A program made the position numbers and the translations under genes. The notes under the pieces were generated by a model. It was given only the letters and a program-made list of their open reading frames with translations. It had not been told where the DNA came from and did no database searches. Positions 1 through 64,000 of a stretch of DNA of 64,000 nucleotides are shown here, piece after piece; positions within the stretch are counted from its first letter, which is position 1; every line of letters begins with the position of its first letter. The DNA is taken from assembly GCA_916610825.1 (NCBI GenBank), contig OU744451.1:2046001-2110000 (forward strand), in the 5' to 3' direction. Source of the stretch: Haliclystus octoradiatus (lineage: Eukaryota > Cnidaria > Staurozoa > Stauromedusae > Haliclystidae).

Positions 1-1031
1 AAGCCATACAGTAATAAAAATGATTAAAAATACGTATGATTACTAATGTAATACCATTGATTAATATTGTGATAGATTTATAAGCCATACAGTAATAAAA
101 ATGATTAAAAATAAATATGACTACTAATGTAATACCATTGATTAATATTGTGATAGATTTATAAGCCATACAGTAATAAAAATGATTAAAAATACGTATG
201 ATTACTAATGTAATACCATTGATTAATATTGTGATAGATTTATAAGCCATACATTATTAAAAATGATTAAAAATAAGTATGACTACTAATGTAATACCAT
301 TGATTAATATTGTGATAGATTTATAAGCCATACAGTAATAAAAATGATTAAAAATAAGTATGACTACTAATGTAATACCATTGATTAATATTGTGATAGA
401 TTTATAAGCCATACAGTAATAAAAATGATTAAAAATACGTATGACTACTAATGTAATACCATTGATTAATATTGTGATAGATTTATATGCCATACAGTAA
501 TAAAAGTGATTAAAAATACGTATGACTACTAATGTAATACCATTGATTAATATTGTGATAGATTTATAAGTCATACAGTAATAAAAATGATTAAAAATAC
601 GTATGACTACTAATGTAATACCATTGATTAATATTGTGATAGATTTATAAGCCATACAGTAATAAAAATGATTAAAAATACGTATGACTACTAATGTAAT
701 ACCATTGATTAATATTGTGATAGATTTATAAGTCATACAGTAATAAAAATGATTAAAAATAAGTATGACTACTAATGTAATACCATTGATTAATATTGTG
801 ATAGATTTATAAGTCATAAAGTAATAAAAATGATTAAAAATACGTATGACTACTAATGTAATACCATTGATTAATATTGTGATAGATTTATATGCCATAC
901 AGTAATAAAAGTGATTAAAAATACGTATGACTACTAATGTAATCCCATTGATTAATATTGTGATAGATTTATAAGTCATACAGTAATAAAAATGATTAAA
1001 AATACGTATGACTACTAATGTAATACCATTG

Positions 1032-1063
1032 ATAAATCTATCACAATATTGTGATAGATTTAT
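1032..1063. repeat. 32-bp perfect palindrome inside the satellite
   Basis: In one monomer the dinucleotide ta of gattaatattgtgatag is replaced by aaatctatcaca, the reverse complement of the neighbouring tgtgatagattt. This gives a perfect 32-bp palindrome centred between 1047 and 1048. I saw no second copy in the window. It looks like a short template switch to the opposite strand during repair or replication. Confidence 0.9.
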
Positions 1064-2889
1064 AAGTCATACAGTAATAAAAATGATTAAAAATACGTAT
1101 GACTACTAATGTAATACCATTGATTAATATTGTGATAGATTTATAAGCCATACAGTAATAAAAATGATTAAAAATACGTATGACTACTAATGTAATACCA
1201 TTGATTAATATTGTGATAGATTTATATGCCATACAGTAATAAAAGTGATTAAAAATACGTATGACTACTAATGTAATACCATTGATTAATATTGTGATAG
1301 ATTTATAAGTCATACAGTAATAAAAATGATTAAAAATACGTATGACTACTAATGTAATACCATTGATTAATATTGTGATAGATTTATATGCCATACAGTA
1401 ATAAAAGTGATTAAAAATACGTATGACTACTAATGTAATACCATTGATTAATATTGTGATAGATTTATAAGTCATACAGTAATAAAAATGATTAAAAATA
1501 CGTATGATTAAAAATGTAATACCATTGATTAATATTGTGATAGATTTATAAGTCATGCAGTAATAAAAATGATTAAAAATACGTATGACTACTAATGTAA
1601 TACCATTGATTAATATTGTGATAGATTTATAAGCCATACAGTAATAAAAATGATTAAAAATACGTATGACTACTAATGTAATACCATTGATTAATATTGT
1701 GATAGATTTATATGCCATACAGTAATAAAAGTGATTAAAAATACGTATGACTACTAATGTAATACCATTGATTAATATTGTGATAGATTTATAAGTCATA
1801 CAGTAATAAAAATGATTAAAAATACGTATGACTACTAATGTAATACCATTGATTAATATTGTGATAGATTTATAAGCCATACAGTAATAAAAATGATTAA
1901 AAATACGTATGACTACTAATGTAATACCATTGATTAATATTGTGATAGATTTATAAGTCAAACAGTAATAAGAGATGATTAAAAATACGTATGATTACTA
2001 ATGTAATACCATTGATTAATATTGTGATAGATTTATAAGTCATACAGTAATAAGAGATGATTAAAAATACGTATGACTACTAATGTAATACCATTGATTA
2101 ATATTGTGATAGATTTATAAGTCATACAGTAATAAAAATGATTAAAAATACGTATGACTACTAATGTAATACCATTGATTAATATTGTGATAGATTTATA
2201 TGCCATACAGTAATAAAAGTGATTAAAAATACGTATGACTACTAATGTAATACCATTGATTAATATTGTGATAGATTTATAAGTCATACAGTAATAAAAA
2301 TGATTAAAAATACGTATGACTACTAATGTAATACCATTGATTAATATTGTGATAGATTTATATGCCATACAGTAATAAAAGTGATTAAAAATACGTATGA
2401 CTACTAATGTAATACCATTGATTAATATTGTGATAGATTTATAAGTCATACAGTAATAAAAATGATTAAAAATACGTATGATTAAAAATGTAATACCATT
2501 GATTAATATTGTGATAGATTTATAAGTCATGCAGTAATAAAAATGATTAAAAATACGTATGACTACTAATGTAATACCATTGATTAATATTGTGATAGAT
2601 TTATAAGCCATACAGTAATAAAAATGATTAAAAATACGTATGATTACTAATGTAATACCATTGATTAATATTGTGATAGATTTATAAGCCATACAGTAAT
2701 AAAAATGATTAAAAATAAGTATGACTACTAATGTAATACCATTGATTAATATTGTGATAGATTTATAAGTCATACAGTAATAAAAATGATTAAAAATACG
2801 TATGACTACTAATGTAATACCATTGATTAATATTGTGATAGATTTATAAGCCATACATTATTAAAAATGATTAAAAATACGTATGACTA

Positions 2890-5800
2890 TTAATGTAATA
2901 TACCATTGATTAATATTGTGATAAATTCATAAGTCATACAGTAACAAAAATGATTAAAAATACTTATGACTACTAATGTAATACCATTGATTAATATTGT
3001 GATAGATTTATAAGCCATACAGTAATAAAAACGATTAAAAATACGTATGACTACTAATGTAATACCATTGATTAATATTGTGATAGATTTATAAGCCATA
3101 CAGTAATAAAAATGATTAAAAATACGTATGACTACTAATGTAATACCATTGATTAATATTGTGATAGATTTATAAGCCATACATTATTAAAAATGATTAA
3201 AAATAAGTATGACTACTAATGTAATACCATTGATTAATATTGTGATAGATTTATAAGCCATACAGTAATAAAAATGATTAAAAATAAGTATGACTACTAA
3301 TGTAATACCATTGATTAATATTGTGATAGATTTATAAGCCATACAGTAATAAAAATGATTAAAAATACGTATGACTACTAATGTAATACCATTGATTAAT
3401 ATTGTGATAGATTTATATGCCATACAGTAATAAAAGTGATTAAAAATACGTATGACTACTAATGTAATACCATTGATTAATATTGTGATAGATTTATAAG
3501 TCATACAGTAATAAAAATGATTAAAAATACGTATGACTACTAATGTAATACCATTGATTAATATTGTGATAGATTTATAAGCCATACAGTAATAAAAATG
3601 ATTAAAAATACGTATGACTACTAATGTAATACCATTGATTAATATTGTGATAGATTTATAAGTCATACAGTAATAAAAATGATTAAAAATAAGTATGACT
3701 ACTAATGTAATACCATTGATTAATATTGTGATAGATTTATAAGTCATACAGTAATAAAAATGATTAAAAATACGTATGACTACTAATGTAATACCATTGA
3801 TTAATATTGTGATAGATTTATATGCCATACAGTAATAAAAGTGATTAAAAATACGTATGACTACTAATGTAATACCATTGATTAATATTGTGATAGATTT
3901 ATAAGTCATGCAGTAATAAAAATGATTAAAAATACGTATGACTACTAATGTAATACCATTGATTAATATTGTGATAGATTTATAAGCCATACAGTAATAA
4001 AAATGATTAAAAATACGTATGATTACTAATGTAATACCATTGATTAATATTGTGATAGATTTATAAGCCATACAGTAATAAAAATGATTAAAAATAAGTA
4101 TGACTACTAATGTAATACCATTGATTAATATTGTGATAGATTTATAAGTCATACAGTAATAAAAATGATTAAAAATACGTATGACTACTAATGTAATACC
4201 ATTGATTAATATTGTGATAGATTTATAAGCCATACATTATTAAAAATGATTAAAAATACGTATGACTATTAATGTAATATACCATTGATTAATATTGTGA
4301 TAAATTCATAAGTCATACAGTAATAAAAATGATTAAAAATACTTATGACTACTAATGTAATACCATTGATTAATATTGTGATAGATTTATAAGCCATACA
4401 GTAATAAAAACGATTAAAAATACGTATGACTACTAATGTAATACCATTGATTAATATTGTGATAGATTTATAAGCCATACAGTAATAAAAATGATTAAAA
4501 ATACGTATGACTACTAATGTAATACCATTGATTAATATTGTGATAGATTTATAAGCCATACATTATTAAAAATGATTAAAAATAAGTATGACTACTAATG
4601 TAATACCATTGATTAATATTGTGATAGATTTATAAGCCATACAGTAATAAAAATGATTAAAAATAAGTATGACTACTAATGTAATACCATTGATTAATAT
4701 TGTGATAGATTTATAAGCCATACAGTAATAAAAATGATTAAAAATACGTATGACTACTAATGTAATACCATTGATTAATATTGTGATAGATTTATATGCC
4801 ATACAGTAATAAAAGTGATTAAAAATACGTATGACTACTAATGTAATACCATTGATTAATATTGTGATAGATTTATAAGTCATACAGTAATAAAAATGAT
4901 TAAAAATACGAATGACTACTAATGTAATACCATTGATTAATATTGTGATAGATTTATAAGCCATACAGTAATAAAAATGATTAAAAATACGTATGACTAC
5001 TAATGTAATACCATTGATTAATATTGTGATAGATTTATAAGTCATACAGTAATAAAAATGATTAAAAATAAGTATGACTACTAATGTAATACCATTGATT
5101 AATATTGTGATAGATTTATAAGTCATACAGTAATAAAAATGATTAAAAATACGTATGACTACTAATGTAATACCATTGATTAATATTGTGATAGATTTAT
5201 ATGCCATACAGTAATAAAAGTGATTAAAAATACGTATGACTACTAATGTAATACCATTGATTAATATTGTGATAGATTTATAAGTCATACAGTAATAAAA
5301 ATGATTAAAAATACGTATGACTACTAATGTAATACCATTGATTAATATTGTGATAGATTTATATGCCATACAGTAATAAAAGTGATTAAAAATACGTATG
5401 ACTACTAATGTAATACCATTGATTAATATTGTGATAGATTTATAAGTCATGCAGTAATAAAAATGATTAAAAATACGTATGACTACTAATGTAATACCAT
5501 TGATTAATATTGTGATAGATTTATAAGCCATACAGTAATAAAAATGATTAAAAATACGTATGATTACTAATGTAATACCATTGATTAATATTGTGATAGA
5601 TTTATAAGCCATACAGTAATAAAAATGATTAAAAATAAGTATGACTACTAATGTAATACCATTGATTAATATTGTGATAGATTTATAAGTCATACAGTAA
5701 TAAAAATGATTAAAAATACGTATGACTACTAATGTAATACCATTGATTAATATTGTGATAGATTTATAAGCCATACATTATTAAAAATGATTAAAAATAC

Positions 5801-7072
5801 GTATGACTATTAATGTAATATACCATTGATTAATATTGTGATAAATTCATAAGTCATACAGTAATAAAAATGATTAAAAATACTTATGACTACTAATGTA
5901 ATACCATTGATTAATATTGTGATAGATTTATAAGCCATACAGTAATAAAAACGATTAAAAATACGTATGACTACTAATGTAATACCATTGATTAATATTG
6001 TGATAGATTTATTAGCCATACAGTAATAAAAATGATTAAAAATACGTATGACTGCTAATGTAATACCATTGATTAATATTGTGATAGATTTATAAGCCAT
6101 ACATTATTAAAAATGATTAAAAATAAGTATGACTACTAATGTAATACCATTGATTAATATTGTGATAGATTTATAAGCCATACAGTAATAAAAATGATTA
6201 AAAATAAGTATGACTACTAATGTAATACCATTGATTAATATTGTGATAGATTTATAAGCCATACAGTAATAAAAATGATTAAAAATACGTATGACTACTA
6301 ATGTAATACCATTGATTAATATTGTGATAGATTTATATGCCATACAGTAATAAAAGTGATTAAAAATACGTATGACTACTAATGTAATACCATTGATTAA
6401 TATTGTGATAGATTTATAAGTCATACAGTAATAAAAATGATTAAAAATACGTATGACTACTAATGTAATACCATTGATTAATATTGTGATAGATTTATAA
6501 GCCATACAGTAATAAAAATGATTAAAAATACGTATGACTACTAATGTAATACCATTGATTAATATTGTGATAGATTTATAAGTCATACAGTAATAAAAAT
6601 GATTAAAAATAAGTATGACTACTAATGTAATACCATTGATTAATATTGTGATAGATTTATAAGTCATACAGTAATAAAAATGATTAAAAATACGTATGAC
6701 TACTAATGTAATACCATTGATTAATATTGTGATAGATTTATATGCCATACAGTAATAAAAGTGATTAAAAATACGTATGACTACTAATGTAATACCATTG
6801 ATTAATATTGTGATAGATTTATAAGTCATACAGTAATAAAAATGATTAAAAATACGTATGACTACTAATGTAATAACATTGATTAATATTGTGATAGATT
6901 TATAAGCCATACAGTAATAAAAATGATTAAAAATACGTATGATTACTAATGTAATAACATTGATTAATATTGTGATAGATTTATAAGCCATACAGTAATA
7001 AAAATGATTAAAAATACGTATGACTACGAATGTAATACCATTGATTAATATTGTGATAGATTTATAAGTCAT
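2890..7072. repeat. satellite higher-order repeat, 1.38-1.54 kb period
   Basis: The same ordered series of variant monomers recurs at 2890, 4269 and 5810, offsets of 1379 and 1541 bp (17 and 19 monomers plus 2 bp). Each copy starts with a distinctive junction: a monomer with tgactattaatgtaatatacc, then one with gataaattcataagtc, then one with aaaaacgatt. The 162-bp difference between the offsets is two extra monomers in the second copy. The third copy has extra point changes, such as taataacatt and ttattagcc, so it has diverged more. Confidence 0.85.
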
Positions 7073-8781
7073 ACAGTAATAAGAGATGATTAAAAATACG
7101 TATGACTACGAATGTAATACCATTGATTAATATTGTGATAGATTTATAAGTCATACAGTAATAAGAGATGATTAAAAATACGTATGACTACGAATGTAAT
7201 ACCATTGATTAATATTGTGATAGATTTATAAGTCATACAGTAATAAGAGATGATTAAAAATACGTATGACTACTAATGTAATACCATTGATTAATATTGT
7301 GATAGATTTATAAGTCATACAGTAATAAGAGATGATTAAAAATACGTATGACTACGAATGTAATACCATTGATTAATATTGTGATAGATTTATAAGTCAT
7401 ACATTAATAAAAATGATTAAAAATACGTAGGATTACTAATGTAATACCATTGATTAATATTGTGATAGATTTATAAGTCATACAGTAATAAAAATGATTA
7501 AAAATACGTATGACTACTAATGTAATACCATTGATTAATATTGTGATAGATTTATAAGTCATACATTAATAAAAATGATTAAAAATACGTAGGATTACTA
7601 ATGTAATACCATTGATTAAAATTGTGATAGATTTATAAGTCATACAGTAATAAAAATGATTAAAAATACGTATGACTACTAATGTAATACCATTGATTAA
7701 TATTGTGATAGATTTATAAGCCATACAGTAATAAAAATGATTAAAAATACGTATGACTACTAATGTAATACCATTGATTAATATTGTGATAGATTTATAA
7801 GTCATACAGTAATAAGAGATGATTAAAAATACGTATGACTACTAATGTAATACCATTGATTAATATTGTGATAGATTTATAAGTCATACAGTAATAAGAG
7901 ATGATTAAAAATACGTATGACTACGAATGTAATACCATTGATTAATATTGTGATAGATTTATAAGTCATACAGTAATAAGAGATGATTAAAAATACGTAT
8001 GACTACTAATGTAATACCATTGATTAATATTGTGATAGATTTATAAGTCATACAGTAATAAGAGATGATTAAAAATACGTATGACTACGAATGTAATACC
8101 ATTGATTAATATTGTGATAGATTTATAAGTCATACAGTAATAAGAGATGATTAAAAATACGTATGACTACTAATGTAATACCATTGATTAATATTGTGAT
8201 AGATTTATAAGTCATACAGTAATAAGAGATGATTAAAAATACGTATGACTACGAATGTAATACCATTGATTAATATTGTGATAGATTTATAAGTCATACA
8301 TTAATAAAAATGATTAAAAATACGTAGGATTACTAATGTAATACCATTGATTAATATTGTGATAGATTTATAAGTCATACAGTAATAAAAATGATTAAAA
8401 ATACGTATGACTACTAATGTAATACCATTGATTAATATTGTGATAGATTTATAAGTCATACAGTAATAAGAGATGATTAAAAATACGTATGACTACTAAT
8501 GTAATACCATTGATTAATATTGTGATAGATTTATAAGTCATACAGTAATAAGAGATGATTAAAAATACGTATGACTACGAATGTAATACCATTGATTAAT
8601 ATTGTGATAGATTTATAAGTCATACAGTAATAAGAGATGATTAAAAATACGTATGACTACTAATGTAATACCATTGATTAATATTGTGATAGATTTATAA
8701 GTCATACAGTAATAAGAGATGATATGATTAAAAATACGTATGACTACGAATGTAATACCATTGATTAATATTGTGATAGAT
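7073..8781. repeat. satellite block of 82-bp frame-shifted monomers, 164-bp dimer
   Basis: In this stretch most monomers carry aataagagatgatt, which makes them 82 bp long and breaks the otherwise open minus-strand frame. From about 7800 to 8280 monomers with gactactaatg alternate strictly with monomers with gactacgaatg, giving a 164-bp dimeric unit. One monomer near 8720 has an extra atgat duplication. The block shows local homogenisation of a variant that could not be kept by selection for the reading frame. Confidence 0.8.
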
Positions 8782-9852
8782 TTATAAGTCATACAGTAAT
8801 AAGAGATGATTAAAAATACGTATGACTACTAATGTAATACCATTGATTAATATTGTGATAGATTTATAAGTCATACAGTAATAAAAATGATTAAAAATAC
8901 GTATGACTACTAATGTAATACCATTGATTAATATTGTGATAGATTTATAAGTCATACAGTAATAAAAATGATTAAAAATACGTATGACTACTAATGTAAT
9001 ACCATTGATTAATATTGTGATAGATTTATAAGTCATACAGTAATAAAAATGATTAAAAATACGTATGACTACTAATGTAATACCATTGATTAATATTGTG
9101 ATAGATTTATAAGTCATACAGTAATAAAAATGATTAAAAATACGTATGACTACTAATGTAATACCATTGATTAATATTGTGATAGATTTATATGATATAC
9201 AGTTATAAAAATGATTAAAAATACGTATGATTACTAATGTAATACCATTGAATAATATTGTGATAGATTTATAAGTCATACAGTAATAAAAATGATTAAA
9301 AATACGTATGACTACTAATGTAATACCATTGATTAATATTGTGATAGATTTATAAGTCATACAGTAATAAAAATGATTAAAAATAAGTATGACTACTAAT
9401 GTAATACCATTGATTAATATTGTGATAGATTTATAAGTCATACAGTAATAAAAATGATTAAAAATAAGTATGACTACTAATGTAATACCATTGATTAATA
9501 TTGTGATAGATTTATAAGTCATACAGTAATAAAAATGATTAAAAATACGTATGACTACTAATGTAATACCATTGATTAATATTGTGATAGATTTATAAGT
9601 CATACAGTAATAAAAATGATTAAAAATACGTATGACTACTAATGTAATACCATTGATTAATATTGTGATAGATTTATAAGTCATACAGTAATAAAAATGA
9701 TTAAAAATACGTATGACTACTAATGTAATACCATTGATTAATATTGTGATAGATTTATATGATATACAGTTATAAAAATGATTAAAAATACGTATGATTA
9801 CTAATGTAATACCATTGAATAATATTGTGATAGATTTATAAGCCATACATTA

Positions 9853-12800
9853 TTAAAAATGATTAAAAATACGTATGATTACTAATGTAATACCATTGAT
9901 TAATATTGTGATAGATTCATAAGTCATACAGTAATAAAAATGATTAAAAATACGTATGACTACTAATGTAATACCATTGATTAATATTGTGATAGATTCA
10001 TAAGTCATACAGTAATAAAAATGATTAAAAATACGTATGACTACTAATGTAATACCATTGATTAATTTTGTGATAGATTTATATGATATACAGTGATAAA
10101 AATGATTAAAAATACGTATGACTACTAATGTAATACCATTGATTAATATTGTGATAGATTTATAAGCCATACAGTAATAAAAATGATTAAAAATACGTAT
10201 GACTACTAATGTAATACCATTGATTAATATTGTGATAGATTTATAAGCCATACAGTAATAAAAATGATTAAAAATACGTATGACTACGAATGTAATACCA
10301 TTGATTAATATTGTGATAGATTTATAAGTCATACAGTAATAAGAGATGATTAAAAATACGTATGACTACGAATGTAATACCATTGATTAATATTGTGATA
10401 GATTTATAAGTCATACAGTAATAAGAGATGATTAAAAATACGTATGACTACTAATGTAATACCATTGATTAATATTGTGATAGATTTATAAGCCATACAG
10501 TAAAAAAAATGATTAAAAATACGTATGACTACTAATGTAATACCATTGATTAATATTGTGATAGATTTATAAGCCATACAGTAATAAAAATGATTAAAAA
10601 TACGTATGACTACTAATGTAATACCATTGATTAATATTGTGATAGATTTATAAGTCATACAGTAATAAAAATGATTAAAAATACGTATGACTACTAATGT
10701 AATACCATTGATTAATATTGTGATAGATTTATAAGCCATACAGTAATAAAAGTGATTAAAAATACGTATGATTACTAATGTAATACCATTGATTAATATT
10801 GTGATAGATTTATATGCCATACAGTAATAAAAGTGATTAAAAATACGTATGATTACTAATGTAATACCATTGATTAATATTGTGATAGATTTATAAGCCA
10901 TACATTATTAAAAATGATTAAAAATAAGTATGACTACTAATGTAATACCATTGATTAATATTGTGATAGATTTATATGCCATACAGTAATAAAAGTGATT
11001 AAAAATACGTATGACTACTAATGTAATACCATTGATTAATATTGTGATAGATTTATAAGCCATACATTATTAAAAATGATTAAAAATAAGTATGACTACT
11101 AATGTAATACCATTGATTAATATTGTGATAGATTTATATGCCATACAGTAATAAAAGTGATTAAAAATACGTATGATTACTAATGTAATACCATTGATTA
11201 ATATTGTGATAGATTTATAAGCCATACAGTAATAAAAATGATTAAAAATACGTATGACTACTAATGTAATACCATTGATTAATATTGTGATAGATTTATA
11301 AGTTATACAGTATTAAGAGTGATTAAAAATACGTATGACTACTAAAATAATACCATTGATTAATATTGTGATAGATTTATAAGCCATACATTATTAAAAA
11401 TGATTAAAAATAAGTATGACTACTAATGTAATACCATTGATTAATATTGTGATAGATTTATATGCCATACAGTAATAAAAGTGATTAAAAATACGTATGA
11501 TTACTAATGTAATACCATTGATTAATATTGTGATAGATTTATAAGCCATACATTATTAAAAATGATTAAAAATACGTATGACTACTAATGTAATACCATT
11601 GATTAATATTGAGATAGATTTATAAGCCATACATTATTAAAAATGATTAAAAATACGTATGACTACTAATGTAATACCATTGATTAATATTGAGATAGAT
11701 TTATAAGCCATACATTATTAAAAATGATTAAAAATACGTATGACTACTAATGTAATACCATTGATTAATATTGAGATAGATTTATGAGCCATACAGTAAT
11801 AAAAAATTATTAAAATACGTATGACTACGAATGTAATACCATTGATTAATATTGTGATAGATTTATAAGTCATACATTAATAAAAATGATTAAAAATACG
11901 TAGGATTACTAATGTAATACCATTGATTAATATTGTGATAGATTTATAAGTCATACAGTAATAAAAATGATTAAAAATACGTATGACTACTAATGTAATA
12001 CCATTGATTAATATTGTGATATATTTATAAGTCATACAGTAATAAAAATGATTAAAAATAAGTATGACTACTAATGTAATACCATTGATTAATATTGTGA
12101 TAGATTTATAAGTCATACAGTAATAAAAATGATTAAAAATAAGTATGACTACTAATGTAATACCATTGATTAATATTGTGATAGATTTATAAGTCATACA
12201 GTAATAAAAATGATTAAAAATACGTATGACTACTAATGTAATACCATTGATTAATATTCTGATAGATTTATAAGTCATACAGTAATAAAAATGATTAAAA
12301 ATACGTATGACTACTAATGTAATACCATTGATTAATATTGTGATAGATTTATAAGTCATACAGTAATAAAAATGATTAAAAATACGTATGACTACTAATG
12401 TAATACCATTGATTAATATTGTGATAGATTTATATGATATACAGTGATAAAAATGATTAAAAATACGTATGATTACTAATGTAATACCATTGATTAATAT
12501 TGTGATAGATTTATAAGCCATACATTATTAAAAATGATTAAAAATACGTATGATTACTAATGTAATACCATTGATTAATATTGTGATAGATTCATAAGTC
12601 TTACAGTAATAAAAATGATTAAAAATACGTATGACTACTAATGTAATACCATTGATTAATATTGTGATAGATTCATAAGTCATACAGTAATAAAAATGAT
12701 TTAAAATACGTATGACTACTAATGTAATAACATTGATTAATATTGTGATAGATTTATATGATATACAGTGATAAAAATGATTAAAAATACGTATGACTAC

Positions 12801-15800
12801 TAATGTAATACCATTGATTAATATTGTGATAGATTTATAAGCCATACAGTAATAAAAATGATTAAAAATACGTATGACTACTAATGTAATACCATTGATT
12901 AATATTGTGATAGATTTATAAGCCATACAGTAAAAAATGATTAAAAATACGTATGACTACGAATGTAATACCATTGATTAATATTGTGATAGATTTATAA
13001 GTCATACAGTAATAAGAGATGATTAAAAATACGTATGACTACGAACGTAATACCATTGATTAATATTGTGATAGATTTATAAGTCATACAGTAATAAGAG
13101 ATGATTAAAAATACGTATGACTACTAATGTAATACCATTGATTAATATTGTGATAGATTTATAAGCCATACAGTAATAAAAATGATTAAAAATACGTATG
13201 ACTACTAATGTAATACCATTGATTAATATTGTGATAGATTTATAAGCCATACAGTAATAAAAGTGATTAAAAATACGTATGATTACTAATGTAATACCAT
13301 TGATTAATATTGTGATAGATTTATATGCCATACAGTAATAAAAGTGATTAAAAATACGTATGATTACTAATGTAATACCATTGATTAATATTGTGATAGA
13401 TTTATAAGCCATACATTATTAAAAATGATTAAAAATAAGTATGACTACTAATGTAATACCATTGATTAATATTGTGATAGATTTATATGCCATACAGTAA
13501 TAAAAGTGATTAAAAATACGTATGACTACTAATGTAATACCATTGATTAATATTGTGATAGATTTATAAGCCATACATTATTAAAAATGATTAAAAATAA
13601 GTATGACTACTAATGTAATACCATTGATTAATATTGTGATAGATTTATATGCCATACAGTAATAAAAGTGATTAAAAATACGTATGATTACTAATGTAAT
13701 ACCATTGATTAATATTGTGATAGATTTATAAGCCATACAGTAATAAAAATGATTAAAAATACGTATGACTACTAATGTAATACCATTGATTAATATTGTG
13801 ATAGATTTATAAGTCATACAGTAATAAGAGATGATTAAAAATACGTATGACTACGAATGTAATACCATTGATTAATATTGTGATAGATTTATAAGTCATA
13901 CAGTAATAAGAGATGATTAAAAATACGTATGACTACTAATGTAATACCATTGATTAATATTGTGATAGATTTATAAGCCATACAGTAAAAAAAATGATTA
14001 AAAATACGTATGACTACTAATGTAATACCATTGATTAATATTGTGATAGATTTATAAGCCATACAGTAATAAAAATGATTAAAAATACGTATGACTACTA
14101 ATGTAATACCATTGATTAATATTGTGATAGATTTATAAGTCATACAGTAATAAAAATGATTAAAAATACGTATGACTACTAATGTAATACCATTGATTAA
14201 TATTGTGATAGATTTATAAGCCATACAGTAATAAAAGTGATTAAAAATACGTATGATTACTAATGTAATACCATTGATTAATATTGTGATAGATTTATAT
14301 GCCATACAGTAATAAAAGTGATTAAAAATACGTATGATTACTAATGTAATACCATTGATTAATATTGTGATAGATTTATAAGCCATACATTATTAAAAAT
14401 GATTAAAAATAAGTATGACTACTAATGTAATACCATTGATTAATATTGTGATAGATTTATATGCCATACAGTAATAAAAGTGATTAAAAATACGTATGAC
14501 TACTAATGTAATACCATTGATTAATATTGTGATAGATTTATAAGCCATACATTATTAAAAATGATTAAAAATAAGTATGACTACTAATGTAATACCATTG
14601 ATTAATATTGTGATAGATTTATATGCCATACAGTAATAAAAGTGATTAAAAATACGTATGATTACTAATGTAATACCATTGATTAATATTGTGATAGATT
14701 TATAAGCCATACAGTAATAAAAATGATTAAAAATACGTATGACTACTAATGTAATACCATTGATTAATATTGTGATAGATTTATAAGTTATACAGTATTA
14801 AGAGTGATTAAAAATACGTATGACTACTAAAATAATACCATTGATTAATATTGTGATAGATTTATAAGCCATACATTATTAAAAATGATTAAAAATACGT
14901 ATGACTACTAATGTAATACCATTGATTAATATTGAGATAGATTTATAAGCCATACATTATTAAAAATGATTAAAAATACGTATGACTACTAATGTAATAC
15001 CATTGATTAATATTGAGATAGATTTATGAGCCATACAGTAATAAAAAATTATTAAAATACGTATGACTACGAATGTAATACCATTGATTAATATTGTGAT
15101 AGATTTATAAGTCATACATTAATAAAAATGATTAAAAATACGTAGGATTACTAATGTAATACCATTGATTAATATTGTGATAGATTTATAAGTCATACAG
15201 TAATAAAAATGATTAAAAATACGTATGACTACTAATGTAATACCATTGATTAATATTGTGATATATTTATAAGTCATACAGTAATAAAAATGATTAAAAA
15301 TAAGTATGACTACTAATGTAATACCATTGATTAATATTGTGATAGATTTATAAGTCATACAGTAATAAAAATGATTAAAAATAAGTATGACTACTAATGT
15401 AATACCATTGATTAATATTGTGATAGATTTATAAGTCATACAGTAATAAAAATGATTAAAAATAAGTATGACTACTAATGTAATACCATTGATTAATATT
15501 GTGATAGATTTATAAGTCATACAGTAATAAAAATGATTAAAAATACGTATGACTACTAATGTAATACCATTGATTAATATTGTGATAGATTTATAAGTCA
15601 TACAGTAATAAAAATGATTAAAAATACGTATGACTACTAATGTAATACCATTGATTAATATTGTGATAGATTTATAAGTCATACAGTAATAAAAATGATT
15701 AAAAATACGTATGACTACTAATGTAATACCATTGATTAATATTGTGATAGATTTATATGATATACAGTTATAAAAATGATTAAAAATACGTATGATTACT

Positions 15801-18800
15801 AATGTAATACCATTGAATAATATTGTGATAGATTTATAAGCCATACATTATTAAAAATGATTAAAAATACGTATGATTACTAATGTAATACCATTGATTA
15901 ATATTGTGATAGATTCATAAGTCATACAGTAATAAAAATGATTAAAAATACGTATGACTACTAATGTAATACCATTGATTAATATTGTGATAGATTCATA
16001 AGTCATACAGTAATAAAAATGATTAAAAATACGTATGACTACTAATGTAATACCATTGATTAATTTTGTGATAGATTTATATGATATACAGTGATAAAAA
16101 TGATTAAAAATACGTATGACTACTAATGTAATACCATTGATTAATATTGTGATAGATTTATAAGCCATACAGTAATAAAAATGATTAAAAATACGTATGA
16201 CTACTAATGTAATACCATTGATTAATATTGTGATAGATTTATAAGCCATACAGTAATAAAAATGATTAAAAATACGTATGACTACGAATGTAATACCATT
16301 GATTAATATTGTGATAGATTTATAAGTCATACAGTAATAAGAGATGATTAAAAATACGTATGACTACGAATGTAATACCATTGATTAATATTGTGATAGA
16401 TTTATAAGTCATACAGTAATAAGAGATGATTAAAAATACGTATGACTACTAATGTAATACCATTGATTAATATTGTGATAGATTTATAAGCCATACAGTA
16501 AAAAAAATGATTAAAAATACGTATGACTACTAATGTAATACCATTGATTAATATTGTGATAGATTTATAAGCCATACAGTAATAAAAATGATTAAAAATA
16601 CGTATGACTACTAATGTAATACCATTGATTAATATTGTGATAGATTTATAAGTCATACAGTAATAAAAATGATTAAAAATACGTATGACTACTAATGTAA
16701 TACCATTGATTAATATTGTGATAGATTTATAAGCCATACAGTAATAAAAGTGATTAAAAATACGTATGATTACTAATGTAATACCATTGATTAATATTGT
16801 GATAGATTTATATGCCATACAGTAATAAAAGTGATTAAAAATACGTATGACTACTAATGTAATACCATTGATTAATATTGTGATAGATTTATAAGCCATA
16901 CATTATTAAAAATGATTAAAAATAAGTATGACTACTAATGTAATACCATTGATTAATATTGTGATAGATTTATATGCCATACAGTAATAAAAATGATTAA
17001 AAATACGTATGACTACTAATGTAATACCATTGATTAATATTGTGATAGATTTATAAGCCATACATTATTAAAAATGATTAAAAATAAGTATGACTACTAA
17101 TGTAATACCATTGATTAATATTGTGATAGATTTATATGCCATACAGTAATAAAAGTGATTAAAAATACGTATGATTACTAATGTAATACCATTGATTAAT
17201 ATTGTGATAGATTTATAAGCCATACAGTAATAAAAATGATTAAAAATACGTATGACTACTAATGTAATACCATTGATTAATATTGTGATAGATTTATAAG
17301 TTATACAGTATTAAGAGTGATTAAAAATACGTATGACTACTAAAATAATACCATTGATTAATATTGTGATAGATTTATAAGCCATACATTATTAAAAATG
17401 ATTAAAAATAAGTATGACTACTAATGTAATACCATTGATTAATATTGTGATAGATTTATATGCCATACAGTAATAAAAGTGATTAAAAATACGTATGATT
17501 ACTAATGTAATACCATTGATTAATATTGTGATAGATTTATAAGCCATACATTATTAAAAATGATTAAAAATACGTATGACTACTAATGTAATACCATTGA
17601 TTAATATTGAGATAGATTTATAAGCCATACATTATTAAAAATGATTAAAAATACGTATGACTACTAATGTAATACCATTGATTAATATTGAGATAGATTT
17701 ATAAGCCATACATTATTAAAAATGATTAAAAATACGTATGACTACTAATGTAATACCATTGATTAATATTGAGATAGATTTATGAGCCATACAGTAATAA
17801 AAAATTATTAAAATACGTATGACTACGAATGTAATACCATTGATTAATATTGTGATAGATTTATAAGTCATACATTAATAAAAATGATTAAAAATACGTA
17901 GGATTACTAATGTAATACCATTGATTAATATTGTGATAGATTTATAAGTCATACAGTAATAAAAATGATTAAAAATACGTATGACTACTAATGTAATACC
18001 ATTGATTAATATTGTGATATATTTATAAGTCATACAGTAATAAAAATGATTAAAAATAAGTATGACTACTAATGTAATACCATTGATTAATATTGTGATA
18101 GATTTATAAGTCATACAGTAATAAAAATGATTAAAAATAAGTATGACTACTAATGTAATACCATTGATTAATATTGTGATAGATTTATAAGTCATACAGT
18201 AATAAAAATGATTAAAAATACGTATGACTACTAATGTAATACCATTGATTAATATTCTGATAGATTTATAAGTCATACAGTAATAAAAATGATTAAAAAT
18301 ACGTATGACTACTAATGTAATACCATTGATTAATATTGTGATAGATTTATAAGTCATACAGTAATAAAAATGATTAAAAATACGTATGACTACTAATGTA
18401 ATACCATTGATTAATATTGTGATAGATTTATATGATATACAGTGATAAAAATGATTAAAAATACGTATGATTACTAATGTAATACCATTGATTAATATTG
18501 TGATAGATTTATAAGCCATACATTATTAAAAATGATTAAAAATACGTATGATTACTAATGTAATACCATTGATTAATATTGTGATAGATTCATAAGTCTT
18601 ACAGTAATAAAAATGATTAAAAATACGTATGACTACTAATGTAATACCATTGATTAATATTGTGATAGATTCATAAGTCATACAGTAATAAAAATGATTT
18701 AAAATACGTATGACTACTAATGTAATAACATTGATTAATATTGTGATAGATTTATATGATATACAGTGATAAAAATGATTAAAAATACGTATGACTACTA

Positions 18801-21767
18801 ATGTAATACCATTGATTAATATTGTGATAGATTTATAAGCCATACAGTAATAAAAATGATTAAAAATACGTATGACTACTAATGTAATACCATTGATTAA
18901 TATTGTGATAGATTTATAAGCCATACAGTAAAAAATGATTAAAAATACGTATGACTACGAATGTAATACCATTGATTAATATTGTGATAGATTTATAAGT
19001 CATACAGTAATAAGAGATGATTAAAAATACGTATGACTACGAACGTAATACCATTGATTAATATTGTGATAGATTTATAAGTCATACAGTAATAAGAGAT
19101 GATTAAAAATACGTATGACTACTAATGTAATACCATTGATTAATATTGTGATAGATTTATAAGCCATACAGTAATAAAAATGATTAAAAATACGTATGAC
19201 TACTAATGTAATACCATTGATTAATATTGTGATAGATTTATAAGCCATACAGTAATAAAAGTGATTAAAAATACGTATGATTACTAATGTAATACCATTG
19301 ATTAATATTGTGATAGATTTATATGCCATACAGTAATAAAAGTGATTAAAAATACGTATGATTACTAATGTAATACCATTGATTAATATTGTGATAGATT
19401 TATAAGCCATACATTATTAAAAATGATTAAAAATAAGTATGACTACTAATGTAATACCATTGATTAATATTGTGATAGATTTATATGCCATACAGTAATA
19501 AAAGTGATTAAAAATACGTATGACTACTAATGTAATACCATTGATTAATATTGTGATAGATTTATAAGCCATACATTATTAAAAATGATTAAAAATAAGT
19601 ATGACTACTAATGTAATACCATTGATTAATATTGTGATAGATTTATATGCCATACAGTAATAAAAGTGATTAAAAATACGTATGATTACTAATGTAATAC
19701 CATTGATTAATATTGTGATAGATTTATAAGCCATACAGTAATAAAAATGATTAAAAATACGTATGACTACTAATGTAATACCATTGATTAATATTGTGAT
19801 AGATTTATAAGTCATACAGTAATAAGAGATGATTAAAAATACGTATGACTACGAATGTAATACCATTGATTAATATTGTGATAGATTTATAAGTCATACA
19901 GTAATAAGAGATGATTAAAAATACGTATGACTACTAATGTAATACCATTGATTAATATTGTGATAGATTTATAAGCCATACAGTAAAAAAAATGATTAAA
20001 AATACGTATGACTACTAATGTAATACCATTGATTAATATTGTGATAGATTTATAAGCCATACAGTAATAAAAATGATTAAAAATACGTATGACTACTAAT
20101 GTAATACCATTGATTAATATTGTGATAGATTTATAAGTCATACAGTAATAAAAATGATTAAAAATACGTATGACTACTAATGTAATACCATTGATTAATA
20201 TTGTGATAGATTTATAAGCCATACAGTAATAAAAATGATTAAAAATACGTATGATTACTAATGTAATACCATTGATTAATATTGTGATAGATTTATATGC
20301 CATACAGTAATAAAAGTGATTAAAAATACGTATGATTACTAATGTAATACCATTGATTAATATTGTGATAGATTTATAAGCCATACATTATTAAAAATGA
20401 TTAAAAATAAGTATGACTACTAATGTAATACCATTGATTAATATTGTGATAGATTTATATGCCATACAGTAATAAAAGTGATTAAAAATACGTATGACTA
20501 CTAATGTAATACCATTGATTAATATTGTGATAGATTTATAAGCCATACATTATTAAAAATGATTAAAAATAAGTATGACTACTAATGTAATACCATTGAT
20601 TAATATTGTGATAGATTTATATGCCATACAGTAATAAAAATGATTAAAAATACGTATGATTACTAATGTAATACCATTGATTAATATTGTGATAGATTTA
20701 TAAGCCATACAGTAATAAAAATGATTAAAAATACGTATGACTACTAATGTAATACCATTGATTAATATTGTGATAGATTTATAAGTTATACAGTATTAAG
20801 AGTGATTAAAAATACGTATGACTACTAAAATAATACCATTGATTAATATTGTGATAGATTTATAAGCCATACATTATTAAAAATGATTAAAAATACGTAT
20901 GACTACTAATGTAATACCATTGATTAATATTGAGATAGATTTATAAGCCATACATTATTAAAAATGATTAAAAATACGTATGACTACTAATGTAATACCA
21001 TTGATTAATATTGAGATAGATTTATGAGCCATACAGTAATAAAAAATTATTAAAATACGTATGACTACGAATGTAATACCATTGATTAATATTGTGATAG
21101 ATTTATAAGTCATACATTAATAAAAATGATTAAAAATACGTAGGATTACTAATGTAATACCATTGATTAATATTGTGATAGATTTATAAGTCATACAGTA
21201 ATAAAAATGATTAAAAATACGTATGACTACTAATGTAATACCATTGATTAATATTGTGATATATTTATAAGTCATACAGTAATAAAAATGATTAAAAATA
21301 AGTATGACTACTAATGTAATACCATTGATTAATATTGTGATAGATTTATAAGTCATACAGTAATAAAAATGATTAAAAATAAGTATGACTACTAATGTAA
21401 TACCATTGATTAATATTGTGATAGATTTATAAGTCATACAGTAATAAAAATGATTAAAAATACGTATGACTACTAATGTAATACCATTGATTAATATTCT
21501 GATAGATTTATAAGTCATACAGTAATAAAAATGATTAAAAATACGTATGACTACTAATGTAATACCATTGATTAATATTGTGATAGATTTATAAGTCATA
21601 CAGTAATAAAAATGATTAAAAATACGTATGACTACTAATGTAATACCATTGATTAATATTGTGATAGATTTATATGATATACAGTGATAAAAATGATTAA
21701 AAATACGTATGATTACTAATGTAATACCATTGATTAATATTGTGATAGATTTATAAGCCATACATTA
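9853..21767. repeat. satellite higher-order repeat, about 6.0 kb period, two copies
   Basis: Landmark monomer series repeat with a constant 5998-bp offset: 9853/15851, 10404/16402, 11877/17875, 12528/18526, 13077/19075, 13581/19579 and 13889/19887. 5998 bp is 74 monomers plus 4 bp. The second copy ends one monomer short (15851 to 21768 is 5917 bp). Inside each copy two related sub-blocks of about 2.7 and 3.3 kb alternate, and the series at 12528, 18526, 21768 and 24767 is almost the same each time. This is the pattern left by unequal exchange or replication-based amplification of multi-kilobase blocks. Confidence 0.85.
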
Positions 21768-24700
21768 TTAAAAATGATTAAAAATACGTATGATTACTAA
21801 TGTAATACCATTGATTAATATTGTGATAGATTCATAAATCATACAGTAATAAAAATGATTAAAAATACGTATGACTACTAATGTAATACCATTGATTAAT
21901 ATTGTGATAGATTCATAAGTCATACAGTAATAAAAATGATTTAAAATACGTATGACTACTAATGTAATAACATTGATTAATATTGTGATAGATTTATATG
22001 ATATACAGTGATAAAAATGATTAAAAATACGTATGACTACTAATGTAATACCATTGATTAATATTGTGATAGATTTATAAGCCATACAGTAATAAAAATG
22101 ATTAAAAATACGTATGACTACTAATGTAATACCATTGATTAATATTGTGATAGATTTATAAGCCATACAGTAAAAAATGATTAAAAATACGTATGACTAC
22201 GAATGTAATACCATTGATTAATATTGTGATAGATTTATAAGTCATACAGTAATAAGAGATGATTAAAAATACGTATGACTACGAACGTAATACCATTGAT
22301 TAATATTGTGATAGATTTATAAGTCATACAGTAATAAGAGATGATTAAAAATACGTATGACTACTAATGTAATACCATTGATTAATATTGTGATAGATTT
22401 ATAAGCCATACAGTAATAAAAATGATTAAAAATACGTATGACTACTAATGTAATACCATTGATTAATATTGTGATAGATTTATAAGCCATACAGTAATAA
22501 AAGTGATTAAAAATACGTATGATTACTAATGTAATACCATTGATTAATATTGTGATAGATTTATATGCCATACAGTAATAAAAGTGATTAAAAATACGTA
22601 TGATTACTAATGTAATACCATTGATTAATATTGTGATAGATTTATAAGCCATACATTATTAAAAATGATTAAAAATAAGTATGACTACTAATGTAATACC
22701 ATTGATTAATATTGTGATAGATTTATAAGCCATACAGTAATAAAAGTGATTAAAAATACGTATGACTACTAATGTAATACCATTGATTAATATTGTGATA
22801 GATTTATAAGCCATACATTATTAAAAATGATTAAAAATAAGTATGACTACTAATGTAATACCATTGATTAATATTGTGATAGATTTATATGCCATACAGT
22901 AATAAAAGTGATTAAAAATACGTATGATTACTAATGTAATACCATTGATTAATATTGTGATAGATTTATAAGCCATACAGTAATAAAAATGATTAAAAAT
23001 ACGTATGACTACTAATGTAATACCATTGATTAATATTGTGATAGATTTATAAGTCATACAGTATTAAGAGTGATTAAAAATACGTATGACTACTAATGTA
23101 ATACCATTGATTAATATTGTGATAGATTTATAAGCCATACATTATTAAAAATGATTAAAAATAAGTATGACTACTAATGTAATACCATTGATTAATATTG
23201 TGATAGATTTATATGCCATACAGTAATAAAAATGATTAAAAATACGTATGATTACTAATGTAATACCATTGATTAATATTGTGATAGATTTATAAGCCAT
23301 ACATTATTAAAAATGATTAAAAATACGTATGACTACTAATGTAATACCATTGATTAATATTGAGATAGATTTATAAGCCATACATTATTAAAAATGATTA
23401 AAAATACGTATGACTACTAATGTAATACCATTGATTAATATTGAGATAGATTTATAAGCCATACATTATTAAAAATGATTAAAAATACGTATGACTACTA
23501 ATGTAATACCATTGATTAATATTGAGATAGATTTATGAGCCATACAGTAATAAAAAATTATTAAAATACGTAGGATTAAAAATGTAATACCATTGATTAA
23601 TATTGTGATAGATTTATAAGCCATACAGTAATAAAAGTGATTAAAAATACGTATGATTACTAATGTAATACTATTGATTAATATTGTGATAGATTTATAA
23701 GCCATACAGTAATAAAAATGATTAAAAATACGTATGACTACTAATGTAATACCATTGATTAATATTGAGATAGATTTATAAGCCATACATTATTAAAAAT
23801 GATTAAAAATACGTATGACTACTAATGTAATACCATTGATTAATATTGTGATAGATTTATGAGCCATACAGTAATAAAAAATTATTAAAATACGTAGGAT
23901 TAAAAATGTAATACCATTGATTAATATTGTGATAGATTTATAAGCCATACAGTAATAAAAGTGATTAAAAATACGTATGATTATTAATGTAATACCATTG
24001 ATTAATATTGTGATAGATTTATAAGCCATACATTATTAAAAATGATTAAAAATAAGTATGACTACTAATGTAATACCATTGATTAATATTGTGATAGATT
24101 TATAAGTCATACAGTAATAAAAATGATTAAAAATACGTATGACTAGTAATGTAATACCATTGATTAATATTGTGATAGATTTATAAGTCATACAGTAATA
24201 AAAATGATTAAAAATACGTATGACTAGTAATGTAATACCATTGATTAATATTGTGATAGATTTATAAGTCATACAGTAATAAAAATGATTAAAAATAAGT
24301 ATGACTACTAATGTAATACCATTGATTAATATTGTGATAGATTTATAAGTCATACAGTAATAAAAATGATTAAAAATAAGTATGACTACTAATGTAATAC
24401 CATTGATTAATATTGTGATAGATTTATAAGTCATACAGTAATAAGAGATGATTAAAAATACGTATGACTACGAATGTAATACCATTGATTAATATTGTGA
24501 TAGATTTATAAGTCATACAGTAATAAGAGATGATTAAAAATACGTATGACTACTAATGTAATACCATTGATTAATATTGTGATAGATTTATAAGCCATAC
24601 AGTAATAAAAATGATTAAAAATACGTATGACTACTAATGTAATACCATTGATTAATATTGTGATAGATTTATATGCCATACAGTAATAAAAGTGATTAAA

Positions 24701-27700
24701 AATACGTATGATTACTAATGTAATACCATTGATTAATATTGTGATAGATTTATAAGCCATACATTATTAAAAATGATTAAAAATACGTATGATTACTAAT
24801 GTAATACCATTGATTAATATTGTGATAGATTCATAAGTCATACAGTAATAAAAATGATTAAAAATACGTATGACTACTAATGTAATACCATTGATTAATA
24901 TTGTGATAGATTCATAAGTCATACAGTAATAAAAATGATTTAAAATACGTATGACTACTAATGTAATAACATTGATTAATATTGTGATAGATTTATATGA
25001 TATACAGTGATAAAAATGATTAAAAATACGTATGACTACTAATGTAATACCATTGATTAATATTGTGATAGATTTATAAGCCATACAGTAATAAAAATGA
25101 TTAAAAATACGTATGACTACTAATGTAATACCATTGATTAATATTGTGATAGATTTATAAGCCATACAGTAAAAAATGATTAAAAATACGTATGACTACG
25201 AATGTAATACCATTGATTAATATTGTGATAGATTTATAAGTCATACAGTAATAAGAGATGATTAAAAATACGTATGACTACGAACGTAATACCATTGATT
25301 AATATTGTGATAGATTTATAAGTCATACAGTAATAAGAGATGATTAAAAATACGTATGACTACTAATGTAATACCATTGATTAATATTGTGATAGATTTA
25401 TAAGCCATACAGTAATAAAAATGATTAAAAATACGTATGACTACTAATGTAATACCATTGATTAATATTGTGATAGATTTATAAGCCATACAGTAATAAA
25501 AGTGATTAAAAATACGTATGATTACTAATGTAATACCATTGATTAATATTGTGATAGATTTATATGCCATACAGTAATAAAAGTGATTAAAAATACGTAT
25601 GATTACTAATGTAATACCATTGATTAATATTGTGATAGATTTATAAGCCATACATTATTAAAAATGATTAAAAATACGTATGACTACTAATGTAATACCA
25701 TTGATTAATATTGTGATAGATTTATAAGCCATACAGTAATAAAAGTGATTAAAAATACGTATGACTACTAATGTAATACCATTGATTAATATTGTGATAG
25801 ATTTATAAGCCATACATTATTAAAAATGATTAAAAATACGTATGACTACTAATGTAATACCATTGATTAATATTGTGATAGATTTATATGCCATACAGTA
25901 ATAAAAGTGATTAAAAATACGTATGATTACTAATGTAATACCATTGATTAATATTGTGATAGATTTATAAGCCATACAGTAATAAAAATGATTAAAAATA
26001 CGTATGACTACTAATGTAATACCATTGATTAATATTGTGATAGATTTATAAGTCATACAGTATTAAGAGTGATTAAAAATACGTATGACTACTAATGTAA
26101 TACCATTGATTAATATTGTGATAGATTTATAAGCCATACATTATTAAAAATGATTAAAAATAAGTATGACTACTAATGTAATACCATTGATTAATATTGT
26201 GATAGATTTATATGCCATACAGTAATAAAAGTGATTAAAAATACGTATGATTACTAATGTAATACCATTGATTAATATTGTGATAGATTTATAAGCCATA
26301 CATTATTAAAAATGATTAAAAATACGTATGACTACTAATGTAATACCATTGATTAATATTGAGATAGATTTATAAGCCATACATTATTAAAAATGATTAA
26401 AAATACGTATGACTACTAATGTAATACCATTGATTAATATTGAGATAGATTTATAAGCCATACATTATTAAAAATGATTAAAAATACGTATGACTACTAA
26501 TGTAATACCATTGATTAATATTGAGATAGATTTATGAGCCATACAGTAATAAAAAATTATTAAAATACGTAGGATTAAAAATGTAATACCATTGATTAAT
26601 ATTGTGATAGATTTATAAGCCATACAGTAATAAAAGTGATTAAAAATACGTATGATTACTAATGTAATACTATTGATTAATATTGTGATAGATTTATAAG
26701 CCATACAGTAATAAAAATGATTAAAAATACGTATGACTACTAATGTAATACCATTGATTAATATTGAGATAGATTTATAAGCCATACATTATTAAAAATG
26801 ATTAAAAATACGTATGACTACTAATGTAATACCATTGATTAATATTGTGATAGATTTATGAGCCATACAGTAATAAAAAATTATTAAAATACGTAGGATT
26901 AAAAATGTAATACCATTGATTAATATTGTGATAGATTTATAAGCCATACAGTAATAAAAGTGATTAAAAATACGTATGATTATTAATGTAATACCATTGA
27001 TTAATATTGTGATAGATTTATAAGCCATACATTATTAAAAATGATTAAAAATAAGTATGACTACTAATGTAATACCATTGATTAATATTGTGATAGATTT
27101 ATAAGTCATACAGTAATAAAAATGATTAAAAATACGTATGACTAGTAATGTAATACCATTGATTAATATTGTGATAGATTTATAAGTCATACAGTAATAA
27201 AAATGATTAAAAATACGTATGACTAGTAATGTAATACCATTGATTAATATTGTGATAGATTTATAAGTCATACAGTAATAAAAATGATTAAAAATAAGTA
27301 TGACTACTAATGTAATACCATTGATTAATATTGTGATAGATTTATAAGTCATACAGTAATAAAAATGATTAAAAATAAGTATGACTACTAATGTAATACC
27401 ATTGATTAATATTGTGATAGATTTATAAGTCATACAGTAATAAGAGATGATTAAAAATACGTATGACTACGAATGTAATACCATTGATTAATATTGTGAT
27501 AGATTTATAAGTCATACAGTAATAAGAGATGATTAAAAATACGTATGACTACTAATGTAATACCATTGATTAATATTGTGATAGATTTATAAGCCATACA
27601 GTAATAAAAATGATTAAAAATACGTATGACTACTAATGTAATACCATTGATTAATATTGTGATAGATTTATATGCCATACAGTAATAAAAGTGATTAAAA

Positions 27701-27765
27701 ATACGTATGATTACTAATGTAATACCATTGATTAATATTGTGATAGATTTATAATTCATACAGTA
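21768..27765. repeat. satellite higher-order repeat, 2999-bp period, two copies
   Basis: Monomer series at 21768, 22317, 22821, 23469, 23793, 24036 and 24506 recur exactly 2999 bp later, at 24767, 25316, 25820, 26468, 26792, 27035 and 27505. 2999 bp is 37 monomers plus 2 bp. It is also half of the 5998-bp period to the left. Both copies contain the gattaaaaatgtaatacc and aaaaaattatt monomers, and a pair with gactagtaatg. The hAT transposon sits 42 bp after the end of the second copy. Confidence 0.85.
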
Positions 27766-27799
27766 ATAAAAATGATTAAAAATACGTATGACTACTAAT

Positions 27800-27807
27800 G
27801 TAATACC
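27800..27807. repeat. target-site duplication, left copy (gtaatacc)
   Basis: The 8 bases before the hAT terminal repeat are gtaatacc and are repeated exactly after the other end. The 8-mer is part of the satellite monomer. An 8-bp duplication is the hallmark of hAT insertion. Confidence 0.95.
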
Positions 27808-27821
27808 CAGGGTCCGACAAA
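27808..27821. repeat. hAT left terminal inverted repeat
   Basis: CAGGGTCCGACAAA matches the reverse complement of 34083-34096 at all 14 positions. The identity stops there, as is usual for the short hAT ends. Confidence 0.95.
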
Positions 27822-28659
27822 TGGTTTTACCTTCCGCAAACCTGAAATTTTACCCAAAATCTTCGGAAAAATTTTTCCCGGAACTCTGAAATATTATTTT
27901 CACTAATACAACATAAAGACAAATAAAACTTTCTTTGTTATGCAAGCATCTCCTTATCTTATCATTGAACACATAATAGTTGATATAACAATGCATTGTT
28001 CTAAATTTTAAATCCATAGCCGTAGGCCCATTTCCTTGCCCTAATGTTTATGCTGTGTTGTCTGGCGCAGATTCGAAGTGTTGCTTGCCTGTTGGTATAA
28101 TGGTCTAAAAGCAAAGCCATCAACACTTACCAAGTTTATCAACTACACAAATTATCAGCAAATCATCATTTTTGTAGACCATAAAAGGGAGATTCATGGA
28201 CGAACTTGTTACTTAGGAATTAGGATTAATTATGAAGTTGTTTTATCTTGCTCGATTTACGAAAAATTGCGTGACTGAACTTGAGAACGAGGCACCCGAA
28301 TCCGAATTCGTTTTTATCATCTTCGCGTCTGCCCGTTTTCCAACGATTTAATGATTGCATCTAGACTATTATAATATTTGTTTAAATAGCAATAAAACTC
28401 CCCAAAAGCTTATCAAGACCAAAAAGAATACAAATGAGCATGAGAATCAGAAAAATAGTTTTCTAGTGTAATATCATACAAAAATATACTAGATATCTAT
28501 AAAATTAATACTTGGGTTGGCTAAAATTAAGATAATAAAAATGAAATAAAAATTATTTTCAAAGATTGTTTACCAGATTTACAATCAACTTACATTATTC
28601 TGTTAAATTATTAATAATCGGAGCAGCGGTTCAAGGACTCTGCCTTTTTTATCTCATTT
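27822..28659. other. 3' non-coding part of the hAT element
   Basis: AT-rich sequence between the left end and the nested insertion. On the minus strand the transposase frame, if followed across the nested element, would run 15 more residues and stop at 28611-28613 (TAA). The rest holds no coding sequence that I recognise. The 66-codon open frame at 28078-28278 (+) has no recognisable features. Confidence 0.6.
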
Positions 28660-28667
28660 GCAACAGC
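28660..28667. repeat. target-site duplication of the nested hAT, left copy (gcaacagc)
   Basis: gcaacagc precedes the CAGGGGCGG end and is repeated exactly at 30313-30320. It is transposase coding sequence duplicated by the nested insertion. Confidence 0.95.
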
Positions 28668-30312
28668 CAGGGGCGGATCCAGCTGAAAATCTGACTGGTG
28701 CTGAAAGGGGACAATAAAGGGGCGAAGCCCCGTCGTCTAGGGGGGTCCGGGGGCATGCCCCCCCGGAAAAATTTTGGTATTCGAAAGCTATTGAAGGGCT
28801 GTGACACCACTTTCGTAACTCCATCAGCAATATTTCAACGTAATTATAAAGCTTAGATGATCAAATCTTACACCATCAAATAAATAAACACAATAAAAAC
28901 ACAGAAAGAATTAAAAATGTATTTTATTGAAAATAAAAACACCTTGTGCTTAATTAGATGCATGCACTCAGACAGGCTATACTATACAGTATACATTATG
29001 AATAAAACGTTTCAAATGTGAAATAATTAGCAACTACTTAAATTCAAATAAACTATTTAGACTATTTAGACATAATCAGTAGTAATAATTCTAAAAGAAA
29101 AAGTTATATGAATCTTCTGATGTTTAAAATTGTAATTATTACATCCAGTTGTAAAAGGTTTTGAATGCATGTACAAAAATGAATTATAGGGGCAATCCAT
29201 CAACATCTTTTCGTTCTACAAAAAAGGAATGGAAAACAGATGTTTTTTCCCTGTCACTAGACATCAGCAAGACAGCAAGCCTACCCTGGGCTGGGAACTA
29301 AATGGCCAGAATAATACAATAATTTATTAGGCCTGTAGAAGTAGGCCTATTTATCAGGCCTTAAAGGCCTTTGTTGGAAACGAGAAGAGGATCCACAACC
29401 AAAATATGCATGCAAAATATGTAAATACAGATATCAAACATACGGTACTCGGCTACAATAAAATATTGAAACCAGTGAATTTAAAGCCAAAATAAAAACT
29501 ACTAACTTATCTACTAACCTCTTGTGATAATGCATGCAATAGCACTTCCAATTTTTGATAGGAAAATGAGTTCTTCTTGCAATTCTGCGAATTTTATTTA
29601 CATTTCTCAAACTTCTTGTTTCCTTGTGCTGATTTTTTACATTGAAAGGTTGATAATAAGTCTTGAATCAGCTAGCTCTTGTCGAATGGAACTTTCTTCT
29701 TTAAATTACATGTTAAATTGTCAATATAGAGCAGATTCTGTAATAGCGCAGCAAGATAATGTTAAGCTTTCTTAGACGCCATGCTTGCAAAAGTGGAAGG
29801 CATAACAACTTGACTTGATTAGACTTGATAAGTTAACAGGAAGTTGAGAACAACACAGTCGGACTTTGTATTTGTACTTGATTACTTGACATCATTCTAA
29901 TTATAGCACTAAAAAAAGCAATGAAGGTGCTCACTGGTGCTCACTGGTGCTCAAATTCCTGAGATTCCTAATTTAGAGAATATGATTGGTTGAAACGATT
30001 GGGCGAAAGCGAGAATGGAATGTTGATTGTTCTGACTGGTGCTCAAAGACGACATACGATTGGCTTTTAGATTTCCAGGGGTGCTCAGCCCTTGTTGCTG
30101 ATTGGAAGATTGCTTTGAATCATTGATTCAATGAAATCGTTCACTGAGAGAGTTCGGGACTGCTATCAGCAGCAAAATATGGCAAACGCAAAAATAACTG
30201 AAATCCTTCCGTTTCTATGGCAATATCAAATTACGCCATTGCGGCAACATCACAGCTTTGAAAATCTGACTGGTGCTCAAGCACCTTTTGCCCCCCCTTG
30301 GATCCGCGCCTG
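28668..30312. mobile_element. nested non-autonomous hAT element, 1645 bp
   Basis: It starts CAGGGGCGGATCCAGC and ends in the imperfect inverse TTGGATCCGCGCCTG, with a perfect 8-bp duplication gcaacagc on each side. The word GAAAATCTGACTGGTGCT occurs near both ends in the same orientation (about 28684 and 30258), and ctgactggtgctca-like copies recur at about 29935-29955 and 30032, a pattern typical of hAT subterminal binding sites. A GC-rich hairpin lies at 28747-28766. It encodes no transposase; its small open frames (29524-29775, 30131-30331) are not recognisable genes. It is inserted in the end of the transposase gene of the larger hAT and must be younger. Confidence 0.93.
28747..28766. repeat. 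GC-rich hairpin of the nested hAT
   Basis: ccgggggcatgcccccccgg folds into a strong stem centred on gcatgc. It follows a ggggcgaagccccg stem. GC-rich hairpins of this kind are common near the ends of animal hAT-type elements. Confidence 0.75.
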
Positions 30313-31895
30313 GCAACAGCAACTGATGTGAAAAAATTACTTTCAGTAACGATAAAATGCCATTTCTTTCCCTTAAAGTACAGATTGAGAGCTTTTGTGA
30401 TCAGCGACCGTGAAAGAAGTGGGTGGGGTCCATTGCGTCTAACAAAGCAGATGTCTTCTACTGTTTCATGATTCAAAGGTCTTTTGGCATCATCAATTGC
30501 AACGATTTCGGAGAACATAGATTCTACAACACATTCATTGAACGATCTTGTCAGGAATTTCATGGCAAAGTTATTAATTCTCAGACATTTCACGTAGGTT
30601 TCTTTCTCACAAAGTAAAATATACCATAATTTCTCCGTTGTGATTGTTTTTTTTGTTGTCTTTTCTTTTGCTTTTATATCGGCTTTTATAATCTGATGTG
30701 CTCTGTGCCGTAATGTAACGAACTGTGATCGTAAGACCATTTTTTCATCGTTGAGTAAAGGCGTTGGACCACTGGGAATACTCATTAATTTATTAAGTGC
30801 CTTGAGCTGAGTATCTAGGGGGGTTAATACATTGCTATCCTTGCCAATGGTCTTCGTAAAAGTAAACGCTGTCTGACTCAACACAAGCCACTCTTGCCAC
30901 GGATGAAATCTATGCTCGAGTCGTACAAGAAGTGCATCCACATAAACAGATAAGCGTTTAAAATTAGAACAAATAAACGAAGGAGGTTGACATGTCTCGG
31001 TATTGCTACTGTTTGGCAAAGAGAAGGCCAAACTTTGTTGTTGGTCAGTCTCAGTAGACACTTCTCTGACAGATTGCCGAGTAGCTCTATAATGAGTTTG
31101 ATTACCTTGTAATAATAAAGGTATGCCTTGCCATTCAACTTCTTGTGATATTCTATCAATTGCAGATTTGAAAGAAGCAGTAAATATTCCTGGTGCATTA
31201 TCATTTTTCAAATCAGTATTAACAGATTGAAGATCTTTCATTAAATTTTCGCAAGCGTTTTTAGAGTAAAACGGAAATACCTTATCGTTCTGTAAATACT
31301 TGGATGCTTTTGTAATTATTTCGCCCATCTCTAGCATGAATAATAAATTGATTACAAAGGTCACACCATTCAGTTTGTCTAATATTTGTTGTGCTTCAAG
31401 TGCTGACTTGGGGTCCTGAAGTTCAGCTTGATAATGAGCAACTATAGCTGGAAACATTGATACAAAGTTTGCATAAGTTTTACACATGTGCTCAGCGAAC
31501 CTAGTCTCAGAAAATAACGGTAGCTCCATAAATTTGATTTGCCTCCTGTTGGCACAGGTTTCAAGACTTTCCCTAGACAGGGGCTGTCTCAAGTCAATCA
31601 TTATCTGCTGCAGTAGACTGTCAAAAGTTCTTAGCCATTTCGCATTTGAGGTCCCAATAAAACCTTTATCTTTCACTTTGACGTCCGACAGCGCAAGTTC
31701 CAGTTTGTGAGCAAGGTCCCAGAGACATGCGTCATTGACAAAGCCGCCATCTAACTTCAGCTTCTCTGTAAATGCTTTATGTATTGCCAGGTTTTTTATC
31801 AATGCTCCGTCCCCAGTAAAGCCCTGGAAGCGATTCCGTAGCTGCTGTCCGCTCTCTGTGCACACCAGTTTCTCGACCGTATCCAAAATAATTGC
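30231..31895 (-). pseudogene. hAT transposase, C-terminal part (RNase H-like core and dimerisation region)
   Basis: Continues the same frame as the N-terminal part directly after a TAG codon at 31896-31898; the open stretch gives about 555 residues. Numbered from the TTG at 31886, a hAT-like core shows at CLWDLAHKLELALSD (residues 54-68, with the conserved D-x2-H) and at FSETRFAEH (125-133), the counterpart of the usual TRW motif. Near the end, RSFNECVVESMFSEIVAIDD (447-466), followed by FVRRNGP, matches the hAT C-terminal dimerisation region. Residues from about 526 to the stop come from the nested hAT, so the native tail is lost and replaced by about 26 foreign residues. It is one of the less classical animal hAT branches, close in style to transposase-derived proteins such as ZNF862 or C17orf113; I cannot fix the subfamily. 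Confidence 0.85.
30313..30320. repeat. target-site duplication of the nested hAT, right copy (gcaacagc)
   Basis: Exact repeat of 28660-28667, directly after the CGCGCCTG end of the nested element. On the minus strand it codes for the Ala-Val-Ala of the transposase before the reading frame enters the nested element. Confidence 0.95.
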
Positions 31896-33107
31896 CTAAA
31901 CATTGTCCCGCATCCCGCTAGGCTGTTTTGGATGGCCGACATATATGGTTTTGAATAGGCAATCTTCGCGGATTACAGGAATACGAACAGCAATCCCTTG
32001 AAAACTATCCCGTTTTATTTTGGCCTTGTCAGATATAACCACAATATGCGGAGCATCTCCTGTGCATTTCAATGGCTCTGCAAGCAGTTTGATCATTCTC
32101 TTTTCGACTACTTCTCTCAAACACGGCAATAACCTTCGAGCGAACTGGTCACTATGGTTGGTATTGCCAACATCCACTCCTGCGGCAGATAACACCGCCA
32201 CCATCCTAGGATATGTTAGAAAAGATTTTCCTTCGTATATAAGTTGGTAGGCAAGAGAACCAAGCAGGTGACCAACAGAAGAATTTCGATTTTTTCTTTT
32301 CTCTAAAAGCTGCTGCTCTATTGTATAACTACTTAAGTTATTTAAATGTTTGTCACAAGTTAAATGTTTAATTAAATTCGTCTTCAAATTGATAAATCTG
32401 CGGTTTTGTATACCTTGATCTGTTAACGAGGACACCGGATTATCAAAAAGTCCGAATTTAATTTGATTAGCTGCCTTTGACTCATTTGTTACAGATGTAC
32501 ATATAACACAACTAATTAATGGCTCTCCATTTTCTCCTTCAGCCTCTTCAAAGCACTCAACTAATTGAATTAACTCGGGTATATCTTTAGATACACGAAG
32601 ACGCATAATTGTCAAATTATTATCTGATTCCGCCAAAGTCAATACTTCTGGTATCACAGGCACTTCCTTCTCACGCACATTAATGTCAACTAGAGATGAT
32701 GCTCCAATCAAGGTTGACACTTTCTGTTGAATGTCTTTCACAATTGATAGTACACCAGGTTCACTAAGTTCAATACCATCTACCATTGAGTCCGAATCCA
32801 ATAGTTCCTGTTCATTTACTTCATTTAGAGACATATCCAAATTCATTGAACCTGTAATATCATCATTGCTATCATCTTTTCTCGCTGCCTTCTCCCTTAA
32901 TTTGTTATCTACTGCAGTCGAACCAGACGTCCTTTTACCTTGAACAAATGACGTTAAAGTGCTTTGTGTAGCATCGGAATCACCATAGCGAAAATTTTTA
33001 TTTGGATGCTTTGAAGCAAAGTGAGCTTGTACACTGCTTTTGCGTAAACTTTTATTGCAAATTCTACAATTCACTCGATCATGCGAAGGGGGCAGTCGCG
33101 AGGCCAT
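31896..33107 (-). pseudogene. hAT transposase, N-terminal part (zinc fingers and start of the catalytic core)
   Basis: 403 codons from an ATG at 33105-33107 to a TAG at 31896-31898. Residues 14-34 form a zinc finger C-x2-C-x11-H-x4-H of the BED/C2H2 kind, the usual DNA-binding start of hAT transposases. A second probable finger uses C200-x2-C203 and H248-x5-H254. An acidic, Ser-rich linker (about 70-115) separates them. PHIVVISDKAKIKRDSFQG (353-371) carries an aspartate at 360 in the place of the first catalytic residue of the RNase H-like fold. The frame goes on unbroken after the TAG, so this is one gene with a single nonsense codon, probably a CAG to TAG change. No intron is visible. Read-through or a very recent loss are the two explanations. 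Confidence 0.85.
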
Positions 33108-34082
33108 GTGATATACTGTGTAGTATCTTATAAATGAACAATATTAAATAATAAATAATAGCAACAACCAAAGATGATATAGAGATCTACTGGAAGTTTA
33201 ATAAAAATCGATGTAAAATTTAGATCAACTAGAAACTATATATATAAACTATAAACCAATATCGGAAGAAATTAGAAACACGGCTTGACCATACCCATTA
33301 CCATAGAATCTAAATTGCGTGTCTTCAAAAGTTTTTCGAGGTCCAAGGTTCAACTATAACCATGCGATTAACATTCACAAATACACATTAAAAAACGGAT
33401 ATTTATGCAATATGTTATGACCATGCGAGCTGCCTATTAACATGCTATTAATAATGTATAAATAGATAACACAAAGGAGCAGTCGGTCATTGACCGTAGA
33501 ATATAGATATAATGAGAATAGAGAATTGAGCAATTATTCCAATCAAAAACAAAACTATAATCTGTAATTGAATAATAAACATTGCATTACATTATAAAAT
33601 TAATTTTCTATTCCTTCTTTCCAATCTTCAAGCTATTCCAGGAAATGAACATCTAGATCAGATCAGTCACACAACATAAGTTCAATGAATATAGAAATAA
33701 AAATTAACAGCTTATTGTCAGTCATTTCGCGGTTATGCGAAAGAAAACAGATGTCTCAGAGACAAAGGACAGGAAACAGAAAAGACAACAGACCTTACGA
33801 AAGTTACATAACTTTTGGTTTGATTTCCGAAGTTTTGAAGGTTGATTTCCGAAGCGAAAACAAATTTTCAAATAAGCTTATAAACTCTCAAAGTTGATTA
33901 TAATTTTACTTTGGAAATTATCTTTGTCACTTTTGATTTTAGTACTTTTCAATAAATTTAGTTTAAAATTTAAAAAAAAATTAGAAATCTGAATTCAATT
34001 TAAATTTTTTTTAATTTGAAATTTGAAATTTTCTTCGGAATTTTCCTAGCCTTCCGCAAACCTAGTTTCCAGGTTTCCGGAC
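33108..34082. other. 5' non-coding part of the hAT element
   Basis: AT-rich leader and subterminal region between the transposase start and the right end. It contains a second ccttccgcaaacct word and several ttcggaa/ttccgga words near 34030-34080 that echo the left end. No gene is visible; the 70-codon frame at 33685-33897 (+) has no supporting features. Confidence 0.6.
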
Positions 34083-34096
34083 TTTGTCGGACCCTG
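34083..34096. repeat. hAT right terminal inverted repeat
   Basis: TTTGTCGGACCCTG, the exact reverse complement of 27808-27821. Confidence 0.95.
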
Positions 34097-34104
34097 GTAA
34101 TACC
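34097..34104. repeat. target-site duplication, right copy (gtaatacc)
   Basis: Exact repeat of 27800-27807. The monomer resumes with attgattaatattg directly after it. Confidence 0.95.
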
Positions 34105-37100
34105 ATTGATTAATATTGTGATAGATTTATAAGCCATACATTATTAAAAATGATTAAAAATAAGTATGACTACTAATGTAATACCATTGATTAATATTGT
34201 GATAGATTTATATGCCATACAGTAATAAAAGTGATTAAAAATACGTATGATTACTAATGTAATACCATTGATTAATATTGTGATAGATTTATAATTCATA
34301 CAGTAATAAAAATGATTAAAAATACGTATGACTACTAATGTAATACCATTGATTAATATTGTGATAGATTTATAATTCATACAGTATTAAGAGTGATTAA
34401 AAATACGTATGACTACTAATGTAATACCATTGATTAATATTGTGATAGATTTATAATTCATACAGTATTAAGAGTGATTAAAAATACGTATGACTACTAA
34501 TGTAATACCATTGATTAATATTGTGATAGATTTATAAGCCATACAGTAATAAAAATGATTAAAAATACGTATGACTACTAATGTAATACCATTGATTAAT
34601 ATTGTGATAGATTTATAAGTCATACAGTATTAAGAGTGATTAAAAATACGTATGACTACTAATGTAATACCATTGATTAATATTGTGATAGATATATAAG
34701 TCATACATTATTAAAAATGATTAAAAATACGTATGACTACTAATGTAATACCATTGATTAATATTGTGATAGATTTATAAGTCATACAGTATTAAGAGTG
34801 ATTAAAAATACGTATGACTACTAATGTAATACCATTGATTAATATTGTGATAGATTTATAAGCCATACAGTAATAAAAATGATTAAAAATACGTATGACT
34901 ACTAATGTAATACCATTGATTAATATTGTGATAGATTTATAAGCCATACAGTAATAAAAAATTATTAAAATACGTATGACTAGTAATGTAATACCATTGA
35001 TTAATATTGTGATAGATTTATAAGTCATACAGTAATAAAAGTGATTAAAAATACGTATGACTACTAATGTAATACCATTGATTAATATTGTGATAGATTT
35101 ATAAGCCATACAGTAATAAAAGTGATTAAAAATACGTATGATTACTAATGTAATACCATTGATTAATATTGTGATAGATTTATAAGCCACACATTAATAA
35201 GTAATGATTAAAAATACGTATGACTACTAATGTAATACCATTGATTAATATTGTGATAGATTTATAAGCCATACAGTAATAAAAGTGATTAAAAATACGT
35301 ATGACTACTAATGTAATACCATTGATTAATATTGTGATAGATTTATAAGCCACACATTAATAAGTAATGATTAAAAATACGTATGACTACTAATGTAATA
35401 CCATTGATTAATATTGTGATAGATTTATAAGCCACACATTAATAAGTAATGATTAAAAATACGTATGACTACTAATGTAATACCATTGATTAATATTGTG
35501 ATAGATTTATAAGCCATACATTATTAAAAATGATTAAAAATAAGTATGACTACTAATGTAATACCATTGATTAATATTGTGATAGATTTATAAGCCATAC
35601 ATTATTAAAAATGATTAAAAATAAGTATGACTACTAATGTAATACCATTGATTAATATTGTGATAGATTTATAAGCCATACAGTAATAAAAGTGATTAAA
35701 AATACGTATGACTACTAATGTAATACCATTGATTAATATTGTGATAGATTTATAAGCCATACAGTAATAAAAATGATTAAAAATACGTATGACTACTAAT
35801 GTAATACCATTGATTAATATTGTGATAGATTTATAAGCCATACAGTAATAAAAGTGATTAAAAATACGTATGATTACTAATGTAATACCATTGATTAATA
35901 TTGTGATAGATTTATAAGCCACACATTAATAAGTAATGATTAAAAATACGTATGACTACTAATGTAATACCATTGATTAATATTGTGATAGATTTATAAG
36001 CCATACAGTAATAAAAGTGATTAAAAATACGTATGACTACTAATGTAATACCATTGATTAATATTGTGATAGATTTATAAGCCACACATTAATAAGTAAT
36101 GATTAAAAATACGTATGACTACTAATGTAATACCATTGATTAATATTGTGATAGATTTATAAGTCATACAGTAATAAAAATGATTAAAAATACGTATGAC
36201 TACTAATGTAATACCATTGATTAATATTGTGATAGATTTATAAGCCACACATTAATAAGTAATGATTAAAAATACGTATGACTACTAATGTAATACCATT
36301 GATTAATATTGTGATAGATTTATAAGCCATACAGTAATAAAAATGATTAAAAATACGTATGACTACTAATGTAATACCATTGATTAATATTGTGATAGAT
36401 TTATAAGCCATACAGTAATAAAAGTGATTAAAAATACGTATGATTACTAATGTAATACCATTGATTAATATTGTGATAGATTTATATGCCATACAGTAAT
36501 AAAAGTGATTAAAAATACGTATGATTACTAATGTAATACCATTGATTAATATTGTGATAGATTTATAAGCCATACAGTAAAAAAAATGATTAAAAATACG
36601 TATGACTACTAATGTAATACCATTGATTAATATTGTGATAGATTTATAAGCCATACAGTAATAAAAATGATTAAAAATACGTATGACTACTAATGTAATA
36701 CCATTGATTAATATTGTGATAGATTTATGAGTCATACAGTAATAAAAATGATTAAAAATACGTATGACTACTAATGTAATACCATTGATTAATATTGTGA
36801 TAGATTTATAAGCCATACAGTAATAAAAGTGATTAAAAATACGTATGATTACTAATGTAATACCATTGATTAATATTGTGATAGATTTATATGCCATACA
36901 GTAATAAAAGTGATTAAAAATACGTATGATTACTAATGTAATACCATTGATTAATATTGTGATAGATTTATAAGCCATACATTATTAAAAATGATTAAAA
37001 ATAAGTATGACTACTAATGTAATACCATTGATTAATATTGTGATAGATTTATATGCCATACAGTAATAAAAGTGATTAAAAATACGTATGACTACTAATG

Positions 37101-38490
37101 TAATACCATTGATTAATATTGTGATAGATTTATAAGTCATACAGTAATAAAAATGATTAAAAATACGTATGACTACTAATGTAATACCATTGATTAATAT
37201 TGTGATAGATTTATAAGCCATACAGTAATAAAAATGATTAAAAATACGTATGACTACTAATGTAATACCATTGATTAATATTGTGATAGATTTATAAGTC
37301 ATACAGTAATAAAAATGATTAAAAATACGTATGATTACTAATGTAATAACATTGATTAATATTGTGATAGATTTATAAGCCATACAGTAATAAAAATGAT
37401 TAAAAATACGTATGACTACTAATGTAATACCATTGATTAATATTGTGATAGATTTATAAGTCATACAGTAATAAAAGTGATTAAAAATACGTATGACTAC
37501 TAATGTAATACCATTGATTAATATTGTGATAGATTTATAAGTCATACAGTATTAAGAGTGATTAAAAATACGTATGACTACTAATGTAATACCATTGATT
37601 AATATTGTGATAGATTTATAAGCCATACATTATTAAAAATGATTAAAAATAAGTATGACTACCAATGTAATACCATTGATTAATATTGTGATAGATTTAT
37701 ATGCCATACAGTAATAAAAGTGATTAAAAATACGTATGATTACTAATGTAATACCATTGATTAATATTGTGATAGATTTATAAGCCATACATTATTAAAA
37801 ATGATTAAAAATACGTATGACTACTAATGTAATACCATTGATTAATATTGAGATAGATTTATAAGCCATACATTATTAAAAATGATTAAAAATACGTATG
37901 ACTACTAATGTAATACCATTGATTAATATTGAGATAGATTTATAAGCCATACATTATTAAAAATGATTAAAAATACGTATGACTACTAATGTAATACCAT
38001 TGATTAATATTGTGATAGATTTATAAGCCATACAGTAATAAAAAATTATTAAAATACGTAGGATTAAAAATGTAATACCATTGATTAATATTGTGATAGA
38101 TTTATAAGCCATACAGTAATAAAAGTGATTAAAAATACGTATGATTACTAATGTAATACTATTGATTAATATTGTGATAGATTTATAAGCCATACAGTAA
38201 TAAAAATTAATTAAAAAAACGTATGACTACTAATGTAATACCATTGATTAATATTGTGATAGATTTATGAGCCATACAGTAATAAAAAATTATTAAAATA
38301 CGTAGGATTAAAAATGTAATACCATTGATTAATATTGTGATAGATTTATAAGCCATACAGTAATAAAAGTGATTAAAAATACGTATGATTACTAATGTAA
38401 TACTATTGATTAATATTGTGATAGATTTATAAGCCATACAGTAATAAAAATGATTAAAAATACGTATGATTACTATTGTAATAGCATTGT
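34105..38490. repeat. 81-bp satellite array, right part and right edge
   Basis: About 54 more monomers of the same satellite. The tataattcatac variant seen just left of the hAT (27751) also occurs just right of it (34291, 34371, 34451), so the array was continuous before insertion. A variant with cacacattaataagtaatg is seen only on this side (35188-36262). The last monomers decay: a form with aaaattaattaaaaaaacg at about 38200, then tactattgtaatagcattg at 38471-38489, after which the sequence becomes unique. This is the true right edge of the array, and it touches the stop codon of the deaminase gene. Confidence 0.95.
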
Positions 38491-41400
38491 AATATATATT
38501 ATGTTCAAATCACTTTCAATTGTTGTTAGCTTTTCTTTAGTATTTTTTTCTAACTGGAATCTATTTCTGATCTGATTAACGAGATTCGCTACACCATCGA
38601 TGATAATTGATGGGTGACATAAGGCAGGACCAGTGTAGGTTGTGGAATGGTTGAAAATGTATGAGAAACGGTCACGAAGGTAGCTGGAAATCTTGCTAAT
38701 AAATAACTCAAGAATTATTTCTAGATATGGTCTATGCATTGAACTTTTTATATCATTGCGGCATACATCCCTTACTTTCAAATCCATTCCAGGACCTAGA
38801 ACTGTCGGTTGCAGTATAAATAGATCAATTAAAAAATGCATAAAGGGACTATAAAAACATTCCCAAATGAAAAACGTGTAAGCTGGTTTATCTTCATTCC
38901 ACAATAATGTAAAGTAAATAATAACTAAAACTATGTTCTCATCTGCTTCATGCAATTCTCTACATCCCAGAACCATTTTGATAGTTTTGCATATTGCCTC
39001 TTCTTCAGATAATGATACAGATACCTCAAATCCTGCTTTAAATTTAATAAGGTATTCTCGAATTGTATACAATGGTTCTTTTTTCAAATACAATGCAGCA
39101 ATATTTAAAGCTTGTTGAGAATTTTTTAGGAGTTTAATTAATTCTTCTGCAGCTTTTTTTTCATCACCATCAGATACGTCTTCTCTAGCTGAATCTTCAT
39201 AAAATCCCATAAGCATATCTTGTTCACTGTCAACTTCATTGTCGGAAGCATACTCATCATTCCCATGCCTGAAATGTTGCAGCTTGATTTTCTCAAAATA
39301 ACCAATATTTAGTTTACCGAGTGATGCAATCACTTCAAATGCATTTTCTTTTTGCGATTTGAGTTCCTCATACTGCTTGAATAGATCTTCACCAAACCAT
39401 TGTCGGAGAAATTTATTGAAATCATTTTCTATATTTCCTTCAATCGATGATAGAAGTTTTTTTCCAACTACCTTACTAAATTGCCCTTGATCAATGCTAC
39501 AATCGTCTACTGAGATTCCAAACCGTTTAAACAAGAAAGTGCAACAGATACATTTGTATTTTGATGTTGCTACAGACTGAAGTGATTTACCATTATCATC
39601 TTTTTCAAGCCAGCACTGTAATAGCAGTTTCGCTTCATCATGCATTTCATTTTCAACACCCTTGAAAGTCCCAGGCATATCTTCGACACGTTTAACATTT
39701 TGAAACCATTGACACAAATCATGATTACTTTTGAATAGCAATTTTAATTTTTCAAACACATAATTATCCTTGCTATCCGTTTTGTTCTCTAGATTTCTCA
39801 CTGACTCACGAAACAATTCAATCACTTCAAATGCGTTTTGTTTCTGATGTTTATTAACTTTTTTTGAGAACTTTTCAAACAGTTTCTTGCCAAACCATTG
39901 TCGGAGAAATTCATTGAACTTCGTTTCCGTGGTTTCTATAAACAGGTGTTGAATTTGTTTTCTGACTTCTGTAATAAATGGCCATGGATAAATGTTACAG
40001 TGCTTTCCTGGGATTCTTATTCCAAACTGTTGAAATAAGAAAGCACATTGAACACAGCAATACTTTGATGTTGCTACAAATTTCAGTGATTTACCATCCC
40101 TTTTAAGCCAGCAATGTAATAGTATTCGCGCTTCAGCATGGATTCCATCTTCAATCCCATCAACGATCTCAAACTTTTCTTTATCTTCCTTTTCATTTGT
40201 AAACCACGAAACAAAATAATGATTCTTTTGAAACAAAGATTCTAACTTCTCAAGATCTTTAAAGTATGTCACCGACTTCTCCCAAAACCCTTTTTTGTCG
40301 TTATTACCAGTGTCGTTTCTTATATAAAATGGAGTGTCTTTGAGTAATTCCTGATTATCTTTAATTTTGTCTAGCCAATCCTCAATGCTGAAACCTTGAC
40401 TTTTTGACTTCTTGTATTCGTAAAAATTATCTGTCAGTTTTCGAATAAACAGATCAATATAAGGGAGAGGATCCCATACTGACTTGACAAAATCTTCTAA
40501 ATCTTGCCACTGCTGGAGAATTATTTTTTCATTTTTTAGCGGCCAAAGATTATCTAAGAACAAATAATCTTTTTTTGTTAAATGATGTATTTCTTCCTCC
40601 CGACTACCGTGGACAATAAACATCAGCAGTTCGTTATCATTTTTAGCCCGATATAAGTAGATCCCTTGAGTTTTTTGTTCACAGCTGTTTTTATCACTTG
40701 CCAATTCATCAGGCATCAACATGATTTGATATTGCTCGAGGCTCTCTGAATATTGTTCTAAGTACTGATCGTTTATTTTTGCTTTATCTTTTTCTTTTGA
40801 ATCAACAAATTCTCTGCTATACCACATAAACAATAATTCCCATGTCAAAGAATTCATATATACATAGAACCGGGCTTGATCAGAATCCTTGTCTTTCCCT
40901 ATTATCTTCATTTCTAAATATCCAAGCAGATTTTGAATTGACACACCCAAACGATTGGTAGCAATGCTGCTGGATCCAAAATGAACTTTTTTAATGATTG
41001 TAACGTGATTACAACTTTCAAGTTTTTTCTGCAAATCGACAGTTCTGCCTTTTAGAAATTCTTCTTTATCAATTTTTATACGATACACGAAAGAGCCCAG
41101 AAATGGATGAGTACAAAACTGTATGATATACTCAAATTTATCACACGGCGTGTAATTATCCTGGTCCAGAATTTCATGAAACGCAAACTTGTTATTGTTT
41201 GTTGACTTGAAATAGTAAATAGTCTTAGTAAATGTTTGTTTTTTAATCTCTCTTCCGTCGGGAAAACATAATTTTGCATACAAGGTGTGGGTAAATGTTA
41301 ACATTCTCTCTCTGGAATCAGGTGAATCCCTGTTATAATTAATACCCACCAGAACCCATTTGTAATCATAATTTACAATTTCTTTTGAGTGATTCCAATT

Positions 41401-41628
41401 TGATGCAATTAGGAGCTTGTTGTCGTAAAAAGCAACAGCTGAACAAATCTCATTCCCATAAACTAATCTTGACACCATTTCCAATATTTTATTCATTTGA
41501 CTTCTATCGTGCGATTTTCGACCTTTATTTGCATCCTGTAATTTTTTATAAAATTCATTAAAAAAAACCTTTAGGGTATTGTTATTGTCCCTTTCAAAGG
41601 CATCTACTATCTGTTTCGCAGTCCACAT
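38473..41628 (-). CDS. tandem double deaminase-domain protein (OTT_1508-like), 1051 residues
   Basis: One uninterrupted exon from an ATG at 41626-41628, with an in-frame TGA 24 bases upstream, to a TAG at 38473-38475. Two repeats of about 166 residues each carry the zinc-deaminase signature: H497-A-E499 with C525-x2-C528, and H663-D-E665 with C693-x2-C696. Both have the context CWL...GKSL..VATSKY before the cysteines and FLRQWFG after them. Known for the superfamily: His and two Cys bind zinc and Glu shuttles the proton in hydrolytic deamination of a base. The SKY-x-C-x2-C form is closest to the OTT_1508-like deaminases, from memory. ICSAVAFYDNKLLIASNW (61-78) may be the first beta-hairpin of the fold, displaced by a long insert. 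An acidic linker (785-825) leads to a helical C-terminus without recognised function. No signal peptide or clear membrane segment. The substrate is unknown; base or nucleic-acid deamination is inference. Confidence 0.82.
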   Translation of the reverse strand: MWTAKQIVDAFERDNNNTLKVFFNEFYKKLQDANKGRKSHDRSQMNKILEMVSRLVYGNEICSAVAFYDNKLLIASNWNHSKEIVNYDYKWVLVGINYNRDSPDSRERMLTFTHTLYAKLCFPDGREIKKQTFTKTIYYFKSTNNNKFAFHEILDQDNYTPCDKFEYIIQFCTHPFLGSFVYRIKIDKEEFLKGRTVDLQKKLESCNHVTIIKKVHFGSSSIATNRLGVSIQNLLGYLEMKIIGKDKDSDQARFYVYMNSLTWELLFMWYSREFVDSKEKDKAKINDQYLEQYSESLEQYQIMLMPDELASDKNSCEQKTQGIYLYRAKNDNELLMFIVHGSREEEIHHLTKKDYLFLDNLWPLKNEKIILQQWQDLEDFVKSVWDPLPYIDLFIRKLTDNFYEYKKSKSQGFSIEDWLDKIKDNQELLKDTPFYIRNDTGNNDKKGFWEKSVTYFKDLEKLESLFQKNHYFVSWFTNEKEDKEKFEIVDGIEDGIHAEARILLHCWLKRDGKSLKFVATSKYCCVQCAFLFQQFGIRIPGKHCNIYPWPFITEVRKQIQHLFIETTETKFNEFLRQWFGKKLFEKFSKKVNKHQKQNAFEVIELFRESVRNLENKTDSKDNYVFEKLKLLFKSNHDLCQWFQNVKRVEDMPGTFKGVENEMHDEAKLLLQCWLEKDDNGKSLQSVATSKYKCICCTFLFKRFGISVDDCSIDQGQFSKVVGKKLLSSIEGNIENDFNKFLRQWFGEDLFKQYEELKSQKENAFEVIASLGKLNIGYFEKIKLQHFRHGNDEYASDNEVDSEQDMLMGFYEDSAREDVSDGDEKKAAEELIKLLKNSQQALNIAALYLKKEPLYTIREYLIKFKAGFEVSVSLSEEEAICKTIKMVLGCRELHEADENIVLVIIYFTLLWNEDKPAYTFFIWECFYSPFMHFLIDLFILQPTVLGPGMDLKVRDVCRNDIKSSMHRPYLEIILELFISKISSYLRDRFSYIFNHSTTYTGPALCHPSIIIDGVANLVNQIRNRFQLEKNTKEKLTTIESDLNIIYITMLLQ
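39322..39765 (-). other. deaminase domain 2 of the tandem protein (residues 622-769)
   Basis: Zinc ligands and catalytic residue: H663, E665, C693, C696. Asp replaces the Ala between His and Glu (HDE instead of HAE), and C695 adds an extra cysteine inside the C-x2-C. All four key residues are kept, so this copy may also be active. It aligns with domain 1 from FEKLKLLFKSNHDLCQWF to ENAFEVIASL without large gaps. Confidence 0.75.
39820..40263 (-). other. deaminase domain 1 of the tandem protein (residues 456-603)
   Basis: Zinc ligands and catalytic residue: H497, E499, C525, C528. Twenty-six residues separate E499 from C525, a usual spacing for this fold. The domain starts with a helix containing LEKLESLF and a NHYFVSWF motif and ends with FNEFLRQWFGKKLFEKF and QNAFEVIELF, all of which have counterparts in domain 2. 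Confidence 0.75.
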
Positions 41629-43164
41629 GCTATTTGGATCTTTCCCAAAGGATCAGCCAGGGTGCGTATGATAAATAGTCAGGTTAATAAATACTCGTTG
41701 TTCTTTTGAAGGTTGTTGAAAGGAATTGAAACTGAAAGAAAACAATATAATAGAAAACTTTATAGCAACCAAAAGCTGGTTTTCCACGTCACAACTGTTG
41801 ACCAGGAATTGTGGAAAAGGAGCAAGCCAATCAGATAGCTAGCTACTTTGAGATGATTCCAAAGTAGACTGGAATGTCCAGATTTGTGTCCCAAAGTTAA
41901 AATAGAACATTTGAATGTTTTCAAAATTATAAAATGTCTTCATTTGATAATAGAGAACTTTACAGTATATCTTATAGTGATCTGCGTCTGCATGAGCCCG
42001 ACGTGAGCCAGATTATTGGATCTTATGGCGTTTGGTTAAAGAGGCATATATGCTCTTATAGACATATTCAGAGTTTGAAACTAGTCCTGAACATTCTACA
42101 AATATTCATGGTATAAAAATAATTGTAATAACGTGACCAATAGATGAAATTTACTTTTTAAATCAACTATTCTCCCTAGCTATTCCAAGAAATATTAGTA
42201 ATCTTTTTCAATGAAGTATTTCTTTGAACTATCAAATGTTTAATTGTTTTTTTTATGACTTATTTTCAGATAAATTTATTGCACCTGTAATGTCTAAAAC
42301 TGTCGTAAATTAAAAGCAAACCTGTCTGATTTTCAAATACGGTTCTGCAGCATTTTGATTTCTCTTCCAAAACCTTGCCGATAACGATAATTGAGGAGAT
42401 TTTGAAAAGTATCGCCTCTGCAGAAAAAGTTTATGAACTGTTCTTGTTTTTGGACTGCCCGTGAAAAGTTCACTGAATTCTAAGAGAAGAATTTTGAGAG
42501 AAGAACATGAAGCAGGCCTGTCAGTAGCAAATTTGGAATGGCGAGGCTGTGCAGGATGAAGAATAGGGGCCGTTAAGACCTTCATCTAGGGTGAAACATT
42601 GAAATATTTCAACAAATTTGAAATATTGCATCCAAATATGTTCTATCCTGCGTTCTGCAGTCCAGAGGAAAATATATTTTTGGAATAACTTTTTATTAGC
42701 TAGCAATATATGCCAAGGATTATTCGGGTTACAGATCTATGACATTGTGAATGTGTGTAAATTTGAAGTAAAAAAATTGCATCTATACAATTCTTTGTAG
42801 ACTTTTGTTAACACACAAAGGTAGGAATGCTTAGAATAAACAGAACTATCAAATTAAGTAATAACATTTTAACTTTTGTAATATATATTCAAATTTACAA
42901 TTTGAGGAGGGCTGAGGAATGAATTTTCTTGTGGAGACTTGCATGCCTAATTACTCATTATTGGCACATAGTAACTGGGTAATAATTGGATAAATAAAAA
43001 GTGTAATAATTTACTGCACAAAAGAATTTCTATTAATTTATCAGCAGTACAGAAAAATTCAGGATTACAATAAAAAAATGATCGTAAAAGTTCATAAAAA
43101 CTCGAATGATGTTGAAAAACTAAAATTAATGTTATTAGTTTCAAACAGGCATTCAAGGAAATAA
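41629..43164. other. upstream region of the deaminase gene, no clear gene
   Basis: Contains the presumed promoter of the deaminase gene, without a clear TATA box. An open frame at 41934-42116 (+, 60 codons) points away from it and could be a divergent exon, but it has no recognisable motif. Two overlapping minus-strand frames at 42310-42585 and 42521-42706 (the second with FLWTAERRIEHIWMQYFKF) might be a decayed repeat. I would not call a gene here. Confidence 0.4.
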
Positions 43165-43330
43165 AAGGGCCATTTACACTGCAGCAGAACAGGAACGGTA
43201 CTCGTCAATTAACACCCGAGGTGTTAACAAGAATGCGGCTTGTGCTGTTTTTTTTCAGGGTTTACACAGCTTATTAAAACTGTTTTCAAGATTGCCCGTG
43301 CCTATTTTTAAGCGGGCCGAGATTGAAAAC
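43165..43330 (+). repeat. dispersed repeat, copy 1
   Basis: Contains actgcagcag, then ggtactcgtcaattaacac, a ggtgttaa word, and agcgggccgaga near its end. The same words occur in the same order on the opposite strand at about 62490-62690. The start gggccatttacactgcag resembles the end of a DNA transposon, but no duplication or opposite end could be fixed. Confidence 0.5.
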
Positions 43331-44018
43331 TTACAAACTGAATTATAGGTTTCTCATTATTTAATGGTTTTATTGGTGAAATTCGATAAATTGAGATTCA
43401 ATTATGCAAATCATGAATCTGGATCGTGATCGCAATTCACAGATACGCCAGATTAATCTAGATTATATTACATGGAACCTTGATAATGTTAACTAAATAT
43501 TTTAATTTAAATATTCTATAGATAACTTCAAAAAATAGGTATAGGCATAAAATATTTGAAACATCATGTATATATGCGTGTCCCAAATTGATTCGTTCAC
43601 TCATGGATATAATATGGTTGTCTTATATCATACGCGAAATCAGTTCTTCCTTTCTTGGATTCCTTTCCTATCATTAATTATATGCAACATATATTATATG
43701 GAATATTTTGCATGGTATCATTACTATTTTTGGTACTTTTAGTACTGGATATATTCTATACGAAAAGTATTTCTATTTCTATTTCTATGTCAATTCTTGT
43801 TTTTCTGTTTAATTCCCGAAAACTTTCAACCCTTATTGGACAACTACTGGTGTAAGCCCCAGAATAGGAATTCTTGTGGGTGTCTGCTCTGTTTCATCCT
43901 AAATAATTTTTACTCCATAACTAATAAAAGATATAGCGTCCTATGATGTGTGTTGTGTCATCGGAAAAACTTTAAGATTTGGCTAGCTGTTGAGGTCCTG
44001 ATTTGAATTGACCATATG
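43331..44018. other. no gene seen
   Basis: AT-rich unique sequence. The 66-codon frame at 43655-43855 (+) is rich in hydrophobic residues but has no other support. Confidence 0.5.
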
Positions 44019-44782
44019 CAGGGCAGTCGCCAGTGGGGGTGTGGGAGTGATATCTTGTCAGGCATACTCACTGTAGGCCTACTTGTCAGCCGTTTCATTG
44101 ATCGGAAAGGCTCTTAGTGATGATAAACTTAATGAGATTTCATTAAACATTTACCGACAAAAGCTTGATGGGGATCGACCCCTTGAATGATAACCGAATT
44201 CCTTGAATGTTTAAGGGATTCTCGCTCCACTCCGCTCTACAAAGACAGACAGGCATCTTGGACATCAACGCTGGAAGACTGATGAAACAAACGTAATGTC
44301 TTATGATTGCTTGTAGACAACCTTAACGCGTATTTTGACATTGTTAGAGGTTTACTTTGCCAGAGTGTGACGTGCTCTGAAAGAGATGACACAGGCGCAA
44401 GTGCCCCCTTGCCAGACGTGGCCATTGATTTAAAACGAATTATCATAATGGGGTACCTCATAATGCCAGGCGTTTGCTGTGGTCCTGGAATGGCAAATAA
44501 TGCTATAGCCATGCATGAAAATCTCAACATATTTCATTGCCTTCCTTGCATTTGAATTATCATAAACTCAGTCAATGATACCAAAATGACAATCCCAAAA
44601 CGTTTTCAGTTTATCGTTACTTGTAGCCAATATGTCTCTTTTTCGCTTCTAGGCTAGGCCTACACGTTTTTTGAAGGCACTTCAAAATCCATAAAATGCA
44701 ATAAAAATTGTGTGATTTTTCCTGATTTTGTCGGAAAATTCTCCTTTTACACCCCCTCCAAAAATTTCGAGCGACGGCACTG
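44019..44782. mobile_element. non-autonomous hAT element (MITE), 764 bp
   Basis: Ends CAGGGCAGTCGCCAG and, inverted, CAGTGCCGTCGCTCG; both are followed within about 30 bases by gggggtgt. The 8 bases outside are accatatg on the left and accatgtg on the right, an 8-bp duplication with one later change. Several short open frames inside (44237-44805) overlap each other on both strands and do not resemble a transposase. It is a third hAT family in this window, distinct in its ends from the two in the satellite. Confidence 0.8.
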
Positions 44783-47562
44783 ACCATGTGTGCTGCAACC
44801 CGCATCTGCTCAGAGTGTTAATACGAATGTCATCAGTACGGGTTGACCACAGAAAAGCGTTTCCTTAAAATATTTACGGACGTTTAATTAATAGAATAAA
44901 GTAGAATTTTTACATTTTTACACATTCATGCAATTTATATTAATTATTTATTAATTAATTATATTAAACATTTATGTAAAAAGTATCACACTTTTATGCA
45001 GCATGATATTCATTTTTTCGAAATTAATCAAGCAATCGTGAATACGATATAACGATAAAATGCATTAAGCTACATACGGATTTGATATTTTGCGAAATTT
45101 TACAAAATATTTTGCTTAAAAAAGTGGAAGCAATATAAGCAAGATAATTCCTGTATGCTATTTGTCAGCCAAACGTACAGAAATGAAAATTTAACCTGAT
45201 GTAAAGAAAATGTTTCCTTCTAAAAACTATATCTTGTTCGTTCTTCGCTTGAAATTTGAAATCAAAGATCCCTATAAAATGATCTCAAGTATCAGATAGA
45301 GGGAATTGGACTATTTTAAGGCAAATTGTGGATAAACTATAGGAACACAAATTCATTTATATGAAAAAGTAGCATTAAAAAAGAAAAATCTCAATTAAAT
45401 GAGATGCTAGAAATCTGTCCCGTGACAACTAACAGTCAGACCGTTTACGCTGAAGCCCGAAGCCGCATTTGACGGCTCTCGTCGTCCTTAAAGTTTGACA
45501 CACTTCCGTTAAATCATTGTTGAAATGAGTTGAATTGGTTTCGTCCCGTCAGAGTGGGAACTGAAAAAGAGAGAGTTTACGAGACCCGCTTCTCTGAACT
45601 TTTGGCCTTGGGGAGACAGGATCCCAAAAATGGTGTAATATTCTGTTGTCATCTACGTTTAAGAAAAAGATAAAATTTTGATAAAATTCAAAATTGTGCG
45701 AAATTTGTAATTTTTTCGAGGGTCTCCATTGGCAACTTGAAAATCAGTCAGGCGTGACATTCTGCCGACCAGGAGCCTGTTCCTCTCACTATGGGCGCAG
45801 TCTATTCCAATCATCGGCCAACAGTTTCCAACAATAGTGGGCTTGTCTAGATGCCTACAGACCTAACTTTCAGCCTAAGTTTTCTTTTAATAACTTTCCA
45901 GCAAAAAACTGTAAAAATCGTTCCAGCTGAGAACAAACACCAGACATTATTACAATGATATGCCATTTGATACAAATATTGAAAAAAATAGTATTGGGTA
46001 TTTAACTTTGCCATAAATTTTGGAGGGTAAAATGTCAGAAATGGAGACACAAAAAATCTGATACAAAGCTATCATAATATTGATCAATTTAATATTCAAA
46101 AGAGCATTCAATTACAAATGTACAACTTAATTCAATTTCAAACGAAGATTTTCAAATGTAAATTTATTTCAATTACATGCTCCAATGTTTGAGGTACCTA
46201 ACAAATTGAGAAAAAAATGCCTGAGAGGCACCATGCCATAAATGATGGGTTTAAATTAACTAGAAACATCTCCAAGAATAGGACAATCAAATTGAAATAG
46301 TGAAGTCAGAGGTGCATTGGAGCTTGCGATTGACTACCAAGGAAACTAATCTTTTTACTGGATTTGTCATTACTGATGCTGCTTGTCATTACTTGTCCTG
46401 TAGAAAAATGAGAGTATCAGACATGAGAATTATGTTGATTATTTGTAATTGATTTCAATGGGAAAAGGCAGTTTCTCTAGTCTGAAATCAGTTAGAGGTT
46501 AATAAAATTCCTTTCTGGTGTATAAATTTTAGTATCGATTAGGGACGAATAGTAAAGTAAATACGCAGTTGAAGGAAAGAGAGGGGACATGAAAGGGATA
46601 CAAGGGTAAGGAGGTGTCAACTACGTGCATACTCATTTAAAGTGTCCTCATTACTATTATGTTTTAAAAAATGTTGAGTATCTCAACAAAATACCAATAA
46701 TAGAAAAAGCTAATTATTTAAATAGATGTGGTGGACATTTATCTATGATGCTTGTATAAGATTTACAAGCTCTAGGGAAAAATAAATGGAGGTGGGGCGT
46801 CACAGTAATTTTATGAAAGTTCAAAAGTGTAATCTTAGTACAATGGAGGGCGAAACCTCCAGCTACTTTGTGGATGGCCCCTTTGCAAATATCAACTGAA
46901 GTATACTAAACACTTGCCTTAAATAACTATCCATTTCATTTTACATTTCCTGTAGTTACATGTTTTTGGTCATTTTGCGCGACAAAATGCCAAAAAAGGT
47001 GTGGGCATTTATTTGTTTGGGAGCTTCAGTACTATAATACCTTTAGAATTACACAATTTTGTAATACTCTTCTCGACATTGCCGGAAATTTGACTCAAAT
47101 TTTCATGTGGGGGAGGGGTTACACCTCTCCAGGATTTACAGCTGTGACCACAGTCAAACCTCTCATCTTGTCACTTCTAGATAGCGGTCACCTGTCAATT
47201 GTGGTCACTCTTGCGATACTCAGAATAGTACTTTCTATTGAATTGTAAATAAACACTACCTGCATATAGCAGCAATCAATGTCACATATCTCCTAGCGTA
47301 TTGATATAAACATACAGATTGCACTTTTTTCAAACAGTCAAAGAGGTCTTGGAACAGAACAACATACACACATATTTTGAAATGGAAATAATGCCAACTC
47401 TATTTTGTCACCTTAAATGAGGTAATGAACTTAACAGTCTATAACACACTTCATGAAAGTTACCTAGGGGCGCCGTTATATACAGTTTCTACTGCATAAG
47501 AAACTTAGTTGTTAAAAAACTTAAAGTGTCTATATCGCCTCTGGGACATAACGGATTGGGAC
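44783..47562. other. no gene seen
   Basis: Mostly AT-rich unique sequence. A less AT-rich patch at about 45415-45610 (gtcccgtgac ... cccgcttctctg) has no open frame of note. A pair of short words, gtggtcac and gtgaccac, at about 47140-47215 gives a weak inverted repeat and may belong to an old element. Confidence 0.45.
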
Positions 47563-48355
47563 TAGGGGTGTACTGGAGCGACCACTCGTGATCCCACAAG
47601 AACATCGAATCAGATAAGACAATTTTCAAAATGTTGGGTCGGATCAGCAAAAAATTTGTTAAAACATTTTTTTTTTATAGTTGGCAGAATTAATTGCCAA
47701 TTGATGTTTTAAATCATCTTATCTTCCGTGTAATGATTATGGTTGCTTATATTCTAGTTAGTCTTCCAAAACAGATTAAGAAGGTAAAAAATTGTAAAAA
47801 GAACATACATGTTCATATATATAGCAATAAACAGGATATTTAATTTATCCACGCCTCAATATTAACTGGCCCCATCCACATTTATATTTAAATCACATAA
47901 ATCTGAATATTAATATTGTTTATGAACTGTTTTTAAAGCCATGTTTTAAGCAAACGACACGTAACTTTACAAAACAAACTGTAGGAAAATTATTTGTGCA
48001 CATGTTTAAAGATTTTCTAAAAGCGAGGCTAGCTTGAAAATGGCTGCGATTGAAGGAGAATATCTGATTTCCGTAGTTCTTACATTGTAAAGGCAACAGA
48101 AGTCAGAATCAAATATTATTCAGATATAACTTGATAAAAGTCTTTTCTTACAAAGTGGAAGTGTTGTTGTGATAGAAGTCTTCAAAGTTGGTATAAAAAA
48201 ATTGCAAATGCAAACCTTTTTCAAATCAAACATTTATTTTAAAAAATTATCCGGTAAAACCTGCCGTTTCAACCACTGCTCTGGCCAGACCACCGGACCA
48301 ACCAAAACAGAGAATATAAGGCAGGATATCCGATCGGTTATCTGGTACACCCCTA
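47563..48355. mobile_element. probable non-autonomous hAT-type element, 793 bp
   Basis: Left end TAGGGGTGTACTGGA and inverted right end TAGGGGTGTACCAGA are alike, in the style of TAGGG-type hAT ends. The outer 8-mers, attgggac and actttgac, agree at only 5 of 8 positions, so the duplication is old or the ends are slightly misplaced. Inside, near 48040, the word aaaatggctgc resembles a YY1 site. No transposase is present. Confidence 0.5.
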
Positions 48356-50792
48356 ACTTTGACAGAATATTTTTGCTATCCGTACATGTCACTGTTGCCT
48401 TTTTGTGTAGCGTGACTCTTCCCTGTCGAAATTGACCTTGGACATGGTATTTTGGGGATTCTCGCGATAGTATTAAATAGAAAATGACTTTAAATATATC
48501 CCAGACTCACTGATTATACCGAACCTATGAAATACAACCTTATCATTTCCACGTTTTGGTCATATATAATTGATTAATTTATTTAAGGAAACCTATAAGA
48601 TTCTTATCCAGGGACTAGCAGCCTACTAGCCGCCCCATCAAGGTTGTTAAGAGTCATAGGATAGTAATTGAATAGAAAACGAAGTAAAGAGAAATTGTGT
48701 CCAAAATCAATGGAGTTAAACTATTTGGAAAATTATTATTCATGAAAAAAAAATATTTTTACAGATTCCGTCAGGCGGTGGATCCACAGATCCAACTTTT
48801 CGAAACCAAAAAAGGAACAATATTATTTTCTAAAAGAGAGGTTTTCTATTTTTTCAAAGTTTCTGTAATTGTTTTAATAGAAAAACCTGAACTGCACGTT
48901 CAGAGAAAATTGCTCTTTATCATTTATCGAGTTTTATTCTTATATGCTGGTATTTTCAAATTCAAATGAGTTTCAACTATTAAGAGGTTTAGCAAATTCA
49001 GATATTACAATTATACTTTTTAATTGCTACACGCAAAAAAATGTTGGAACCGTTTTAGCTTTTTTCATTAAAATTTTTAACAACAACAACAACCGGACAC
49101 CAAATGTAGTATAACGTAATAGAGTCAAGACATGACCAATTATAACCGTGGTCAATTGGATTTGATCTCTTCTTACAAAACCGTATACAAACGTTAACGT
49201 AATTACCTATAAGAGGTCTAAGTTCTAATATGCGCTAAAACTATCACAGATGTTAAACGACACTATTGTTGCCATGGCAACATTTGAGCAGGATAAAATT
49301 TTCTCCTCAACTACATTTTTTGCAAAAACTCAAAAATAATCTGCGTTTTCTAAGTTTTTCATCATCACTTTAAGTTACCTTTGAGTATATTTTTACATTA
49401 ATGACGTAAATTAAAAATTGATGGGTATGCATGGTTATCGATGTAAAAATGGAGTGATTTGGAAAGTCCATGGACCCAAAATTAATTTGGGCATTCCCCA
49501 TCGTTTTTTTGAAAAAATAAAGTTATGCATGTTTAATTCTCAAACTTTGTTCAATGGACAAAATTCGAGCCACCAATAGGCTAAAATCGAACATGTGATT
49601 CAATGGTATATGTGGACAACAACGATGCTGTTGTCTACTGCTGTTGCCTAACACCATAAGATATTGAACATTGTCTAATACGATTAGATAACGATTGAAC
49701 TAGCGTTAGACAAAAATGATCAAAGAAAATGACCAATTTGACTTGATAATTTAACAGCCATGCAGAAGAAGCACATTATGTTGACTCAAAATTGTTGGCA
49801 GACTACAAGGTACATAAGAAGCTTAGAAAGCTGCATTTTCAAGGTAAAATCATTTTGATTTTGGAAATATCCATAATTATTCATAATTGCAGTGTGTTGT
49901 TTTGAAGAAATGTTTTGAATGCTGTTTTAATTTACAATTAAACTTATGAATTTGAAAATCATTTCTAATCTTATTGGATTCTGAATTATGGTTGGAATAG
50001 GAAATGATTAAACTGTCTTGATTGTAAATATAATATTTATATTTATTTTGAGAACAATATTACATTTAATTCAATTTGAAGTTAGCTCGTGTTTGAAACA
50101 TGTCGCGATTTAAACATGTAATCAAAGTTCACTCAGTTTTCATATTAAAAGAGAATTATAATCTACACAGTAAATTGAAAAAAACTAATACAGATGGAAC
50201 TTGACGAATAGGGTAGAAAATTTGGAAAGTTAAGGTGTAAACCTCAATACCAATTTTTTCTTTGATTTGGACGCGTATCTAAAGTGTATATCCCGGATAT
50301 TGAGAGTTTGCTTCTTTGAAAAGAGAACATTTTCTATTTGGAAATGTTGTTCTTTTGTTTCTGCTTTACGCGACCATGACAATTTTGTGTTTCACTCTTT
50401 TTCCACTAACAGGGAGATGTTTATTTTTCATAAGAGGGTTTAGACTGGAAAAAACACTTGCTGTTTTGTGTTTTTGTCTCTAATTAAAAAATCGTTGATC
50501 CAAACGACAATCTGCTTTCATAATGATCAATGTTCAGTTCAATATGCAGCTATCTTTTTATCAATATTTGAGGTCAAACAAAAGAGATATAAGTCTATAA
50601 AGTGGCAAAAAAGCAAAATTGAATTTTTTTGAGCGGCTGTATCTCTACCGCTTAGCCTAGATAGGATTAGCAATTACAATTCACAGCAGCATTCTGAAAA
50701 ATACATATTTTCAAAATCGGCGATAACTTAATAATCCTCAATTGATAGGTGTCAAATTTCAACAAACACACTTTCTTTATATTAAAATTCTT
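48356..50792. other. no gene seen
   Basis: AT-rich sequence. The 90-codon frame at 48697-48969 (+) is Lys/Phe-rich, as expected by chance in such sequence, and lacks recognisable motifs. A short caacaacaacaac tract lies at about 49081. Confidence 0.45.
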
Positions 50793-51514
50793 AAAGTGCA
50801 CATGACATCAACATTTTTTATTCTGTGTTCGAGTAGCCAATGCAAAATAAATAGGAATGACGACAATAATTATTCAATTTGGACTCTTATAAGCGGAGAT
50901 ATTTAATTTTGAAAGTACCATATTTAAGAAATAGTGCTCCTTCAAAAGTCGGAACTCATGACTGAATGACAAGAGAGCCCACTATGGAAAAATAAATAAG
51001 TGTAGACTTCAAAAAATCGTAACTTTTTTCTCGCGAAAAAGAAATTGCCTACTTCCCAGAACAGATATGCCCATATCTTCGGGACACCTTGTTGGTCAGA
51101 TATGACTGAAATTAAACTTGAAATGTAGAGTTTAGGAAGGTTTTATTATACTTCGATGGAGTTTTTTCTGCCAAAAAGGTGTTAAAACACTGGATTAACC
51201 CATGTTATGGATCAAGGTGTTGACTACTAAAACAGCGGCAAAACGCTTTGTATTCACCTCGCTGCAGATGATGCTGAAGATGTTTTTATCTATTCACGTT
51301 CAATTCCAGTCATATATGGCCAACAAGGTGTCCCGAAGATATGGGCATATCTGTTCCGGAAAGTGGACAATTTCTCTTTAGCGAGAAAAAAGTTACAACT
51401 TTTTGCAGTCTAGAATTCGTTATTTTTCCATAGTGGGCTCTCTTGTCATTCCGGCATGAGTTCCGACTTTCGAAGGATCACTATTTCTGAGATTTTTGGT
51501 GTCATGTGCACTTT
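50793..51514. repeat. long inverted repeat (fold-back element)
   Basis: The left arm, 50793 to about 51112, pairs with the right arm, about 51301-51514, around a spacer of about 190 bases. Matching words include aaagtgcacatgaca at the outer edge, gagagcccactatgg in the middle, and ccatatcttcgggacacc at the inner edge. The left arm has about 100 extra bases near 50815-50920. Transcripts would form a long hairpin. It could be a fold-back MITE; no clear target duplication was found. Confidence 0.85.
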
Positions 51515-52320
51515 GAATAGGTTTTCTGAAATATTTCTAAAATGCCAACACAGTCTCAACAGAAGAACATGGATTCTTGGATAGTTTATCACAAAGTCAA
51601 GTTAGTTTGAAAATTGCGAAGCAGCTAGCATCAGTTCATCATTACTACTCACAAAATTTGATAGCCTTGACAATGCAGTAAAAATAGAATCAATGACACG
51701 TAGCTCAAAATCTTTTTTTGTCTTTATAGTTATTCAAAATAGGAAATTGGCATATTCAAACATGATTCAAAATATTCAGCAAAACAAAAATACGACAAAG
51801 AGCTTTTTTGTTGACTCTTTATCAAGTTATTATGCAATTCTTATTTGTCTTCCATCATTCATAATTCTCACAAAAAATAAATTAATAAAGTATAAAAAAC
51901 AAGTTAAATCTTGTTTTCAATCTTATATTTAGTGTCCAAGTGGAAGCTTCATTCCAAGAAAATTATCAGCATCTGTATCGGTATTGGCCGATATCAACTT
52001 TACAATGGAATTCAAATCATTTTAAATTATTTATTTTTCTTGGAATTATCAAGATTCAAACGTTATAAATTGAATTTAATATTATTGACTCATGGTTACA
52101 TAAGTGACCTTTCCATTTCATTTCATTTCATTTTGGACTAAATCTATTGTTCTTTTGAAATAACGTTCAACACACTGCTTTGCGTGCTAACAAAGGACGA
52201 ACAAAAAACGATTGCGCAAGAAACACCATTTTATTGTTAAAAATACAATGGGCATGCTGTGTGATTATTCCAAATTTTTAGCCAAATTTTTTTGACAAAA
52301 CTTTTTTTCCATTGCCCACC
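51515..52320. other. no gene seen
   Basis: AT-rich unique sequence. Frames at 51693-51932 and 51911-52141 (+) overlap and show no motif. Confidence 0.4.
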
Positions 52321-52482
52321 ATGATGGCCGACTCGCAGCTTAGCGAGATTACAATTGCATTTTTAAATGAAATGTTTTCTAATACTCCTGGATTAGTTTA
52401 CATCGTGATTATCTCTTCATTGGTAGAACACATGATTGTTTTCTTCTTCTCGTCATTTGAAATGGTTAATGAAAGATTTTAA
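52321..52482 (+). CDS. small open frame with a strong Kozak start, possible first exon
   Basis: The start has the near-ideal context ttgcccaccATGATGG. It is followed by MMADSQLSEITIAFLNEMF and 34 further residues before a TAA at 52480-52482, 53 in all. The middle is hydrophobic (GLVYIVIISSLVEHMIVFFF), so a short membrane protein is possible. The start also overlaps a YY1-like word (ccatgatggccgac), which is often found just at or after a transcription start. It may be a real short gene, the beginning of a longer spliced gene, or chance; I recognise no family. Confidence 0.25.
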   Translation: MMADSQLSEITIAFLNEMFSNTPGLVYIVIISSLVEHMIVFFFSSFEMVNERF

Positions 52483-52797
52483 TCGTTCTGTAACATCACT
52501 ATTTGAGGTGAAACTTCGAAGATAATTATTGTTGTGTTTTGACCATGAGAACTTTTGAACCGACAATTCATCATTTGGTTGGGGGCTTAGACAAGGCAGT
52601 ATTATATATTTATTGTTTGTATTGTTTTCTGAAATTATTTATTACATCAAACTGCTAAGCCAGTGGTCATGGTTTTATTTGGTTTATTAAAATGTTTTAA
52701 TTCTGCTGCGACATCACCTTAAGAAGAGCAATTTCGCACGTCATTTACAACTCACACCTGTATTATAAGTAGTGAAAATCACTTCATTTGTTATTAT

Positions 52798-52881
52798 CTT
52801 GGTATGGTCTAGTGGTGGAGCGTTTACATAAGGCGGCGGGGTCTTGGGTTCAATCCCATCGGTCTGCCTAACATTTTTTTT
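52798..52881 (+). mobile_element. tRNA-derived SINE head with Pol III promoter boxes
   Basis: A box TGGTCTAGTGG at 52805-52815 fits the consensus fully. B box GGTTCAATCCC at 52847-52857 fits well except for the missing base that shortens the T loop. The spacing is that of a tRNA, and a run of eight T at 52874-52881 could end a Pol III transcript. The acceptor arms do not pair properly and the T loop is 6 bases, so it is not a working tRNA gene. No SINE body or tail could be delimited. Confidence 0.6.
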
Positions 52882-53126
52882 CTTTGATTTACTATTTGGA
52901 TATATTTTTCTTTATATTATTATATTATTTGGATATTGTTATAATTTATTTTATTTGATTGAAGTTGATTTTTTTATTTGATCTGATTTTTATATCATTC
53001 GATTGGATTGATTAACTTTTTTGAATTTGATTTGATTTGATTTTTCTTTGCATGATGATTTGATTGATTTGATATTCTATTGAATTTGATTTCAATTGGT
53101 TTATTTTGATTATTAAATTATTCACC
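52882..53126. repeat. low-complexity tgatttga-rich stretch
   Basis: Irregular repetition of ttgatttgatt, tttgattgatt and ttatatt, with very few G and C in runs. It directly follows the SINE-like head and may be its decayed tail region. Confidence 0.55.
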
Positions 53127-53551
53127 ATGAGTCCGAGCGTAGCGGAGCTATTTTTGATTATTTACTTTGAAAGCGAAAGTCAGTGCAATGTGTTAATTGT
53201 TGAGGGAAATAGGCAATTACTTGATCAAATTTTCATTCTCAGGTTTAGGGTCAAACAAACTATTTTGCCTCCCAGAAACCTGGATTTATATTCAAAGATC
53301 TTTTAAAAATTTTTTTCAGAAATACTGAAAATCCATTGAAATATCAACAATTTCAAATTTCATGTTGTCATGGTAACATGGAGAAATTAATGAGAAAATA
53401 TTTTAGCAATCAATATGTCTTTGCTTTCATACAAAATCTTTCTTTTGAAATCCTTGACAATTTTGACATTGAAAATAATAAAAAACAGTTTCTGGGTAAA
53501 CTAATTAGCCTTCTCTGCAAAAAATGTTTTGCATTTTTTTGTGTGGATCAA
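53127..53551 (+). CDS. candidate two-exon gene fragment
   Basis: Exon A: an ATG at 53127 in a good context (ttcaccATGA) reads MSPSVAELFLIIYFESESQC and continues to 53242, where cag|gtttag is a weak donor in phase 2. Exon B: tttttttcag ends at 53319, a strong acceptor; 53320-53551 stays open for 77 codons in the matching phase (one base needed) and ends caa|gtaagt, a near-consensus donor. The intron would be 77 bases. Exon B reads NTENPLKYQQFQISC and onwards, Lys/Phe/Asn-rich with four Cys near its end (SLLCKKCFAFFC). I recognise no domain. Later exons would lie beyond an inserted repeat that starts near 53637. The phase match is good evidence but could be chance. Confidence 0.35.
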
Positions 53552-54337
53552 GTAAGTCAGGTGTGAACTGTGCAATCATTCAAGGGAGATGTTGACAAAA
53601 GTGTCTCTTCACAACTTTGCAAGGAATAATTAAACAAATTTCCCGGGCTAGATACACGGGACCCGTTTTGGTCCAGGAATTTTCCGAAAAAATATTTTTT
53701 TTTCAAATAATTTTTTTTTATGGACACATTATATTTCGTTATAAAGTTATTTCTGAAATTCTGTTTTGCGAATATCATTTCTATTGATGTTTAAAGGGAC
53801 TATGCAGACCGGCAGTCTTCTTTATTGAAAAGTGAGCTCACTTTTCAACACTCGTTTTTATGTTAGCTGTCTTCTTCTGTCTGGTGTTCAATGTTTATGA
53901 AAAGCTGCATGACGCCATCTTGCCTCGTGTATTTTTCCACGGCGCTGACTAGTTTTCGTGAATTAACATAGTTGCGATCTAATTTTAATATTTCATGGTA
54001 TGTCCACATATTGTAAACATCGTTTATTGATACAATCAAATGGAAGGAGAGAAGCGATAGAAAGTAAAGATCAGTAATATGTGAAACGGAAACAGGACCT
54101 AAGATCAAATCTACAGAAATCTGTCCGTGCAAATGCAATGACAGTATGAGTGTGTTTGAAATTTAACAAAAAGAAACTACAAATTTCTGCGAATCTTTCA
54201 GACTCTCGATTTGCTCTGGTCTTTTTAAACATTATTTATTATCTGGATAATGTAATCAAGGTAATTTTATGTTGTAATGTTGCTTAGTTGCTATCCATGC
54301 TTCGTAGATTAATCGCCCATAGTGGAAAAGTGGCATG

Positions 54338-54455
54338 TTGCGCCAAAGATCTTCGGCGCAGCGCCAGCATTTCGGCGCAAATTTTGCTGATTTGTTGGCG
54401 CAGTCTGTTTTGGCGTGGCGCAAAATAATGTTTTTGAAAGAAAAATTGTTGGCGC
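54338..54455. repeat. cluster of ggcgca words
   Basis: gcgcc, cggcgcagcgcc, cggcgcaaa, ttggcgcagtc, ggcgtggcgcaaa and ttggcgcagc follow each other within 120 bases of otherwise AT-rich DNA. Words such as ttcggcgcaaa resemble E2F-type sites, but no promoter or start codon is evident. Confidence 0.5.
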
Positions 54456-54654
54456 AGCTCAAATCAAGGACTTGATGAAAAGGAAGAATATGTCTATGAT
54501 TTTATCACAAAATCAAATCCTCCTCACCTTGAAATGTCAATATAGTGCGTTGGACTCTTGGAGCAGACTGCAGCTGTCGTGTAAGCCCAGTGTCTATTGT
54601 GTACGCCTTATTGACTGACACCTTAGACCTCTCCTCTTTCGAGGCTCCGTAGTT

Positions 54655-55561
54655 ATGCGTATATCTAGTATAACTAGTATATCTATAGTTTTTTCAACAG
54701 GGATATTGGTAAATAATGATGACACGTCATATGATACTAATATATCAGAGTTATTAATTGTTGCAGTTTTAATTTATTCACAAAAATCAAAAACATCATT
54801 AATTGTGTAGAGATTGCACGATAAAGGTTGCAATTTTCATCTAACCATTTTGCAAGTCCAAAGTTATAGGTATCGGTAGCAGATAAAATCGGTCGCATAG
54901 TTAAAGGATTTTTATGTGTCTTTGGCAGACCATATAGATGCGCCAGTCTAGAGCCGCGTGGGGCTATTATATCTGCGGTCGGTTTTGGTAATATTCGTTT
55001 TATTGCTTTAGTGAGAAGCCTCTCCTTGGCAAGTAACGGATGGTCAACTTTTCTTGGTCGGCCCCTTTTTTTAGGACCTTCTTGAAATGGAATAAATTTG
55101 TCAGTAAGGTCTATTGATGCCTGTTTCAATAGCCTGATATAGTGATCTTTGTCCATTACGACCACGCCATTGCTTTTATCTGGCTTGGTTATCACAATAT
55201 CATCTCGCTTCTTAAGACGCTTAACCGCTTTAACGGGTTGTTTTGGGGCAGGCAGGCCTTTTCGTTTCACATAGTTCAATGCACTGGATCGAAGAGTAGA
55301 AGTAACTAATTCTTTCGACCCCGTAGTCATATCGCTATCAAGTCGCCAACAAACTTTTTCAAAGTTTGCCAATATCGTTTTAGAATCCTTATCATTATTC
55401 TCTGACGGTAATGATAACTTCAATCCTCTCGATAAGACAAGCTTTTCGAAAAACGATAAATTGTAAGATGATAAATTAAGTATGTGACAATCTAATTTAC
55501 CTTGCTTATTTTCAGCTGCTAACATTCGTGATATCTTGCCAGTGTGCTTTTTCATTACCAC
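54655..55561 (-). pseudogene. Penelope-like element reverse transcriptase, broken fragment
   Basis: The main frame, 54737-55561, has the features of a Penelope-like reverse transcriptase: FFEKLVLSRGLKLSLPSENN near the start, DIVITKPDKSNGVVVMDKDHY in the middle, and LAHLYGLPKTHKNPLTMRPI before the core. A frameshift at about 54838 moves the rest to another frame, where an in-frame TAA follows, and then DILVSYDVSSLFTNIPVEKT, the first catalytic Asp motif of the polymerase. The copy breaks off near 54655, so the rest of the palm and the GIY-YIG endonuclease are missing. Penelope-like elements are retroelements related to telomerase. The GRPRK in KKRGRPRKVDHPL looks like an AT-hook-like insert. 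Confidence 0.85.
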
Positions 55562-55734
55562 ATCAAATAACTTATTTCTAGCAGGGTATTAGTACGTAAT
55601 ATTAGACAGTAGCGTAAGAACGAGCATGTATTGCGGATTTCATCGTATATAAAGTTGACTTAAATTCTTAAATTTTATAATCACGTAAATATTTACTATA
55701 AATACTTTGTAATTTTTTATGTTATTCCTTTTAA

Positions 55735-55765
55735 CCTGAAGATGCAATTAAGCTATTGCGAAACG
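55735..55765 (+). ncRNA. hammerhead-ribozyme-like core next to the Penelope remnant
   Basis: CTGAAGA (55736-55742), then a helix GCAAT/ATTGC (55744-55748 with 55755-55759), then GAAAC (55760-55764). The hammerhead core is CUGAUGA, helix II, GAAA, so it differs at one core base and is probably weak or inactive. Penelope-like elements typically carry hammerhead motifs in their terminal repeats. It reads on the plus strand while the RT reads on the minus strand, which may mean that an adjacent inverted copy is involved. Confidence 0.45.
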
Positions 55766-55936
55766 TTGTTTAAACCTAAGTCTGTTTATTTTTTGTCGCT
55801 ATCCTTTATCTTGGAAAAACATAGAAAGTTGAAAATTTTTATGTAAATTTTGGGAAAATATTTTTTCGGAAATGATTTCCCGGGACTCTACTTTTGATCC
55901 GAGTCCCGGTTTCCCAGGACTCATTGTGATGCCCTA

Positions 55937-57392
55937 GTCTGTGTGAATTACTTGGTTTCTCTGTCCGGGCCTCGTATCAGAATCAGACCGATGTCACATA
56001 ATTATGGTAGAGACGAGTGGTCACCCCATACAGTCTCTGACGTCACATCTCCAAAACAAGGCTACCCTTTGGATTGCATTCCCCTTGAATCTCATCAAAT
56101 CCAAATTCACTCACAACTCAATCAAGCTATTTGATTGACATGGCGGTCCACAAGTTTAACAAATGTCGTTCATTTTATTTTGTCACAAAACCGCCAATTG
56201 ATTTGGAATTATTATTAAAAAGATTACTTGTTTTTGCTGTTGATGGATTTAAGTTTTGTAAAATGGGATATTTTGCTGTACTGATGCTACGTATTTACAA
56301 TTTAATTTATTTGTAAGACTGATTATGAAGACAGAATTTAGAAAGCTGCGTAACAATTAATGCCTACAGATTGGACTATTTTCAAGTCTATTGTAGCAAG
56401 ATATTATCTCTAATTTCTACAAATAATGTTTTCGGCTTTATTACCATTTATAGGATCATATCCATGATTACAAGGAACTATAATAATGAGTGAGCCATTA
56501 TTATACCAGAACTTTTCGAAAAGAAAGCGGAAGAAATTTAATTTGGATTTGTCACGTTGATTTGTCATAGGTGACCAAATAACAGGCAATGCCTATGGCA
56601 ACACAGTGTTACTTCTCTCCAATAACAATCGATAGTGACAAAAATTCAACTAACATATTTACTCGAAAATATCTGATTCATAAATTGATAATTGTTTTGA
56701 TTTATGACAAAACTTAAACAATTCATCTTTTTTTGTGGGGATCACAATTCACAAATAAATTTATTTCAAAACTGAAGTGAAATTGACAAAACTGACAAAT
56801 TACTTGTACATCATATAAAACTTAATATCCACAATATTGATACAAGGTTCAATAAGGTAGCACTACAAAAAATTGCAAAATATATAATAAACATTTGATT
56901 GTAAATAAAAATCAAAGTTGGTGACAGTTGTTAGAAAAACTGTTTTATCGCCATGACAGTTCGACATTTTCTTTCAAATGTTATTTCGGATTTGACTCCA
57001 GATAAAAAGACTTTGTAGCTATGACAATTAATTGATCGAACAGAGGTGATGAATTTATTCACTAAGAACAATAGATTTACCATGCATCGATAAGAAACTT
57101 CCGCTACAGGTTTCCGTGGAGCGGTGGGACAAAGAACTATAATTCACCAAAATACAAATCTTTTGATTTTTAGCTATTTAATATTACTAGGTTTCGAGTT
57201 GCATTCAAATCCATGCTTATATTGAGATATGAATCGTCTGGCTTAACTGTTCAAAATAAATTTATGAAGAAATCTATGTAGCCTAGATAATCTGACAGAA
57301 GCCTTAATTTAATTGAGTACATATTCTATTTCATTTTTTGCTGTTGGAAGAAGCAGAAAGTTTTCAAGTGAAAAGTAGAAGGGCGGTTCCAT
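55937..57392. other. no clear gene
   Basis: AT-rich sequence. At 56140 the plus strand has gacATGGCGG followed by an open frame to 56316 (AVHKFNKCRSFYFVTKPPID and on), with a YY1-like start word but no splice or family support. Confidence 0.35.
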
Positions 57393-58312
57393 CGTGTCTG
57401 ACTGACACATTATTATTTATTATTATTATTAATTATTATTTCTTACAAATAAAGAGTGGCAAAAACTTCCCACAAAGTGAAAATATTCACAATAACTCAA
57501 AATATAAATAAACTACAGCAAGTTTAAGGTCCGTGTCTGACTGATACGGACGCTCGCCATTTTGCCAGTTGGAGATGAACATTTGTAGATTTCTGCGAAG
57601 TGTTTGGCATAAAGAAGAATAAAATCACTCTCATCATGTTTTAAGATCTATACTTTACAAATGTTATTCAGATTATTAAATACTTTCAAAATATATACGG
57701 CAATAAACAAATGTTTCTCGTGTCTGACTGACAAGATTTCGTGTCTGACTAACCTCTCCGAAGCAGTTTGTGTCTGACTGACATAACTTGGCATAAAACA
57801 AAAGTAATATACTTTTATTAAAACTTTTATATATTCCTTTCAAATCTATAATCATCATGTAATGTAAATTGGTTGTTCTTTTGTTCAAAATGTAGCACAC
57901 ATACAGATAATATTCTAAACAACAAGGCCAAGTGAACTGCCATTTTCATTTTGCATGCGATAAAACAGTCAACACGCATGACTAAATATTGACGACAGCG
58001 ACCTCAAATTACCACGTGGTGTGAAGTGTCCAAAACAACGGGTAGGCAGTCACACGGCTTCTTTGATTATATGATCATTACGGCATTAGCTTTGAGATGC
58101 CGATTGTTGCGCTTAGATCGTAACTGTCCGTATGAATATTTTCTGTCAGTCAGACACGCAGATTTAAAGGATGACGTTGAAGAAAAGAGCAATATTTCCC
58201 GCCAAATATGCAAATGAGCTATTTTCTACTTTGCATACGAAAGGATTTAGGGATCAAGTGTCACGCTGTGGAGTAAACAAAACATTTAGGACTTTTTCGT
58301 GTCTGACTGACA
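57393..58312. repeat. seven scattered copies of the 15-mer CGTGTCTGACTGACA
   Basis: Copies at 57393-57407, 57532-57546 (one change), 57719-57733, 57740-57753 (ends ctaac), 57769-57783 (first base t), 58144-58158 (opposite strand) and 58298-58312. The sequence between them is not repeated. Seven matches of 14-15 bases in 920 bases cannot be chance. They may be subterminal sites of a transposon or a cluster of transcription-factor sites. Confidence 0.85.
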
Positions 58313-58527
58313 GCGGCTCGAAGTGATCGAAACATTTATATAATTTCAAGGTAAAATACATTCATTATTCTTTATTTTTACTACTTACTAATACAACAAA
58401 AAGTGAATTCATATTGATTGATGTAATTTTTATTAGAAAATCATGACCAGAAAAACGCAAAATTTGATGTTTTAGTTTGTTGTTGTTCTCATAAATTCAC
58501 GAGCGGCCAACTCAACGCTCTCTCTAA

Positions 58528-59294
58528 GGCCTGGATTATACAGCGTGCTTTCGTTTACAGTAAATTGAAAATTGGCTCGCTGCCGGCGCGCCCGTCTAAC
58601 TTGACACGGCTCGCTGTCATTAGCACGGCGCGCTCCAAATCGAAAGCTCGCATAGGAAGAGCGTGCTTTCACTTGAAGGCGAACTTTCATTTCGACATTC
58701 CAGGGATTCCTCTTACCATATTTGGTAAAAACCGGGGGTTGATGTCGAGAAAGAAATGTCTAGCCTCTTTTTCTCGGCCGTTGCCTAGATACAGTTCCGT
58801 TTTGCAAATAAACAGATGAATAAACATTGATTTTCTTTCGAATTATAATCGAAATCCACAAAATAATAATAGGGAAACTACTCAGAGCATCTGTACTTCT
58901 CAATTGAAGAGGAGAAAACTTTCAAATAGTATTAATTAGACAAGGTTATATATATATGCTCTGCAGATTAGATATAAGCCACTGTCTTGTATTTGTAGGA
59001 CCATGGTAGGTTAAAAAACTATCATTTGTACGATAATCACAACTATTTGATGGCGAATTGTGATAAAAATCACTTTTTGAAGCAATAAATTTATTTCACG
59101 AAAAGCGTATACTTGTCAATCAAAAGTCTTGTGAGATATTTTCTTACACGTCATCTTGTAATTCAAAGGAAGTTTTTACACAACTTTTGAGGACGGCTCG
59201 CTGTATAACTAGACATTTTCAAAAGCGCGCGCCTTCAAATGAAAGCGCGCTCGAAAGCACGGCACGCTCGAAAGCGCGCTGTATAATCCAGGCC
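58528..59294. mobile_element. PIF/Harbinger-type MITE, 767 bp
   Basis: Starts GGCCTGGATTATACAGCG and ends with its inverse CGCTGTATAATCCAGGCC; the match goes on for several more bases (cgtgctttcg against cgaaagcgcg). The flanks are TAA on both sides, the 3-bp TWA duplication of PIF/Harbinger. Both subterminal regions are rich in gcgcgc and cgaaagc words, far more G+C than the surroundings. The 72- and 84-codon frames inside (58472-58819) lie in this subterminal repeat and are not genes. Confidence 0.8.
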
Positions 59295-61471
59295 TAAAAC
59301 ATTAATTTTATCCACATCGAAGTCTATAATCTCAATCAAACATATATATTATGATGGTAAAAGTATCTATTTTAGAGAAAACAATTGATTTTTGTCTGAA
59401 TTCCTTGCTTTATTTTTGACGCTTGTAAAATTTTTGGTTTCACTTCTGATGGAATCGCCCAGAACGCACAGGATTTTATTTATACTTAATTAGGTAACAT
59501 TTAGTTGATCCCAAAGCATGTGGAAGTTGTAGCCATACCCCTTAAAAAATATCCAAGAAATATTACTAACCCGCGTAGCGAGATCTTCTGGTCATTTGCA
59601 TTTACGCATGTGAGGCTTCTATCAACAATATTTGTGTGAAAATAAAACTTTTCAATATCTCACCAGAGTTATACATACTGTGTTTAACAGCATAGAAACC
59701 TATCATTAACATGTTACAGCTTTTGTTGTTGTATACCGCTTTGTTATTAAATTAGACACGTCGTGAATTATTAGCAAACATTCAAGTTGATAATACACAT
59801 TGAAAATATTTATTTCACCTTAAATAATTATTGACATGTTTGACAATTTCTTTTCACTAAAGTAATTATCCAAGCATTTAAAAACTTAAATCTGTACTGA
59901 TTTCGATTTCGTAAATTCATGACTTTATATTCATGCACACAAACTATCAACACAATTCCTTCTCCCCGAATGCCTAATGCCAAAAAAACAGGGGCATTAA
60001 TCTAACCTCTGCTAAAATGATCATTAATGAAGAACAGAGGCCATTTGAAAGGGCCTCATCGTTCGAAAAATAACGTTATTTACTTCTTATATCCATGTTA
60101 TTGAAGAAGTCATATTTAAAACTCGCAATATCATTTTTTACACAATTTCAACATGGGGAATAAAGTCGTAAAATCCCCTATTAATTACCGGCGAAACTAA
60201 AGTTAGTTATTCTTTTCCTTTTGCAATGGTGGTTTGATTTGTAACATTATAAATGATCATATGTACATAAAGAGAAAAGCATGGGCATTCGAATCATATG
60301 TCACGCGCTTCATAGATATTCTAAAAAATTAACTGTTCCAGAAATTGTCATAAATCCTTACAGTCTTTTTAAGACCCCGTACTAAAAAGCCATTGAAGAA
60401 GTTGAATTGCAAATGTTTACACTCGCTGTGCAATGGTCAACTTATTTAATCAGAAGGTAAGACATCGATTTCTAGCTGTATTTTCATGTTAATTTTTCAT
60501 ATTAAAAGTCACGGGATCAATAGCTATAGCAGACATGAAATTATATCGATATTTTATCCCAAAATTGGCATAAATTTACTCAAAACAGGTGACAAATTTG
60601 CGGCTCAAACGCCATTTGGCGCGATACTCACGCTACGGAGTGCCATAAAGTTGTAAGGTACAATATTTTCGGAGGTTGAAATTCTGATCAGAAATATTTT
60701 ATAACATTATAATTCAATTTCCATAATCTTTTTCCGATAACAATTTCTGGTTATATAATTTTCAAATAAAGATCAGATGATAGCACATCTTATTTTTTTC
60801 ACTTTCATATAAATTACATGTTATTGTTTGTTAATGTTGGAATTTCATTCAGAGAATTACTAAGATGAAAATACACAGATCGTACCGTTTTGTATTTTTG
60901 AGACAATAGAAATTCATTGAAGTGCGAAACTGTTTAATTAGAGCTTCAGTTTGAAAAATGACTGTTGTTGAAAAACGAAACAGTTTTCATTGGTTTTTCG
61001 CAACTTAGATGTATCTATTTAAAAAATGAAGCCGGCCGTGTACACCTCTGATTAATGATGAATCCATTGATAAGTGTTTTAAGTATATTGCATCTAAAGC
61101 GGCATTGTGAATCCTCGCCTTATACACTACAGACATACAAATGGAAATAGGGTAAATTTAAAAGTAGATTTCAGACTTTAATACAGTAAAAACCAGCCAT
61201 TATTTGAAATTAAGGTCAAAAGGTACAAAAGTGCACCTAGCGAGCTTTAATAGCGTGTTTAATTTCACAATGCGTCATTGTACCTTGCACCAGTGTACTT
61301 TTGATAGCACAGGTTATTCAAGGACTGGTTTGCTCTGGTGACTGGTAGTTTGCAGAGTACAGCAGAGCCATCCCCATAAAGATAATATTTTCAGCATCTT
61401 GACCGCCTGTGAAAATTTTTCCCTGAAACCTTGTTACTACTATTTATCTATAGAATATTGTTTTTCTGCAG
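59295..61471. other. no clear gene
   Basis: AT-rich. Around 60000-60050, cctctg...cagagg and ggcc...ggcc words form a small hairpin. At 60433 a short frame ATGGTCAACTTATTTAATC ends in cagaag|gtaaga, a consensus donor, so an 8-codon first exon is conceivable; it does not match the phase of the downstream acceptor at 61471 in its better frame. Confidence 0.35.
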
Positions 61472-61622
61472 GCGGAGAGAGCAAAAATTTGTTAAAGCGC
61501 CAGCGGACGGCATATACTTTGTGGCCGCCCCTGAGATCTCATCAAAAAGCACCCTGCTTTGCAAACCGGGTGATCGGACTAACAAGCTCAATCTTGAATT
61601 AAAAAGAAACGTGTTGATTTAA
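61472..61622 (+). CDS. possible terminal exon
   Basis: Follows tttttctgcag, a good acceptor, and has clearly more G+C than its surroundings up to about 61590. With one base taken by the previous codon it reads RREQKFVKAPADGIYFVAAP and on to a TAA at 61620-61622, about 49 residues. Another frame is also open to 61602. FVKAPADGIYFVAA recalls a beta-strand pair of C1q/TNF-type domains, but this is too short to claim. No matching upstream exon was found. Confidence 0.25.
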
Positions 61623-62031
61623 ACAACACCGAAACACTTGCAGTTTAGGCGATCATACCTAATGTGATATTAAAATTGAGCCATCTACAAAATGATGTAG
61701 ATTTGAGCAGTGCAAAAGCAGAAACTTGGGTCTGTTGACATTCTATAGAAGAAGACGTTTTGGAACATTGTTTGCTGCAATAGTCAGCTTTACAGCTTAA
61801 GCTGCCAGAAAAATTGAGCAAATATTGCCATTAAGTAAGCTGATTTGCTATAGCTCCATATAATTCAGTTATTCAAGTTCAAAATAGCCTAAAATGTTGA
61901 ATTTGGTTTTGGAAATGACAAATTTATGGATGGATTCATTCATGTGAAGGTGAACGAAACAGAACATATATTCAAAAGAAGTTATTAACATAATAGACTA
62001 CATATCACGCTAATCTAGTTTACTTTCTTAC

Positions 62032-62103
62032 CTTCATCAGTTGATATTCTTTGCGTTGACTAGAACGATCAGAGCCGAGCCAGCAGTCCACCACCACCAC
62101 CAT
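62032..62103 (-). CDS. candidate first coding exon
   Basis: The minus strand has aacaagATGGTGG, a good Kozak context that is also YY1-like. It reads MVVVVDCWLGSDRSSQRKEY and four more residues (QLMK), and ends exactly in front of GTAAGAAAG, a near-consensus donor (AAG|GTAAGA) at 62031, in phase 0. Two NRF1-like words lie 68-97 bases upstream. YY1-like start, NRF1 sites and a strong donor together are typical of a TATA-less animal promoter with its first exon. The next exon was not found; an open, phase-0 stretch follows a weak acceptor (actattgcag) near 61792. The family is unknown. Confidence 0.4.
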
Positions 62104-62170
62104 CTTGTTGAAAAATCGTACGTTTTTGAAAATTTGTTGAACTTGACCATAAAATGAAATTAGGCAGTAT

Positions 62171-62200
62171 TGCGCAGGCGCATTTATTCGCGCATGCTCA
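62171..62200 (-). promoter_or_regulatory. pair of NRF1-like sites
   Basis: TGCGCAGGCGCA at 62171-62182 differs at one base from the palindromic NRF1 consensus YGCGCAYGCGCR; CGCGCATGCTCA at 62189-62200 is a second near match. They lie just upstream of the candidate first exon at 62103. Confidence 0.4.
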
Positions 62201-62208
62201 TTAGATAA

Positions 62209-62268
62209 CGGAAATGATTTTAATTATTTCGAATAATTGCATAAGTAATTCGAATAATTTCATTTCCG
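62209..62268. repeat. imperfect 60-bp palindrome
   Basis: CGGAAATGATTTTAATTATT on the left pairs with the end AATAATTTCATTTCCG on the right, with ttcgaat present in each arm and a few central bases unpaired. The outer CGGAAAT words are ETS-like. It may be an old MITE end or a paired regulatory site. Confidence 0.6.
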
Positions 62269-62280
62269 CTTTGTAAAAGG

Positions 62281-62475
62281 TAACGCTATGCAGAAGGGTA
62301 CGCTGCACAGAAAGGAACGCTATTAAGAAGGGCACGCTGCACAGAAAGGAACGCTATCAAGAAGGGTACGCTGTAAAGAAGTTCGCTGTAAAGAAGTAAC
62401 GCTATCAAGAAAGGTACGCTGTAAAGAAAGGTACGCTATGATTCGGTCTAGCGTACCTTTCTTGATAGCGTATCT
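62281..62475. repeat. short tandem repeat ending in a hairpin
   Basis: About nine degenerate units of the type acgctatcaagaagggt / acgctgcacagaaagga run to about 62441. They are followed by the inverted word tagcgtacctttcttgatagcg, which pairs with the last units (ctatcaagaaaggtacgct) around a short loop at gattcggt. The strand with this hairpin could form a cruciform. Confidence 0.75.
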
Positions 62476-62489
62476 CGCCCAACGGCACG

Positions 62490-62690
62490 GTGCCCACTTT
62501 TTGAGCGGGCCGAGACTACCTCGAGAAATGTTCTCGGCCCGATCAATATAGCAGGCACGGTGCTGCTTTTCAATGTCTGAAAAAGCCGTTTAGACAGTGT
62601 TTTTGCTTGGCCAATGCTCAAAACCACTTGACACCTTCACACCTTTGATGTGTTAATTGACGAGTACGGTGCCTATTTTGCTGCAGTCTA
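62490..62690 (-). repeat. dispersed repeat, copy 2
   Basis: Opposite-strand relative of 43165-43330: it holds gtgttaattgacgagtac, tgctgcagt and gagcgggccgaga in inverse order. It also has an internal pair, gcacggtgcccac and gcacggtgctgc, and an inverted tctcggcccg/cgggccgaga pair. Confidence 0.5.
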
Positions 62691-64000
62691 GAAACATTTA
62701 AAGTGGGAATAAACCCCCAGACTATCTTTACATATATAGTAGAACCCGACGTGAAAAAAACAATGGCGTAATTTTTTTTTCGATCTGGAAGTTATTTCTT
62801 GGTGAAAAATGCCTTCAAAGTGGTGTTTTGGCCCAAATGTCGCTGAGGGAAAAAAAGGGATTGGATCTAGCTTTATGACGACAAAGTCACAAGTCGTGTG
62901 GTTTTTCTAATAGACTTTAGATCAGATTAATCACGCGATGTTACGTTTGAGATGGCGTAGCTCTGTAACGGCAATCTATTTTTCTCTCCCACAAAACTGA
63001 GGTAAGGAAGAACATATAAACTCAAGAGTAGCAAAATTCCAGATGATTTAATGATTTTAAAATTCACGAATTTGAAGAAAATAAAAATCAGAAAATATTT
63101 CATTCGTAGCGCGCGTTATACAGATTATATTTTGACATTTCATTCTCACACATATTTAACACATATCAAAAGATTCTCTGGTGACCACAAAAGCTAGCTA
63201 ATTTAGTAGAATTTATTGTTGTAAGCATATGTCTGCACTGAAAATGGAGTGTTCTTTTGAGAGTAAAAATCATAATGTATGGTGGGAAACGCTATTAAGA
63301 ACACCATAACCGTCGGTTTTATAGTCCTCTTTTCACAGAAGCGAAATCTGTCCATCTGATTTCTCGTCTCTGTAGAAAGGTATTTTGTGCAAAGTAACTT
63401 CTGCACTGTATTACCGCATCCTATAAACTACAGATTGTGACGACATGATGCTAACATGTTCTACTTTCTAGCCGAAGGAATGATTACTAGACTGGTAAAA
63501 TAATTTTGTGGCGTATGTAAAATAAGGAACGAGACTTCACATTGCAAAACCCTAATTTTGTTAATCATATAACTTTGATAGAGAGGATAATAATTTATGC
63601 TATGAAGATATACCGCAAAACCGACAAATGATAGAATCTGCATTACTGAGTTCTAGTGGCTCTAGTACACGGCTGTAAACTTGAATAAGAACGTCCGAAG
63701 TCCTCTATCATGTTTGTACTATTTTCCGATATTTTATAGAATTTTATAGTGTAATGTACTGAAGAATTCCCAATGGTTTTTTAAATTTTGAATGCTTGGT
63801 GAATTAATGATGAACACTTTGTTAGACTATTGAGTATAAATATCTATCTATACAGTCGTATAAACTATACGATTACATGGTTTAAGCTTTACTAGACAAA
63901 CATCAATTTCAAACTTAAACGTTGAAATGATAATTGAAGAATGTCTATTTAATGTTTTAGTAATACTTAATTAAATCCGAAAAAGTACAATTAATACTTT
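62691..64000. other. no gene seen
   Basis: AT-rich unique sequence to the end of the window. The short minus-strand frames at 63203-63406 and 63461-63643 have no motif, splice support or Kozak context that I would trust. Confidence 0.45.

Follow-up and report, generated by a model that had tools for sequence, protein, structure and literature searches.

Nucleic-acid editing in animals is usually framed in terms of ADAR, ADAT and AID/APOBEC. In Tad3 and in the double-domain APOBEC3 proteins, inactive halves pair with an active deaminase unit. The closest described relatives of the locus studied here belong to another family, the OTT_1508-like deaminases. The fungal OTT_1508-like deaminase OLD is described as editing adenosine in mRNA and acting in antiviral responses; in the OLD-ZAO system, A-to-I editing of stop codons is induced by viruses, and the same paper describes an inactive Tad3 domain (PMC12754623). 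Deaminases of Rickettsiales have been proposed to be host-directed toxins, and the idea that symbiont toxins are a source of eukaryotic enzymes has been put forward with them (PMC3482391). In Leishmania, LmxM.32.1760 is annotated as an OTT_1508-like deaminase (PMC12315365).

Results

The window analysed comprises 64,000 nucleotides, in which the original prediction had placed a 1051-residue animal protein at positions 38473..41628. An open reading frame (ORF) of 1051 codons does exist there. It lies on the minus strand, the plus-strand reading being full of stops, and the assembly is that of the stalked jellyfish Haliclystus octoradiatus (Cnidaria, Staurozoa), which agrees with an animal protein. 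The product, an OTT_1508-like deaminase protein referred to as P0001, was identified from its uninterrupted ORF, its match to PF14441 and a chance-ORF test. At a background stop frequency of 6.3%, the chance of 1059 open codons was log10 P = -29.8, and among 200 simulated sequences of equal length no open run exceeded 204 codons; therefore, the ORF is not a product of chance. Searches with the domain and with the full protein located it at one place in the 261.9-Mb genome, internal to a contig of 26.96 Mb.

The gene is flanked by a host satellite on one side and by a dispersed host repeat on the other, neither with an assigned strand. An 81-bp satellite array of 54 copies (34097..38489) overlaps the last codons of the ORF and supplies its stop codon, and this satellite recurs within the window. 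The repeat at 43165..43406, some 1.5 kb upstream of the ORF, has at least 40 other copies of approximately 240 bp in the genome (40 of 523 candidates scored), spread over the chromosomes. In the 10 kb upstream of P0001 (41629-51572, six frames), no Pfam domain was detected at E <= 0.01 and, thus, no neighbouring zinc-finger gene such as that of OLD-ZAO was found there. On the other side, 4.4 kb of satellite is followed by a transposon-like ORF pair, one member of which starts with a stretch that weakly resembles a zinc finger (zf-C2H2_12, E 0.22, under the cut-off). Neither the Rfam scan nor the tRNA scan of the window gave a match. As for codon usage, 13 of 14 host exon pieces gave a positive host/bacterium log ratio and one a negative ratio, and transposon ORFs gave -0.029. 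Since the value for the P0001 ORF was 0.007 per codon, close to zero, codon usage leaves its host or bacterial origin unsettled.

As had been guessed beforehand, the Pfam comparison yielded a match of the whole protein to PF14441 (OTT_1508_deam) in two stretches, with 52 bits (E = 6.9e-14) over a cut-off of 27, which places P0001 in the OTT_1508 branch of the zinc-deaminase family. It had also been predicted that the protein is not an APOBEC, ADAR or CDA enzyme, and membership of these groups could be ruled out: PF00383 (cytidine/dCMP deaminase) scored 14.3 bits, and 17.4 bits with the first catalytic copy alone, both below its cut-off of 25, and the five families listed by Pfam up to E = 10 included no AID/APOBEC family, no ADAR/A_deamin adenosine-deaminase domain and no dsRNA-binding domain. 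Up to the same E value, residues 1-450 and 781-1051 had no Pfam match. NCBIfam returned nothing meaningful for P0001, and PADLOC nothing. Structure models of the two-row repeat alignment (pLDDT 40) and of residues 1-780 alone (pLDDT 34) were both far below usable confidence, and searches of solved structures gave a single chance-level match each for P0001 (E 1.2) and for the Rickettsiales alignment (E 1.5).

P0001 consists of one N-half, a long spacer and two tandem zinc/catalytic halves, all on the minus strand. The N-half of an OTT_1508-type deaminase (residues 4-91; 41356..41619) was recognised with a profile of six Rickettsiales proteins and by direct matches in Rickettsiales genomes. Its best-matched core, residues 48-82, contains ICSAVAFYDNKLLIASN and Asn77 and scored 31.8 bits against the profile, whereas none of 2000 shuffles scored above 9.2 and none of the region's other 746 ORFs above 8.5. 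The Asp in the R-LD of the relatives' N-half is Glu in P0001. The spacer (residues 92-450; 40279..41355), with no family assigned, is followed by catalytic copy 1 (residues 451-612; 39793..40278), which alone reached 39 bits with PF14441, copy 2 (residues 613-780; 39289..39792), which alone reached 24.3 bits and remained under the cut-off, and a C-terminal region (residues 781-1051; 38476..39288), likewise with no family assigned.

The two copies are indeed repeats, as had been claimed, and align over 146 residues with 45% identity (BLASTP, 122 bits); the raw alignment score was 309, whereas 1000 shuffles averaged 33.5 and never exceeded 64. H-x-E occurs at 497 and 663, 166 residues apart, and C-x2-C at 525 and 693, these being the sole matches to both patterns in P0001. 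Copy 1 contains H497-A-E499, SKYC followed by C525-VQ-C528, and G541-K-H543, and copy 2 contains H663-D-E665 and C693-IC-C696, with G-x-H absent. The zinc/catalytic residues of HxE and CxxC are therefore kept in both, SKY-x-C-x2-C is also kept in copy 2, and a C-terminal extension (FLRQWFG, NAFEVI) is common to the two. Against the Rickettsiales profile, copy 1 scored 21.2 bits and copy 2 only 1.2 bits. Nine catalytic-half residues are invariant in the six Rickettsiales relatives. Copy 1 retains seven of them (H, A, E, C, C, G, H) and departs from the others by Tyr to Phe and Gly to Ala, both before the C motif, while copy 2 retains four (H, E, C, C, that is, the zinc ligands and the Glu). An N-half upstream and a G-x-H past the CxxC, as found in the six aligned Rickettsiales members, are present for the N-half plus copy 1, and copy 2 has neither. 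The prediction of two tandem deaminase domains was thus overstated, because the N-terminal part common with the relatives occurs only once and the second copy lacks family-invariant positions; two complete domains were rejected on the basis of the single N-half together with the profile comparison.

PF14441 was found over the cut-off in 25 of 262 Rickettsiales genomes versus 0 of 398 in a wider sample of the phylum, and the OTT_1508 family is enriched in Rickettsiales. The sequence comparison was made with Rickettsiales members, for which 7 of 54 listed PF14441 places were fetched and six were aligned; the fungal OLD and kinetoplastid members were set beside P0001 by description rather than by sequence. 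Six of the seven fetched proteins contain, in one ORF each, the N-piece, a spacer and HAE...C-x2-C...G-x-H, the same arrangement as that found within the single ORF of P0001. In one of the seven (L048), no N-piece was recognisable by pattern, another (L051) has a long additional N-terminal part, and one listed place (G199) was noted as gaining score from in-frame neighbours. Between the first residue of the N-motif and HAE, the Rickettsiales proteins have 140-219 residues and the jellyfish protein has 449. Moreover, none of the 54 listed places pair up in one ORF, as judged by coordinates, whereas the jellyfish protein has two catalytic copies.

When the 262 Rickettsiales genomes were searched with P0001, 12 matched at E <= 0.01, and 13 of the 14 places matched corresponded to the N-terminal region. 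For 12 of these 13, a PF14441 place follows 93-258 aa further on along the same strand, in nine cases within the same ORF. In a profile-profile comparison, segments 28-84 and 485-549 of P0001 were found in the relatives' order. No relative was obtained from the protein collection with residues 440-780 (E <= 1e-3), with residues 420-800 (E <= 1) or, among the 7994 candidates with most shared words, with the whole protein (E <= 1). The same was true of viral contigs, for which P0001 and the two-repeat alignment both served as queries, of genome contigs scanned with the alignment, and of plasmids and phages searched by tblastn.

Discussion

As judged from its sequence, the gene product most likely belongs, as a divergent animal representative, to the OTT_1508-like deaminase family. 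Our best explanation, which we hold to be probable though far from certain, is that P0001 is one active nucleic-acid deaminase formed by the N-half and copy 1, with a degenerate copy 2, and that its gene came from a source of the symbiont type or of the fungal OLD type. Residues 48-82 would supply one half of the deaminase sheet (helix-strand-strand); together with copy 1 they would make up one complete active site, in which H497, C525 and C528 are predicted to bind zinc, E499 to act as proton shuttle, and N77 and H543 to lie in the substrate pocket. By likeness to the fungal OLD enzymes, the substrate would be a nucleic-acid base, most likely adenosine in RNA. Copy 2 may have degenerated into a zinc-binding partner whose role is to position RNA or to regulate copy 1, like the inactive halves of Tad3 and double-domain APOBEC3 proteins; a "dead" copy is disfavoured, because all four zinc/catalytic residues are still present. 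The gene was probably acquired, either from a Rickettsiales endosymbiont, the likeliest donor, in which deaminases of this kind are predicted to be toxins directed at the host, or by a route common with fungal OLD. It may have been retained because it defends against viruses or mobile elements. The low confidence of both structure models, the two departures of copy 1 from invariant positions, the Glu in place of the Asp of R-LD, the four zinc/catalytic residues kept in copy 2, the lack of a Pfam domain in the 10 kb upstream and the relative with no recognisable N-piece (L048) speak against this explanation.

The retention of H663, E665, C693, C696 and the SKY-x-C-x2-C form would also fit a protein with two active sites, in which copy 2 borrows the single N-half in turn, does so in a dimer, or uses another fold. 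We regard this as unlikely, since copy 2 hardly resembles the relatives' profile, has HDE for the invariant HAE, has lost G-x-H and lacks an N-half of its own. The activity of P0001 might instead be directed at free nucleosides or nucleotides, or at invading cells as a toxin, rather than at RNA editing. The weak similarity of copy 1 to PF00383 and the toxin role proposed for the bacterial relatives (PMC3482391) point that way, but the branch of the family with a reported activity, fungal OLD, edits mRNA (PMC12754623), and we consider such a role improbable.

A functionless gene, decaying or recently captured, in which a symbiont-derived insertion is still open by chance, would be consistent with the single genomic place, the stop codon taken from the satellite and the lack of a homologue in the protein collection. 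However, the 1059 open codons, the retention of most family-invariant residues and the persistence of intact motifs and a common C-terminal extension in copies only 45% identical make this doubtful. The divergence of the copies with these features preserved suggests long constraint; the duplication could predate the arrival of the gene in the jellyfish. Bacterial relatives and an uninterrupted ORF could finally be explained by bacterial contamination of the assembly, an explanation that we rejected as extremely improbable because the ORF lies inside a large contig, is joined directly to the host satellite and is near the dispersed host repeat, in a HiFi and Hi-C assembly checked for contamination (PMC9975415). 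PolyA RNA-seq of this species (ERR9434978) exists from the same genome project (PMC9975415).

The description of the locus as an undescribed system was too strong, given that Rickettsiales, fungi and Leishmania already have described or annotated members of the OTT_1508 family. The occurrence of the family in an animal and the half-domain duplication appear to be new; among the titles and abstract openings searched, no report of the family in an animal was found. The presence of a PF14441 protein in a jellyfish agrees with the idea of symbiont toxins feeding eukaryotic enzymes (PMC3482391). More speculatively, and with a small chance of being right in all its parts, P0001 could be the first animal OTT_1508/OLD member, a "one-and-a-half" deaminase that began as a host-directed toxin of an intracellular symbiont and became, through domestication in Staurozoa, an RNA editor distinct from ADAR and APOBEC, its duplicated half serving as an RNA-binding or inhibitory module in defence against viruses or mobile elements.

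With fungal OLD, known here from its description, P0001 shares the same named deaminase domain and the HxE...CxxC centre; fungal OLD adjoins the zao zinc-finger gene (PMC12754623), whereas none was found within 10 kb upstream of P0001. Leishmania LmxM.32.1760, known here by its annotation, is a eukaryotic protein of the same family (PMC12315365). Like Tad2/Tad3 and the double-domain APOBEC3 proteins, P0001 is predicted to pair an active with a degenerate deaminase unit. Those proteins, however, belong to other families, and the partner in them is an entire domain or a subunit of its own, while in P0001 the catalytic half alone is duplicated, an origin that would be unusual for a two-unit deaminase.

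Results

The original prediction placed a 1051-residue protein with two tandem zinc-deaminase domains at 38473-41628. An ORF of 1051 codons is present there, but on the minus strand, with its ATG at 41628 and its stop at 38473; the nearest upstream stop lies beyond eight further open codons. At 6.3% stops among background trinucleotides, the 1059 open codons have a log10 P of -29.8, and open runs in 200 sequences simulated at that length reached at most 204 codons. Therefore, the ORF did not arise by chance. In its product, P0001, a pattern search of the whole protein found HxE at 497 and 663 only, and CxxC at 525 and 693 only. The tandem repetition of these motifs was confirmed, as copy 1 (residues 451-612) and copy 2 (613-780) are 45% identical across 146 aligned residues, with a raw score of 309 versus a maximum of 64 among 1000 shuffles. 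FLRQWFG and NAFEVI occur in a C-terminal extension that both copies share.

In agreement with the predicted OTT_1508-like branch, OTT_1508_deam (PF14441) was the sole Pfam family above its cut-off in P0001, with 52 bits over two stretches, and, as also anticipated, neither APOBEC nor ADAR families appeared in the Pfam search up to E = 10. Copy 1 alone reached 39 bits (cut-off 27), and copy 2 alone 24.3 bits, under the cut-off, covering profile positions 2-43 of 64. AlphaFold2 models had a very low mean pLDDT (40.3 with two-row and 34.4 with one-row input).

OTT_1508_deam was matched at E <= 0.001 in 30 of 262 Rickettsiales genomes, and above the cut-off in 25 of them, with 54 places. In a phylum-wide sample of 398 genomes, which includes at least two (G001 and G003) of the Rickettsiales sample, three matched at E <= 0.001 and none above the cut-off, and no match was obtained in 14 control genomes. 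Eleven OTT_1508 places lie in a single 2.4-Mb Rickettsiales genome (G035), a local family expansion. The relatives compared were seven of the 54 places, from five of the 30 matching genomes, all of them Rickettsiales. Six share one layout: an N-piece that begins with R-LD or similar and closes as a strand with a terminal Asn (LLIAxN or similar), then HAE, 140-219 residues past the N-piece start, C-x2-C and G-x-H. L048, the seventh, contains the catalytic half, including G-x-H, and no N-piece that the pattern used could recognise. At one of the seven places (L051; genome G128, contig C52), the OTT_1508-like part of a 1255-codon ORF is preceded by about 800 repeat-rich-looking residues, ankyrin-like by eye.

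A profile of the N-pieces of the six relatives matched P0001 only once, at residues 48-82, with 31.8 bits (at most 9.2 in 2000 shuffles and 8.5 in 746 other ORFs of the region). When P0001 was compared with the 262 Rickettsiales genomes, 14 places in 12 genomes were found at E <= 0.01, 13 of them in the N-terminal region (between residues 4 and 142) and the other at residues 484-573. Twelve of these 13 precede a same-strand PF14441 place by 93-258 aa, nine in the same ORF and three out of frame; the remaining one (G129) has no PF14441 place after it. Profile-profile comparison with the relatives recovered residues 28-84 (E 7e-6) and 485-549 (E 1.9e-6), with copy 2 at E 0.16. Thus, as judged from its sequence, P0001 is a single OTT_1508-type deaminase in which the spacer is longer (the N-motif starts 449 residues before HAE) and the catalytic half is duplicated, and not the two full tandem deaminase domains first proposed. 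This architecture was not seen in the bacterial members examined.

Nine catalytic-half residues are invariant in the six relatives: H, A, E, a Tyr and a Gly that precede the C motif, and then C, C, G and H. As read from alignments, copy 1 has seven of them (H497-A-E499, C525, C528, G541 and H543), the Tyr being replaced by Phe and the Gly by Ala; both changes are conservative, and the zinc, Glu and G-x-H positions are kept. Copy 2 has four (H663, E665, C693 and C696). In the N-half, Asn77 is the invariant closing Asn, and P0001 has Glu in place of the invariant R-LD Asp. Aligning P0001 with the six relatives left nine invariant columns: two Asn, H-A-E, C, C, G and H. The relatives' catalytic profile, built from seven sequences, gave 21.2 bits for copy 1 and 1.2 for copy 2, versus a best whole-sequence score of 8.3 among 2000 shuffles. 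This small profile thus does not recognise copy 2, whose relationship shows through copy 1 and Pfam instead.

The 33 contigs of the assembly total 261,861,806 bases. The window (bases 2,046,001-2,110,000 of a 26.96-Mb contig) is on chromosome 6 of the stalked jellyfish Haliclystus octoradiatus (assembly jrHalOcto1.1; PMC9975415). An A+T-rich 81-bp satellite array occupies 1-27807 (27.8 kb; about 343 copies, 95% matches), and another 81-bp array, at 34097-38489 (about 54 copies, 95% matches), contains the P0001 stop. Both are of the same kind and generate long spurious ORFs. A dispersed repeat of about 240 bp lies at 43165-43406, 1.5 kb upstream of the ORF; 40 or more further copies of that length are spread over the large contigs. 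Because the stop is within host-type satellite and the dispersed repeat is upstream, the gene sits in host DNA. Six-frame genome searches in which only the top candidates were scored found a single place, both by domain and by full protein. The flanking 100-kb stretches hold, by eye, spliced-looking exons (GMC-oxidoreductase-like and quinone-oxidoreductase-like) and many transposon ORFs. The gene is real and host-resident, and probably functional.

Other features were observed. Most copies of the dispersed repeat have a piece of about 50 bp in inverted orientation, usually some 0.6 kb away. Between the satellite arrays, at 30231-33143 (minus strand), lies a transposon-like ORF pair (551 and 403 aa), the 403-aa member with a weak C2H2/BED-like start; similar coding sequence opens small contig C27, by eye. 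A fragment at 54737-55588 (minus strand) resembles a Penelope-like reverse transcriptase by eye, Pfam giving a weak AT-hook only. Among 20 contig starts, CCCTAA telomere repeats open every chromosome-scale contig read except C2 (four of five), and three small contigs start with long pentamer or tetramer microsatellites. The last contig (18,316 bases) is mitochondrial in the 9.5 kb examined, ARAGORN finding two tRNAs in 8.9 kb; from translations, we take cox1 to lie opposite to cox2-atp6-cox3-nad2-nad5.

Discussion

In deaminases such as TadA and APOBEC, the Asn closing the second strand makes contact with the target nucleotide; the HxE and CxxC helices hold the zinc and position the Glu. By this rule, only the N-half together with copy 1 would be able to build a complete active site, and copy 2 would serve as a zinc-binding partner. 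The branch with reported activity is the fungal OTT_1508-like deaminase OLD, which edits mRNA adenosines in antiviral responses, with hairpin loops preferred (PMC12754623). RNA adenosine is, by this analogy, the favoured substrate of P0001, although it may be cytosine, DNA or free nucleosides.

The concentration of the family in Rickettsiales among the samples searched, the uninterrupted ORF, and the proposal that deaminases of this kind are host-directed toxins of endosymbionts (PMC3482391) together suggest that the gene was transferred from a symbiont; codon usage was uninformative on origin. The sequences compared were those of Rickettsiales only, and the gene may instead have come from, or together with, another eukaryote. 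A Leishmania mexicana gene is annotated to the OTT_1508-like family (PMC12315365), so the family extends beyond bacteria and fungi. No relatives of P0001 were found in the protein collection, animals being covered as far as it holds their proteins.

The fungal OLD-ZAO system includes a neighbouring gene, the zinc-finger gene zao, whereas no such neighbour was found for P0001: the search of 10 kb upstream gave no Pfam domain, and satellite lies downstream. The six Rickettsiales members with the shared layout have 140-219 residues between the N-piece start and HAE, in contrast to 449 in P0001. The enzyme family of P0001 is known, and its occurrence in this host is unexpected; what appears new is this host and an architecture unseen in the bacterial members examined.
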